IMG/VR virus record: IMGVR_UViG_3300025806_000055
Coordinates: 1-44,684 of that record
Strand: one strand, 5' to 3'
DNA length: 44,684 bases
Source: a virus
Shown here: one piece after another, positions 1-44,684 of the stretch
How positions within the stretch are numbered: position 1 is the first letter of the stretch
How the letters are laid out: the number at the start of each line of letters is the position of its first letter
Position numbers and translations under genes: made by a program
The notes under the pieces: generated by a model
The model's database searches: none
Told to the model about the DNA's origin: nothing
Seen by the model: the letters and a program-made list of their open reading frames with translations, nothing else

Positions 1-142
1 TATAATGAGAATCGTTTTCTTCAAACGCTCTATAAGATATTACCCACTCAGGGTGTTTATCATTTAATACGTTTTGTATCGCTAAACTTTCGCCACCAAT
101 AAGAGGTACGATTGAACCATATGTTATGTCTTCTTTTTTCAT
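1..142 (-). CDS. Partial gene, possible DNA cytosine methyltransferase N-terminus
   Basis: Only the first 47 codons lie in the window and the gene runs off the left edge. The start ATG overlaps the TGA of the upstream nucleotidyltransferase gene in an ATGA junction, which supports this start and translational coupling. The readable protein begins MKKEDITYGSIVPLIGGESL and continues with HPEWVISYRAFEENDSHY. The pattern of a GS(I/V)(I/V)PLIGG opening followed by a PE(W/F)xxSY strand resembles, from memory, phage cytosine-C5 methyltransferase-like proteins, where this would be the SAM-binding loop. No catalytic motif is inside the window, so the assignment is tentative. Confidence 0.55.
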   Translation of the reverse strand, partial: MKKEDITYGSIVPLIGGESLAIQNVLNDKHPEWVISYRAFEENDSHY

Positions 143-1638
143 TTATTTTGTTTTAATGTTTTACTTACGTATTTTGATATTCTTTTTTGTCTATCAGAGT
201 CATCATAGTGTAATGGTATGCATGTTGCTAATAACAACAAGCCGCCGTCTACTATATCATTTATGGGAAGTTTATATTCTTTTAACTTCTCAATAAAAAC
301 TTTCTTTACAATTTTGTTTTGTTTAACATTTGCAACAATTGCCGAATAGCCATGATAAAGATCATGAGCCAATTTACACCAATCATAATAGTTATCACCA
401 AGCGTTGAGATTACTCCTCCGTAATTACCTCTTGGATCAATTAATTTAAATTGGTTTGTATAATGGTTGTAAAGAACATTTCCAAAATGTAAATCACCAT
501 GGTGAGTTTGAACAGGAATTGTATTGCGATGTATTTTTATTGCAATATCATTTAAAGTTTCGCGTTCTTTTTTGTCAAAGGTGGTTTGATCTAAACGTTC
601 TTCTGTTTTATCTATCCAGATCCTTTTAGAGAGCATACTAAAATCATCTTCTAAAACTCTGTTAAGTGGTTCTGAAAAGTATTTTAATTTAATACGAAAC
701 AGTTTATCAATAATAAAACTCCAATTAGATTCTGATAAGTTTTCATATAACATTAAGTCTGATAATAATGAGCCTGACTCATAAGACATTATTAAATCAT
801 TCTCATGCGGAATTACTCTAGGAACCAGCAATGACTGTTCGGCTGTTATATTTTTATACCATAACCGCTCTGAGTTAAGTGTATCAACAGAATGCTTGTC
901 ATGATAGTCTGGAGATTTAGTAACGGTTCCAAGTTCGTCGTTAAATGATATGTTATTAAAAGCTCGGCTTTTTAGCCTCAATAGTTTTCCACAAGTTTCA
1001 TGATATACACTAAGAGTTCCAATATCATACCATTCATCAGTAAGAACTCTTTGAAAACGTTTTATATGTTTATCTGTATAGTTTTCTAAAGCGTCTGAAA
1101 TATCATATGAGTTAACAGATTGAAACGAATACTTTGCTTGTTCGCCATCTGAAAAAGAATACAAACCAACAAGAGCTACGCTATCATTAACGGTTTGATC
1201 TGGCTTATTATAATAATCAGAGCCATCCCACATACACCATGATGAATGGTTGTCAACCTGTTTACATAAAAGAAAATCTTCGCCAAGTGGTAAATTATCT
1301 TCAAGAATAATTGCATCGCCTAACCATACGACAGTTGGGAGATCGTTTTCAATTTTAGTAAAACCTAAAGCAATAGCTGGACGAGGTCCATTCAGGTTTT
1401 CTTGTTTAATGAAAGAAACCTCTGGATGTTTAAGAGAGCAATATTCACGAACATCATCAAACTTTCCATCAACAATAACAATCTCTTGAACATCTCCGAG
1501 TTTATTAGCTTGTTCAATAATATAATCAAGGCAGGGTTTACCATTAACCCTAACCATAATTTTAGAAGTATTATTAGACAGTGGTTTTAGCCTAGTGGCT
1601 TCTCCAGCTGCAGGTATTATTAAATTAATTTTATTCAT
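139..1638 (-). CDS. Bifunctional sugar/choline-type nucleotidyltransferase-kinase
   Basis: The N-terminal half opens with IPAAGEATRLKPLSNNTSK, the G-x-x-TRLxPL signature of nucleotidyltransferases that join an NTP to a phosphorylated substrate, and has a WLGDAII strand where the metal-binding Asp normally sits. The C-terminal half carries HGDLHFGNVLYN and LIDPRGNYGG, the catalytic and Mg-binding motifs of the aminoglycoside phosphotransferase/choline kinase fold. One chain could therefore phosphorylate and then activate a small molecule, as separate LicA and LicC proteins do for choline, but the substrate is not visible. I chose the ATG at 1638, overlapping the HAD gene by 8 nt, because the longer frame starts only at a TTG (1656) and the fold begins right after MNKINLIIPAAG. 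Confidence 0.75.
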   Translation of the reverse strand: MNKINLIIPAAGEATRLKPLSNNTSKIMVRVNGKPCLDYIIEQANKLGDVQEIVIVDGKFDDVREYCSLKHPEVSFIKQENLNGPRPAIALGFTKIENDLPTVVWLGDAIILEDNLPLGEDFLLCKQVDNHSSWCMWDGSDYYNKPDQTVNDSVALVGLYSFSDGEQAKYSFQSVNSYDISDALENYTDKHIKRFQRVLTDEWYDIGTLSVYHETCGKLLRLKSRAFNNISFNDELGTVTKSPDYHDKHSVDTLNSERLWYKNITAEQSLLVPRVIPHENDLIMSYESGSLLSDLMLYENLSESNWSFIIDKLFRIKLKYFSEPLNRVLEDDFSMLSKRIWIDKTEERLDQTTFDKKERETLNDIAIKIHRNTIPVQTHHGDLHFGNVLYNHYTNQFKLIDPRGNYGGVISTLGDNYYDWCKLAHDLYHGYSAIVANVKQNKIVKKVFIEKLKEYKLPINDIVDGGLLLLATCIPLHYDDSDRQKRISKYVSKTLKQNK

Positions 1639-1993
1639 TATAGTTCCATTTTTCAAAATGATCTAGCGTCATAGCTTTATCATCTACATAGTATGTATTG
1701 GCATAAGGTTTTCCAAAATGTAATTCATCGTAAGGTACTTCATGTTGGTCTAACCAATCAATAGTTATTTTTCCAATGTCTGCAACGATCGCGCTAACGT
1801 TACCGTTATGAGTTGCCATTCGTCGAGCAGAAGAAATAATAATATGCCAGCCATCTTTTTTCATAGCTTGCATCTTGTCAATAATAGATTGATTTGGTTT
1901 AGCCAAACCATACTTTTTATAGCTGTCGCTTTGGTCATGATTAGGATAACAAATAGTGTCATCTAAATCAAATACAATCGATTTTAATTTCAT
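1631..1993 (-). CDS. Small HAD-superfamily phosphatase
   Basis: A 120-residue protein beginning MKLKSIVFDLDDTICYPNHD. DLDDT is HAD motif I, with the nucleophile Asp at residue 9 and the general acid Asp two residues later. SSARR after a hydrophobic strand fits motif II, and YYVDDKAMT near the end fits motif IV, the Mg-binding acidic pair. The length matches capless HADs of the capsule-biosynthesis type. It overlaps the upstream glycosyltransferase by 26 nt and the downstream nucleotidyltransferase-kinase by 8 nt, so the three are probably translated together and act in one sugar or phospho-ligand pathway. The substrate is not predictable. Confidence 0.8.
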   Translation of the reverse strand: MKLKSIVFDLDDTICYPNHDQSDSYKKYGLAKPNQSIIDKMQAMKKDGWHIIISSARRMATHNGNVSAIVADIGKITIDWLDQHEVPYDELHFGKPYANTYYVDDKAMTLDHFEKWNYNE

Positions 1994-3245
1994 ATAGTCC
2001 GTTTATTAATAAGTTGTTCATATAAGATCCGTCGTAATACTCTTCTTTGAGCATTTCATCTAACCGATCGCGAAGTTCAGCATAAGCCTTAGGGTTTTCC
2101 TCAAGGAATTTAATTTTATTAAAAAGATCTTTTGAATCTTTTACTCTAATAAAGTCAGGAACGTCTAAATGTTTCTGATCATCGTATGTAGGGTGTAAGA
2201 ATGGTATAATTCCATAATGAGCCATTTCCCAAAACTTTGCGGTAACCCATCCTTTTTTAATTGGGATACAAAATGTGTATTTAACTCTTGGCAACATCTG
2301 CATTAGGTCGTTGAACTTTTTAGGTCCTTTAAACCTATGATCATCACCAACCGTTTTAGGATTCCATTGGCCGTAAATATTTACATCTTGAACATGCTCA
2401 AGAATATATTTTTTCAAATCAGGATAGCGCGATGGTTTGCCTTCATTACAAACAATCATAAAGTTAATATCTTTTTCAGTTGTCTTTTCTTCAGCTTCGC
2501 CAAAGAAACTATCTAATGTGGTTGGTGCTTCTTGAATTGATTTACCTTTCTCTTTACCAATTAGAAATGTGGTTTCAATACCTTTATATAGTTGATCTAT
2601 TTCAGTCTGTTCCCTAACAGAGCTATCATATTCAAGACTATTAAGATGCAAACATTTTCTATTATATTGAGAGTATATCTTCCTAGGAGGATTCATTAAA
2701 TCTCTCATCTTCCCAGGATAAAGGCGAGGATCGTTTAATAACATAAGCCATGGTACTTCTTTATACTTATTAAGATAATGAATTGTTGGTCCTGCGTACT
2801 TTCGTTGAACATCAAGTGGCTTTGCTAATTGAGTATGATCAGTTTGTTTACGAGCCCAACCCCCAACATTAGTAGTTGAAACTTGACCGCACATAAAAAC
2901 ACCAGCATCAATTTCAAATTTTGGATTTGGAATAATAATATTTTCCATAAACTCTTGCCTATCATTTGAAGGATGCTGAGCTTTAGATCTATCCCATTGA
3001 TTTTTTCGCCATTCGGAAAACCCAGAGAAAGCATATATGAAATTACCATGAACATTAATTCGTTCTTGCTCGGCAATAGATAACCTGTCAAAGTCACTAG
3101 CACCAAGCATAACAAAAGTATGCTCAGGGTTTTGTGTTATTAGGTGTTCATATAAAATAGGAGCTTCATTGTCACCGCCAACGGCGCCCCAATTTTTACT
3201 ATTGAATAATACAGACTTACCGATCTTACCGATACCAATTCTCAT
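1968..3245 (-). CDS. Putative GT-B type glycosyltransferase
   Basis: A 425-residue protein. The N-terminus (MRIGIGKIGKSVLFNSKNWG, then GGDNEAPILYEHL) looks like a Rossmann strand-loop-helix. The C-terminal third (KYTFCIPIKKGWVTAKFWEMAHYGIIPFLHPTYD followed by DLFNKIKFLEENPKAYAELRDRL) matches the donor-binding end of GT-B or exostosin-like glycosyltransferases, where an E-x-x-x-x-G-x-x-P motif binds the nucleotide sugar. Its neighbours are a HAD phosphatase and a nucleotidyltransferase, so it may use the activated product they make. Targets could be cell-surface glycan, virion protein or hydroxymethylated DNA. No signal peptide or membrane helix is seen. The family call rests on motif pattern only. 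Confidence 0.5.
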   Translation of the reverse strand: MRIGIGKIGKSVLFNSKNWGAVGGDNEAPILYEHLITQNPEHTFVMLGASDFDRLSIAEQERINVHGNFIYAFSGFSEWRKNQWDRSKAQHPSNDRQEFMENIIIPNPKFEIDAGVFMCGQVSTTNVGGWARKQTDHTQLAKPLDVQRKYAGPTIHYLNKYKEVPWLMLLNDPRLYPGKMRDLMNPPRKIYSQYNRKCLHLNSLEYDSSVREQTEIDQLYKGIETTFLIGKEKGKSIQEAPTTLDSFFGEAEEKTTEKDINFMIVCNEGKPSRYPDLKKYILEHVQDVNIYGQWNPKTVGDDHRFKGPKKFNDLMQMLPRVKYTFCIPIKKGWVTAKFWEMAHYGIIPFLHPTYDDQKHLDVPDFIRVKDSKDLFNKIKFLEENPKAYAELRDRLDEMLKEEYYDGSYMNNLLINGLYEIKIDCI

Positions 3246-3252
3246 AATATAT

Positions 3253-3600
3253 CTATTTGTTTTCGTTTCGATTTAAAAAATCTTTATTAACATCTTGGCC
3301 ATCTATACCATGTCTCATATAAGCTACTAGGAATGATGCATAGTTAATAAGATCTTTACCAGAATCTTCAAGAGATTCAAAGTTTGGCTCATATCCAGTA
3401 TCAGATTCCATAGCTTCTAGAACCGAATACATTCTAAGAGTTTTGGCGTAAATAATATCTAAGATAGATGCGATGCCTCGTGGATAATAATCAGCTTGTT
3501 TAATTCGGCTGTTAGGATTTTGATAATCTCTTGATTTAGCAGTTTGTAATTCGGCACACTCTCGTAATACCTTAATACTTTCTTTAGCTTCCTTATTCAT
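3253..3600 (-). CDS. Nmad1/DUF1599-like nucleotide-modification-associated protein
   Basis: A 115-residue, mostly helical protein. AKSRDYQNPNSRIKQADYYPRGIASILDIIYAKTLRM and LEDSGKDLINYASFLVAYM follow the pattern of DUF1599 (Nmad1) proteins: a KxxDYxN motif, a helix with a DK/AK-R pair, then an acidic D-L-x-N-Y helix. Nmad1 members are all-alpha proteins linked by context to phage base modification and related to NTP pyrophosphatases. That fits a neighbourhood with gp42, a possible methyltransferase and a glycosyltransferase. A consensus early promoter ends 7 nt before the ATG, so its mRNA is probably leaderless. Confidence 0.55.
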   Translation of the reverse strand: MNKEAKESIKVLRECAELQTAKSRDYQNPNSRIKQADYYPRGIASILDIIYAKTLRMYSVLEAMESDTGYEPNFESLEDSGKDLINYASFLVAYMRHGIDGQDVNKDFLNRNENK

Positions 3601-3607
3601 ATGATTA

Positions 3608-3636
3608 ATTATATCACATTTTATAGGGAATGTAAA
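3608..3636 (-). promoter_or_regulatory. Early promoter, TTTACA-17-TATAAT
   Basis: On the minus strand TTTACA (3631-3636) and TATAAT (3608-3613) are separated by exactly 17 nt. The -10 box ends 7 nt before the ATG at 3600, so transcription would start at or next to the start codon. Confidence 0.85.
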
Positions 3637-3654
3637 TCTTTTTATTTAGTTATT

Positions 3655-4404
3655 TTACGGCTCATCTTCAAGATAATCGCAAAATGTTTCAATCTCAAAT
3701 TGCTCATCTTGTGTCGGATTATTATCCATAAGAGACATAAGCTTTGCTAACTTAACGACCCAAGCTAAATTATTTTCTTTTAATCTGTTAACATACTGTT
3801 GATATGTTTCAAAATAACCAATTTCAATTTCTTCAATAGCATTAAGCATTCTTTTAGTTACCCAAGATTGCTCTAATAAAAATTCACTTGTGTAAGAAGT
3901 GGTTGAAATAACGTCGTGTAACCATGCAACAATAATTGCTTCAGCGGTGTTGCTATTACTATTAGATTTAATTATGTTAACAACATCTTCAATATGATGA
4001 ATGTAAGGGTTTCCATTATGGCGAGTTTGACCAATATGGGCGCGGCGAGCTAGCTCTTCCGCTTCTCTGCATATTCTTTCAGAGTATGATTCTTCTTTAT
4101 ATCTAGGCGAAATGCTTACATCTAAATTTAAGTTATTCAGCATTTCCAAAATTTCATTTTCTGCTAATGTTAAATTTTCAGAGTCATCGCTATGTTTTTT
4201 GATATCTTTTTTTATATGTTTATTAACATTAGAAGATGCTTCCCCATTTTTAATTTTTTCATTAATTTTTTTGATTCTTGTTTTAAAAGAATACCATTCA
4301 TCAAATGATAAATTGTTTTTTTCCACATCTCTGGTTTTATATTCTAAGAAAGCATCAAGCGCGTCATTCCAATCGTCATATCCTAGTTTTTTAATACTGT
4401 ACAT
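3655..4404 (-). CDS. SpoT/RelA-like HD domain protein
   Basis: A 249-residue protein. The first 100 residues are lysine-rich and unrecognised. Residues 115-229 look like the HD hydrolase domain of RelA/SpoT and Mesh1 proteins: RRAHIGQTRHNGNPYIHHIEDV then AIIVAWLHDVI, giving His123, His136/137 and the HD pair at 163-164. Family members remove the 3'-pyrophosphate of ppGpp, so this protein could lower host alarmone levels. However, the usual KLADxxxN motif reads KLAKLMSLMDN (218-228), where the expected Asp is Lys unless Asp227 substitutes. Activity is therefore uncertain. It lies 16 nt after gp42 in the same operon. Confidence 0.65.
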   Translation of the reverse strand: MYSIKKLGYDDWNDALDAFLEYKTRDVEKNNLSFDEWYSFKTRIKKINEKIKNGEASSNVNKHIKKDIKKHSDDSENLTLAENEILEMLNNLNLDVSISPRYKEESYSERICREAEELARRAHIGQTRHNGNPYIHHIEDVVNIIKSNSNSNTAEAIIVAWLHDVISTTSYTSEFLLEQSWVTKRMLNAIEEIEIGYFETYQQYVNRLKENNLAWVVKLAKLMSLMDNNPTQDEQFEIETFCDYLEDEP

Positions 4405-4420
4405 ATTGGGTGGTGGGTTT

Positions 4421-5119
4421 TTAGAGGTTGTTATTATATTGTTTTTTAGTAATCTCGTGTTCTCCTGTTTTTAAATAATGGTCTAGTAGGTAGAATTGAT
4501 TTTCATATACGTGTAAGCTACCAGCATTCCAATGAATGTTACCTTCTTTGCAATTTAGGTCTTTTGCTAACTTGTTAAGAACATATTTCTGCCAAGCGTA
4601 ATCGTTTCTATAACCGGCCCAAGCATCGTTTGATCTCATTTGGACAATTGCAGACAATTTGTTTTTACGAATAACATATTGAACAGTATTTGTACAAACA
4701 AAATCTGTCATACCTTTCCTTTTAAATTGAGTATGCATTTTAGGATTTGTATAAATCATTATTGCTCTGCGCGAGTTAGGATCCTTCTTAAGAGTTTCTA
4801 ATACATTCTTGTATTGGTAATAGTTATCTTTGTGATTTATTAGATATCCATAATTTGAATTTATCTCTCCTTTTGGCGATGAAACAATTTCCCAGATCTT
4901 TGGAACCTTACCTTTAATATCATTTACATTACGAGACATACTTCTATACCACATTAATTCTCGATCAATATAATCTTCATTGGCCAAACCAAATATAGAA
5001 TCAGTATTTGCTATGAAAGATGCTCCAATAATTTCAACAGTTAATTGTTTATTAACTATGACATATTCTTTATTTTTATGGAGATTTGCTAAGGTGTCTC
5101 TTACGGATTTAATGTTCAT
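4421..5119 (-). CDS. 42: dCMP hydroxymethylase (gp42-like)
   Basis: This 232-residue protein aligns along its length with T4 gp42: IIGASF, RELMWYRSMS, GEINSNYG, PNSRRAIMIYT, FVCTNTVQY and RSNDAWAGYRNDYAWQKYVL. The nucleophile is Cys142, equivalent to T4 Cys148. Asp173 in RNDYAW is equivalent to T4 Asp179, which replaces the Asn of thymidylate synthase and selects dCMP over dUMP. The family makes hydroxymethyl-dCMP from dCMP and methylene-tetrahydrofolate. It implies that this phage puts hydroxymethylcytosine in its DNA, or did so in the past. A kinase like T4 gp1 and a dCTPase would also be needed; neither is certain here. A perfect early promoter lies upstream. Confidence 0.93.
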   Translation of the reverse strand: MNIKSVRDTLANLHKNKEYVIVNKQLTVEIIGASFIANTDSIFGLANEDYIDRELMWYRSMSRNVNDIKGKVPKIWEIVSSPKGEINSNYGYLINHKDNYYQYKNVLETLKKDPNSRRAIMIYTNPKMHTQFKRKGMTDFVCTNTVQYVIRKNKLSAIVQMRSNDAWAGYRNDYAWQKYVLNKLAKDLNCKEGNIHWNAGSLHVYENQFYLLDHYLKTGEHEITKKQYNNNL

Positions 5120-5151
5120 ATTGTAATGTTAGTATAATTATGTATAAAGAT

Positions 5152-5180
5152 ATTATACCATATTTTACCAAGTTTGTAAA
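5152..5180 (-). promoter_or_regulatory. Early promoter for gene 42, TTTACA-17-TATAAT
   Basis: TTTACA at 5175-5180 and TATAAT at 5152-5157 on the minus strand, 17-nt spacer. It lies immediately downstream of a terminator hairpin and predicts a leader of about 25 nt before the ATG at 5119. Confidence 0.85.
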
Positions 5181-5186
5181 TAACAA

Positions 5187-5219
5187 ATATGGCTTCTAGA
5201 AAAATACTAGAAGCCATAT
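5187..5219 (-). terminator. Perfect 13-bp hairpin terminator
   Basis: Arms ATATGGCTTCTAG (5187-5199) and CTAGAAGCCATAT (5207-5219) are exact complements around a 7-nt loop. On the minus strand a T-rich stretch (TTGTTATTTAC) follows. It closes the unit ending at 5245 and abuts the -35 box of the gene 42 promoter. Confidence 0.75.
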
Positions 5220-5244
5220 CATGGTTTAATTATTTACGTGAATA

Positions 5245-5478
5245 TTAATAACGTCCTTTAAATTTATTTTTAAACTGGCTACCCCATTCGCCTTTTAATT
5301 TCTTAATCTGGCCCGGAGTTAGTTTTTTAGGGCCTGACGCTTTAGCTGGTGCTTTAGCTGGTGCTTCTTTAGGTGGTTGAGCATCTTCTGCAAAGGCTTC
5401 ATTAATATCAGGAGTGCTTGGATCATCTCCAACAAACTGGCCTTCTTCGTCACGAGCTCTTTTGTTTTTCTTTTTCAT
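5245..5478 (-). CDS. Small conserved marine-phage protein, unknown function
   Basis: A 77-residue, highly charged protein. An N-terminal KKKNKRARDEEGQFVGDDP segment is followed by an Ala/Pro-rich linker (KEAPAKAPAKASGPKK) and a basic C-terminus ending KNKFKGRY. The RARDExGxFxxDDPSTPDxNEA pattern recurs, from memory, in uncharacterised proteins of marine T4-like phages. The low-complexity composition suggests a disordered protein. A TATAAATA box ends 7 nt before the ATG, which points to late expression, and a strong terminator follows the gene, so it can be a single-gene late unit. Confidence 0.7.
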   Translation of the reverse strand: MKKKNKRARDEEGQFVGDDPSTPDINEAFAEDAQPPKEAPAKAPAKASGPKKLTPGQIKKLKGEWGSQFKNKFKGRY

Positions 5479-5485
5479 ATAAATT

Positions 5486-5493
5486 TATTTATA
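5486..5493 (-). promoter_or_regulatory. Late promoter TATAAATA
   Basis: Exact T4-type late box on the minus strand, 7 nt upstream of the ATG at 5478. Confidence 0.6.
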
Positions 5494-5505
5494 ATGTTTA
5501 GAGTT

Positions 5506-5838
5506 TTATTTCTTGTTTCGTATTGCTTTTGTTTTTGTTAATATACGAACGGCGCCGTAAAATACATATGCCATTAATATCCAAAAATCGTTGCGGCCTG
5601 CTTGTTCTTTAGCGTTTTTAAGGAACATGCGATCGGCTTCTTTATAATCAATAACACCTGAAACATGTTGAATATCATGTAGCATACAACTGCTATTGAA
5701 TCGTTTACTAAGAATCTTACGCAAACCTTTTGGCCATTTATATAAACCACAATAATACTCATAGTCAGCTGGAAGTTTTACACCAGTATCCTTTTGTATT
5801 TTATTAAACTGGCGTTTCAGTTTGGTTTCAATCTTCAT
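5506..5838 (-). CDS. Small phospholipase A2-like protein
   Basis: A 110-residue protein. SSCMLHDIQHVSGVIDYKEADRMFLKNA (49-76) has the pattern of the secreted PLA2 active-site helices: a Cys followed by a His-Asp pair (54-55) and, on the next helix, an Ala-Asp-Arg-x-Phe (68-72) carrying the second Asp. The C-terminal WILMAYVFYGAVRIL is hydrophobic enough to touch or insert in a membrane. No signal peptide is seen. PLA2 folds hydrolyse phospholipid acyl esters; parvovirus capsids use one to breach membranes. Here the calcium loop is not clear, so the call rests on motif resemblance. An unknown phage protein is the alternative. Confidence 0.45.
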   Translation of the reverse strand: MKIETKLKRQFNKIQKDTGVKLPADYEYYCGLYKWPKGLRKILSKRFNSSCMLHDIQHVSGVIDYKEADRMFLKNAKEQAGRNDFWILMAYVFYGAVRILTKTKAIRNKK

Positions 5839-5853
5839 AATATTATTTATTAA

Positions 5854-6792
5854 TTACGCATTTTGAAGTGCAAAGGTTAATGCGCGTTCTGCTTCAATAT
5901 CTAATGGCCTATTTTTATACCAGCATCCAGTATCCATATCAATATCTTTAGCAAGCTTTACAATTTCATTAACAGTAATTGGGTATCCTTTATGTATTGC
6001 GGATCCGGCAATACTAACCATAATTGAATATAATTTAGAATACCAACCAGTTTCTGAAATAACACGATATTCATTTACTAATTGTTTATTTACAAATGGG
6101 CAATCTCTATATGAAGACCAAGTAATAGATGTGTTGTTAAGTTGATTAGATTTATACTTCATCAGCTTAATTTTCATTTCTTCACTTAGTTTACTTCTAA
6201 ATGAATTTTCTTGAGGTACTATAAACGGATGCTTTTTCATTATTAAATCAACATCTAAAAAGTCGGCGTCATCGTTACAATGAATGAATGAATAAGCACC
6301 TGGATATTGTGCTGGGACGTAATACATCCTTGATAGATCCTTCGTTTGTGGATCACCTAATGAATTAAACTCTTTATTCAGAGCAAACCATAAATGCTTT
6401 ATATCATCCTTTTCTATAGTCTTTGTGAATGGTATAATAACTCTGAACTTTGGCTTTTCTTTTGTCGAGCTTGCGCTATTATAAACAACACATTTGATAT
6501 CTTTAAAAACAACCAACGCTTGTTCGAAATTACACTCATAATCGTCAACGTCAATTGCAGCCCAACCACCCCAACATAAAACATTTACATTTCTTCGCTT
6601 TTCATCTTTATCATATACTGCTGGGCTGATAAGAGGTGAACCATCTTTTCTTTCGTCTTTCTTTGGTTTATAACCATCTTCTTTACTAAGGTTTAAAAGA
6701 AGTTCTTTAAACTCATCCCAACCGTCAAAGGACATCTTACGATGAGTCGAATTATCAAAGATTGATTTAAATATAGTTAATGAATATTTCAT
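5854..6792 (-). CDS. Primase-fold (AEP-like) protein, function unproven
   Basis: A 312-residue protein. GGWAAIDVDDYE (75-86) gives a D-x-D-D metal site, and NSASSTKEKPKFRVIIPFTK (105-124) gives the S-x-S and basic strand seen in archaeo-eukaryotic primase (Prim-Pol/VirE-N-like) domains; DPQTKDLSRMYYVPAQYPG follows where such families have a third acidic motif. Members often sit N-terminal to helicases and act in replication. There is no helicase part here. It starts in an ATGA overlap with the Imm-like gene and belongs to the same early unit. Whether it synthesises primers cannot be told from sequence. Confidence 0.45.
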   Translation of the reverse strand: MKYSLTIFKSIFDNSTHRKMSFDGWDEFKELLLNLSKEDGYKPKKDERKDGSPLISPAVYDKDEKRRNVNVLCWGGWAAIDVDDYECNFEQALVVFKDIKCVVYNSASSTKEKPKFRVIIPFTKTIEKDDIKHLWFALNKEFNSLGDPQTKDLSRMYYVPAQYPGAYSFIHCNDDADFLDVDLIMKKHPFIVPQENSFRSKLSEEMKIKLMKYKSNQLNNTSITWSSYRDCPFVNKQLVNEYRVISETGWYSKLYSIMVSIAGSAIHKGYPITVNEIVKLAKDIDMDTGCWYKNRPLDIEAERALTFALQNA

Positions 6793-6992
6793 ACTTTATT
6801 TTCTGCTCTAAACTCTTTAAGTATAGCAAAGATTAATAGAGCGGCCCATCCCACAACCGTAACGCCAAAGAATAGGTTAGCTATAAAAATAGGAAGAGCG
6901 TATTTATGTTTATTTACGACCGCCACAAAAGTGGGTATTAAGTAGCAAAGTGCTGCTACTATTAAAAGCATGATGAATAGAAGTAAATCCAT
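6789..6992 (-). CDS. imm: Superinfection immunity (Imm-like) membrane protein
   Basis: A 67-residue protein with two membrane helices (about residues 3-25 and 32-59) and a short charged tail. LCYLIPTFVAVVNKHKYALPIFIANLFFGVTVVGWAALLIFAI follows the superinfection-immunity family pattern: a LPT motif, a basic loop, then N-x-x-x-G-x-T-x-x-GW. T4 Imm (83 residues) sits in the inner membrane and blocks DNA entry from related phages that adsorb later. A consensus early promoter with its -10 box 7 nt before the ATG puts it first in an early unit, as expected for an exclusion protein. Confidence 0.8.
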   Translation of the reverse strand: MDLLLFIMLLIVAALCYLIPTFVAVVNKHKYALPIFIANLFFGVTVVGWAALLIFAILKEFRAENKV

Positions 6993-6999
6993 AATTAAT

Positions 7000-7028
7000 A
7001 TTATATACTATATTTACTAAAATGTAAA
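7000..7028 (-). promoter_or_regulatory. Early promoter for imm-like gene
   Basis: TTTACA 7023-7028, TATAAT 7000-7005, 17-nt spacer, minus strand. The box ends 7 nt before the ATG at 6992, so a leaderless mRNA is predicted. Confidence 0.85.
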
Positions 7029-7032
7029 TCTT

Positions 7033-7563
7033 TTATTCGTTTAATTTAGGAAGAAACCCGTGATTATCAGAATGATCTGGCGCGACCCACCCTTTAGGCT
7101 TTACTAAATCTGGAAGACCTAGTGGATTGTCTCGACCTTCTTTAACGCCGACTTCCTTATTCATATTAGCGTTATGAACTGCTTCCCACGCTTTATGTTC
7201 GTCAACTCCAAACGCATTTAACGTTCCAATAGCGACAACGCAAAGATCAATTAAACCATCAACCACTTCTTCGCAATCAACGTCATCACAATGTAGTTTA
7301 CCAACTGCATTTTTTGTTTCAGTAAGTTCTTCTTCTAGGAAGTCTAAACGAAAGTTTAGAAATTCTCTTAGGTCTTTACTATCTAACTTTTTAAGCGCGC
7401 AATGAACGCCATACTTATTATGCATGTTATCAATATCGCTTGGCCAATCGGTAGATGATGCTTGCCATGTTAGAGAGTCATTTTTAGGAACAAGCGTTAC
7501 CCAATCATCAAGTGTTTCTGGAATTAGTTTTACCACGTCTTCTACTGTTTTATTATTTTCCAT
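7033..7563 (-). CDS. MazG-like NTP pyrophosphohydrolase
   Basis: A 176-residue protein of the all-alpha NTP pyrophosphohydrolase superfamily. FRLDFLEEELTETKNAV (71-87) holds the first acidic motif (EExxE type) and EEVVDGLIDLCVVAIGTLNAFG (98-119) the second (ExxD). WEAVHNANMNK (126-136) is the family's final N-x-x-K region. These enzymes cleave NTPs or dNTPs to monophosphate and pyrophosphate; phage versions may shape the nucleotide pool or, as proposed for cyanophage MazG, ppGpp levels. Given gp42, a dCTPase role that keeps unmodified dCTP out of phage DNA is another option. It overlaps the preceding small gene by 11 nt. Confidence 0.75.
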   Translation of the reverse strand: MENNKTVEDVVKLIPETLDDWVTLVPKNDSLTWQASSTDWPSDIDNMHNKYGVHCALKKLDSKDLREFLNFRLDFLEEELTETKNAVGKLHCDDVDCEEVVDGLIDLCVVAIGTLNAFGVDEHKAWEAVHNANMNKEVGVKEGRDNPLGLPDLVKPKGWVAPDHSDNHGFLPKLNE

Positions 7564-7744
7564 ATATTTTAATTTCTTTTAGAATGTCTCTGCTTTTATT
7601 AGACAAAGGAGTTTCCTCTGTCGTGTGAAAGTAATTGTTAATCGCATTAAGAACTTCGATGGTTCTTACGGTATCATCAAACTTTAAATAGTCTTGTTGT
7701 AATTCGTTAATAACGTTTGTCAGGTTTCTGTTTAGTTGGTTCAT
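7553..7744 (-). CDS. Small helical protein, unknown
   Basis: A 63-residue protein predicted to be largely helical (LNRNLTNVINELQQDYLKF, then VRTIEVLNAINNYF) with a polar C-terminus. No family is recognised and there is no membrane helix. It lies 38 nt downstream of the DNA polymerase stop and its end overlaps the MazG-like start by 11 nt, so it is probably co-transcribed with both. The overlap on one side and compact spacing on the other are the main evidence that it is a real gene. Confidence 0.6.
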   Translation of the reverse strand: MNQLNRNLTNVINELQQDYLKFDDTVRTIEVLNAINNYFHTTEETPLSNKSRDILKEIKIYGK

Positions 7745-7782
7745 TTGTTTTTTATTGTGTGAGTGTCATACCTTTGTTTTAT

Positions 7783-10311
7783 CTATACTTGCCCAAAGAA
7801 GTCTTCCAAACTAGCTTGAGGTTCTGCCGACCAACTAATAGCATGTAAGATAAGATTAATTGGATCAAGGAAAGCTTTTTGGAATTGAGTTTCATAATCA
7901 ATGAACTTATCTAAACCAAATTCGTGTGGCAACTTATCAATAAACCCAATTACGTTTTCTCCAGTTGGGTTATGCTTTTTAAGAAATACAAACTTAATTT
8001 TATTGCCGCCTTGGATTTCCCTATACTTATTAGTTAAGTTAAACTTCTTTAACTGATCGTTATATACTAAGGCCGCGCGGCAATGCATTGGTGTTCCTTT
8101 ACAATATAGAGTTTGTGAATCATAATATTTTGTAACATTATTAATTCCACGAGGACTTGCGATTTCATGGGCCGGCAAAGAATTAAAGTGGTTATGAAAG
8201 AAAGCGATCGCTTTTTGAGTTTTATCTTCATCCCCGCTCATCATTACTTTAAACATTTCCTTCATAGCGCCTCGACATACTTTTGGAGTAGAACTCTTAA
8301 TAGCTTCAATTCCCATGATCTTAATCTTAGGCTCGGCATATTGAACACCTTCGTTATTAAGAACATTTAGAATATATCGTTTCTTGGCGGTCCATATAGC
8401 TTTATCAGCAATAGCTTCTCGCGCCATCACCATCGTATTCTTATATGAATTTGTAATACCGCCTAACTTATTAAAAGCTTTTTCCAATGCAGGAACCATT
8501 CCTTCTTCAGCAAACTTATCAAGAAACTCGACTGGGTTATTTGGATTAAGCTTATCAATTACATCTTGAACATTAACGTAAATGGAGTCAGTGTCTGCTG
8601 CTATAACTCTATCAACTGGCTTCTCATCTTTAAGGAATGAAGATAACCATTTGTTTGCATGTTGTTCTGCCCAACGAATAACAAGTTGACCTGTAAGAGT
8701 AATTCCTTCAGCAACAAGAAGATCAAAGTAACGGAACCATCTGTTAGCCAAAGCTCCATACAGGCTGTTCATTAGAATCTTGATCGCCATTTGTTCAGTT
8801 TCAAGTCTGGCGATTTCTGAGTCTAGTATCTTACTTTTTTGCTTTTCATTCTCTTTCTTTTTATCTAGCATTTCTGCTTTAATCTTCTTACGCTTATTAT
8901 AAAGCTCTTCAATAATCTCTGGTAGAAACCCTTGCTTATGTCTACTAAATGTTGCGCCATTTGCGGCAACCGCCAAATTACTGTCAGGGGATATGTTTGT
9001 TTGATCTTCGAGTACTCGATCAGGTGTAATATTAGGCACTGTAGAATGCCTTACGAGGGTCTCAGGACTCATATTATATTGTATAATAAGGTTAGGATAC
9101 AAGCTGTTTAGATCGAAGCTCATTACCCAATCATACATCCCTGGCACGACTGGCTTAACAAACCCTCCAGCATATTCTGCTTTGGCACTTGGATTTGATG
9201 GAGGAATCGCTATTTTCTTTTTAGCAAGATTCCTAAAGATAATGCTATCCCATATAGAAACAGTACCAAGCGTATCTGTATAATTAACTCCGCCAAAATA
9301 TGCTAGTGTGAATACCAAATCAATTAAGCCAAGTTTCTTTTCAAACAGTTCAATCAATTCAACATCAACGATATTATAATCAACAAACTTCTGAAAATCT
9401 TGTTCATATAATTCTTTTAGATCTCCTTCAAAAGCTAGCTTCTTTTGTTCAAGAACAACCTCGGCAATATTATCTAGCTTATATGATTCTTGTTGGCCAT
9501 AAGTATTAAGAGTAAACTTTTTAAATAAGTCAAGGTAATCGAGTTGTTGAATACCCATAATGTTATAGCTGGTTTGCTCACGGCCAAATACATTTACGGT
9601 TCTATCTGTAATTTTTTTCCAAGGAGATAATCGCTTGGTTGCATCGTTGCCCAACATACGAGCCATTCTATTAACGATGTAAGGAATATCAAAGAACTCT
9701 GTATTCCAACCAGTGATAACATCTGGAGTATTAATAGGATCACTCCACCAATCTAGAAAATCATTTAAGAGTTCGGTTTCAGTATCAAACTGGCGATACT
9801 CTTTTCTAAGATGTGGCACTTCACTTTTAGAAAGGTCATAATCCTTTAGTCCCCAGATGATATAAGTATCACACCGGCTACTCTTTACTGCGATTGTAAG
9901 AATCTCTTGTTCTGCTCGCATTGGTTCTGGAAAGCCTGTACCAATAGCAGTTTCAATATCGATGTAAAGAATGTCGACCATCTTTTTATCATACTCAATT
10001 TCACCAGGCCACTGGCTTTGAATAAATGCTGGAACATGTTTTTCATTTCCATATATTTTAAACGAAGGAACATCTTCGTAATGTTTACAGAACTGGCGAC
10101 ATTCGCTCATAGTGCCAAACTGCATTGGGCCTACAGGAGTTCCATCAATCGCTTTCCATTCTGAATTACGGTCTTTGCTATTTACATAAAGCGTTGGTCG
10201 ATATTTAAATGAATCATATATTTTTTTGCCATCATGATCGTATCCTCGATACTTAATCATGTTCATGTGTCTATCGACGCTGGTGTAGAATCCACTAATG
10301 CTGTTCTTCAT
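7783..10311 (-). CDS. 43: DNA polymerase, family B (gp43)
   Basis: An 842-residue replicative polymerase with 3'-5' exonuclease. Exo I is YIDIETAIG near residue 117, Exo II ITGWNTEFFDIPYIVNR and Exo III YNIVDVELIE. Polymerase motif A is FDLNSLYPNL near 398, motif B KILMNSLYGALANRWF, and motif C ADTDSIY near 571, with both catalytic Asp residues. The C-terminus ends in ASLEDFFGQV, where the QxSLEDFF-like tail matches the clamp-binding peptide of gp43. It is intact and single-chain (T4 gp43 is 898 residues). The early promoter's -10 box ends 6 nt before the ATG, so it is probably made from a leaderless mRNA, unlike T4 where gp43 autoregulates through its leader. Confidence 0.98.
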   Translation of the reverse strand: MKNSISGFYTSVDRHMNMIKYRGYDHDGKKIYDSFKYRPTLYVNSKDRNSEWKAIDGTPVGPMQFGTMSECRQFCKHYEDVPSFKIYGNEKHVPAFIQSQWPGEIEYDKKMVDILYIDIETAIGTGFPEPMRAEQEILTIAVKSSRCDTYIIWGLKDYDLSKSEVPHLRKEYRQFDTETELLNDFLDWWSDPINTPDVITGWNTEFFDIPYIVNRMARMLGNDATKRLSPWKKITDRTVNVFGREQTSYNIMGIQQLDYLDLFKKFTLNTYGQQESYKLDNIAEVVLEQKKLAFEGDLKELYEQDFQKFVDYNIVDVELIELFEKKLGLIDLVFTLAYFGGVNYTDTLGTVSIWDSIIFRNLAKKKIAIPPSNPSAKAEYAGGFVKPVVPGMYDWVMSFDLNSLYPNLIIQYNMSPETLVRHSTVPNITPDRVLEDQTNISPDSNLAVAANGATFSRHKQGFLPEIIEELYNKRKKIKAEMLDKKKENEKQKSKILDSEIARLETEQMAIKILMNSLYGALANRWFRYFDLLVAEGITLTGQLVIRWAEQHANKWLSSFLKDEKPVDRVIAADTDSIYVNVQDVIDKLNPNNPVEFLDKFAEEGMVPALEKAFNKLGGITNSYKNTMVMAREAIADKAIWTAKKRYILNVLNNEGVQYAEPKIKIMGIEAIKSSTPKVCRGAMKEMFKVMMSGDEDKTQKAIAFFHNHFNSLPAHEIASPRGINNVTKYYDSQTLYCKGTPMHCRAALVYNDQLKKFNLTNKYREIQGGNKIKFVFLKKHNPTGENVIGFIDKLPHEFGLDKFIDYETQFQKAFLDPINLILHAISWSAEPQASLEDFFGQV

Positions 10312-10317
10312 GTATAT

Positions 10318-10346
10318 ATTATATCATCTTTTACTATAGATGTAAA
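10318..10346 (-). promoter_or_regulatory. Early promoter for gene 43
   Basis: TTTACA 10341-10346, TATAAT 10318-10323, 17-nt spacer, minus strand. Only 6 nt separate the -10 box from the ATG at 10311. Confidence 0.87.
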
Positions 10347-10358
10347 TACTAAAGTTAA

Positions 10359-10398
10359 TAATAAAAGGGTTCCCCATCTCTGAAGAACCCTTTTATTA
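10359..10398 (-). terminator. 14-bp hairpin terminator after hsp20
   Basis: Arms TAATAAAAGGGTTC (10359-10372) and GAACCCTTTTATTA (10385-10398) pair perfectly around 12 nt. The AT-rich base of the stem gives T-rich 3' sides on both strands, so it may work in either direction. It closes the hsp20 unit just before the gene 43 promoter. Confidence 0.75.
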
Positions 10399-10421
10399 TG
10401 TTTAAACATAAAGTTTAATAT

Positions 10422-10847
10422 TCAGACGCTATAGTTGGGAAGAATAGTAAACTCCTTTGGTTTCATTTCTTCAGGAATTTCTTTCTTTAGTAGAACTGAA
10501 AGTATACCATCAACAAGCGCTACTTGCTCGACACGAATGTGATCGGCTAATGTAAACTTCTTGATGAAACTTCGAGTAGCAATTCCTTTGTGAAGATATT
10601 CTTTATCTCCATTTAGATCGACACAATCTGCTTCAACGATAAGTTGATCTCCGTCTTGTTTGACGGAAAGATCTTTATCACTGAAGCCTGCGACTGCTAG
10701 TGCGATTTCAAACTCATCTTCACCATGCTTCACAATATTGTGAGGAGGATAAGATGCTTTCTCTCTTGATTCTAATCTGTCAAAGATTGAATCGAACCCA
10801 ACCGCGAAAGAACGCGGTAACGAATTTAATGTATTTGTTAATGTCAT
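10422..10847 (-). CDS. hsp20: Small heat-shock protein Hsp20
   Basis: A 141-residue alpha-crystallin family holdase. The N-terminus (LPRSFAVGFDSIFDRLES) matches the IbpA opening. PPHNIVKHGEDEFEIALAVAGFSDKDLSVK starts the alpha-crystallin domain, and GIATRSFIKKFTLADHIRVEQVALVDGILSVLLKK is its end. FTIL near the tail resembles the IxI oligomerisation motif. Such proteins bind unfolding clients without ATP and are common in marine T4-like phages, where a role in virion assembly or host stress is presumed. It has its own terminator, and a TATAAATA box about 95 nt upstream suggests late expression. Confidence 0.95.
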   Translation of the reverse strand: MTLTNTLNSLPRSFAVGFDSIFDRLESREKASYPPHNIVKHGEDEFEIALAVAGFSDKDLSVKQDGDQLIVEADCVDLNGDKEYLHKGIATRSFIKKFTLADHIRVEQVALVDGILSVLLKKEIPEEMKPKEFTILPNYSV

Positions 10848-10918
10848 TTTGTTTTATTTTGAACTCCTTATAAAAGCGAGTTATATTTTAGTAATTCGAG
10901 ATCCTTTCGGCATCTCTA

Positions 10919-10941
10919 CGATACAAAAACTTATTGTATCG
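10919..10941. repeat. 8-bp inverted repeat between two small units
   Basis: CGATACAA (10919-10926) and TTGTATCG (10934-10941) flank a 7-nt spacer, between the hsp20 start and the upstream gene's stop, downstream of a late box. No T-run follows on the minus strand, so it is more likely a leader hairpin than a terminator. Confidence 0.45.
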
Positions 10942-10946
10942 AAATC

Positions 10947-10954
10947 TATTTATA
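10947..10954 (-). promoter_or_regulatory. Late promoter TATAAATA upstream of hsp20
   Basis: Exact late box on the minus strand, overlapping the stop region of the upstream small gene, with a leader of about 95 nt before the hsp20 ATG at 10847. Confidence 0.5.
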
Positions 10955-11204
10955 CTCGAATACCGAGTTTTTTTAAATATTCTTCAGCGTCATCTTCAGA
11001 ATCAAACAGAGGACCTTCCATTCTACCTTTAACAAAGATAGCGTGACCGCCTCGGCTTTGAGCCCATCTAATTGAAATCTTTCCAGCTTTAAACTTTTTC
11101 TTAAGATCTGAATTCATCGCATTTGTCCTTTTATCCATCGCTTTTTGTTGAGCTGGAGTATAAGCAATACGCAATCCCTCTAAATATTGTTTAAAACTTT
11201 TCAT
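10950..11204 (-). CDS. Small basic protein with T4 capsid-targeting-like N-terminus
   Basis: An 84-residue basic protein. Its opening MKSFKQYLEG closely resembles the MKTYQEFIAE capsid-targeting sequence of T4 internal proteins II and III, which is removed by the gp21 protease. The P3 residue here would be Tyr rather than Ile or Leu, so cleavage is less certain than targeting. The rest (AQQKAMDKRTNAMNSDLKKKF, IRWAQSRGGHAIFVKGR, DAEEYLKKLG) is a basic helix followed by a small alpha/beta unit. It directly follows two other candidate internal proteins. No enzymatic family is recognised. Confidence 0.65.
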   Translation of the reverse strand: MKSFKQYLEGLRIAYTPAQQKAMDKRTNAMNSDLKKKFKAGKISIRWAQSRGGHAIFVKGRMEGPLFDSEDDAEEYLKKLGIRV

Positions 11205-11206
11205 TT

Positions 11207-11548
11207 CTAATAATCAAATGGTGGTGTGGTAATCTTGCTATTTTGTGTAGCATACCAAGTACCTTTTACCATCCAATAATGATGCTTATCAGTTACTAGC
11301 ACCCAGAATTCTCCTTTAGGAATAGGTGCTGTAGCTTTCTTAAATGTCTTCGTAACAGGTGCTCCACTTGGCCAATTATCAGAAGCCTTTTCTGCAGGAC
11401 TGACTGAGTTCTCTCCATTATTAATAGCAATTACAAGTTTCGAACCTTTGTAATCAGTTTGAAAATCAAGGTACTCGGCCGGAGCTTTCTTTGATACTTC
11501 TGTTAAAGCCTGCCTTTGATTAGGAAGTAAATATTTCTCAGTACTCAT
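11207..11548 (-). CDS. Candidate internal head protein A
   Basis: A 113-residue protein of unknown fold. Its first ten residues, MSTEKYLLPN, are identical to those of the next gene upstream (start 11923) and the two then diverge. Residues 15-17 read LTE, a match to the (I/L)-x-E rule of T4-type gp21 prohead protease, and the sister protein has LDE at exactly the same place. The mature part is rich in Lys, Thr and Trp (WVLVTDKHHYWMVKGTWYATQNS) and is probably beta-rich. A TATAAATA box 5 nt before the ATG marks it as late. A packaged, processed internal protein is the best inference; the function after injection is unknown. Confidence 0.65.
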   Translation of the reverse strand: MSTEKYLLPNQRQALTEVSKKAPAEYLDFQTDYKGSKLVIAINNGENSVSPAEKASDNWPSGAPVTKTFKKATAPIPKGEFWVLVTDKHHYWMVKGTWYATQNSKITTPPFDY

Positions 11549-11561
11549 ACTATTATTTATA
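11519..11561. repeat. Duplicated late-promoter plus leader-peptide cassette, copy 1
   Basis: 43 nt running from TATAAATA through the tenth codon match 11894-11936 with four substitutions, all silent or non-coding. Similarity ends abruptly after the tenth codon. Confidence 0.85.
11554..11561 (-). promoter_or_regulatory. Late promoter TATAAATA
   Basis: Exact late box, 5 nt before the ATG at 11548; part of the duplicated cassette. Confidence 0.65.
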
Positions 11562-11572
11562 TTTATTAAAGA

Positions 11573-11923
11573 TTAATTATCATTGCTACCTTGAGTATAT
11601 AAATTAGTAAAGAACCAGTACGCTAATGTATCTTTTTTAAATGGATTCTTTGGTTCTTTATCACCATTATATCCAGCGCTATATGCTTTATCATATGGTT
11701 TTTTATACATTAAATCTTCAAGTGGACCTACTAAAGAAGTGGCTATTTTGTTCCATAGATTATTGGTATCTTTAGAGGTTGCTTTTGTTTTAGGAGCATC
11801 ATTAATTAGTTTCAGAACCTCTTCTTTTTTCTTTGGAATTGTAATTGATTCTTTAATAGATTCGGTTTTAGATTCATCTAAACGCTTCTTCTCATTAGGC
11901 AGTAAATATTTTTCAGTGCTCAT
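11573..11923 (-). CDS. Candidate internal head protein B
   Basis: A 116-residue protein that shares MSTEKYLLPN with its downstream neighbour and has the protease-like site LDE at residues 15-17. The remainder is unrelated to the neighbour: a Lys/Ser/Thr-rich linker (SKTESIKESITIPKKKEEVLK) then a helical, aromatic C-terminus (PFKKDTLAYWFFTNLYTQG). The same tag on two unrelated bodies is what a transferable targeting signal looks like. A TATAAATA box lies 5 nt before the ATG, and RegA ends 16 nt upstream. The packaged-protein role is an inference by analogy with T4 IPI-IPIII. Confidence 0.65.
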   Translation of the reverse strand: MSTEKYLLPNEKKRLDESKTESIKESITIPKKKEEVLKLINDAPKTKATSKDTNNLWNKIATSLVGPLEDLMYKKPYDKAYSAGYNGDKEPKNPFKKDTLAYWFFTNLYTQGSNDN

Positions 11924-11936
11924 GCTATTATTTATA
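11894..11936. repeat. Duplicated late-promoter plus leader-peptide cassette, copy 2
   Basis: Partner of 11519-11561; the preserved peptide with silent differences indicates selection on the amino acids and the promoter. Confidence 0.85.
11929..11936 (-). promoter_or_regulatory. Late promoter TATAAATA
   Basis: Exact late box, 5 nt before the ATG at 11923, near the 3' end of the regA gene. Confidence 0.65.
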
Positions 11937-11939
11937 ATA

Positions 11940-12365
11940 TTACTTCTTTACGTTGCCAATATTATATTTTGAGTTAAGAGTCCAATTCTTCTTTTCTTTA
12001 AATGGTACAATTTTAATTTTTTTTAAGTTAGTCTTTTCACTAGCCTTTGTATAGTTTGCTAATTCAAGCAAACCCCAATCAGATAAGAGAGTTGTAATAG
12101 TGTTCCTTCTTTTAAAATCTTCAATAGTAAACGTTGACGGTTTACCATCAAGTAGAAACAATTCTTTAAAGTGTAGAATAAAGTATCGCCCTTGCTTATG
12201 AAGAATATGACAGCTTTGAAATAAAGTGTTTTGGTCTTTTTGAGAAGAGACTCCAATTCGAGTAAGAGTTTCTTTTACTTTAAGAAAATCGTCTGGCTCA
12301 GCCAAATAGATCTCAAGCATATGATCAGGAGACCAGCTCATTATTTTTTCATTATCAGTATTCAT
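11940..12365 (-). CDS. regA: RegA translational repressor
   Basis: A 141-residue homologue of T4 RegA (122 residues): MLEIYLAEPDDFLKVKETLTRIGV, TLFQSCHILHKQGRYFILHFKELFLLDGK, then LSDWGLLELAN and a KKNWTLNSKYNIGN end. RegA binds the start regions of many early phage mRNAs and blocks ribosome entry. T4 RegA begins at the position of Met16 here, so the true start may be Met16 (12320) or the protein may have a 15-residue extension; I kept the ATG at 12365, 12 nt after the gene 62 stop. If many early mRNAs here are leaderless, RegA must recognise sites at or inside the coding start. Confidence 0.93.
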   Translation of the reverse strand: MNTDNEKIMSWSPDHMLEIYLAEPDDFLKVKETLTRIGVSSQKDQNTLFQSCHILHKQGRYFILHFKELFLLDGKPSTFTIEDFKRRNTITTLLSDWGLLELANYTKASEKTNLKKIKIVPFKEKKNWTLNSKYNIGNVKK

Positions 12366-12377
12366 TATAGTTATTTA

Positions 12378-12818
12378 TTATGCTTTTCCGCCCTTATCAT
12401 GATGACGGTGTAGAGCTTTTAACTCTTCTTTATTAAATAAATCCAACACATCTCGCGCTTTTTCAGAACTATATCCATAATGATCCATGATAATTTTAAT
12501 ATCATCGCTGTCAGGAATTGCTTTAAACCATTTACTAAATCTTTTACGAGGACGTAATACGTTCTTATAAAAATCGTATTGCATTCTAGCAGGGAGATGA
12601 TAATTCATATTCATCTCATTAGCAAATAGAATAGTATCATTAAACTGAGATAACCCTCGGTTAATCATAAATGGAGTATAAGCTTTCTCAGGACTATCAG
12701 GGTCTGGTAAAGATTCACTAGAATCAGCAGTTACACCTTTAAGAATATCCGGAGCTTTAGAACCTGCATTAATATTATTTAAAATATCAAAGAAGGAAAG
12801 TTTTTTAACTTTGCTCAT
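12378..12818 (-). CDS. 62: Clamp loader small subunit (gp62)
   Basis: About 146 residues. AYTPFMINRGLSQFNDTILFANEMN and YDFYKNVLRPRKRFSKWFKA match the conserved segments of T4 gp62 (FMVENALSQF, PRGKRYGKWAK). gp62 forms the damaged-collar subunit that completes the gp44 tetramer and loads gp45 onto DNA. Two starts are possible: ATG at 12818, sharing one base with the gene 44 stop (TAATG), or ATG at 12827 (adding MEV). I chose 12818 because TAATG junctions are typical of coupled genes. The position between regA and 44 is as in T4. Confidence 0.88.
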   Translation of the reverse strand: MSKVKKLSFFDILNNINAGSKAPDILKGVTADSSESLPDPDSPEKAYTPFMINRGLSQFNDTILFANEMNMNYHLPARMQYDFYKNVLRPRKRFSKWFKAIPDSDDIKIIMDHYGYSSEKARDVLDLFNKEELKALHRHHDKGGKA

Positions 12819-13753
12819 TACTTCCATTTAATGTTTGCCATTAACTCTACTAAACAGGCAACCATGTTGATTTCTTTATCACCACAGAACGCTGCTTTGT
12901 AACTATAATCGGCAATGATTAAAACCGCAGAAGGAATAGATGAAGGATCCGCATAATCATATAATGAATCGTATATCTTTCTAAATACAACAGTACTATC
13001 AAGAGATGTATTATTGCATACCCATCCTCGCATTCCTTTAAAGTCTTTTGACTTTAAGAAAGTAATAACCTCAGAAATATTAGAATCAGATACTCCAAGC
13101 AAAACAGTTGGGGGAATCTCACCGCTCGCTCCATATCGTTGGCACTCACCAATAATCCTTCTCCAATCTGGAGCATATCTAATAATAAGTTCGGCTAGTA
13201 TTTTATCTTCATACTTAACGCCTTCCTTATCTAATATAGTTTTTAAACGCGATAGGAACTTACCAGCAAGTGCGGCAAGATCCTTTTTGTTTGTATTAAA
13301 CTCAATGACTGAACACCTGCTATGCAACGGCTCAATGATTCGATTCTTAAAATTGCAAGTTAAGATAAACCTACAGTTATTAGAGAACTCCTCAATGAAA
13401 CCGCGCAAAGCAGGCTGTGTACTTTGAGCGTTAAGGTAATCTGCTTCATCTAGAATGATTACCTTTAAACCGCCGCCAAGACTAACACTACTAGCAAACT
13501 GTTTAATCTTATTTCTCAATACGTCAATACCAGATTCTTCCGAACCGTTAATCAGCATATAGTCAAGATTAAGTTGATTGCATAATGCTTTTGCTACAGT
13601 TGTTTTTCCAAGACCAGCTGTGCCGGTCAATAACATGTTGTGAACCTCTCCTGATTTTACAATAGAATTAAATGTTTTCTTTAATTCGTTAGGAAGGATA
13701 CAATCGTCAATCGTGGTTGGGCGATACTTTTCGCACCAAAGTGTTTCAGTCAT
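12818..13753 (-). CDS. 44: Clamp loader large subunit (gp44), AAA+ ATPase
   Basis: A 311-residue AAA+ protein. After the usual WCEKYRPTTIDDCILP opening, Walker A is GTAGLGKTT (44-52), Walker B LDEADYL (101-107), and SRC (145-147) supplies the arginine finger of clamp loaders. Four gp44 and one gp62 use ATP to open and place the gp45 clamp at primer ends. It is intact and close in length to T4 gp44 (319). It starts 26 nt after the small acidic gene that separates it from gene 45, an arrangement I recall from marine relatives but not T4 itself. Confidence 0.97.
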   Translation of the reverse strand: MTETLWCEKYRPTTIDDCILPNELKKTFNSIVKSGEVHNMLLTGTAGLGKTTVAKALCNQLNLDYMLINGSEESGIDVLRNKIKQFASSVSLGGGLKVIILDEADYLNAQSTQPALRGFIEEFSNNCRFILTCNFKNRIIEPLHSRCSVIEFNTNKKDLAALAGKFLSRLKTILDKEGVKYEDKILAELIIRYAPDWRRIIGECQRYGASGEIPPTVLLGVSDSNISEVITFLKSKDFKGMRGWVCNNTSLDSTVVFRKIYDSLYDYADPSSIPSAVLIIADYSYKAAFCGDKEINMVACLVELMANIKWK

Positions 13754-13779
13754 AATATAAATTTAAGTCAATTTTTAGT

Positions 13780-14055
13780 TTAGGCTTTTGCCGGCTCAAG
13801 AATGTCTGAGGTAGCTTCTTCGGTTTCTTCAGCAGAAACTTCTCCAGTTGCTTCTTCGGCTTCAGGAGCGGCTTCAGGTGCAGGAAGGAATGCGCGCATA
13901 TAATCAAATACTTGACCAACGGTTGACATTTCTTCTGCTTTAATCGCACCACGCTCTGTGCATGCTGCGATTACTCGACATACCATTGCTACTGCTCCAA
14001 GGTTAATTTCGACAGTTTCAGGTGTTTCCGTTGCGGTATTTTCTTCGTTTTCCAT
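13780..14055 (-). CDS. Small acidic protein between clamp and clamp loader
   Basis: A 91-residue protein. Residues 15-58 (VEINLGAVAMVCRVIAACTERGAIKAEEMSTVGQVFDYMRAFL) look like a compact helical domain; the rest is Ala/Glu-rich and probably disordered. No function is recognised. A small ORF in this place, flanked by genes 45 and 44, recurs in marine T4-like phages as far as I recall, which suggests a replication-linked role. Its leader carries an unusual repeat of ACAACAAA units (14062-14083) in place of a Shine-Dalgarno sequence. Confidence 0.75.
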   Translation of the reverse strand: MENEENTATETPETVEINLGAVAMVCRVIAACTERGAIKAEEMSTVGQVFDYMRAFLPAPEAAPEAEEATGEVSAEETEEATSDILEPAKA

Positions 14056-14061
14056 AATTAT

Positions 14062-14083
14062 GTTTTGTTGTTTTGTTGTTTTT
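14062..14083 (-). repeat. ACAACAAA leader repeats
   Basis: On the minus strand the leader of the 14055 gene is two to three copies of AACAACAAA. It is C/A-only, unstructured, and has no Shine-Dalgarno motif. A related repeat lies at 15123-15148. Confidence 0.6.
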
Positions 14084-14094
14084 ACTTTACTAGT

Positions 14095-14766
14095 TTAGTT
14101 ATAAGTTGATGTTTTTTCAAGGGCGATGTAGTATTTTACAGGCACCGATGTATTTATCCACTCACTGATTAGCTTCGAACTAACTTTTACATTATAGTCT
14201 CCGCTAAGAACTTTTAAATTCGCGATGAGGAACTGCAGATCAAAAGATGATTTACATTCGTTATCTTCATCGAGAATAATTGAAAATGTATTTGCTGATG
14301 GGTTCTTTGGATCAACCACGGCTAAAGTAACTACGCCGTCTTCGCCTTTGAGCGAAACGATAGCATGATTCATTACACGAGCTGCGCTCCTAATTTGAGT
14401 TAAAGTATTACCACTAATTGATACACTTACTTCAGTTGATGGCATTGTGATTTCGTTTTGAGGCGAAGTAAGAATGCTTTCATCGGCGAAGCGATAAGAT
14501 GCTTTAGCTTTTCCATTTTGTAGAGTTACTGATTCGCCGTTAAAGGAAAGCTCAGGCTCATCTACCAAGTTAACTACATTGATAAATTCGTTAAGATCAT
14601 AGATTCCAAATTGAGAATCAAATGTTTCTGTAATTTCAGCTACGGCAAAAATATTCTTTGCTTCGGCAATTGTGCTTAGAGAATTCCCAGGCTTAACAAC
14701 CAAATTTGGATTGATATCTGAAAAGTTCTTTAGGATGTTTAAGGTGTCGTTTGATAACGTTGTCAT
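14095..14766 (-). CDS. 45: Sliding clamp (gp45)
   Basis: A 223-residue homologue of T4 gp45 (228): NDTLNILKNFSDINPNLVVKPG, the FGIYDLNEFINVVNLVDEPELSF segment and the YYIALEKTSTYN end align with T4's NSGIMLKSG, VAIYDLNGFLGILSLV and YVVALEADS. The trimeric clamp tethers gp43 and also couples replication to late transcription through gp55 and gp33, so it matters for the TATAAATA promoters here. A consensus early promoter has its -10 box 6 nt before the ATG, predicting a leaderless mRNA, and a strong terminator isolates it from the unit upstream. Confidence 0.96.
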   Translation of the reverse strand: MTTLSNDTLNILKNFSDINPNLVVKPGNSLSTIAEAKNIFAVAEITETFDSQFGIYDLNEFINVVNLVDEPELSFNGESVTLQNGKAKASYRFADESILTSPQNEITMPSTEVSVSISGNTLTQIRSAARVMNHAIVSLKGEDGVVTLAVVDPKNPSANTFSIILDEDNECKSSFDLQFLIANLKVLSGDYNVKVSSKLISEWINTSVPVKYYIALEKTSTYN

Positions 14767-14772
14767 AATGAT

Positions 14773-14801
14773 ATTATATTCTAATTGCAGTGATTTGTAA
14801 A
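14773..14801 (-). promoter_or_regulatory. Early promoter for gene 45
   Basis: TTTACA 14796-14801, TATAAT 14773-14778, 17-nt spacer, minus strand. The T-run of the upstream terminator runs into the -35 box, and the -10 box is 6 nt from the ATG. Confidence 0.87.
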
Positions 14802-14845
14802 TAAAAAAAGTAACCGTGCCAGGACCACCACAACCCTGGCACGGT
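14802..14845 (-). terminator. Strong intrinsic terminator
   Basis: Arms ACCGTGCCAGG (14813-14823) and CCTGGCACGGT (14835-14845) form an 11-bp GC-rich stem with an 11-nt loop. On the minus strand the stem is followed by TTACTTTTTTT. It ends the unit of the winged-helix gene. Confidence 0.88.
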
Positions 14846-14862
14846 ACTATTATTACCGTCTA

Positions 14863-15120
14863 TTAACGTTTTGCCTTAGGACTAACTAGGGTGTATCGCT
14901 TAACGGTAGTACCGCCGCGTAGGCGGTGAGAGTTAGAGTAAATCTTAACACCTCGCTCTGTGCGAAGGCGATTTACGACACGGCGGGGATCGCCAATGCC
15001 AGCCATTTTTGCATCTTCAACTGAGAACTCTTCGCCTCGGTTAAGACATTCGGCAACGGCGTCTGATTGACTGTTGCGTTTAACGAGCGTGCGGAATTTG
15101 GCAATTTGTTGTTTATTCAT
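14863..15120 (-). CDS. Small winged-helix/HTH DNA-binding protein
   Basis: An 85-residue basic protein starting MNKQQIAKFRTLVKRNSQSD. GEEFSVEDAKMAGIGDPRRVVNRLRTERGVKIYSNSHRLRGG...KRYTL reads as a winged helix: a first helix entering at VEDAKMAG, a recognition helix RRVVNRLR, and a basic wing ending in a YTL strand. A longer frame starts at a GTG (15186) but its extra residues only translate the CAA-rich leader, so I use the ATG at 15120. It sits between gene 45 and the cobS-like gene and could be a regulator or a replication accessory factor. Confidence 0.7.
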   Translation of the reverse strand: MNKQQIAKFRTLVKRNSQSDAVAECLNRGEEFSVEDAKMAGIGDPRRVVNRLRTERGVKIYSNSHRLRGGTTVKRYTLVSPKAKR

Positions 15121-15122
15121 AT

Positions 15123-15148
15123 TTGTTGTTTTTGTTGTTTTTGTTGTT
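15123..15148 (-). repeat. ACAACAAAA leader repeats
   Basis: Three tandem ACAACAAAA-type units on the minus strand just before the ATG at 15120, with a further copy near 15155. The composition is like that at 14062-14083 and there is no Shine-Dalgarno sequence. Confidence 0.65.
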
Positions 15149-15166
15149 ATAGCCGTTTGTTGTTTA

Positions 15167-16387
15167 TTAGTGTTGGCTAGTATCACTAGAGTTTTCGTCA
15201 GTTGAGTTTTCGTCAGTCGTGAAATTCATATCTCTGTCAATTTGATTTGTATCAATCTTGGTATAGAGATCGAGGAAAGCTTCCTTAGTCTCATCTTCGA
15301 ATCGAGTGATACACATCTTAATTGCTTCTAGGCGATTATTAAAGATTGAGAGAGCTTTAACAATGTGGCATAGTCGGCGAGTTGAGATCAATTCGTCAAC
15401 GCCCTCGCTTTCGTAAGTCTTACGGATAACTGCGCCCCAGCTGACGAGTTTATCGGCAAAATCATCGTGCCCTCTGACATCGCATGAAGTCATATGCTTC
15501 TTAATAATTTTTAGTTCGACATTATATGCGGGGAAGGGCTGATCGATACTTGCTACGAATCGTTCTACGAAAGCATCATCAATGATTTGTGCGGCAGAGT
15601 ATCGTCCATCATCGGCACCCCGCCCCTTAGTATTCGCCGTTGCAATAACGTTGAACCCAGGAGCGGGGTGAACTACGCCACCCGTTTTCTTTACCATCAC
15701 CGGCTTACCTTCCAAGACGCCTTGGAGACACATGATCTTATTTGAACCTCGGTCCATTTCGTCGATCAATAGTATACATCCAGCTTCCATGGCTTTTAGT
15801 ACCGGTCCTTTTTGGAATACAGTCTCACCATTGATGAGACGAAAACCACCAATCAGATCGTCTTCATCAGTTTCTGGTGATATCTGTACTCGAACATATT
15901 CGCGCTTTGCCTTTGCGCAGGCTTGTTCAACCATCATTGTTTTCCCGTTTCCTGACATTCCACTAATGTACAGAGGGAAAAATTGTTTTGAGTCGATAAT
16001 CTTCTTAATCTTTGAGAAGTCGCCCCATGAAATAAAGTTAGGATCTACCTCTGGGATATAAACATCGTCATTGGAAACCGATTGGACCGAAGTGGCAAAT
16101 TTGAAATTCTCATCAGCAGAGTTACTTTGCTGAGGTTGAGCCACCGAAGCTTTCTTTTGCGTAGGCTTAGTTAGGCAGACATTGCGCATGTCCCATTCAC
16201 CTCGCTTTGGGCCGGAGTGCATAAAGGTTTCTTTGGCACTATTGTAACTATAACCGTGGGCTCTAGCGTGTGTGTAAATATCCTTCGTTTTAACGATTGG
16301 ATATGTTGAGACTGCTTGTTCTAATTCTGACATTACAGTGTCATAGTTGGACTCAGGCTTCTGCGTATTTGTGGTGTCTTTTTTCAT
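15167..16387 (-). CDS. cobS: CobS-like MoxR-type AAA+ ATPase
   Basis: A 406-residue protein. Walker A is GMSGNGKT (143-150), Walker B LLIDEMD (206-212), and a sensor region reads NVIATANTKG; FVERF is the usual MoxR/CobS second-region motif. The first 80 residues hold a small separate domain (HARAHGYSYNSAKETF). CobS is the ATPase of aerobic cobaltochelatase; phage copies are widespread in marine T4-like phages and their role is unproven. The neighbouring large gene encodes a VWA protein, the usual partner of MoxR ATPases, so the two probably form a remodelling machine. Early promoter upstream with a leader of about 55 nt. Confidence 0.85.
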   Translation of the reverse strand: MKKDTTNTQKPESNYDTVMSELEQAVSTYPIVKTKDIYTHARAHGYSYNSAKETFMHSGPKRGEWDMRNVCLTKPTQKKASVAQPQQSNSADENFKFATSVQSVSNDDVYIPEVDPNFISWGDFSKIKKIIDSKQFFPLYISGMSGNGKTMMVEQACAKAKREYVRVQISPETDEDDLIGGFRLINGETVFQKGPVLKAMEAGCILLIDEMDRGSNKIMCLQGVLEGKPVMVKKTGGVVHPAPGFNVIATANTKGRGADDGRYSAAQIIDDAFVERFVASIDQPFPAYNVELKIIKKHMTSCDVRGHDDFADKLVSWGAVIRKTYESEGVDELISTRRLCHIVKALSIFNNRLEAIKMCITRFEDETKEAFLDLYTKIDTNQIDRDMNFTTDENSTDENSSDTSQH

Positions 16388-16448
16388 AATGTAATTTGAT
16401 GGTGTAATGGGAGGTACTTAGCGAATCCGTTCCCTTCCTTGTAGATAT

Positions 16449-16477
16449 ATTATAAACTAAATCTTAGTGAATGTAAA
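16449..16477 (-). promoter_or_regulatory. Early promoter for cobS-like gene
   Basis: TTTACA 16472-16477, TATAAT 16449-16454, 17-nt spacer. The transcript start ATATCTACAAGGA is shared with the cobT-like leader. Confidence 0.87.
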
Positions 16478-16521
16478 TAGAATAATGATAGAAAATGCAT
16501 TTATTTTCACATTTTTTCCTA

Positions 16522-18879
16522 TTAAATCACCGTGTCAATGAATTTATTAAGGAAAATTCGACTCTGTCGTTTAGTGGTATTAAACTTCTTAAAGGAGGTT
16601 GCCAATTTACTTCTATTCGCGGCTTTGTTAAGATCTTCAGTATCAACGGTGTCTGGCACTTGAAATTCTTCTTCATCATTTATTTTTAAGGATTTAAGGT
16701 TATCAATAACGAAATAGGTATCATAGTTATATCCATTTTCAATAGCATAACAGTTGCTTTTTAGTTTCTTAGCTTCATTTTTACACTTGTCAATATATTC
16801 CCACTTACGTAGATTTTTAATATGAGCCAATGCGCCGAATGAATGATTTCTGCCATTTGCCGGACTTGAAGTTAAGAAGAATCCAATCATCTTAGAGCCG
16901 GTGTCCTTCTTAATACTTTTTACAACGTCAGAATATGCATTCGGGTTTTGGCGACTAATATCAACAGTATCTTTTCCTATTTTAATATATCGGTAATTTC
17001 CCCAAGGGTCTTTAGAATTTGAATACATTTGAGTTTCTTCATCCTCTACTTTTGGCTCGGTAGAATGAGAGTGAGGAGTTTGGCCTTCGCCATCTGTTAA
17101 AAATACAGTTGTCATTTTTTCAACATTATGCGTTTTCCTGAAATTTTTGATAAGGCCGTGAGCCATGATTAAAGTTTCAATAAGAGGAGTGCCGCCCATC
17201 TCTTCTAATTCAGAATTCATACAGTTATGTTCCAAATATAGGTTAGTCTGATATGTTCTAGTGCCATACGGTTGATTTATTTGAATGGATAGCTTATCAT
17301 ATTTATCTCCATCTGAAAATATTGCACCGCTTTGAATATATAATTCTTTTAAAGCAGTTTCATATTTAGATTTCTTTAAAGAGGAATTCATTAACTCACA
17401 AACCTCGGTAGTAAAGATATCAAGGTTATTTCCGTATTGGAAATTATTTCTAAAGAAGTCGTTTTTATTTTCGTATTTTCTAATATACTTACCATTTTCC
17501 AAAAAGGCTCTACCGGATTTACTGGTGAAACTATAAACAGAGAACGGAATATCAACCGTCTTACAAAACATAACCAATTGAATAGTCTGCTTAATAACAT
17601 CGCTGATGCAATTACCCATGCTTCCTGAGTTGTCAATAAAAATATTCATTCCGTGGTTTTTAGAATCAGCAAGGTTGGTTACCGATTTAAAAATCTGATC
17701 ATCATATTGGTAACTATGCAATTTGTTTACATTGATGGCTCCGGTTCTAGCTTGTGTAGATCTTGAATATGAATGCGCAGCTTTTCGCCTTTCAAATTCT
17801 TTACAAAGGATATTTACATTTTTCTTTGTAGAATTCTTAAACAAGGCCCACTTTTCGTGAACCATTGGATCATTCATAATAGTATCATAATGAATGCATG
17901 CTTTACGCGCCGTGCGAACGTCATCGAGGGAGTGTACTAAATTTCCCACATTTTTTTCAGGAAATTTATTTAGGATAGTTTCATTGGATGCCATTTCACC
18001 AAGATCCTCAAGGTGTTTATCCAATGAATCTTGAGTTTCTGATTTAAACGCTTCTGAGGTTTCTTCTTCTTTACTGTGAAGCTGTCCTCCAGAGTTTCCA
18101 CCATGTGATGTATTAGTATCTGGAGATGAGTTTTTATCTTCTGAGGATTTTGAAGAGGAATCGCCATCATCATCTTCTGATTCTAAATCATCGTCACCTG
18201 ATTCTGAATCGTTAGACATTTGGTTATCCTCGCCGTCATCAGAAGGCTGTTTTGCCTTTTCTTTGGGGTTTTTCTCTTCCTCTTTCTCAATAAAATCAGC
18301 AAGCTCTTGAATAACGTCCAATACATCATCATAGGTTTTACAACGGTTAACCTTATCAAATAATACGGTTTCCTCATCTGAGAATTGGACATCAATAAGA
18401 TCTCTTAATTTACCTTTAAGGTTAATACGATCAATGAATCCTAAAGCATTCACATCCTTATCTTTAATTTCAAAAAGGTCGTTTTCTTTAAAATAAGAAT
18501 AGCCATCATTAAAGGATTTAATAAGGCCAGGATATTTAAATTGGATCATCTTCTCAATCCTAATATCTTCAACAATGTTGGCAATATCAAAAGGGAGTTT
18601 TGGATAACGCTCTTTAAATTTAGTAATTCCATCCTCAGGAGTAAATAGAGCATGACCAACTTCATGGCCAACAAGCAGGTCGGAAACTTCTTTAGTATCG
18701 GTATTCCACGCAGGCAATCCAAGAACTCGATTTTTAACATCAAAATAGGCTGTCTTAAAATTACCGACAGTCACTTGAATATCTTCAGTGGCTAATAATT
18801 TGGCAAGCTGTTTCTGAGCGTCTATATTAATAATAGTGCGGTCAGGCTTTGGTTTAATAACTTGTGGTTCTTTAATCAT
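16522..18879 (-). CDS. cobT: CobT-like VWA protein with zinc-peptidase motif
   Basis: A 785-residue protein. The N-terminal domain has LLVGHEVGHALFTPEDG with HExxH at 72-76, a gluzincin-like zinc site, and VEDIRIEKMI supplies a possible third ligand Glu. Residues of about 200-290 are a long acidic, Ser-rich linker. The C-terminal VWA domain has the MIDAS motif FIDNSGSMGN near 415 and FLTDGEGQTP later. CobT-type proteins pair with CobS ATPases; here the extra peptidase motif suggests that the complex might process or unfold a protein substrate rather than insert cobalt. It lies just upstream of cobS with its own early promoter. Confidence 0.82.
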   Translation of the reverse strand: MIKEPQVIKPKPDRTIINIDAQKQLAKLLATEDIQVTVGNFKTAYFDVKNRVLGLPAWNTDTKEVSDLLVGHEVGHALFTPEDGITKFKERYPKLPFDIANIVEDIRIEKMIQFKYPGLIKSFNDGYSYFKENDLFEIKDKDVNALGFIDRINLKGKLRDLIDVQFSDEETVLFDKVNRCKTYDDVLDVIQELADFIEKEEEKNPKEKAKQPSDDGEDNQMSNDSESGDDDLESEDDDGDSSSKSSEDKNSSPDTNTSHGGNSGGQLHSKEEETSEAFKSETQDSLDKHLEDLGEMASNETILNKFPEKNVGNLVHSLDDVRTARKACIHYDTIMNDPMVHEKWALFKNSTKKNVNILCKEFERRKAAHSYSRSTQARTGAINVNKLHSYQYDDQIFKSVTNLADSKNHGMNIFIDNSGSMGNCISDVIKQTIQLVMFCKTVDIPFSVYSFTSKSGRAFLENGKYIRKYENKNDFFRNNFQYGNNLDIFTTEVCELMNSSLKKSKYETALKELYIQSGAIFSDGDKYDKLSIQINQPYGTRTYQTNLYLEHNCMNSELEEMGGTPLIETLIMAHGLIKNFRKTHNVEKMTTVFLTDGEGQTPHSHSTEPKVEDEETQMYSNSKDPWGNYRYIKIGKDTVDISRQNPNAYSDVVKSIKKDTGSKMIGFFLTSSPANGRNHSFGALAHIKNLRKWEYIDKCKNEAKKLKSNCYAIENGYNYDTYFVIDNLKSLKINDEEEFQVPDTVDTEDLNKAANRSKLATSFKKFNTTKRQSRIFLNKFIDTVI

Positions 18880-18923
18880 GATATAGTGGTGGTTGGCTAT
18901 TCTCGTGCCGTCCTTGTAGATAT

Positions 18924-18952
18924 ATTATACTCTAAAAAGCATAGAATGTAAA
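18924..18952 (-). promoter_or_regulatory. Early promoter for cobT-like gene
   Basis: TTTACA 18947-18952, TATAAT 18924-18929, 17-nt spacer, minus strand. The downstream leader begins ATATCTACAAGGA, as for the cobS-like gene. Confidence 0.87.
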
Positions 18953-18980
18953 TAATATATTTCACAAATATGCATTTTTC

Positions 18981-19015
18981 TCTACAACCCCCGTAAAATA
19001 AGGGTTTGTCGTAGA
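18981..19015 (-). terminator. Possible terminator hairpin after gene 46
   Basis: TCTACAACCC (18981-18990) pairs with GGGTT and GTAGA (19002-19015) with a 4-nt bulge. On the minus strand GAAAAATGC follows, so there is no good U-tract. It is a stem-loop of uncertain function in the 195-nt gap between gene 46 and the cobT promoter. Confidence 0.4.
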
Positions 19016-19028
19016 AAAGACCGTTTAA

Positions 19029-19085
19029 AGAGCAATTTTAAAACAGTTTGACGTATATATTATAGGAAATAAGAAGAATTGCTCT
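19029..19085. repeat. 9-bp inverted repeat in the gene 46-cobT gap
   Basis: AGAGCAATT (19029-19037) and AATTGCTCT (19077-19085) enclose 39 nt that hold a TATAAT-like box on the minus strand without a -35 partner. No convincing gene is seen in 18953-19147; a small structured RNA or UTR is possible. Confidence 0.45.
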
Positions 19086-19147
19086 CTAATGCCCTTTTTA
19101 CGTTATTATCACGTTTTATGCATTTCAACCTATTAACCATTAACGAG

Positions 19148-20869
19148 TTACGTGATAGATTTTATGCTTGTAAAGTTTTGGCGTCTTTGAAACTCAATCT
19201 TACGATCAAATTTTCCTTCAAGGAGGTCTTGCTTATGGCTAATAACGAAAACACGAGTTTCATCATCAAGCGAATGCATTATCTTTAACAAATTATCAAT
19301 GCCGTCAAAATCAAGACTGGCATCAAACACTTCGTCCAATATAAGAAGGTTTGTATTTGCTGAGTTTTTCATTTTGGCAATTTGTCGCCATGCAAATAAA
19401 AGACTTAAGTCAATTCGTTGTTTCTCTCCTTCACTGAATGATGCATAACTAAAGTCATCACGATGGCGACTTCGAATAGTTTCATTGAAGTTTTCATCCA
19501 ATTCAAAACTAACAAAGAAGTCAAGCAACTGCAGATAGTTATTAATTAACTTATTCATCGGGGGAAGGTATTGACGAATGATCTTCGTTTTAATACCAGT
19601 ATCCTTTAGCAGTTCGCCGATAACATCATTATAATGTTTTTCTTCAATTTGATTTGATTTTAAATCGCTAAGGTTATCCCTAGTAGTTTGCATATCAAGT
19701 AATTCATTCTGCGATTTCTTTAAATCATTATCATCTGCGATTTCATTCTTTTGAGTACTTAATTCAGATATCCGCTTTGAAAAGTTTTTAATCAAAACAT
19801 TATTACTAGTCATTTCATTATTAAGTTTAAACAACTCTTGCATTTCCTGATTAGTGGTTTGTAGTTGTTCGCCGGTAGATTTAATGTTATTCTGTAATTT
19901 TTCGAAACCTTCAGTCAATTCGTCTTGTTTACACCCACAGGATTCGAGTTTCTCATCACGTATAACAATATCAATAGCTTGAGAACATGTTGGGCAAGCT
20001 GAGTTAGACTTGTAAAAATCGGCTTCCTTTTCAATAGCATTCATTTTACTTTTAATCTGAGATTCAAATGATTTCATTTTATTCAAACTGCGATTTAAAG
20101 TATTAAGCTTCTTTTCAGTATCACTATGCTCTGCTTTGTAACGAACCAAGATTTTTTCGTTACTTTCAATTAAAACGTTTTGTTCTGATTGAATATCTGC
20201 AATCTCTGATTCATATTTAACTCGATTAGATTCACTGATATCTGATAACTTATCAATATGCTTACGCTGTAAAATAATCTTTTCTTTAATCAACTTCCAC
20301 TGATATTCATTATCTTTAATTTGATCTTTCAGCTTAGCATTATTATCTTTAAGAATAGTATTCATCTTAGAAAATATACTAATATCCAAAAGATCTTCAA
20401 TAACATTGCGCCTTTCATATTGGCGCATCTGCATGAATGGAACAAAATTGCCATTACCTAATACAACAACTTGGTGAAAACTCTTATGGTTTAATTTAAG
20501 AATGTTTGTCTCAAGTAACTTTTGAAAATCGCGGGAATGAGATTCTTGGTTAATCATTTCACCATTAACCCATATCTCAAAAATGTTTGGTTTAAGTCCT
20601 CGGACGATTTTGTAATTCTTATTACCAACCGAAAAGGTTATTTCTACTAAACACTTTTTACCATTGATACTATTAATTAATTGAGGCTTATTAATAGCTC
20701 GGTGTGGTTTACCAAACAAAGCAAAGCTAAGAGCATCTAGCATTAAACTCTTACCAGATCCATTATGGCCAACAATTAATGTTGATTTAGTTGCTTCAAA
20801 ATCAATAGTGATTGGTGTATCTCCAACTGAGAGAAAATTTGAATATGTTAAGGTATGGAATTCTATCAT
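19148..20869 (-). CDS. 46: Recombination endonuclease subunit gp46 (Rad50/SbcC)
   Basis: A 573-residue SMC-like ATPase. Walker A is GHNGSGKS (34-41), the zinc hook CPTC lies near residue 290 between two coiled-coil arms, the ABC signature FSEGEKQR is near 478 and Walker B LLILDEVFDASLD near 508. It works with gp47 to resect DNA ends for recombination-dependent replication and host DNA breakdown. The length matches T4 gp46 (560). It starts 6 nt after the gene 47 stop, so the two subunits are translated as a pair. Confidence 0.97.
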   Translation of the reverse strand: MIEFHTLTYSNFLSVGDTPITIDFEATKSTLIVGHNGSGKSLMLDALSFALFGKPHRAINKPQLINSINGKKCLVEITFSVGNKNYKIVRGLKPNIFEIWVNGEMINQESHSRDFQKLLETNILKLNHKSFHQVVVLGNGNFVPFMQMRQYERRNVIEDLLDISIFSKMNTILKDNNAKLKDQIKDNEYQWKLIKEKIILQRKHIDKLSDISESNRVKYESEIADIQSEQNVLIESNEKILVRYKAEHSDTEKKLNTLNRSLNKMKSFESQIKSKMNAIEKEADFYKSNSACPTCSQAIDIVIRDEKLESCGCKQDELTEGFEKLQNNIKSTGEQLQTTNQEMQELFKLNNEMTSNNVLIKNFSKRISELSTQKNEIADDNDLKKSQNELLDMQTTRDNLSDLKSNQIEEKHYNDVIGELLKDTGIKTKIIRQYLPPMNKLINNYLQLLDFFVSFELDENFNETIRSRHRDDFSYASFSEGEKQRIDLSLLFAWRQIAKMKNSANTNLLILDEVFDASLDFDGIDNLLKIMHSLDDETRVFVISHKQDLLEGKFDRKIEFQRRQNFTSIKSIT

Positions 20870-20875
20870 AATATT

Positions 20876-21958
20876 TTATAGTGCGTCTGAAGATTGAGCT
20901 TCAACAAAAAGTTCTTGCAGTTTTAATTTTATTCGGTCAGAGTCTAATTCAGTTTCAACAGAATCAACATATGTATTCAATAAGCTGACAGTATCAGTTA
21001 TTTCAATCTTTTCATCTTCAACATTTTCTGAAAGATATTCATCAAAGTTTTCTACAATCTTTAAATCAAAGGGCTCTTTATTAATTATCTCATCAATATA
21101 TTTGTCAAAAAGAAACGGGTTCTTCTTATTAATAACAATTACTTTTACATATGAATCTGGTACACAACTAAAATTACACGACTTAATCTCTGTGATAATA
21201 TCATCAGACGCTTTACTATCATCATATACTAGTTTATTATAAATTGTAAGCGGGTTACGAATTGGCATTAGCTCACGTGTCTCTGTATCAATAACATGGA
21301 AAAACTTTGGATCATTACAATCTGCCCAGGTTAATTCAAAGGGAGTTCCAAGATAATGAATATTTCCTTTATTGCTTTTTGTATGAAAGTGGCCGCTCAT
21401 TACAATTTCAAATCGAGAAAAGATATCAGACTTCATAGCTCCAGAACTAGCTTGAACTCCTTTCATCATATCAAATCCTTGAAGTTCTAAATGCCCACCT
21501 AAGAATGGAGCTTTTACATTTTTAACAAAGTCAGTTACTTCATCGTAATTCTCAGAATTTATCCAAGGGATTAATGCAATATCCAAACTACCATAACTCA
21601 CGACGGTTGGTTCCATGTGTAGATTTACAACATCTTTATAATGTTGAAGAATCTCTTCGCAACTTGATAATGAATTTGTATTTTTATAAAATACGTCGTG
21701 GTTTCCTGGAATAAGATCCATGGTCATTCCATGTTCTCTTAACTTATCAAGAAACATTTTCTTATTCCTACTAAGAACTTTAAAATTTACCACTCTTCGA
21801 TGATCAAAATAATCACCAAGATGAAGTATCTTAGTTATACCATTTTCTAAACAATAAGGAAAGAAAACCTTATCATAAAATCTTTCAGAATAATCTAAGA
21901 AGATATCACTACCATTTTTAACACCCGCATGAGTGTCTGTTATTACAACTAACTTCAT
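20876..21958 (-). CDS. 47: Recombination endonuclease subunit gp47 (Mre11/SbcD)
   Basis: A 360-residue calcineurin-like phosphoesterase. The metal motifs are in order: DTHAG (residue 8 onward), LGDYFDHRR, GNHD and GHFHT. It is the nuclease partner of gp46. The length is close to T4 gp47 (339). It begins 1 nt after the gene 55 stop, so genes 55, 47 and 46 form one tight operon behind a single early promoter. No missing catalytic residue is evident. Confidence 0.97.
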   Translation of the reverse strand: MKLVVITDTHAGVKNGSDIFLDYSERFYDKVFFPYCLENGITKILHLGDYFDHRRVVNFKVLSRNKKMFLDKLREHGMTMDLIPGNHDVFYKNTNSLSSCEEILQHYKDVVNLHMEPTVVSYGSLDIALIPWINSENYDEVTDFVKNVKAPFLGGHLELQGFDMMKGVQASSGAMKSDIFSRFEIVMSGHFHTKSNKGNIHYLGTPFELTWADCNDPKFFHVIDTETRELMPIRNPLTIYNKLVYDDSKASDDIITEIKSCNFSCVPDSYVKVIVINKKNPFLFDKYIDEIINKEPFDLKIVENFDEYLSENVEDEKIEITDTVSLLNTYVDSVETELDSDRIKLKLQELFVEAQSSDAL

Positions 21959-21959
21959 A

Positions 21960-22646
21960 TTACTTATCGAAAAAATCAGTTAAAGGACCGTTCTTAGCTT
22001 TCTTAGCAGGACGTCTTCCTCTACGCTTTGGAGGTAACTCAACTTCTTCAGGAGTTGGGCCCTTTTCTTCTTTAAAGAATGGGTTTGTATTTCTCATCCT
22101 GTTAATTACTCCTTCACCAATTTGAGCAGAGTCTCCACTAAAGTCAGCAAATACATCAACAGCAGATGTACTGATTATTTTTTGTTTGATCTCAGTTTGT
22201 TTCTTTTCTTTAGCAATCCTTCTTAGAAAAGCAAACCAACTAATTTGTGTAAAGTAACTAAACGCGTTTGGCTTTCCTGTTCGCGTAGGTTTATCAATAT
22301 CATAATTATTAACATACTTAATACAATTCTCAACTGCATCCATAACCATATCCTCTCGATATGTATAGTTAATAAAATTACCACTATGAGAAAGACCTTC
22401 TGCAATATTCAAAAAACATTTACCAACATAATCAGTAATACCTCTTGGATCTATACCATTTTCAATATCTTCTTTAACACCTTTAACATGTTCAGATACG
22501 GCTTGCCCGAATAAAGCGTTATCAATATAATGTGGGCCACGTTTCTTCGCAGTCTTCTTCTTAGCAGTTTTCTTTTTTGCCGTCTTCTTCTTAACGGCTT
22601 TCTTATTGACTACTTCATCTGATGTAGGTTTATCTTTATCCTTCAT
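21960..22646 (-). CDS. 55: Late transcription sigma factor gp55
   Basis: A 228-residue homologue of T4 gp55 (185). The core IDNALFGQAVSEHVKGVKEDI...NFINYTYREDMVMDAVENCIKYVNNYD...NAFSYFTQISWFAFLRRIAKEKKQ matches the sigma region-2-like fold that reads TATAAATA. The protein starts with an extra lysine-rich tail containing three KKKTA repeats (about residues 19-35), reminiscent of histone H1-type tails, and a second basic stretch (KRRGRRPAKKAKNG) sits near the C-terminus, which ends LTDFFDK like the clamp-binding peptide of T4 gp55. The early promoter's -10 box is 8 nt from the ATG. Confidence 0.93.
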   Translation of the reverse strand: MKDKDKPTSDEVVNKKAVKKKTAKKKTAKKKTAKKRGPHYIDNALFGQAVSEHVKGVKEDIENGIDPRGITDYVGKCFLNIAEGLSHSGNFINYTYREDMVMDAVENCIKYVNNYDIDKPTRTGKPNAFSYFTQISWFAFLRRIAKEKKQTEIKQKIISTSAVDVFADFSGDSAQIGEGVINRMRNTNPFFKEEKGPTPEEVELPPKRRGRRPAKKAKNGPLTDFFDK

Positions 22647-22654
22647 ATGTATAT

Positions 22655-22683
22655 ATTATACCATAGATTTAGTCTAATGTATA
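22655..22683 (-). promoter_or_regulatory. Early promoter for gene 55 operon
   Basis: TATACA 22678-22683 (one mismatch to TTTACA), TATAAT 22655-22660, 17-nt spacer, minus strand; 8 nt from -10 box to ATG. Confidence 0.75.
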
Positions 22684-22727
22684 TAACAAAATGCTATCAA
22701 TCTTTTTTATTATTATGAATTTTATTA

Positions 22728-22756
22728 TTTACATACTATTGATCTTATAGTATAAT
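22728..22756 (+). promoter_or_regulatory. Plus-strand early-type promoter, antisense
   Basis: TTTACA 22728-22733 and TATAAT 22751-22756 on the plus strand with the same 17-nt spacing as the minus-strand set. It faces into the 3' ends of the minus-strand genes at 22783-23491, and no plus-strand gene follows. The palindrome ATTCTATAGAAT covers the expected start site. Confidence 0.6.
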
Positions 22757-22782
22757 ATTCTATAGAATAACAAAAACAATAA

Positions 22783-23169
22783 TCAATTAAACCTATTCCT
22801 CCAATTAAATAAGGTATCATCATTAGTATCCTTATTTTTTTTATTGATTTTTTTTGGAAAGTTAGATTCAATATCCATTAAAGTATTACCTAAACAATGT
22901 TGAATGTAATTACTTAAAGTTGATTCACTATTAACTGGTGTTTCAGTTTCAATAATCTTATCATATAAAGTTATTATTGATGTATTCATTATTGAATCTT
23001 GATGTATGGGAACCATCCCTTCGGGATTAGAAGGGTCCATTAAAAATACATTTTCTAATTCAACTCCAATATCCGATACATTAATAAGTTCTCCAATTAA
23101 GACTCTTCCAGAAATAGTAGTAAAGATTCTAACATCAAGTTTGTTTGATATGTCGTTATTGTATTTCAT
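22783..23169 (-). CDS. Unknown protein, possible Sm/SH3-like N-terminal fold
   Basis: A 128-residue protein. The first half (VRIFTTISGRVLIGELINVSDIGVELENVFLM) alternates short strands and turns in the manner of small beta-barrels such as Sm-like proteins; the end is basic and polar (PKKINKKNKD). I recognise no family with certainty. It overlaps the uvsW C-terminal fragment by 14 nt, which supports a real, coupled gene, and it is the last gene before a 136-nt AT-rich gap with no ORF and the gene 55 promoter. Confidence 0.6.
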   Translation of the reverse strand: MKYNNDISNKLDVRIFTTISGRVLIGELINVSDIGVELENVFLMDPSNPEGMVPIHQDSIMNTSIITLYDKIIETETPVNSESTLSNYIQHCLGNTLMDIESNFPKKINKKNKDTNDDTLFNWRNRFN

Positions 23170-23491
23170 CTAAACTTAATGGTATTTCGAAGATCTTGTA
23201 TTTGAATCCCTCTTTATTATATATACGGATTCTTTCCTGAGCATGTTTAAACGTATAGTTTTTCTTTTTACGCCAACTAAGGTTATCAGAAATATCAAAT
23301 ACAATAGTTTTTCTTCCATCATCTGATTTTCTCAATCCACGACCAATACTTTGAAGAACTTTAATTTGAGATTTTGTTGGACTAGCGAATATAATATTAT
23401 GTAAGTTCTTAATATTAATTCCTGTTGAAAACACACCAGTACTTGCCACAATAATTGCTCCGCTTGTGCTTGTTATTTTATCTGGTTTCAT
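23156..23491 (-). CDS. uvsW: UvsW helicase, C-terminal fragment
   Basis: 111 residues that match the end of T4-type UvsW: GAIIVASTGVFSTGINIKNLHNIIFASPTKSQIKVLQSIGRGLRKSDDGRK is helicase motifs V and VI (the QxxGRxxR box with its arginine finger). It lacks the earlier motifs, which are in the separate ORF at 23641-25014. Joined at N403 of that ORF, the two parts give about 513 residues, close to T4 UvsW (about 500). The ATG at 23491 overlaps the preceding short ORF by 14 nt, so it may be translated as a separate chain. Whether split chains assemble into an active helicase is unknown. Confidence 0.85.
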   Translation of the reverse strand: MKPDKITSTSGAIIVASTGVFSTGINIKNLHNIIFASPTKSQIKVLQSIGRGLRKSDDGRKTIVFDISDNLSWRKKKNYTFKHAQERIRIYNKEGFKYKIFEIPLSLDEIQ

Positions 23492-23657
23492 ATAAATTGT
23501 TTTCTTTTTTTAATATTAATCTTTTTCTATATTCTGAATAACTTATCTTATCTAAATCATCCATTCCTTCATTATTAAAATCTATGTCCTTCTTATTATA
23601 ACCCTCCCAGGTACACCAGAACATCCAAGTCTTTTTACTTTTATATTCCCGCTTCAC
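23478..23657 (-). CDS. Short ORF inside the uvsW insertion
   Basis: A 59-codon frame from GTG at 23657 (or ATG at 23624) that overlaps the uvsW N-terminal ORF by 17 nt and the C-terminal ORF by 14 nt. It contains KKTWMFWCTWEGYNKKDID and a basic end (RKRLILKKENN). The composition looks coding, but no family is recognised. It may be the frame-shifted second half of an inserted gene whose first half is fused to the uvsW N-terminal ORF. Confidence 0.35.
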   Translation of the reverse strand: MKREYKSKKTWMFWCTWEGYNKKDIDFNNEGMDDLDKISYSEYRKRLILKKENNLYETR

Positions 23658-23805
23658 GCCATCGAGTCATTACCCAATTTTCTAATATATCATCATCAAT
23701 TGTTATTTCACACGCTAATTTTTCAGATCCATCTGTTAATGGAACTTTTACGTTTTGCCCGACAGTGATCTTTTTTAAACCAAATTTCATTGTAGTTGTT
23801 AAGGG
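23489..23805 (-). mobile_element. About 317-bp insertion splitting uvsW
   Basis: Homology to UvsW stops after IRSIVDTN (codon ending 23806) and resumes at KPDKITSTSGAIIVAS (from 23488). Removing 23489-23805 restores one in-frame helicase. The insert reads as protein in two frames (from 23805 to 23641, then 23657 to 23478), as if it were one gene of about 105 codons with a single frameshift. The exact borders could shift by a few bases. A group I intron is possible by end bases (U before, G last), but no core structure was recognised. Confidence 0.6.
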
Positions 23806-25014
23806 ATTAGTATCAACAATACTTCGAATGTTTTCTCTGTCATCCGCTTTTACTTCTCCACTAACATAAAAGATATTATCTTTATCATCTGCGCTGTCTT
23901 GAATCATTTTAAACAAAGGTTTACCATGTTTCTTAACGAGATTAAAAAGAACAAGTGTATTACCATTTTGATCAAGCGCTAACTTTGATATAAATTTATT
24001 TCGGTTTGGGTGTTCAACAATTGTTGCAATTTCACTTTGATAATCCATTTTAACAACTGCTTTCTTTAGAGCATCATCATGGTTGCATACAATACATTTA
24101 ATCTCAAGATCAGCAAGTGTCTTTGAATCAATTAATTTCTTAGTTGAAATTACGTTAAACGTTGGACCAAAGTTTCCAATTAAAACCAATTCATTACAAA
24201 GACTTCCATCAAGAGTTCCAGTAGTACCAATTCTATAAGGCGCATTAACTAACATCCCCATAATCTTATTAAGACTCTTGGCTTTAAAGAGGTGCGCTTC
24301 GTCTCCAATGATCATTCCATATTGTTCGAACCATTCAGGACGAAGGTTTATAGCGCTTTGCCATGTTGAAATAATAACACGAGCATCAAAGTTTTCTTTT
24401 TCTTTGCCGGAATATATTTTATGTATTTCAAGATCAGCATCAAACGAATCATCGTGTGAACTATAATCGGCAAAGTCTTTACTCATTTGTTCAACCAATG
24501 AAGTAGTTGGAACAATGATTAAAACATTATCATCATGATTTTCTATATACCATTTGATATACATGTAAATTATTAAACTCTTACCAGAACCAGTTGGTGA
24601 AACAATTAATGATCTGCCCTCAGTAATTCCATGAATAAATGCGTCATACTGATAATCACGAAGCTCAATTTTTTTTCCTCCAGCTCTTAGCTCTTGAGAA
24701 TTTGCAAATTTATCAAGGTCATCTTTATCTATAACCTCTTTGTTTTTAAGAGTAGAGCAAAGGTTAATTCCATATCCACTATTCTTTGCAAAACTGAGTG
24801 TCTTTGGTAATAAACCATATGGCAACGTATGATTGCGCATATTCAGTAAACGAATTTTTCCATCCCAACTTTTATTACGAAACGCGGGCATGAATTTGTG
24901 CCCGTCAACATAAAAAGTATAATGCTCGCTAAGATCCATCATAGCACCAGAATCATCCGACTTAATATGAATTAAGGTTTCATCAACGTGGCTTATGTCA
25001 TATGTGCTACTCAT
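23641..25014 (-). CDS. uvsW: UvsW helicase, N-terminal part with foreign C-terminus
   Basis: 457 residues, of which about 403 are UvsW: substrate-recognition domain, then ELRDYQYDAFIHG (Q-type motif), Walker A SPTGSGKS (139-146), GDEAH (237-241), GTTGTLDG (263-270), and motif IV region NTLVLFNLV. UvsW remodels branched recombination and replication intermediates and ends origin R-loops. After N403 the frame runs into 54 unrelated residues (starting PLTTTMKFGLKKITVGQ) and stops. The ATG at 25014 is in a duplicated copy of the gene's first 21 codons (see 24953-25014), downstream of an inserted homing-type gene. Confidence 0.88.
   Translation of the reverse strand: MSSTYDISHVDETLIHIKSDDSGAMMDLSEHYTFYVDGHKFMPAFRNKSWDGKIRLLNMRNHTLPYGLLPKTLSFAKNSGYGINLCSTLKNKEVIDKDDLDKFANSQELRAGGKKIELRDYQYDAFIHGITEGRSLIVSPTGSGKSLIIYMYIKWYIENHDDNVLIIVPTTSLVEQMSKDFADYSSHDDSFDADLEIHKIYSGKEKENFDARVIISTWQSAINLRPEWFEQYGMIIGDEAHLFKAKSLNKIMGMLVNAPYRIGTTGTLDGSLCNELVLIGNFGPTFNVISTKKLIDSKTLADLEIKCIVCNHDDALKKAVVKMDYQSEIATIVEHPNRNKFISKLALDQNGNTLVLFNLVKKHGKPLFKMIQDSADDKDNIFYVSGEVKADDRENIRSIVDTNPLTTTMKFGLKKITVGQNVKVPLTDGSEKLACEITIDDDILENWVMTRWREAGI
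24952..25014. repeat. Duplicated uvsW 5' end, functional copy
   Basis: The first 21 codons of uvsW encode the same peptide as 25807-25869. The last 32 nt shared are identical, while the first 30 nt differ at synonymous positions, including a Ser codon changed from TCA to AGC. Confidence 0.9.
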
Positions 25015-25029
25015 TCTCTATAGTATATA

Positions 25030-25587
25030 TCAAGCTTTATTTTTACAGTTTTCAAAGTGCCACCGTTTCATATTACCAACATTCCCTTTAGCTTTACAAT
25101 GTGGACAAACTGCAATCTTTTTATTTAAAGCAGAAATGTTATCAACATTGTTCCAATTCTCTTTACCGATTGGTTCATACTTCTTCCACTTATCTTTATA
25201 ATCTGGATTTTGTTTTCTCCACTTAATCCAAGATTCTTTTCTCTTCTCACTAATTATAGGCATCTTTTTACCTTTATTATTATTAACACACCCCTTTTTA
25301 AATCGAGTATCTTTTAGATCATCTCTAGTAAAATTAAAAGTATCACCGTGTTCTTTAACAAGATTACTTATTGTACCAGCTGAAACTTTTAAATCGCGTG
25401 CTGCATCCTTTTGAGCTTTATACTTGACGCCGTTTATAGTAACTACTTTGGAATCATTACCACCAAAATCAAACTTACCATGTTTGAGTAACTCTTCCCG
25501 AGTTGGAGCTTCGATTATTAATCCGTCGTTTAAACCTAATCGTTCAATGTCTGCTTGAGACATTATATATACATTGTTGCTGTTCAT
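25030..25587 (-). CDS. Homing-endonuclease-like DNA-binding protein, no nuclease motif seen
   Basis: 185 residues. VVTINGVKYKAQKDAARDLKVSAGTISNLVKE (about 48-79) matches the NUMOD1-type helix-turn-helix of homing endonucleases. NNNKGKKMPIISEKRKESWIKWRKQ (112-136) resembles NUMOD3. CPHCKAKGNVGNMKRWHFENC (161-181) is a CxxC...HxxxxC zinc finger often found at the end of phage homing proteins. I see no GIY-YIG, HNH or LAGLIDADG motif, so it may be a DNA-binding remnant or use an unrecognised nuclease. It could start at Met9 (25563). Confidence 0.65.
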   Translation of the reverse strand: MNSNNVYIMSQADIERLGLNDGLIIEAPTREELLKHGKFDFGGNDSKVVTINGVKYKAQKDAARDLKVSAGTISNLVKEHGDTFNFTRDDLKDTRFKKGCVNNNKGKKMPIISEKRKESWIKWRKQNPDYKDKWKKYEPIGKENWNNVDNISALNKKIAVCPHCKAKGNVGNMKRWHFENCKNKA

Positions 25588-25655
25588 CGTGTTCTTTAGT
25601 TGGAATTGAATAGTGCCGGTGGGAATTCGTACTTCCGTGATCGGCCTTAACTTTT

Positions 25656-25811
25656 TTATTTATCATTAAGCCTTTTTAAAGAGGCTTTCTTTTCTTTGAG
25701 CTCAACTTCTTTTAAATGCTCAACTAATTCTTCAACCGTTTGGTTATTAACATAACCACGAGCTATAAGGTAACTCGCTTTCTTAAAGAATTTTTCTTCT
25801 TGGTCAGTCAT
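25656..25811 (-). CDS. 51-residue helical protein in the insertion
   Basis: This ORF, MTDQEEKFFKKASYLIARGY then VNNQTVEELVEHLKEVELKEKKASLKRLNDK, is a predicted helical, charged protein. Its ATG overlaps the end of the truncated uvsW leader (GGATGACTGA), so ribosomes finishing that 21-codon ORF could restart here. No family is recognised. It is too short for most gene callers. The start context and regular amphipathic pattern give it moderate support. Confidence 0.5.
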   Translation of the reverse strand: MTDQEEKFFKKASYLIARGYVNNQTVEELVEHLKEVELKEKKASLKRLNDK

Positions 25812-25869
25812 CCGACTTAATATGAATTAAGGTTTCATCTACATGTGATATGTCATACGTACTACTCAT
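25804..25869 (-). pseudogene. uvsW: Truncated uvsW start (21 codons then TGA)
   Basis: An ATG 2 nt after the uvsY stop begins MSSTYDISHVDETLIHIKSD, identical to the functional uvsW N-terminus, then ends in TGA after one more Asp. It marks the ancestral uvsY-uvsW junction and the likely original start of uvsW before the insertion. Confidence 0.88.
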
Positions 25870-25871
25870 TT

Positions 25872-26321
25872 TTAATTTCCAGATACAAACTGGCGATGCG
25901 CGATTATATTCTTAATAGTTAAATGTCTAAAACGAACATTATCAATTATATCTTTACAAGTATCGCAATAGGTTTTTAAGTATTCAACTCTCATTTCCAT
26001 CTCAACTTTATTTGGGTCAGCATCATAAAATTTATTCATGTCGCCTTTAAGCGGTTTGGCCATTCCATTAAAAGGATCGTAATTCCAACTTAACGTATCC
26101 ATTTCTTCTTTAGTCATTTTACCATTGTAATATAACCAAAGGTCTTTATTCAAAACCGCTAATTCTAATTCTTTTTTCTTTAGTCTTAGTTTAGCGTGCG
26201 AATGTAACTCAAGATATTTACTATGCAGCTTTGCACTGTTAATACTTGTATCATCTAAATTAACATCGTCAATTTTAGAATCGGTTTCCCACAGTTTTAG
26301 TAGTGATTCTAGATCCATCAT
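25872..26321 (-). CDS. uvsY: UvsY recombination mediator
   Basis: A 149-residue homologue of T4 UvsY (137): LESLLKLWETDSKIDDVNLDDTSINSAKLHSKYLELHSHAKLRLKKKE corresponds to T4's ELKKDVFIDSTKLQYEAANNVMLYSKWLNKHSSIKKEML, and the end RFRHLTIKNIIAHRQFVSG matches T4's GFAIKHIQDMRAFEAG. It loads the UvsX recombinase onto gp32-covered ssDNA. It lies between the virion block and uvsW, in the T4 order. The first or second Met (26321 or 26318) may be used. Confidence 0.9.
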   Translation of the reverse strand: MMDLESLLKLWETDSKIDDVNLDDTSINSAKLHSKYLELHSHAKLRLKKKELELAVLNKDLWLYYNGKMTKEEMDTLSWNYDPFNGMAKPLKGDMNKFYDADPNKVEMEMRVEYLKTYCDTCKDIIDNVRFRHLTIKNIIAHRQFVSGN

Positions 26322-26339
26322 ATAATTTATATATAATGC

Positions 26340-26831
26340 TTATTTCCTAAACTCAAAAGTATCATATCTAAACGATACTTGGAATACCGCATATACTGGT
26401 TCGCCTTCTGCTTGTATATTAAAATCAACACCACCAAGCGATGTTGGAAACGCATCTTTAAAATGTAATTGCTTATTTAAATTATTATGGCTTGATTTAA
26501 TATTAATTGTAATATCTTTAAAATCAATTAAACTGGCGTTTTGATCATTGGAATCTTTGTTTGGATTATTATTATCATTCATCCAATTATAAATTTCTTC
26601 ATAAGCTGTCATATCTTCGTCGCAAATAAACGAGATGGCCAACGGCTCTTTACTTGTTGTTTCAGAAACAGAAAATCCAGGCATATTTAAATAAGGAGTA
26701 CTAATCTCATTATTGGTTATAGCAGGTAAAGAAAAAGAAACAATACTTCTATTTAAAACAGATTTGCTTCCACGTTCTCCTATATGAACAGTAAAGTTAT
26801 CGGTTGTTGGTAAAAAGTTATTCTCAATCAT
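26340..26831 (-). CDS. Tail-tube-like protein (gp19 paralogue)
   Basis: A 163-residue protein with the gp19-family layout: FTVHIGERGSKSVLNRSIVSFSLPA, STPYLNMPGFSVSE (compare VPYLGRKLKVAG in gp19), ISFICDEDMTAYEEIYNWM, then LHFKDAFPTSLGGVDFNI (compare LIDAFPTNISAIDLNY) and a closing EFRK. gp19 itself is present at 32694-33281, so this is a diverged second copy, perhaps a tube-tip, tube-terminator or baseplate-hub adaptor. Its place between gene 23 and uvsY is where cyanophages carry gp3 as I recall. It has its own late box and follows the gene 23 terminator. Confidence 0.75.
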   Translation of the reverse strand: MIENNFLPTTDNFTVHIGERGSKSVLNRSIVSFSLPAITNNEISTPYLNMPGFSVSETTSKEPLAISFICDEDMTAYEEIYNWMNDNNNPNKDSNDQNASLIDFKDITINIKSSHNNLNKQLHFKDAFPTSLGGVDFNIQAEGEPVYAVFQVSFRYDTFEFRK

Positions 26832-26839
26832 ATTATTAT

Positions 26840-26847
26840 TATTTATA
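26840..26847 (-). promoter_or_regulatory. Late promoter TATAAATA
   Basis: Exact late box on the minus strand directly after the gene 23 terminator, 8 nt before the ATG at 26831. Confidence 0.65.
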
Positions 26848-26848
26848 A

Positions 26849-26886
26849 CAAAAAATGAGGGACCGCCATTTCTGACAGCCCCTCAT
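26849..26886 (-). terminator. Strong terminator after gene 23
   Basis: On the minus strand ATGAGGG (26880-26886) pairs with CCCTCAT (26855-26861). Inside it GCTGTCA and TGGCGGT extend the stem to 14 bp with some G-U pairs, capped by a GAAA tetraloop. TTTTTTG follows. This is the most complete terminator in the window. Confidence 0.92.
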
Positions 26887-26934
26887 CGGGTTTGTGTCGT
26901 CCTAAGGTAGTGGACGAAAATTAGTTTTTACTAA

Positions 26935-28170
26935 TTAAACAACTGGCGTAGTGCCATTGATGTTAGTAACAAGGAACCTACGGAAGTAAGGGTTGTTAGC
27001 AGTACCGGCTGGCTTACTGGTTGGTCCACTAATAGGATCATGAGCCATTGGGTTAGCAGCAAGACCATAACGAGTCTTAAAGCCGATCTTAGGCTGGAAG
27101 CTGTTCTCGTCAACGGCGCGAACCATTGTAAGAGGAACGTATGGGCAGTAGTAAATACCAGCATCATACGAGTTAGCACCTTTGTAACCAACGGTAGCGT
27201 AATCATCAATTGCATATGGATCAACATATACCTTAATGCGGCCATTGATAAGACCAGCGAATGTGTTACCGGTTGTGTCAACGTTTAAGTTGGACGCGAT
27301 AGCTGGAGCATAGTCGAGAACGCCTGCAGCTGCAAGAGCAGAAGCAACGTTTGAAGAGCAGATAACATAGTTACCTTTTCCACGACGAGTACCTTTAGCA
27401 ATCTCATTGGATTCAAGCTCAAGTTGGAAGAGAAGTGATTTGAACTTCTCAACAGCCCAACGGCCATCAGCATCGGTATCTAAATCAAAAGTACCGTCAG
27501 CACCGCCAACGTCATTTTGGAAACCTTGAACCGCCGCGGTATTAATTGAATCAATAACTTCGCGGTTGATTTCAGCAAGGATCTCAGTGCTAAGAATATT
27601 AGCAAGTTCTGCTTCAGCATCAAGACCGTGAATGGCCTTGAGGTCTTGAGCAAGTTCCATTGAGTACTCAGCTTTAAGAGCGCGTGTCTTAGCTTCAACA
27701 ACAACTTTCTCGATAGTGAAACCCATGTCCTTAGTAATGTTGCCTTCACCAATTGAAGTAGAGGTAGAAGGAGCGAATTGATCGATAGTATCGAAAAGAG
27801 CTTCGTCATCATTAGTTTTATCAACAGGAGATGCATCAGCGCTATTATAACGAGACTTCATCGCGAAGATGAGACCAGTAGGACCGGACATTGGCTGAAC
27901 ACCACAAACATCATAAGCGATAAGGCTTGGCATTGCACGACGTACAAGGCTGATGAGTACTGGATCCCAGTTATCGGTACCAGCTGCAACGTTTGAAGGA
28001 GTTTCCTCACTAAGGTATTGAGATTGGCCACGAGCTTCGGCAAGTGCCTTCTCTTGGTTTTCTAACATAACTGCAGTTACTGCTTTGCGATGGTTATCGG
28101 CGAAGGCAGGTGCATCGGCGCTCTCAAGAATGGGAGCCCACTTTTTTTCTAGTTCTTCTGAATTAAACAT
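26935..28170 (-). CDS. 23: Major capsid protein gp23
   Basis: A 411-residue HK97-fold capsid protein homologous to T4 gp23 (521, with T4's insertion reduced). LVRRAMPSLIAYDVCGVQPMSGPTGLIFAM, VEAKTRALKAEYSMELAQDLKAIHGLDAEAELANIL, VGYKGANSYDAGIYYCPYVPL and FQPKIGFKTRYG are the family signatures. QYLSEETPSN places an (I/L)-x-E prohead protease site at LSE (53-55), equivalent to T4's LTE at residue 65, so the mature chain should start at Glu56. The late box TATAAATT ends 6 nt before the ATG. Confidence 0.98.
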   Translation of the reverse strand: MFNSEELEKKWAPILESADAPAFADNHRKAVTAVMLENQEKALAEARGQSQYLSEETPSNVAAGTDNWDPVLISLVRRAMPSLIAYDVCGVQPMSGPTGLIFAMKSRYNSADASPVDKTNDDEALFDTIDQFAPSTSTSIGEGNITKDMGFTIEKVVVEAKTRALKAEYSMELAQDLKAIHGLDAEAELANILSTEILAEINREVIDSINTAAVQGFQNDVGGADGTFDLDTDADGRWAVEKFKSLLFQLELESNEIAKGTRRGKGNYVICSSNVASALAAAGVLDYAPAIASNLNVDTTGNTFAGLINGRIKVYVDPYAIDDYATVGYKGANSYDAGIYYCPYVPLTMVRAVDENSFQPKIGFKTRYGLAANPMAHDPISGPTSKPAGTANNPYFRRFLVTNINGTTPVV

Positions 28171-28176
28171 TTTTTT

Positions 28177-28184
28177 AATTTATA
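28177..28184 (-). promoter_or_regulatory. Late promoter-like TATAAATT before gene 23
   Basis: One mismatch to TATAAATA, minus strand, 6 nt before the ATG at 28170. The leader after it is a run of A. Gene 23 is expected to have a very strong late promoter and this is the only candidate close by. Confidence 0.5.
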
Positions 28185-28217
28185 GTTTGTGTTTTTGTTT
28201 TTTGTATAGGAAATGCT

Positions 28218-29663
28218 TTACTCGGAGAATTTCTTCCCTTTGCTAATAGCACTTAAATAATTTTGCATTGCTTTGGAAACCTTTGGCTCATCAGAGCTGG
28301 CGGCTTCTTCAACAATAGTTTCTGTGGTTGAATAAGAATCTTCATCAGACTCTTCTTCGGTTTCTTCTGTAATTGACTCAGTACCTTCAAAGTAGAAGCC
28401 CTTAAGAGTATTAATACTCTCACGGAATTTATCTTCACCTTCAAAATCAACGTTCTCAGCCAATGTTTTTAGTTTTTCTACTTGAGTTTCAACAAGACCT
28501 TCGCATGACTCAGCAATAACCTTTTCACGAGTTAGTGCATCAACCTTATCGGCCAATTCATCAGCGATTGCGCTTGTCTTATCAAAGTCCTCTTTAATTT
28601 GGGCAACTTCACTTTCCAATTGCTCGAAAAGATCAACCTTAGTATCAGGAACTTCAATATAGTTCTCAACAAAGAGAGTCTTAAGTGAAGACATAAAGTC
28701 TTCAGCAATAGAAGTACGTAGAGAAGTTTCAATAGCAACTGAATTTTCCTTAGCCCACTCAGATACTGCGTAGGTTAAATACTCATCAACTTGCTCTGAT
28801 AAAGCTGAGCTCATTGTCTCAACTTCTTCAGTTAGTTTCTCATCATATTCAGCTTGGATCTTCTCCTTAGCTTCAGCGATTTGTGAACGAACTTCAGTTT
28901 CAAAAATAAGAGCAGCCTTGGCTTTAAAGCCTTCGGTAAGGTTTTCTTCTGACTCAATTAAACGTTTAATATCGTCGGTTTCAACCGTAATAGCATCTTC
29001 CTTTTTAACTTTCTTTTCGGACTTTACGTCTTCTTCTTCGTCTTCTTCTTCGTCTTCCTCGTCGGAATCCATTTCTTCTTCGTCGTCGGAATCTTCATCA
29101 GATTCTTCTTCCTCTTCGTCATCGGATTCTTTCTTAGTAGCTTTCTTAGCTTCTTCAATCTCTTCTACTTCTTCAGTAGATTCAACTTCAGCGGCTTCTT
29201 CAATCTCTTCTACTTCTTCAGTAGATTCAACTTCTTCAGTTTGCTCAGCAACTACTTCTTCAGCTTGCTCAACAGAACCTTCAACGATTTCTTCGGTTTC
29301 CTCAACGGCTACCACTTCTTCGCTAATTTCTTGTTCTTCCATTGTTTCTTGTTTGTTAGGATGTTGTTCACTTATTTCCATTTCGGATTTAGTTCGTGCA
29401 TTTCTGCGTTGTACTAAATAATCTTCAATCTCATTGACATCCTCACTAATTTCATTACTCTCATTATAGATCGCAATATCTTCAGCGGTTTCTTCGGTTT
29501 CTTCGACAGATTCTTCAATAGAATCATTGAATGTTTCCTCAGAGTCAGAGGCTTCTTCACTTATTTCCAAATTAGGAATTTCCTCTAACGTGTCAAGAGA
29601 ATCTAAGTCAGATTCGACAATGTCGAAAACATCATATTCTTCGTTTAATATATTATTAGACAT
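28218..29663 (-). CDS. 22: Prohead core scaffold protein gp22, with long acidic N-terminus
   Basis: 481 residues against about 270 in T4. The C-terminal 260 residues (DDIKRLIESEENLTEGFKAKAALIFETEVRSQIAE to KAMQNYLSAISKG) are helical and match gp22 scaffolds, with several (I/L)-x-E protease sites. The N-terminal 220 residues are dominated by Glu and Asp, with EEEEESDEDSDDEEEMDSDE and a tandem EVESTEEVEEIEEA repeat. The scaffold is degraded by gp21 to peptides that stay in or leave the head. The acidic extension may help core assembly or later DNA-competing charge. It lies between genes 21 and 23 as in T4. Confidence 0.9.
   Translation of the reverse strand: MSNNILNEEYDVFDIVESDLDSLDTLEEIPNLEISEEASDSEETFNDSIEESVEETEETAEDIAIYNESNEISEDVNEIEDYLVQRRNARTKSEMEISEQHPNKQETMEEQEISEEVVAVEETEEIVEGSVEQAEEVVAEQTEEVESTEEVEEIEEAAEVESTEEVEEIEEAKKATKKESDDEEEEESDEDSDDEEEMDSDEEDEEEDEEEDVKSEKKVKKEDAITVETDDIKRLIESEENLTEGFKAKAALIFETEVRSQIAEAKEKIQAEYDEKLTEEVETMSSALSEQVDEYLTYAVSEWAKENSVAIETSLRTSIAEDFMSSLKTLFVENYIEVPDTKVDLFEQLESEVAQIKEDFDKTSAIADELADKVDALTREKVIAESCEGLVETQVEKLKTLAENVDFEGEDKFRESINTLKGFYFEGTESITEETEEESDEDSYSTTETIVEEAASSDEPKVSKAMQNYLSAISKGKKFSE
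29149..29234. repeat. 45-bp tandem duplication in gene 22
   Basis: A 41-nt block at 29149-29189 is repeated exactly at 29194-29234 (period 45, in frame), encoding two copies of an EVESTEEVEEIEEA-like peptide. No change between the copies suggests a recent slippage event. Confidence 0.85.
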
Positions 29664-29665
29664 AT

Positions 29666-29734
29666 TTAGTTTTTCTTAGTTTCTTTTAAGTTGGAGAGGA
29701 AATCATAGGTGATCTCAGTCTCATTAATATTCAT
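29666..29734 (-). CDS. 22-codon ORF between genes 21 and 22
   Basis: In the 119-nt gap, ATG at 29734 opens MNINETEITYDFLSNLKETK and ends 2 nt before the gene 22 ATG. The position invites comparison with small core proteins such as gp67, but it is very short and may be a leader peptide that couples ribosomes to gene 22, or chance. The rest of the gap holds no other feature I can support. Confidence 0.25.
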   Translation of the reverse strand: MNINETEITYDFLSNLKETKKN

Positions 29735-29782
29735 TATTTCCCATACTATAAATTCTCACATTAACCATAATAAAAAATTTGT

Positions 29783-30439
29783 TTATAAATCAATTGAAAT
29801 ATCCTTAAGGAAGGATGAGAACAATTGTTGTTGTTGCTCTTCTAATTGATTTAAAGAAAGTTTGTCGGCTTTAGCTTTAATATGCTCTGCCGCCTTTGAA
29901 ACGATTTGGTTTCCTTCAAAGAAGTACTCGACGCCTTCCATAATACCATTTACAAATGCAGATGGCGCTGAAGGATCTTGTACAATATCAACCGTTGCTA
30001 GAATAAAGTCTTCGTTAACAACATCAACGCCTTGGCGATTTTTTGATACACTGCCCATTCCCCGTGAACTAACACCAAGCTGGCACCCGCCTTCAAGTAA
30101 TCCCTTAACGATAGTTCCCATTGGAGTATCAAGAATCTTTGCTTTACCAATAACATTGTTACCATTCCAGCTAAGTTCTGTAATACGATGAGATACTTTA
30201 TCCAAATTAATTGAAGGACCTTCAGGATGGTTTAATTCACCAACTGCGCGACCTTTTGCAACGTAATTCTCAACGTATTTTTTAACCGAACCTTCTAGAA
30301 TTGCCTTTGGGTAAATCCTTTTATTATGATTAAGCTGATCGGCTTGCATAAAGATACCTTCGATGATATGGCTCTTTTTACCATCCTTTGTTTCGGTGAG
30401 GTAATTTAGCTCCTCGTTGTGTTCTGTAATTAGTTTCAT
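29783..30439 (-). CDS. 21: Prohead maturation protease gp21
   Basis: A 218-residue herpesvirus-like serine protease homologous to T4 gp21 (212). The catalytic His is in VGELNHPEGP (His71) and the Ser in LGVSSRGMGS (Ser124/125); FILATVDIVQDPSAP is the conserved third region. It cleaves core and shell proteins after (I/L)-x-E and itself has ITE and LTE at its N-terminus. This specificity agrees with sites in gp23 (LSE55) and in the two tagged small proteins at 11207-11923 (LTE17, LDE17). It begins 1 nt after the upstream stop. Confidence 0.95.
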   Translation of the reverse strand: MKLITEHNEELNYLTETKDGKKSHIIEGIFMQADQLNHNKRIYPKAILEGSVKKYVENYVAKGRAVGELNHPEGPSINLDKVSHRITELSWNGNNVIGKAKILDTPMGTIVKGLLEGGCQLGVSSRGMGSVSKNRQGVDVVNEDFILATVDIVQDPSAPSAFVNGIMEGVEYFFEGNQIVSKAAEHIKAKADKLSLNQLEEQQQQLFSSFLKDISIDL

Positions 30440-30440
30440 T

Positions 30441-31058
30441 TTACGTAAATTCTGTTACGGGGTCCATTGACTCAACTTCAATAGTATAACCACCCATTGA
30501 AAAAGATGTAAGCCAACCGTTTCTACTTGAAGATGAAGTTACTTTAACCTTTTTGTTTTTATTTTTAATTAAATCAGCAATCTCTTTTCTTCCAAGGCTC
30601 ATCATATCGATCTGATCTTTAAAGTCTGCATCCTTTGCCCAACTCTTTGTTCCGAAATATTTCGAAAAGAATTGATCAACTGTTACTTCTTTTGTTTTAG
30701 TTGCTTCTTCTAAATTATCTTCTTTAATACCAAGGATTTTTTTAGCAGCTTCTTTATCAATAGTTGCTTTGTAAGTCTTACCATTGAATTCGAATTCCTC
30801 TTCGCCATCAATAACTGCTTTAGCAGCAGCTTTAGTAAATTCATTACCTTCTTCTACTTCTTCTTTACTCTTCTTCTTTTTCTCTTTGCCACAAGCTTCA
30901 ACAACATCTTCAGCATCAGTAAAAATGTTATTTGCTGCAGTTACTCTTTGTAAATCGATTTCAGTTTTAACTTTATCTTTTAAAAGAGTAGTTAAAATCG
31001 CAGAAGATTGCTTAGTATCGCCTGAAACTATGCTTTTTATTAATTCGTTTGTATTCAT
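30441..31058 (-). CDS. Probable prohead core protein (gp68-like position)
   Basis: A 205-residue lysine/glutamate-rich protein. The first 45 residues (NELIKSIVSGDTKQSSAILTTLLKDKVKTEIDLQR) resemble the opening of gp68-type prohead core proteins. A middle part has EFEFNGKTYKATIDKEAAKKIL. The end (VDQFFSKYFGTKSWAK, IADLIKNKNKKVKV and GGYTIEVES) looks like a separate small domain. Its place between portal gene 20 and protease gene 21 is that of T4 genes 67/68. A TATAAATA box lies 12 nt before the ATG. Moderate confidence in the role. Confidence 0.6.
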   Translation of the reverse strand: MNTNELIKSIVSGDTKQSSAILTTLLKDKVKTEIDLQRVTAANNIFTDAEDVVEACGKEKKKKSKEEVEEGNEFTKAAAKAVIDGEEEFEFNGKTYKATIDKEAAKKILGIKEDNLEEATKTKEVTVDQFFSKYFGTKSWAKDADFKDQIDMMSLGRKEIADLIKNKNKKVKVTSSSSRNGWLTSFSMGGYTIEVESMDPVTEFT

Positions 31059-31070
31059 TTTAATATTATT

Positions 31071-31078
31071 TATTTATA
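31071..31078 (-). promoter_or_regulatory. Late promoter TATAAATA
   Basis: Exact late box on the minus strand, 12 nt before the ATG at 31058. Confidence 0.6.
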
Positions 31079-31103
31079 TAATTTTTTGTTTTAAGCATCC
31101 ATT

Positions 31104-32609
31104 TTAAAACTCATCATCATCAACAGGATCTTCTTCAATTTCAGCGTCGATTCTTTCAACATCTTCTTCACTAAAGTTAAGAACATTAGATCTTACCCAC
31201 TTCTTAGAATAATACTTACCAATGAATGGTTGTATTTGTTCTAACATTGTAATACGTTCCCTCAAGATTTCAAAGTCCTTTAACTCTGAAAAATAGTTAT
31301 CTTCAATAAAGTCAATTGATATTTTCTGTTCAATATCATTCCATTCTTCTTCAGTACATAAGCGTTTTAGCAAGCATTGTACTCTAAGCATATCAATAAA
31401 CAAGACCGAAAACTTACGGCGAAGTCTATTAATAAACTTTTGGAATTTAACTTCTTCTCTTGAAATTTCACTAACTCGTCCAGCATTATAAGTGCTTTCA
31501 GAATCTAGCCTACTTAACGGAACATTTAATGAACGATATAGTTTCTTTTGGAAAAAGATAACATCATCAATTTGAGAAAGATTCTCGCCACCTGGGAGAG
31601 TCGTAATCTCTGTTCCTCTACCCCCTTCACGGCGCGGTAACCAAAAATCTTCAAGCATACTCATGCTCTTACTTTCATCCTGAACTTCGCCAGTAGTCGC
31701 ATCATAAACTAATTTGTTACGATACTTAGACATAATACCTTGAACATATTCCTCAGCTTTGCCTTTTGGAAGGTTACCAATATCAATATAAAATATACGA
31801 CGTTCAGGAGCTCGTGATATTCTGTAAATAACAAGAGCGTCTTCCATTACGCGCAATTGGTTTACTAACTTTACACTCTTATGAATATACGACGTTGAAA
31901 TTTTTTGTGTTTCGTCAGTTGTTCCAGATGGAACATATACAATAACATTTGGATCAATTTTTAACGCCTGTGATCCAGCAGACATGTCTTGACCATAAAG
32001 GTAATATTCTTTAGTAATTCCAGAGGTTTCTTCACCGGTTCTTTTATTAACTTTCTTAGTAACTTCCTTTACTTTACGAATATGTAAAGGGTCTATTAAT
32101 CGAACATCTTTAATCCCTTGTTTGGTTTTTTCGGAATCAATCATTAAATGGTAATATAGTTTACCATCAATATACCAACGCCTAAAAATATCGTGTGAGC
32201 TAAAATTAAATTTTAACAGCTTGATGATCGTATCAAACTCTTCTCTAAATTTCTTTTTAATATTATCTGGTAAATCTACATCATCAAGAACTAAATTTAC
32301 AGGAGCAGTATTAGAATCTCCAACAATAGCAGCATTAACAATATCATTAATTGCCATATCGCACTCAGGTTGAGCTGCAGCGGTTCTATAGCTTTTAATT
32401 AGATCTTTTTCGTTTTGAATATTTAAATTATCCAAATCGAGAACTTGGCCATAATAACCAGATGTTGCGCCCCCGCCTGAAAAAACAGCAGAGCCATCAT
32501 CATTTAATGGTGGAGCAAAACTTTCAATAGAATCCTTTGTGTCAGATTCATCGCTTAGTATATTTGCTTTCTTTAGCTTTTTGCTTATGTCAAATCCGAA
32601 TACGTTCAT
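31104..32609 (-). CDS. 20: Portal vertex protein gp20
   Basis: A 501-residue homologue of T4 gp20 (524). Signatures include SYRTAAAQPECDMAINDIVNAAIV, FDTIIKLLKFNFSSHDIFRRWYIDGKLYYH, IRKVKEVTKKVN, YIDIGNLPKGKAEEYVQ, DFWLPRREGGRGTEITTLPGGENL and RSLNVPLSRLDSES. The dodecameric portal is the DNA gate at the head-tail vertex and the docking site for the terminase and gp13/gp14. It is intact and lies between gene 19 and the core-protein gene. Confidence 0.97.
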   Translation of the reverse strand: MNVFGFDISKKLKKANILSDESDTKDSIESFAPPLNDDGSAVFSGGGATSGYYGQVLDLDNLNIQNEKDLIKSYRTAAAQPECDMAINDIVNAAIVGDSNTAPVNLVLDDVDLPDNIKKKFREEFDTIIKLLKFNFSSHDIFRRWYIDGKLYYHLMIDSEKTKQGIKDVRLIDPLHIRKVKEVTKKVNKRTGEETSGITKEYYLYGQDMSAGSQALKIDPNVIVYVPSGTTDETQKISTSYIHKSVKLVNQLRVMEDALVIYRISRAPERRIFYIDIGNLPKGKAEEYVQGIMSKYRNKLVYDATTGEVQDESKSMSMLEDFWLPRREGGRGTEITTLPGGENLSQIDDVIFFQKKLYRSLNVPLSRLDSESTYNAGRVSEISREEVKFQKFINRLRRKFSVLFIDMLRVQCLLKRLCTEEEWNDIEQKISIDFIEDNYFSELKDFEILRERITMLEQIQPFIGKYYSKKWVRSNVLNFSEEDVERIDAEIEEDPVDDDEF

Positions 32610-32624
32610 ATATTATATATAATG

Positions 32625-32664
32625 CTTAGAATTACCCCAAGCCGAAACTAAGGGTAATTCTAAG
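32625..32664 (-). terminator. 13-bp hairpin between genes 19 and 20
   Basis: CTTAGAATTACCC (32625-32637) pairs exactly with GGGTAATTCTAAG (32652-32664) around 14 nt. No clear U-run follows on the minus strand, so it may attenuate or stabilise a 3' end rather than fully stop transcription. Confidence 0.6.
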
Positions 32665-32693
32665 ACTTAATTTGTTTTAACTAATTATAACGA

Positions 32694-33281
32694 TTAGTTT
32701 GCGTCTGAAGCCGCAGCAGTGGTATTACTTACCCAATATTGGTAATTAAATTCTACTGTGAATTCTTCAATTGTATCGTTAGTTTCATAATTAAGATCAA
32801 TCGCACTGATGTTTGTTGGGAATGCATCAATCAATTTATAGCGCTTAATCGCATCACCAAGACCAGATGAAAGGCCATGCCCTGCTCCATCACGTCCAAG
32901 TTGCTCAACTTCTACAGGCCGCATATAGTTTAATGCTTCACCTGATTGGCTATAAGTCGAAGTGTTTGATTTATTATCGTTAATAAGATCCATCCATGTT
33001 TCAAAGGCATTCCTTATAAGCATGTTTTCATCGTTAATAACGGTGATCGTCCATGGTTCAAATGTGCGGTCTCCTGCAACCTTTAACTTACGACCTAGGT
33101 AAGGAACTTCGACGGGTGCTATAACACTCGATGGAAGTTGTGCTCCTTTGATCATAAAGCTGCCAAGCTTAGTCAACGTATCTGTTGAAAGCTCTGGCGG
33201 GAAATACACTTTACATTTGAATAGGTTTGGCCGTGCGCCTCCCCCTGTTAATTGTGATTTAAAATCTGATATATTACTCAT
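32694..33281 (-). CDS. 19: Tail tube protein gp19
   Basis: A 195-residue tail tube subunit (T4 gp19 163). FKSQLTGGGARPNLFKCKVYFPPE, VPYLGRKLKVAGDRTFEPWTITVINDENMLIRNAFETWMDLIN, YKLIDAFPTNISAIDLNYETNDTIEEFTVEFNYQYW are textbook gp19. Hexamer rings of it form the channel inside the gp18 sheath. It is about 30 residues longer than T4's. A second family member lies at 26340-26831. Confidence 0.97.
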   Translation of the reverse strand: MSNISDFKSQLTGGGARPNLFKCKVYFPPELSTDTLTKLGSFMIKGAQLPSSVIAPVEVPYLGRKLKVAGDRTFEPWTITVINDENMLIRNAFETWMDLINDNKSNTSTYSQSGEALNYMRPVEVEQLGRDGAGHGLSSGLGDAIKRYKLIDAFPTNISAIDLNYETNDTIEEFTVEFNYQYWVSNTTAAASDAN

Positions 33282-33325
33282 ATTTTTATTTTCTATTGTT
33301 TATATTAATATTTATCAATCCTTTA

Positions 33326-35143
33326 TTAAACCAGCTCTTCAAAAATAGCACCTGTTCTGGTAGCTATAAAGTTAAGCGTGATAAAGTTAATTGAACGTAA
33401 CGGCTTGATGTAAATACTAGCAACAAACCTGTTACTATCAATAACCTGTGAAGTATTATTAGATGAGTCACAAACAATCTTAAAGTCCTCAATACCTCGG
33501 CGGCCTTGAACATCTCTTAGATATGGAGCGATTGCATTAACAAAGGCTGATCTTGTAAACTCGTCGTTAATTTCAAATAACTGGAATTTAGCAGATGTAG
33601 CAATTGCTTTCTCAACAGTCATAAACAACCTACGAACATTAATGCGATCAAACGCAGAAGGACGTGTGAGGGCCGTCTTATCACCATATAGAACAACGCC
33701 TTGACCAGGGAAAGAAACCACTGGGTTAATACGTGATTTGTATAGTTCGTCACGATCGGCTTGCTTAGGGTTATAAGCGAGTTTAACAATGCTTTGAATA
33801 TTACCTCGGTTTAATCCAGCTGGAGAGAACCATGGCTCTGAAACAAAATCAGTATTAGCACAAAGACCTGCGATATGACCACATAAAGGAATCCAAACAT
33901 ATTGGTCTTTATAACGATTATAAACATAAGCCGGAGTACTGTCAAATACTGCATAACTGGTTGAACTGATAGAATCAAACTTAGCAATCACATCATCTTT
34001 TTTATCAACATCATTTGAAAGTATAGATAATGTTAATGGAGCTGATATAAACGCCATGCAGTCTTTACGTGCATTTGCAATTTCTAAAAGTTTATCATCA
34101 ACAAGTTTAGTTTTACTAGCAGAGTAAACCGTTCCGACGGCTTCGGTAAAGTTGTGCCCGAAGATTAGATTAACATCAACAGTCTCATAGTCACCGAATA
34201 AATCGATAGCAGCAACAACTGCGTCAGCACTAGTGGTATCGTCATCTGCGCCATTGGACAAATCAACGAAATAGCTGTCTGCTGGGCCAGGCTCTTCTGC
34301 TGGGCCAGTGCCTCCGCCTCCGACTGGTGCAACACCCTCTAAAAAGTCTAGAGTATCCCAAAAATCTATAACAGCATCTTGAATAAGAGCAGGCTCTTCA
34401 GAAGGACCGCTGGCCCAAACATAAGAACTTCCGGAATTTAATTTAGAAACCCAATAAGCAGAATTTCCAAATTCGTCCTTTGCATTAGAAGCAAGCGATA
34501 CCCCTTGATAAATTTCAAGAACTGCGCCTTGCTCTCCAGTGAAAGCTCCTCCTTGATCTAGAACTAAAATATGAACTTCATCATTTACACCGGCCTCACC
34601 TTCTAAACCTGTAAGGGTTTCTGCCCAAACAGTATTAGTTGGTTTATACCCAAGTTGTGTTTTAATTCCGTCTGGTAAATTGGCCCAATTTTCTTCGGTT
34701 ACAAAAATAACTCTAAGTGAATCGCCAAGTTTTCCGCCATATCGTGCAACGAGTTTTTGTTGGCCAGCCGTGCCCAAAGCCAATAGCTTTGTATTCAATC
34801 GGTCAACATCATCTTGTCCGTTAATCGTTCCATCAAGTGGATCCATAGCAACACCAGCAGATGTGGCGTTTAATGATCCGTCGATTGCTCTTGCAACTTT
34901 TAATGAGTTGCCATATTTCAAAAAGCTAGCCGCTGTTAAAAAGCTAACTTCAAGTTCCCCTTTAATTTCTGGTGCTCCAAAAATTTTAACGAGGTCTGTT
35001 TCAGAACCTGCCGTGACTAAACGTCCCGACGGTCCCCAACGAAAGTACCCTGCATATCCACCAATAGAGGTGGATTGTGCTGGCACTATATCTGTGAGAT
35101 CAGTTTCTTTGATCTCAACTCCAGGTGATACTAAAAATCCCAT
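33326..35143 (-). CDS. 18: Tail sheath protein gp18
   Basis: 605 residues (T4 gp18 659). MGFLVSPGVEIKETDLTDIVPAQSTSIGGYAGYFRWGP is the classic sheath start. The C-terminal RPSAFDRINVRRLFMTVEKAIATSAKFQLFEINDEFTRSAFVNAI, then RGIEDFKIVCDSSNNTSQVID and a beta-strand handshake end, form the conserved contractile core. The middle (near residues 275-300, GGGGTGPAEEPGPAD) is a variable Gly/Pro-rich exposed loop. Unlike most genes here it has a good Shine-Dalgarno sequence (AAAGGA, 9 nt before the ATG) and a longer leader. Confidence 0.97.
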   Translation of the reverse strand: MGFLVSPGVEIKETDLTDIVPAQSTSIGGYAGYFRWGPSGRLVTAGSETDLVKIFGAPEIKGELEVSFLTAASFLKYGNSLKVARAIDGSLNATSAGVAMDPLDGTINGQDDVDRLNTKLLALGTAGQQKLVARYGGKLGDSLRVIFVTEENWANLPDGIKTQLGYKPTNTVWAETLTGLEGEAGVNDEVHILVLDQGGAFTGEQGAVLEIYQGVSLASNAKDEFGNSAYWVSKLNSGSSYVWASGPSEEPALIQDAVIDFWDTLDFLEGVAPVGGGGTGPAEEPGPADSYFVDLSNGADDDTTSADAVVAAIDLFGDYETVDVNLIFGHNFTEAVGTVYSASKTKLVDDKLLEIANARKDCMAFISAPLTLSILSNDVDKKDDVIAKFDSISSTSYAVFDSTPAYVYNRYKDQYVWIPLCGHIAGLCANTDFVSEPWFSPAGLNRGNIQSIVKLAYNPKQADRDELYKSRINPVVSFPGQGVVLYGDKTALTRPSAFDRINVRRLFMTVEKAIATSAKFQLFEINDEFTRSAFVNAIAPYLRDVQGRRGIEDFKIVCDSSNNTSQVIDSNRFVASIYIKPLRSINFITLNFIATRTGAIFEELV

Positions 35144-35174
35144 AAGTTTTTCCTTTCAGTGTATTTTGTTTTAC

Positions 35175-35182
35175 AATTTATA
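35175..35182 (-). promoter_or_regulatory. Late promoter-like TATAAATT before gene 18
   Basis: One mismatch to TATAAATA on the minus strand, giving a leader of about 25 nt that contains the AAAGGA Shine-Dalgarno of gene 18. An AATAAATA box lies slightly further upstream near 35214. Confidence 0.45.
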
Positions 35183-35233
35183 ATTAGCATAATAAGAATA
35201 TTCTCAATAACAATATTTATTTTATAACGGCCC

Positions 35234-36817
35234 TTAAAAGGCCGATTTCCAATCTTTAATATTATCTACTAAGTTACTATGCTCATCGTTTCTATTATCT
35301 TTAGATCCATGCATATAACCAAATGGTGGTAAATCTTCCTCCATTTCCATAATCCTTTCTTTATATAGAAGATCTTTAATTTCTATATCGGTTAACGATC
35401 TGAAAAAATCAGTACTAACAAACCATGCAAATAAAACAAAGTTCATTACAGAGTCATCGTGCGTTCCATTTGCGCCTGAATACGAGTTACCCTTCGGCTC
35501 AAAAGAACTAAATTCTGATATTGTATTGGGATCAACCAATAATAATTTACCGCCTTCTAATAAATCTTTTAAGTTAGAACATCCCATTCGTTTAACTTTT
35601 GCAGACATTGTTACGCCAATACCATTTGATTTTACTGTGCTTGTTGTAAAAGTATTTTCATACTCATGTTCATAATAAACAGCATTACATACTACTTGTC
35701 CTGCATCATTATTTTCTATAATTACAAGCGCATCATTATATGTTTTGGCAGCTCTAATAATAACATCTGGAAATAATAAAGGGGAAATTGTATTATTTCT
35801 ATATGTGCAAACTTGTTTAAATGGCTGGTTTGTTATATCAATTACGGAGAAAGTACTATAGTCTTGCCCTCTCCCCTTTGAAACATCAGCGGTTAAAACA
35901 TAAGTATGGCTAGGATTAGGCTCTTCATAATAATTAATATCATGTTGAATTTTTTCAGGATTTCGTGAATTCATTCCTAAAAGAATATTTGTATCAATTA
36001 AAGTATGAGAGCTACCAATAAACTCAATTTCAAATTCTTGTTTAAATTGAACGGCAGATGTATTAGCAATAGTTTCTTTTTTCCAAGCTTCATCTCTGCC
36101 TGGAACATCCCACCAACTAACTGTGTATGGCGCAAAGTTATTAGCTTTTTGGACAGCGCCTTCCCATAGTTTATAAAACATATTACCAAGTCCATTTGGA
36201 GTGCTTGTAATAATTACCTTAGTGTTTTCACCAGAAGTAATAACTGGATATGTACTAGTGTAAAACTCTTCCGACCTTTGAACGAAAGCAAACTCATCAA
36301 GGAATACAACATTCAAACTCAAACCACGAATACTACTAGAACTAGTAGCTCCGGCAATAATCTCAGAGTTATGACTGAAAATAATATTACCTTTATTTAA
36401 AACTTTACAGCCAGGCTGTAAAAAGAATGGTAAATTCTCTAACATTAGAGTTAGCCTCGCAAGCATTTCTCTTGCAGTTGCTCCTTTATTGGCAAGAATA
36501 CCGATCTTCTTATTTGAATTAAATACTAAGTAATGAAGTAGCCATGCTATTGACGTGATACTTTTACCACTTTGACGGCAAGCTAAAACAATACTAAAAC
36601 GATTATCTTTATAATGGTTTACAAGATCTTCTTGGTACCCTCTTAATTTAAATGGAACTAATCCTTTATCTAAACTAATTACCTTAACATATTTTTCGCA
36701 GAAGTATGAAATATTATTCATACATTTCTTATATTCAATTACTTCTTCTTTAGTAAAGCTTTGTTGTACTCCATCCGCTTTAATAAAGGTATTACCATTA
36801 TAAGAATTATTTTTCAT
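35234..36817 (-). CDS. 17: Large terminase subunit gp17
   Basis: 527 residues (T4 gp17 610). The ATPase domain has the adenine/Walker A motif VLACRQSGKS (77-86) and Walker B VVFLDEFAF (170-178), followed by coupling motif ITSTPNG. The nuclease domain has YVLTADVSKGRGQDYST (about 308-324), VIIENNDAGQ and, near the end, THDDSVMNFVL, giving the acidic metal-binding residues. It pumps DNA into the prohead through gp20 and cuts the concatemer. It starts 2 nt after the gene 16 stop. It is shorter than T4 at the N-terminus but complete. Confidence 0.97.
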   Translation of the reverse strand: MKNNSYNGNTFIKADGVQQSFTKEEVIEYKKCMNNISYFCEKYVKVISLDKGLVPFKLRGYQEDLVNHYKDNRFSIVLACRQSGKSITSIAWLLHYLVFNSNKKIGILANKGATAREMLARLTLMLENLPFFLQPGCKVLNKGNIIFSHNSEIIAGATSSSSIRGLSLNVVFLDEFAFVQRSEEFYTSTYPVITSGENTKVIITSTPNGLGNMFYKLWEGAVQKANNFAPYTVSWWDVPGRDEAWKKETIANTSAVQFKQEFEIEFIGSSHTLIDTNILLGMNSRNPEKIQHDINYYEEPNPSHTYVLTADVSKGRGQDYSTFSVIDITNQPFKQVCTYRNNTISPLLFPDVIIRAAKTYNDALVIIENNDAGQVVCNAVYYEHEYENTFTTSTVKSNGIGVTMSAKVKRMGCSNLKDLLEGGKLLLVDPNTISEFSSFEPKGNSYSGANGTHDDSVMNFVLFAWFVSTDFFRSLTDIEIKDLLYKERIMEMEEDLPPFGYMHGSKDNRNDEHSNLVDNIKDWKSAF

Positions 36818-36819
36818 CT

Positions 36820-37266
36820 TTAATCAACTTCGATTATATTGTCAGCGTTATCATCACCTTTTAATAAATTTTGTAACTCTGTTGTAGTGCCAACAAAAAT
36901 ACTGTTATTTGTAGTGGTGGACGCTGCTTTATTTTCGTCTTTAATTAAAGCCTTTCGTTGTTTTTGTAAATCTAAAAGCTGCCCATTCATTTCTGCGGTT
37001 TGCTTTATTAAAGCACCAAGAACTTCAAAAGCACGAGGATGTTCTGCGTCAGCTGCTAAGTTATGCATCTGCTCAATAGCTTCTCCACTAGTATCAATTA
37101 AACTTTTAATTTGATTACGCGCTAATTCAAAATCCTCCTCGGTATCTGATATAAGCCGTTCTTGAGTTGGTTCCTTTTTTAAAGGTTGAAGTTCCATATT
37201 ATTTTTCATCTCACTCGGAATGTTATTCTCAAGTGATTTTAAAATTTCTTTTTTATCTTTACCCAT
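36820..37266 (-). CDS. 16: Small terminase subunit gp16
   Basis: A 148-residue homologue of T4 gp16 (164). The central segment EDFELARNQIKSLIDTSGEAIEQMHNLAADAEHPRAFEVLGALIKQTAEMNGQLLDLQKQRKALIKDE is the conserved antiparallel coiled coil that forms the ring regulating gp17. The flanking tails are polar and disordered. It sits directly upstream of gene 17 and downstream of gene 15. Confidence 0.93.
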   Translation of the reverse strand: MGKDKKEILKSLENNIPSEMKNNMELQPLKKEPTQERLISDTEEDFELARNQIKSLIDTSGEAIEQMHNLAADAEHPRAFEVLGALIKQTAEMNGQLLDLQKQRKALIKDENKAASTTTNNSIFVGTTTELQNLLKGDDNADNIIEVD

Positions 37267-37290
37267 AATATAATTTATTTAAAAATTAGT

Positions 37291-38070
37291 TTAATCGTCT
37301 GGCCAAATATCTCTATCTGGATCTAATGGACCTAAGTTAATAACACAATCAAAATCATCTTTAGTTTGAGCTCTCAGTGCCGTTTTAACTTCAACGCCGC
37401 CAAAGGCATCTTTGCCTTCTTCTTCCATAATACTTACATCAATAGCTTTAATTAAACCGCCGTTATTACATGGTATTAAAGGCCCTGCAAACTTAACCTT
37501 AACGCCAAAGCTCAATGTATATATAATAGTTCTTCGTGAATCTTTAATACCACCTTGATACGAATCTTCATGATCAAGGGAGTTTAGGCTTATTGGAATA
37601 TCTGTTATACTCTCAGGACCTTCTAAACCTTTTACTGAAAGCGTATATGAAGGGCTAAAGAATGGTAAAATTTGTTCAACGATTTGAAGAGCTTCGTCTT
37701 GAGATCTAGATAAAACATTTAAATCAATTGTCATGTTATAAGGTACTGCTTGAAATACATTAAAGCAATTTCCATCAGCGTCCTTTTGTATTGTTTGATT
37801 AAATTTTGTTAACTTAGTAGCAGCGTCATATGTAATATCAGCAATCTCAAATGACATTCTTGGTAATTTAATAGCAATAGATTCATCAAGGGTAGATTCA
37901 TTTATTCTTGCCAAATATCTTTCTCTTGGCGCATAGGCTAAAGGAACTCGCTGAACGCTTGTTAACGCGCCATCAACTCGCTTACCAATATAGATATCAT
38001 TAAATAATGAGCCAAACACACTAATGATCTTTCGAACATTGGCATGGTAAAAATAATCGTGTCCTAGCAT
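37291..38070 (-). CDS. 15: Tail sheath stabiliser / proximal tail protein gp15
   Basis: 259 residues (T4 gp15 272). The start MLGHDYFYHANVRKIISVFGSLFNDIYIGKRV and the segment VPLAYAPRERYLARINE are family signatures, as are PRMSFEIADITYDA, YNMTIDLNVLSRSQDEALQIVEQILPFFSP and RRTIIYTLSFGVKVKF. The hexamer caps the tail tube and sheath and joins them to the neck of the head. Start at 38070 is close behind the gene 14 stop. Confidence 0.95.
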   Translation of the reverse strand: MLGHDYFYHANVRKIISVFGSLFNDIYIGKRVDGALTSVQRVPLAYAPRERYLARINESTLDESIAIKLPRMSFEIADITYDAATKLTKFNQTIQKDADGNCFNVFQAVPYNMTIDLNVLSRSQDEALQIVEQILPFFSPSYTLSVKGLEGPESITDIPISLNSLDHEDSYQGGIKDSRRTIIYTLSFGVKVKFAGPLIPCNNGGLIKAIDVSIMEEEGKDAFGGVEVKTALRAQTKDDFDCVINLGPLDPDRDIWPDD

Positions 38071-38080
38071 AATTTTTTAT

Positions 38081-39016
38081 TTATTGGAAATTAAATGGTT
38101 CACCGAATGGATTGCTCTCTGAAAAGTCAATAAATTCTAAACCGTTAGCCGCATCAGCAAATGTTGCATTACCTGCCCAATGATCTGAATTAAATATATC
38201 AGAGTCGGAATCGTCAAGGCTTCTTAGTTCACTTATAATTAAAGAGCCGCCGCTTTCAGTGCCTAAGAATGATGTGTTAGCCTCAATATTATGGAAATAT
38301 CCGTCATCAAACGTTAAAGTGCCAACTCTCATTTCTTCAACAATTGGGTCACTATCTGGAACTATATTATATTCAAAGAACTCTGTATTACCAGTTATAC
38401 CGCCGGGTGTAGTAAATGTTAATGTTTCTCCATCAATAAAATTTGGTTCTGTTTTGGAATCAATAACAAAAGTAAATCCTTGAGAAAGTTTTTCTTGTAT
38501 GTCATCAATATCGTCAATGCCTGTATCAATTTCTTGTCCTTCATATTCAAACTTCTCGCATGTAAGAGTAAATAATGGTAAGTCTTGTAATTGATAAAAT
38601 GGTTTTTTAGAATCAGAATAACGAATTTCAAAAATAGATTTATAAAGAGGCACATAAATTAAATCGCCTTCTCTTGGACGCACTGCATCATCAGCATAAC
38701 CGTGACGCTGAATAAGTTGGTTCCATCGATACTTAGCGACGCGCAACGTCATTTCATCTCTAACTTCTAAACCAAACTTTTCATAAATTTTAGAATCTCC
38801 TTCAAAGCCCTCCATTTCCTCAACATACATTTCAACTTTGAATGCTTTATCAAAGGTTGAAACCACGTCTTCATTTAAAACAAAGTCCCTCTTAATAATC
38901 TTACGAGGAATATAATAAACGTCAATGCCATGAATCTGTATGGACTCTATAACAAGAGACTCATATAAGTTTTGTTCAGACTTAGCGCCGTTTTGAAAAT
39001 ATTTATTTAAAGCCAT
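38081..39016 (-). CDS. 14: Neck protein gp14
   Basis: A 311-residue protein (T4 gp14 256). SEQNLYESLVIESIQIHGIDVYYIPRKIIKRDFVLNEDVVSTFDKAFKVEMYVEEMEGFEGD, then KFGLEVRDEMTLRVAKYRW and RPREGDLIYVPLYKSIFEIRY are conserved in gp14. The C-terminal 120 residues, rich in Asp, Glu and Thr, are an extension relative to T4 and may be a surface domain. With gp13 it forms the neck below the portal. Confidence 0.95.
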   Translation of the reverse strand: MALNKYFQNGAKSEQNLYESLVIESIQIHGIDVYYIPRKIIKRDFVLNEDVVSTFDKAFKVEMYVEEMEGFEGDSKIYEKFGLEVRDEMTLRVAKYRWNQLIQRHGYADDAVRPREGDLIYVPLYKSIFEIRYSDSKKPFYQLQDLPLFTLTCEKFEYEGQEIDTGIDDIDDIQEKLSQGFTFVIDSKTEPNFIDGETLTFTTPGGITGNTEFFEYNIVPDSDPIVEEMRVGTLTFDDGYFHNIEANTSFLGTESGGSLIISELRSLDDSDSDIFNSDHWAGNATFADAANGLEFIDFSESNPFGEPFNFQ

Positions 39017-39028
39017 TGGTATTATATT

Positions 39029-39781
39029 TTAACCACAATAAAAATCAACGGGTGCTTCATATTGTAATTGCCATCTTTCTTTAAGTTCTTTTAAATCTGT
39101 TACAGCGTCATCATAAATTGGCCTCCCGTTTATTGTTACGCCGCCCGGTAGTTGCATTCCTTCAAATTTAATTAGATTTGCACCCCATTGTTTTTTAAGA
39201 AGTAGTGTTAATAATTCTTTTAAAGCCATATCATTATATACTTCAGGATATGAATTTGGATCTATTGTTTGGTAACATTCAACAAGAATAAAATTTCCAA
39301 CGCCGGCATAACCTGTAATATCGCTATGTATTTTAATTGTATTTTTGTGGCGACTATATGAAACCTGTTGAGAATGACCATTTATAATATCATCAATTAA
39401 TGAAAGGTTTTGTTTAGTCATTTCATAGTTTACTAATCCTCCGCCGTTTGATCCATTCAATCCAGCAACATCATTAAGGTGCATTTGATATTTAACACTA
39501 AACATTCCACCAAGACTTGATGAATTTAAACCTCTGATTCGAGTTACGCTTAATATTGAATCTGGTAATTGAATTTCCCTATTATCAATAGTATCTTGCG
39601 TTATCTCATGTTTAACAAAGGTTCTTACTACTGCATCTGAATGGTACTCCTGATAAAATTGAATAGCTTCATCAATGCGATCATCGATTTGATCTTCATC
39701 AAGGTTAATTTCAATGACAGGAGCGCCTAAAGCTCTTAAACAATATTCTGCTAATTGGTCTCTTGTTTCTGGTCTAGCCAT
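39029..39781 (-). CDS. 13: Neck protein gp13
   Basis: A 250-residue protein (T4 gp13 309). MARPETRDQLAEYCLRALGAPVIEINLDEDQIDDRIDEAIQFYQEYHSDAV is the family start. The closing segment DMALKELLTLLLKKQWGANLIKFEGMQLPGGVTINGRPIYDDAVTDLKELKERW is also diagnostic. It forms a ring on the portal with gp14 and completes DNA-filled heads. It opens the long virion block in the direction of transcription, behind a TATAAATA box 5 nt before its ATG. Confidence 0.95.
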   Translation of the reverse strand: MARPETRDQLAEYCLRALGAPVIEINLDEDQIDDRIDEAIQFYQEYHSDAVVRTFVKHEITQDTIDNREIQLPDSILSVTRIRGLNSSSLGGMFSVKYQMHLNDVAGLNGSNGGGLVNYEMTKQNLSLIDDIINGHSQQVSYSRHKNTIKIHSDITGYAGVGNFILVECYQTIDPNSYPEVYNDMALKELLTLLLKKQWGANLIKFEGMQLPGGVTINGRPIYDDAVTDLKELKERWQLQYEAPVDFYCG

Positions 39782-39786
39782 ACTAT

Positions 39787-39794
39787 TATTTATA
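39787..39794 (-). promoter_or_regulatory. Late promoter TATAAATA for genes 13-15
   Basis: Exact late box, 5 nt before the ATG at 39781. The sequence TATAAATAATAGTATG is identical to that before the 11548 gene. Confidence 0.68.
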
Positions 39795-39807
39795 TAAACT
39801 TATTATA

Positions 39808-39815
39808 TATAAATT
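39808..39815 (+). promoter_or_regulatory. Plus-strand late-promoter-like TATAAATT
   Basis: One mismatch to TATAAATA, on the plus strand, 2 nt before the ATG at 39818 and back to back with the gene 13 late box 13 nt away. Confidence 0.35.
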
Positions 39816-39817
39816 GT

Positions 39818-39997
39818 ATGAATAATGAAATAGTATACATTAACAAAGGCGCTCGGGAATTATTTAAAAAACTCGGATGTGGAGACATAGATTATATCAT
39901 GATCTATAAAAAAGAAGGCAATGATATTTACTTTTCTGCCGGAGATAAAGGAAAGTTTAAATCCGATCAAGAAGAAATAAACTTATTTGGCGTTTAA
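39818..39997 (+). CDS. Lone plus-strand small protein, unknown
   Basis: A 59-residue protein, MNNEIVYINKGARELFKKLG and onward to ...KGKFKSDQEEINLFGV, in the only gap of the virion region with no minus-strand ORF. It has a balanced composition (CGDIDYIMIYKKEGNDIYFSAGDKG) and looks like a small alpha/beta fold. The longer frame upstream reads into the gene 13 promoter, so the internal ATG at 39818 is the likely start. It diverges from gene 13 and runs into the 3' end of the membrane-protein gene by 15 nt. No family recognised. Confidence 0.55.
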   Translation: MNNEIVYINKGARELFKKLGCGDIDYIMIYKKEGNDIYFSAGDKGKFKSDQEEINLFGV

Positions 39998-40465
39998 GAA
40001 CCAACCGTATTTTAAGGCGACCAGTAATAGAATATACCCTTGCCCCAAAATAATAGTAGCAATAAATATCTTATGAACCTTACTAGCTAATAGTTTATTT
40101 TCTGCAGGTATAAAAGCTTTTATATGGCAATACGCGGCTAACAGTGTCATCCCTTGCCTAAAAACAAGGTTAGGGAAAACACCAAAACTAATTAATGCAT
40201 CAACAGGTTCTTTCATTTGTAAATAACCAGCTCCCCAATAAAAAGCCCAGTATGTATTATCAAGAATATTTCCAAGGAACCCAATAAAAATTCCGGTAAG
40301 AAACCATTTCATTTTCTCTGAAGAATTGCGAGCACCCTTCTTATTAGCATTCTTTGTAGGCTTAAAAGCTTTAAAGACAACAATGATACATAGGGCCAGC
40401 ATCGGCAAAGTCCAAGCTATAGATTGTAATTGAGCAAAAGCTTTAAAGTTTTCGTAAGGCGTCAT
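39983..40465 (-). CDS. Four-helix membrane protein, unknown
   Basis: A 160-residue protein with about four membrane segments: SIAWTLPMLALCIIVVFKAF (14-33), WFLTGIFIGFLGNILDNTYWAFYWGAGY (54-81), a third around FGVFPNLVFRQGMTLLAAY and a fourth IFIATIILGQGYILLLVALKYG. A basic loop (KPTKNANKKGARNSSEKMK) separates the first two. No family is recognised. The following gene makes a one-helix membrane protein. A lysis or envelope role is conceivable, but no holin, endolysin or spanin motif is visible. Confidence 0.65.
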   Translation of the reverse strand: MTPYENFKAFAQLQSIAWTLPMLALCIIVVFKAFKPTKNANKKGARNSSEKMKWFLTGIFIGFLGNILDNTYWAFYWGAGYLQMKEPVDALISFGVFPNLVFRQGMTLLAAYCHIKAFIPAENKLLASKVHKIFIATIILGQGYILLLVALKYGWFLNAK

Positions 40466-40514
40466 ATATTCTATAAGTGTGGTGTTTAAGCAGATAGTTA
40501 ATAATTATATAATA

Positions 40515-40522
40515 TATTTATA
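40515..40522 (-). promoter_or_regulatory. Late promoter TATAAATA
   Basis: Exact late box on the minus strand with a leader of about 45 nt before the ATG at 40465. Confidence 0.6.
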
Positions 40523-40547
40523 AAAAATATATCTCTAAATAATAACA

Positions 40548-40985
40548 CTAATTGTTTCTCTTAAACTCACGATCGAGTAAAATATCAACCTTTGTTTCAA
40601 TAGCCTTTACGTCTTCTTTAATTACGCTTAACTTTTCATGAATTGGAGCGGTTTCTGCTAATATTTGAAGTTGTAATCGTTCTTCTTTGATATGAAATGC
40701 CTGATCTCTAGAATGTAGTTCATGAATCTCTGCCACTTCTTCTAATAATTTTTTAGTCCCAGAATGTGCTGGTAATTGATGGTGAGTACTTACATTATTT
40801 AAAAATATAATACTTGACCCAACAAAACCAGATAAAGCAATACATGCTAAAATAACTGCCAACCACCCTTGAATCGTATTTGGTTTTTTAAATCGTATAC
40901 CAGTGTCAGTCGCATGTAACTCTTTAATAGTTTCAGCCACGACACGTTTCATTTCGATAGTATATTCGTCTTTTGATTGTGTCAT
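40548..40985 (-). CDS. Single-pass membrane protein with coiled coil, unknown
   Basis: 145 residues: a charged N-terminal 35, one membrane helix WLAVILACIALSGFVGSSIIFL (about 41-62), then a long helical region with heptad-like spacing (TKKLLEEVAEIHELHSRDQAF, LQLQILAETAPIHEKLSVIKEDVKAIETKVDILLDREF). This topology is shared by some spanin- and holin-associated proteins and by phage membrane scaffolds, but there is no specific match. It has its own late box and leader and lies between the fibre gene and the four-helix membrane protein. Confidence 0.65.
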   Translation of the reverse strand: MTQSKDEYTIEMKRVVAETIKELHATDTGIRFKKPNTIQGWLAVILACIALSGFVGSSIIFLNNVSTHHQLPAHSGTKKLLEEVAEIHELHSRDQAFHIKEERLQLQILAETAPIHEKLSVIKEDVKAIETKVDILLDREFKRNN

Positions 40986-41029
40986 AACAAATGGTATAAT
41001 ATAAAGGTTTGTTTACTTACTATAAAACT

Positions 41030-41037
41030 TATTTATA
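41030..41037 (-). promoter_or_regulatory. Late promoter TATAAATA
   Basis: Exact late box on the minus strand with a leader of about 45 nt before the ATG at 40985, just downstream of the fibre gene stop. Confidence 0.6.
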
Positions 41038-41048
41038 AAATAGTATTT

Positions 41049-44000
41049 TTAATTACCGATTGCTTGCCAACAGAATCCATTGCCAGCAGATCCTGCTCCA
41101 TCAGCATTATCAATGCCATCTGCCCGATTGATTGTAAACCCTTGTTTGTTATATGAGCTATACGCAAGAACTGTTGCATTACTTCCTTGTTTTGTAAGAT
41201 GTATAGTAAACATATTATTTGGAAACGGTACTTCAAAGGTAAATATTTGATCGTCATCGGTGTTACTCATAGCAGTTCCAAACTTCATAATTAAACCGCC
41301 AGGAAGTTGTACATGGCCACTAGAATTAGCCAAGGATACATCATAAGGAGCAGCAGGAGATGGAATTCCACCTGAAGTATTTGGAAATACGGTATCATCT
41401 CCAATTGTTAATGTATTACCAGCTTTTATTTTAACATCACCGCCATGCTTAACTTCTAAATCAAGTTCTTCTGAAGTAAGCGACCCTTGGCCTCTAAATC
41501 CAATTCCAGTATTACCAGGTCCTTGATCAATAAATCCCCAATCGGCGTCTCCATTACTACTGATAGCAATTCCACCTTCAGTAATACTTAAAGTACTATA
41601 TGGTGCTACAGAATCAGGTCCAATCCTTGTTTTTCCATCGCCTTGAATTAAAAACCTATTATTAAAAGTAGCATCATTAGCAATAACTTCATCAGGATCA
41701 TCTCCATCTGATATAACGCTATCAATAGAATCAAATCTAAATTCTGCTGCTGCAACTCTAACTCGGTCAGGCCCAGTTGCATTTATATCTGAATCATTTC
41801 CTTTAAATATGATTAATTCACTTTTCTGAAGAGCATTATCATATCGACGCTCTCCTATGAATGATCCAGTATCTCCATATGATCCAGCGAATCGAAGATA
41901 ATTATGATTAAAGACATTAGGATCGTTTGACTTTTCGCCTAACATTATATTACCTTTAACGTGTAATTTTTCTAAAGGATCAACCGTATTAATACCGACG
42001 TTTCCATTTTGTATAACACGAAGTTTAGGAATATCAGTTGTATCAAAGCTGTTCCAATCACCATCGGTATAAATGCTTACATAGTCGTTGCTGCCTAATC
42101 GTAAATCATCCTTTTGTCCTAAATCTGTATTAGGGATTTCAGTGGTTCGAGTTGCGGTAATTAGTGCTAATGGCCAAGTGTTGCCAGACCCAGCCTCAGA
42201 ATAATCTGATCCAAAGCGGAGGGTATCAGTAACATATAATATACCATCTATTTCAGTATTACCAATTACTTGTAACTTGTTGTTTGGCGTTTCAGTTCCA
42301 ATTCCAACGTTACCATCTTGAGTTACGCAAAGATCTAAACCGCTGCTTGCAGTAAAACCAGATCCTCTGAATCCAATACCTGAATTAGTAGTACCTTGGT
42401 CAATCATTCCCCAATCGTCATTACCGTTAGAATCAATACCAATAGTTCCGCCTTTAACAGATAACTTCATTGGAGCGCCGGATAGAACTTCTGCAAAGTC
42501 GCCAATACCGACATTACCATCGCTGTTTATTGAAAATCTATTAATTAAAAGCTCAGATTCTCCTACTTCATTAAAACTTGAATTCGTTTGTGGTATGGGT
42601 GATTCAAATGTATCAACTGCAAACCGAGCTGTCGCAATTCGAACTCTATCTTCTCCTGAATTACTAATATTAGGATCATTACCTTTATAGATTAATAACT
42701 CGCTCCTTTGATTTACGCCTTCATCATATCGGCGTTCTCCTATAAAGGCAGCGTTTTGGTCTTCATATGTTCCTGCAAAAGAAATATAATTAGAAGCATC
42801 ATAGTCATTTACATCTGTTCCATAAGTACCAATAGCTATATTACCTCTAACATCTAGCATTTCTCGGCCAACTACCAAATCATGACCTGCAAAGCCAGTA
42901 ATTTCATCATAGCTGATAACTTCACTAGTTAGGCTCTGCCCAATTACAAATTCGCCAGATTGAGAAAAATGAAATTTACCACCAGTGCCGCCACCGGTTA
43001 CAATCTTTAATGCGTCACCTTGTTTAATTATACGGCTGCTCCAGTCATCGGTTTGTTGGTTTTTAAAATCAATATATGGATTTCCCCAACCAGGCTCCTC
43101 GGTATAATCATTGGCGCCGTCAAATAATTCTATACCGCCATCACCGGCAGATAATAATATGCCACTCGTATAATTTTCTTTTGCAAATATTGCATTCTGC
43201 CCTAAAACATCAAGCGCGTAATCCTCACTACCCGGCGCTCTTCCAATACCAACGCTGGAAGTATTTTCAAAAATCGTTGAAGCTTCAGCATATCTTGAAA
43301 CTTCACCATTACTTGTATCTTTAAATAAAAGTTTATCATCTGCAAAAATATCAGCTTGATCAAAAACGGATGTAGTTATACTATTACTTACATTAAAAAT
43401 AAATTCCTGTAAAGAAAACTGACCAAGATTTTCATTATAACTAATAATTTGGCCATCTTGTGCACCCTGCGGCGGAGTTAGATCTTCTAATTCGTGTACG
43501 TGATATAAAGGTTGGCGCTGATTATCTAATCTAAAATCATTTGTATCAATAAGCTCCGCATCCGTTAATATACTATTAAGTTCTGATAAAGTATCAATAT
43601 CATATGGTTGAATAGCAGAATCTGCTTTTTGTCCTTGCTCTGCAGTTACTGGTAATGTAACTGTATTACTATCGGAAATTGATAATTGATCTCCATCAAT
43701 TGATAAGTCTTGTAAATTTGTATTTTGTGGCAAGGTGACTGTATTACCTCCATCAATCGTTAACTCAAAGGTTTCAGGATCGAAAATCAAACCTTGCATT
43801 CCTCCAATAACTGGAGTAGGAAGTTGAATACTATTACCGCCACTAATTTCAATACTTGTTCCGTTTAAAGTTAAAGTTTGGTTAATACCAACAGCCTTAC
43901 TTGTAATAGATCCGCCAACATTTAAATCAATAAACACGTCGGTTTCATCTCGCCTTAACGCAACATAACCTTCAGGTAATATACCATCAACGGCGCTCCC

Positions 44001-44684
44001 AGGATTTACATCACCAGTAATTGGAGGAATCGCCGAATTATTTAAACTCAATGCAACTTGTCCATCAGGATGAATTCTGATTTTTCCATCGCCTGCAGCA
44101 TTTCCAACGCCAAGGTCAGCGATCGTTAAAGCAGAATTTATTTCGTCCTTTTTAATTAAAAGATGCTTAGCTCTAACAACAGTATTATTAGCAGGGTCGA
44201 GTGTGTCTGCACTCCAAACTTCTTCTCGAGTTGCAAACTCTACGATACCTTTATCAATATCAGTAGCAGGCGCTGAAACTGGCCCAGTAGCTCCAGTAGG
44301 ACCAGTTGGGCCAGCGACTCCAGTAGGCCCAGTTGCACCAACATCGCCGGTTAACCCAATAGGACCAACCGCACCCGCTAATTCTCCAAGATCTGTCCAA
44401 GAATCTGCAGGTGCATTATATACATATATGTGAGTATTATCCCACACCGGGCTATCACCTGTAGTTGCTCCTTTTAAAACTGCAACGGTTACGCCGGTTC
44501 TTTGTAATGCAGCTGATAAAGGATTACTAATATCACCCGCTGTAGGAATTTCATCTGCCCACTCATAAACGGCTACAGGACTAATCCCAAGACCGGTGGC
44601 TCCTCTTACATCGCCCAAGTCTTTGGTATCGCCTCCACCATAATATGATACAACTAAATTTTTCTCTTGGTTATCACCATCAAC
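41049..44684 (-). CDS. Large collagen-like tail fibre / virion protein, 5' end outside window
   Basis: 1,211 residues are visible and the frame stays open to the window edge, so the start lies beyond it. Near the N-terminal side is a collagen-like Gly-X-Y stretch (VGPIGLTGDVGATGPTG). The body has repeated short motifs such as DGNVGIGTETPNNKLQV, typical of fibre shafts. Two copies of a roughly 190-residue module (around 42260-42815 and 41410-41920) share FIGERRYD, SELLIYKGND/SELIIFKGND and DRVRIA/DRVRVA. The end (LPGGLIMKFGT...FEVPFPNNMFTIHLTKQG...GFCWQAIGN) matches the receptor-side tip of gp53-like fibre C-terminal domains. Probable host-recognition fibre or large virion adhesin. Confidence 0.85.
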   Translation of the reverse strand, partial: VDGDNQEKNLVVSYYGGGDTKDLGDVRGATGLGISPVAVYEWADEIPTAGDISNPLSAALQRTGVTVAVLKGATTGDSPVWDNTHIYVYNAPADSWTDLGELAGAVGPIGLTGDVGATGPTGVAGPTGPTGATGPVSAPATDIDKGIVEFATREEVWSADTLDPANNTVVRAKHLLIKKDEINSALTIADLGVGNAAGDGKIRIHPDGQVALSLNNSAIPPITGDVNPGSAVDGILPEGYVALRRDETDVFIDLNVGGSITSKAVGINQTLTLNGTSIEISGGNSIQLPTPVIGGMQGLIFDPETFELTIDGGNTVTLPQNTNLQDLSIDGDQLSISDSNTVTLPVTAEQGQKADSAIQPYDIDTLSELNSILTDAELIDTNDFRLDNQRQPLYHVHELEDLTPPQGAQDGQIISYNENLGQFSLQEFIFNVSNSITTSVFDQADIFADDKLLFKDTSNGEVSRYAEASTIFENTSSVGIGRAPGSEDYALDVLGQNAIFAKENYTSGILLSAGDGGIELFDGANDYTEEPGWGNPYIDFKNQQTDDWSSRIIKQGDALKIVTGGGTGGKFHFSQSGEFVIGQSLTSEVISYDEITGFAGHDLVVGREMLDVRGNIAIGTYGTDVNDYDASNYISFAGTYEDQNAAFIGERRYDEGVNQRSELLIYKGNDPNISNSGEDRVRIATARFAVDTFESPIPQTNSSFNEVGESELLINRFSINSDGNVGIGDFAEVLSGAPMKLSVKGGTIGIDSNGNDDWGMIDQGTTNSGIGFRGSGFTASSGLDLCVTQDGNVGIGTETPNNKLQVIGNTEIDGILYVTDTLRFGSDYSEAGSGNTWPLALITATRTTEIPNTDLGQKDDLRLGSNDYVSIYTDGDWNSFDTTDIPKLRVIQNGNVGINTVDPLEKLHVKGNIMLGEKSNDPNVFNHNYLRFAGSYGDTGSFIGERRYDNALQKSELIIFKGNDSDINATGPDRVRVAAAEFRFDSIDSVISDGDDPDEVIANDATFNNRFLIQGDGKTRIGPDSVAPYSTLSITEGGIAISSNGDADWGFIDQGPGNTGIGFRGQGSLTSEELDLEVKHGGDVKIKAGNTLTIGDDTVFPNTSGGIPSPAAPYDVSLANSSGHVQLPGGLIMKFGTAMSNTDDDQIFTFEVPFPNNMFTIHLTKQGSNATVLAYSSYNKQGFTINRADGIDNADGAGSAGNGFCWQAIGN

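Follow-up and report, generated by a model that had tools for sequence, protein, structure and literature searches.

The window, by which we mean the whole 44,684-base stretch of this virus record, is a fragment of a T4-like phage and codes for the gp21 protease, gp22, gp23, RegA, clamp loader and sliding clamp. The nearest relatives of its gp23 (54-59%) are found in Methylophilales phage Melnitz, Stenotrophomonas phage DLP6, and Pelagibacter and Synechococcus phages, from which we take the phage to be marine. On the minus strand, two small genes, here called A and B, lie between regA and a third gene, D, followed by hsp20 and DNA polymerase (Table 1). As reported in a first-pass annotation of this DNA, both A and B carry an (I/L)xE motif at residues 15-17, LDE in A and LTE in B. 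Their predicted mature parts comprise 99 aa (pI 9.2) and 96 aa (pI 9.1), respectively. For gene A, searches of Pfam and PADLOC gave no match, and PHROGs none of note.

The same annotation had pointed to an LSE site in gp23. Predicted cleavage of gp23 does fall after LSE (codons 53-55, 28006-28014), which aligns with ..FLTE↓A of T4 gp23, the window phage reading LSE↓E where T4 reads LTE↓A. The gp22 scaffold gene also holds a 45-nt tandem repeat at 29145-29242.

Table 1. Features of the tag-bearing locus, head genes of the window, and two multi-module proteins of relatives. An arrow (↓) marks the cleavage bond, predicted for the window phage and its relatives.
Feature	Location	Strand	Details and basis
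Gene A	11573..11923	-	116 aa; tag MSTEKYLLPNEKKRLDE↓S; predicted internal protein
Gene B	11207..11548	-	113 aa; tag MSTEKYLLPNQRQALTE↓V; predicted internal protein
Gene A propeptide (tag), 17 codons	11873..11923	-	LDE, codons 15-17, at 11873-11881
Gene B propeptide (tag), 17 codons	11498..11548	-	LTE, codons 15-17, at 11498-11506
43-nt cassette of A	11894-11936	-	pairwise comparison
43-nt cassette of B	11519-11561	-	pairwise comparison
TATAAATA late-promoter-like box of A	11929..11936	-	5 nt from ATG
TATAAATA late-promoter-like box of B	11554..11561	-	5 nt from ATG
Gene D	10950..11204	-	84 aa; T4-CTS-like head MKSFKQYLEG; D body of relatives with MSTEKYLLPHEKKRLAE↓A
gp21 prohead protease, predicted processing enzyme	29783..30439	-	Pfam PF03420 Peptidase_S77, E 1e-42; T4 gp21 alignment
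gp22 scaffold, presumed docking core for tag	28218..29663	-	PHROG 237 head scaffolding protein, E 1e-59
gp23 major capsid protein	26935..28170	-	PF07068, E 5e-133; T4 alignment
Multi-module protein, L053	3233-4327		364 aa; [ILV]xE↓A between modules
Multi-module protein, G001	123813-125687		624 aa; [ILV]xE↓A between modules

A shared cassette and its relatives

The cassettes of A and B, each spanning TATAAATA, a 5-nt spacer and codons 1-10 (MSTEKYLLPN), are identical at 39 of 43 nt. The four differences consist of one spacer nucleotide and three silent changes (codons 2, 4 and 8), in agreement with the earlier description of silent or non-coding changes only. The two cassettes are the sole dispersed pair of 43-mers with at most four mismatches in the window, the remaining 11 such pairs all belonging to one tandem repeat inside gp22. 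No such pair occurred in five windows simulated with an order-1 Markov model, so that chance does not account for the cassette.

A scan of IMG/VR with the tag pattern returned 18 stretches, and relaxed scans added more; the relaxed matches L035, L036 and L039, in which the frame stops after 21 codons, were rejected as chance. The tag-bearing stretches fall into three groups: the window genotype, a sister genotype represented by phage G001 (170,716 bases; 209 ORFs), and a more distant clade (contigs 3300037631_003996, 3300010149_001080, 3300038299_000266 and 3300023109_000057). Three tagged genes are present in G001, namely A' (108 aa), B' (117 aa) and C (150 aa), with protein C beginning MSTEKYLLPNEKKCLDE↓AKLAGK..., and the distant clade has a tagged C and a tagged D, with the tag form MSTEKYLLPHEKK(R/L)LAE↓A. 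A search for MSTEKYLLPN-type N-termini in related phages had been suggested as a check; within IMG/VR the tag was found on four mutually unrelated bodies (A, B, C and D), with predicted mature proteins that are small (74-133 aa) and basic (pI 9.1-10.2). When the start-codon requirement was removed from the pattern, matches fell only at these N-termini and at none within other proteins there. When A, B, C, D and the bare tags served as tblastn queries, 50,697 phage records yielded no credible match, and protein C has no relative in genome_contigs. Family searches for the four proteins returned nothing informative, the resemblance of C to YafQ/RelE (E 0.016 and 0.049) being too weak for use; PDB sequence matches were judged to be chance, and AlphaFold gave no confident fold for mature C and B (mean pLDDT 51 and 56).

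Boundary and constraint of the tag

The unit held in common is a predicted 17-residue propeptide, MSTEKYLLP(N/H)xxxxLxE, which ends at a gp21-type (I/L)xE site. When differently bodied tagged proteins are compared by blastp, homology usually stops at residue 17; the end falls at 17-21 for most pairs, and there are two weak longer tails. For example, G1_B and c3_D align over residues 1-17, as does win_B with each of G1_A, G1_C and c3_D. The first-pass annotation had placed the end of similarity after codon 10, which holds between A and B but not among the relatives, where the A' and B' tags of the sister phage are identical over codons 1-15 and homology usually extends to residue 17. Residues 15-17 of the tagged proteins read LDE, LTE, LYE, LDE, LDE and LAE; one variant of D has one residue inserted.

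Substitutions were counted over six distinct tag DNAs. Codons 2-10 show eight silent changes to one replacement (expected silent fraction 0.21; P = 3e-5) and codons 11-14 show two silent changes to seven replacements. Codon 15 has silent changes only, codon 16 mostly replacements, and codon 17 is unchanged, leaving Leu15 and Glu17 invariant across tags. Such a pattern fits a recognition part followed by a free linker and then by the P3 and P1 residues of a protease site. It should be noted that all tags derive from one ancestral tag, so that the conservation of Leu15 and Glu17 rests on six distinct tag DNAs and not on independent origins.

All nine TATAAATA boxes in the window lie on the coding strand, and in G001 32 of 40 are found no more than 60 nt ahead of a start (usually 5-9 nt), many of them before structural-looking genes. 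We read these boxes as putative late promoters. The box stands 5-9 nt ahead of many late start codons, both in G001 and in the window, where a further instance lies at 39787-39794; should TATAAATA be the late -10 box, the transcripts would have little or no leader. It also precedes A' and C of G001, though not B', and the more distant relatives lack it, their C and D genes having the tag alone. The claim of a duplicated late promoter is therefore apt for A and B, where both boxes are late-promoter-like, but does not extend to the several relatives in which the tag occurs alone. The box is not a fixed part of the cassette, and because promoter and tag are separate in relatives, the tag is apparently kept for its protein sequence.

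Exchange of heads, tags and bodies

In the window and in G001, body D starts with MKSFKQYLEG, and in the distant clade the homologous body starts with MSTEKYLLPHEKKRLAE↓A. The former head resembles T4 MKTYQEFIAE in having aromatics at positions 4 and 7, without E10. That one body occurs with two heads is, in our view, the strongest argument for the new tag doing the same job as the T4-like head. The head of D in the window ends in YLE-G, which is not a canonical (I/L)xE, and it may be left uncut or be cut at another site.

Bodies have also been reused in larger proteins. Homologues of gene B in relatives include B' (65%) and, in the distant clade, the C-terminal module of a 364-aa protein, where body B directly follows ELDE↓AKAPEEYLDF; the corresponding junction in B' of G001 reads LDEETLSE↓AKVPSDYLDF. 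An alignment of 288 columns shows the 364-aa protein to be homologous to a 624-aa protein of G001. In each, several [ILV]xE↓A sites lie between modules, suggesting that the two proteins would be cut into pieces in the head, possibly in a polyprotein-like manner.

The tag DNA itself has a history distinct from that of the bodies. The A' and B' tags of G001 differ at 0 of 45 nt and the two tags of the distant clade at 1 of 45, whereas the orthologous A tags of the window and G001 differ at 7 of 45 nt, in proteins that are 96% identical. Such identity within a genome, set against divergence between orthologous tags, points to exchange between tags in one genome. In contig 3300025874_000266 (L018), exactly 344 bp are missing, equal to the A'-B' spacing, so that the A' promoter and tag are fused to B'; this may be either real variation or an assembly collapse. 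In G001, a 60-nt stretch after gene C (99678-99737) is identical at 50 of 60 nt to the 3' end of the 84-aa gene D, and appears to be a degenerate duplicate left as a rearrangement scar.

A predicted capsid-targeting propeptide and its alternatives

The internal proteins of T4 provide the closest comparison. T4 propeptides are 10-19 residues long, with separable targeting and processing residues, and in that of IPIII residues 4 and 7 matter for targeting and residues 8 and 10 for processing (PMC9026906). T4 IPI, IPII and IPIII, which have only the leader in common, are injected and inhibit distinct GmrSD type IV restriction enzymes (PMC12373910). In T4 (CTS MKTYQEFIAE↓A) as here, a short, constant N-terminal propeptide with a gp21 (I/L)xE end is carried by diverse, unrelated small bodies, the genes are late, the mature proteins (predicted ones here) are small and basic, and the phage also codes for gp21 and a scaffold; the propeptide of IPI is longer and diverged, and ends in ITE at 17-19. 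The present tag differs in being 17 residues long and unrelated in sequence (no aromatics at 4 and 7, no E10), and its bodies are unrelated to IPI-III. The T4 CTS pattern M..[FY]..[FY][IL].E has zero matches in the window. The tag therefore has the architecture of the T4 internal proteins but lies outside the T4 CTS family, and docking on the scaffold is proposed by analogy. Inner-head proteins of giant phages (phiKZ, SPN3US) likewise share a propeptide at the N-terminus, and a protease related to gp21 cuts it at an x-x-E site (PMC5694885), the N-terminal 15 residues of the paralogues gp53 and gp54 of SPN3US being identical; these propeptides are mostly far longer, and a tag swap on one body is not mentioned in the part of that paper drawn on here.

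We consider it highly probable that MSTEKYLLP(N/H)xxxxLxE is an alternative type of capsid-targeting propeptide that delivers cargo resembling the T4 internal proteins. A cleavable head-targeting propeptide unlike that of T4 had been proposed in the first-pass annotation, and is favoured by the homology breakpoint at the predicted gp21 bond, by protein-level constraint confined to residues 2-10, 15 and 17, by the swap with a T4-CTS-like head on one body, by the recurrence of body B behind a further LDE↓AK junction, and by late-type promoters and basic mature proteins. We infer the following course of events. Once the late gene is translated, the protein would dock on the scaffold core of the prohead through tag residues 2-10 or thereabouts, with residues 11-14 and 16 as a free linker, and gp21 would cut after Glu17 (P1, with Leu15 at P3) during head maturation. 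The small basic body would remain in the head with the DNA and presumably be injected, like T4 IPI-III, probably to counter early host defence; by this analogy, A-D are likely to be injected counter-defence proteins. Since the tag is a self-contained element that is removed, it could acquire new bodies behind it through recombination in the tag, and LxE↓A junctions might let bodies pass from tags to multi-module proteins or back. The earlier suggestion of a swappable cassette accords with the head swap, the homogenised tag DNA and the clean 344-bp deletion between tag repeats in one contig.

Three other readings were weighed against a targeting propeptide. The repeat could be a DNA recombination or expression module (promoter and start region) that shuffles bodies, with an encoded peptide that has no role. 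The homogenisation of tag DNA within genomes and the 344-bp deletion between tag repeats speak for such a module, yet TATAAATA is missing from B' and from the tagged C and D genes of the more distant clade, and changes are almost all silent in codons 2-10, free in 11-14 and without effect on residues 15 and 17; we regard this reading as improbable. We think it equally doubtful that the tag sends proteins elsewhere, for instance to the membrane, the tail or neck, or a host partner, with a coincidental LxE. Although the tag lacks the aromatics of the T4 CTS, it is exchanged on body D for a T4-CTS-like sequence, its LxE sits at the homology breakpoint, its 17 residues lie inside the T4 range, and the bodies are basic and have late-type promoters.

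Least likely by far is that A, B, C and D are ordinary tandem-duplication paralogues with bodies diverged past recognition. The genes do adjoin in the same orientation, but in a scan of protein N-termini across the G001 proteome the tag pairs reach 66-76, where the shuffle maximum is 41, and the bodies align at background (25-29). Moreover, near-identical tag DNA would imply a recent duplication, yet the bodies share nothing, and the boundary is sharp.

The injected internal proteins of T4-like phages have been found largely through the T4-type leader, and cargo with an MSTEKYLLP leader would be missed. Unrelated adjacent genes with a common N-terminus ending in LxE offer a leader-independent route to head cargo in uncultured phages. 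The proposed propeptide also predicts exact cleavage bonds, names orphan proteins as candidate injected anti-defence factors, and suggests that cargo may evolve via recombination at or within a removable tag.

Other head sequences were encountered in G001. The T4-CTS pattern, which also finds T4 IPII and IPIII, matches five proteins of this phage, where 0.03 would be expected; these clear T4-type CTS heads lie at 116778-123670 and 133392-134134. These proteins (MKSFKEYIGE↓A, MISFKHFISE↓A and others) share with the tagged ones the phage, the presumed head route and the (I/L)xE end. They differ in head sequence, and several are larger and enzyme-like (RNA-ligase-like, cytidylyltransferase-like), which suggests that enzymes may be packaged in the G001 head. 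Among the 209 ORFs of G001, just two N-terminal families exceed the shuffle maximum, the MSTEKYLLP tag and MNLSNKxxxLEDAAxxILE↓G. A similar scan returned only IPII/IPIII from a T4 segment, and nothing restricted to the N-terminus above the shuffle maximum (40 and 42) from Melnitz and HTVC008M. The second family occurs on four adjacent G001 genes (131855-133385; L120) with mostly unrelated bodies and pair scores of 49-81, and is a candidate third head-targeting code; a Cas12c match to one of its proteins (E 0.002) looks like chance. More tentatively, a single phage might use at least three unrelated head-address codes (T4-type CTS, MSTEKYLLPNEKKxLxE and MNLSNKxxxLEDAAxxILE↓G), each with its own docking partner or prohead-core layer, such that cargo sets would be loaded separately and modules exchanged at gp21 junctions. 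The MNLSNK family is also present in the window genotype on L119, contig 3300025652_000075, a single contig that bears both tag types.
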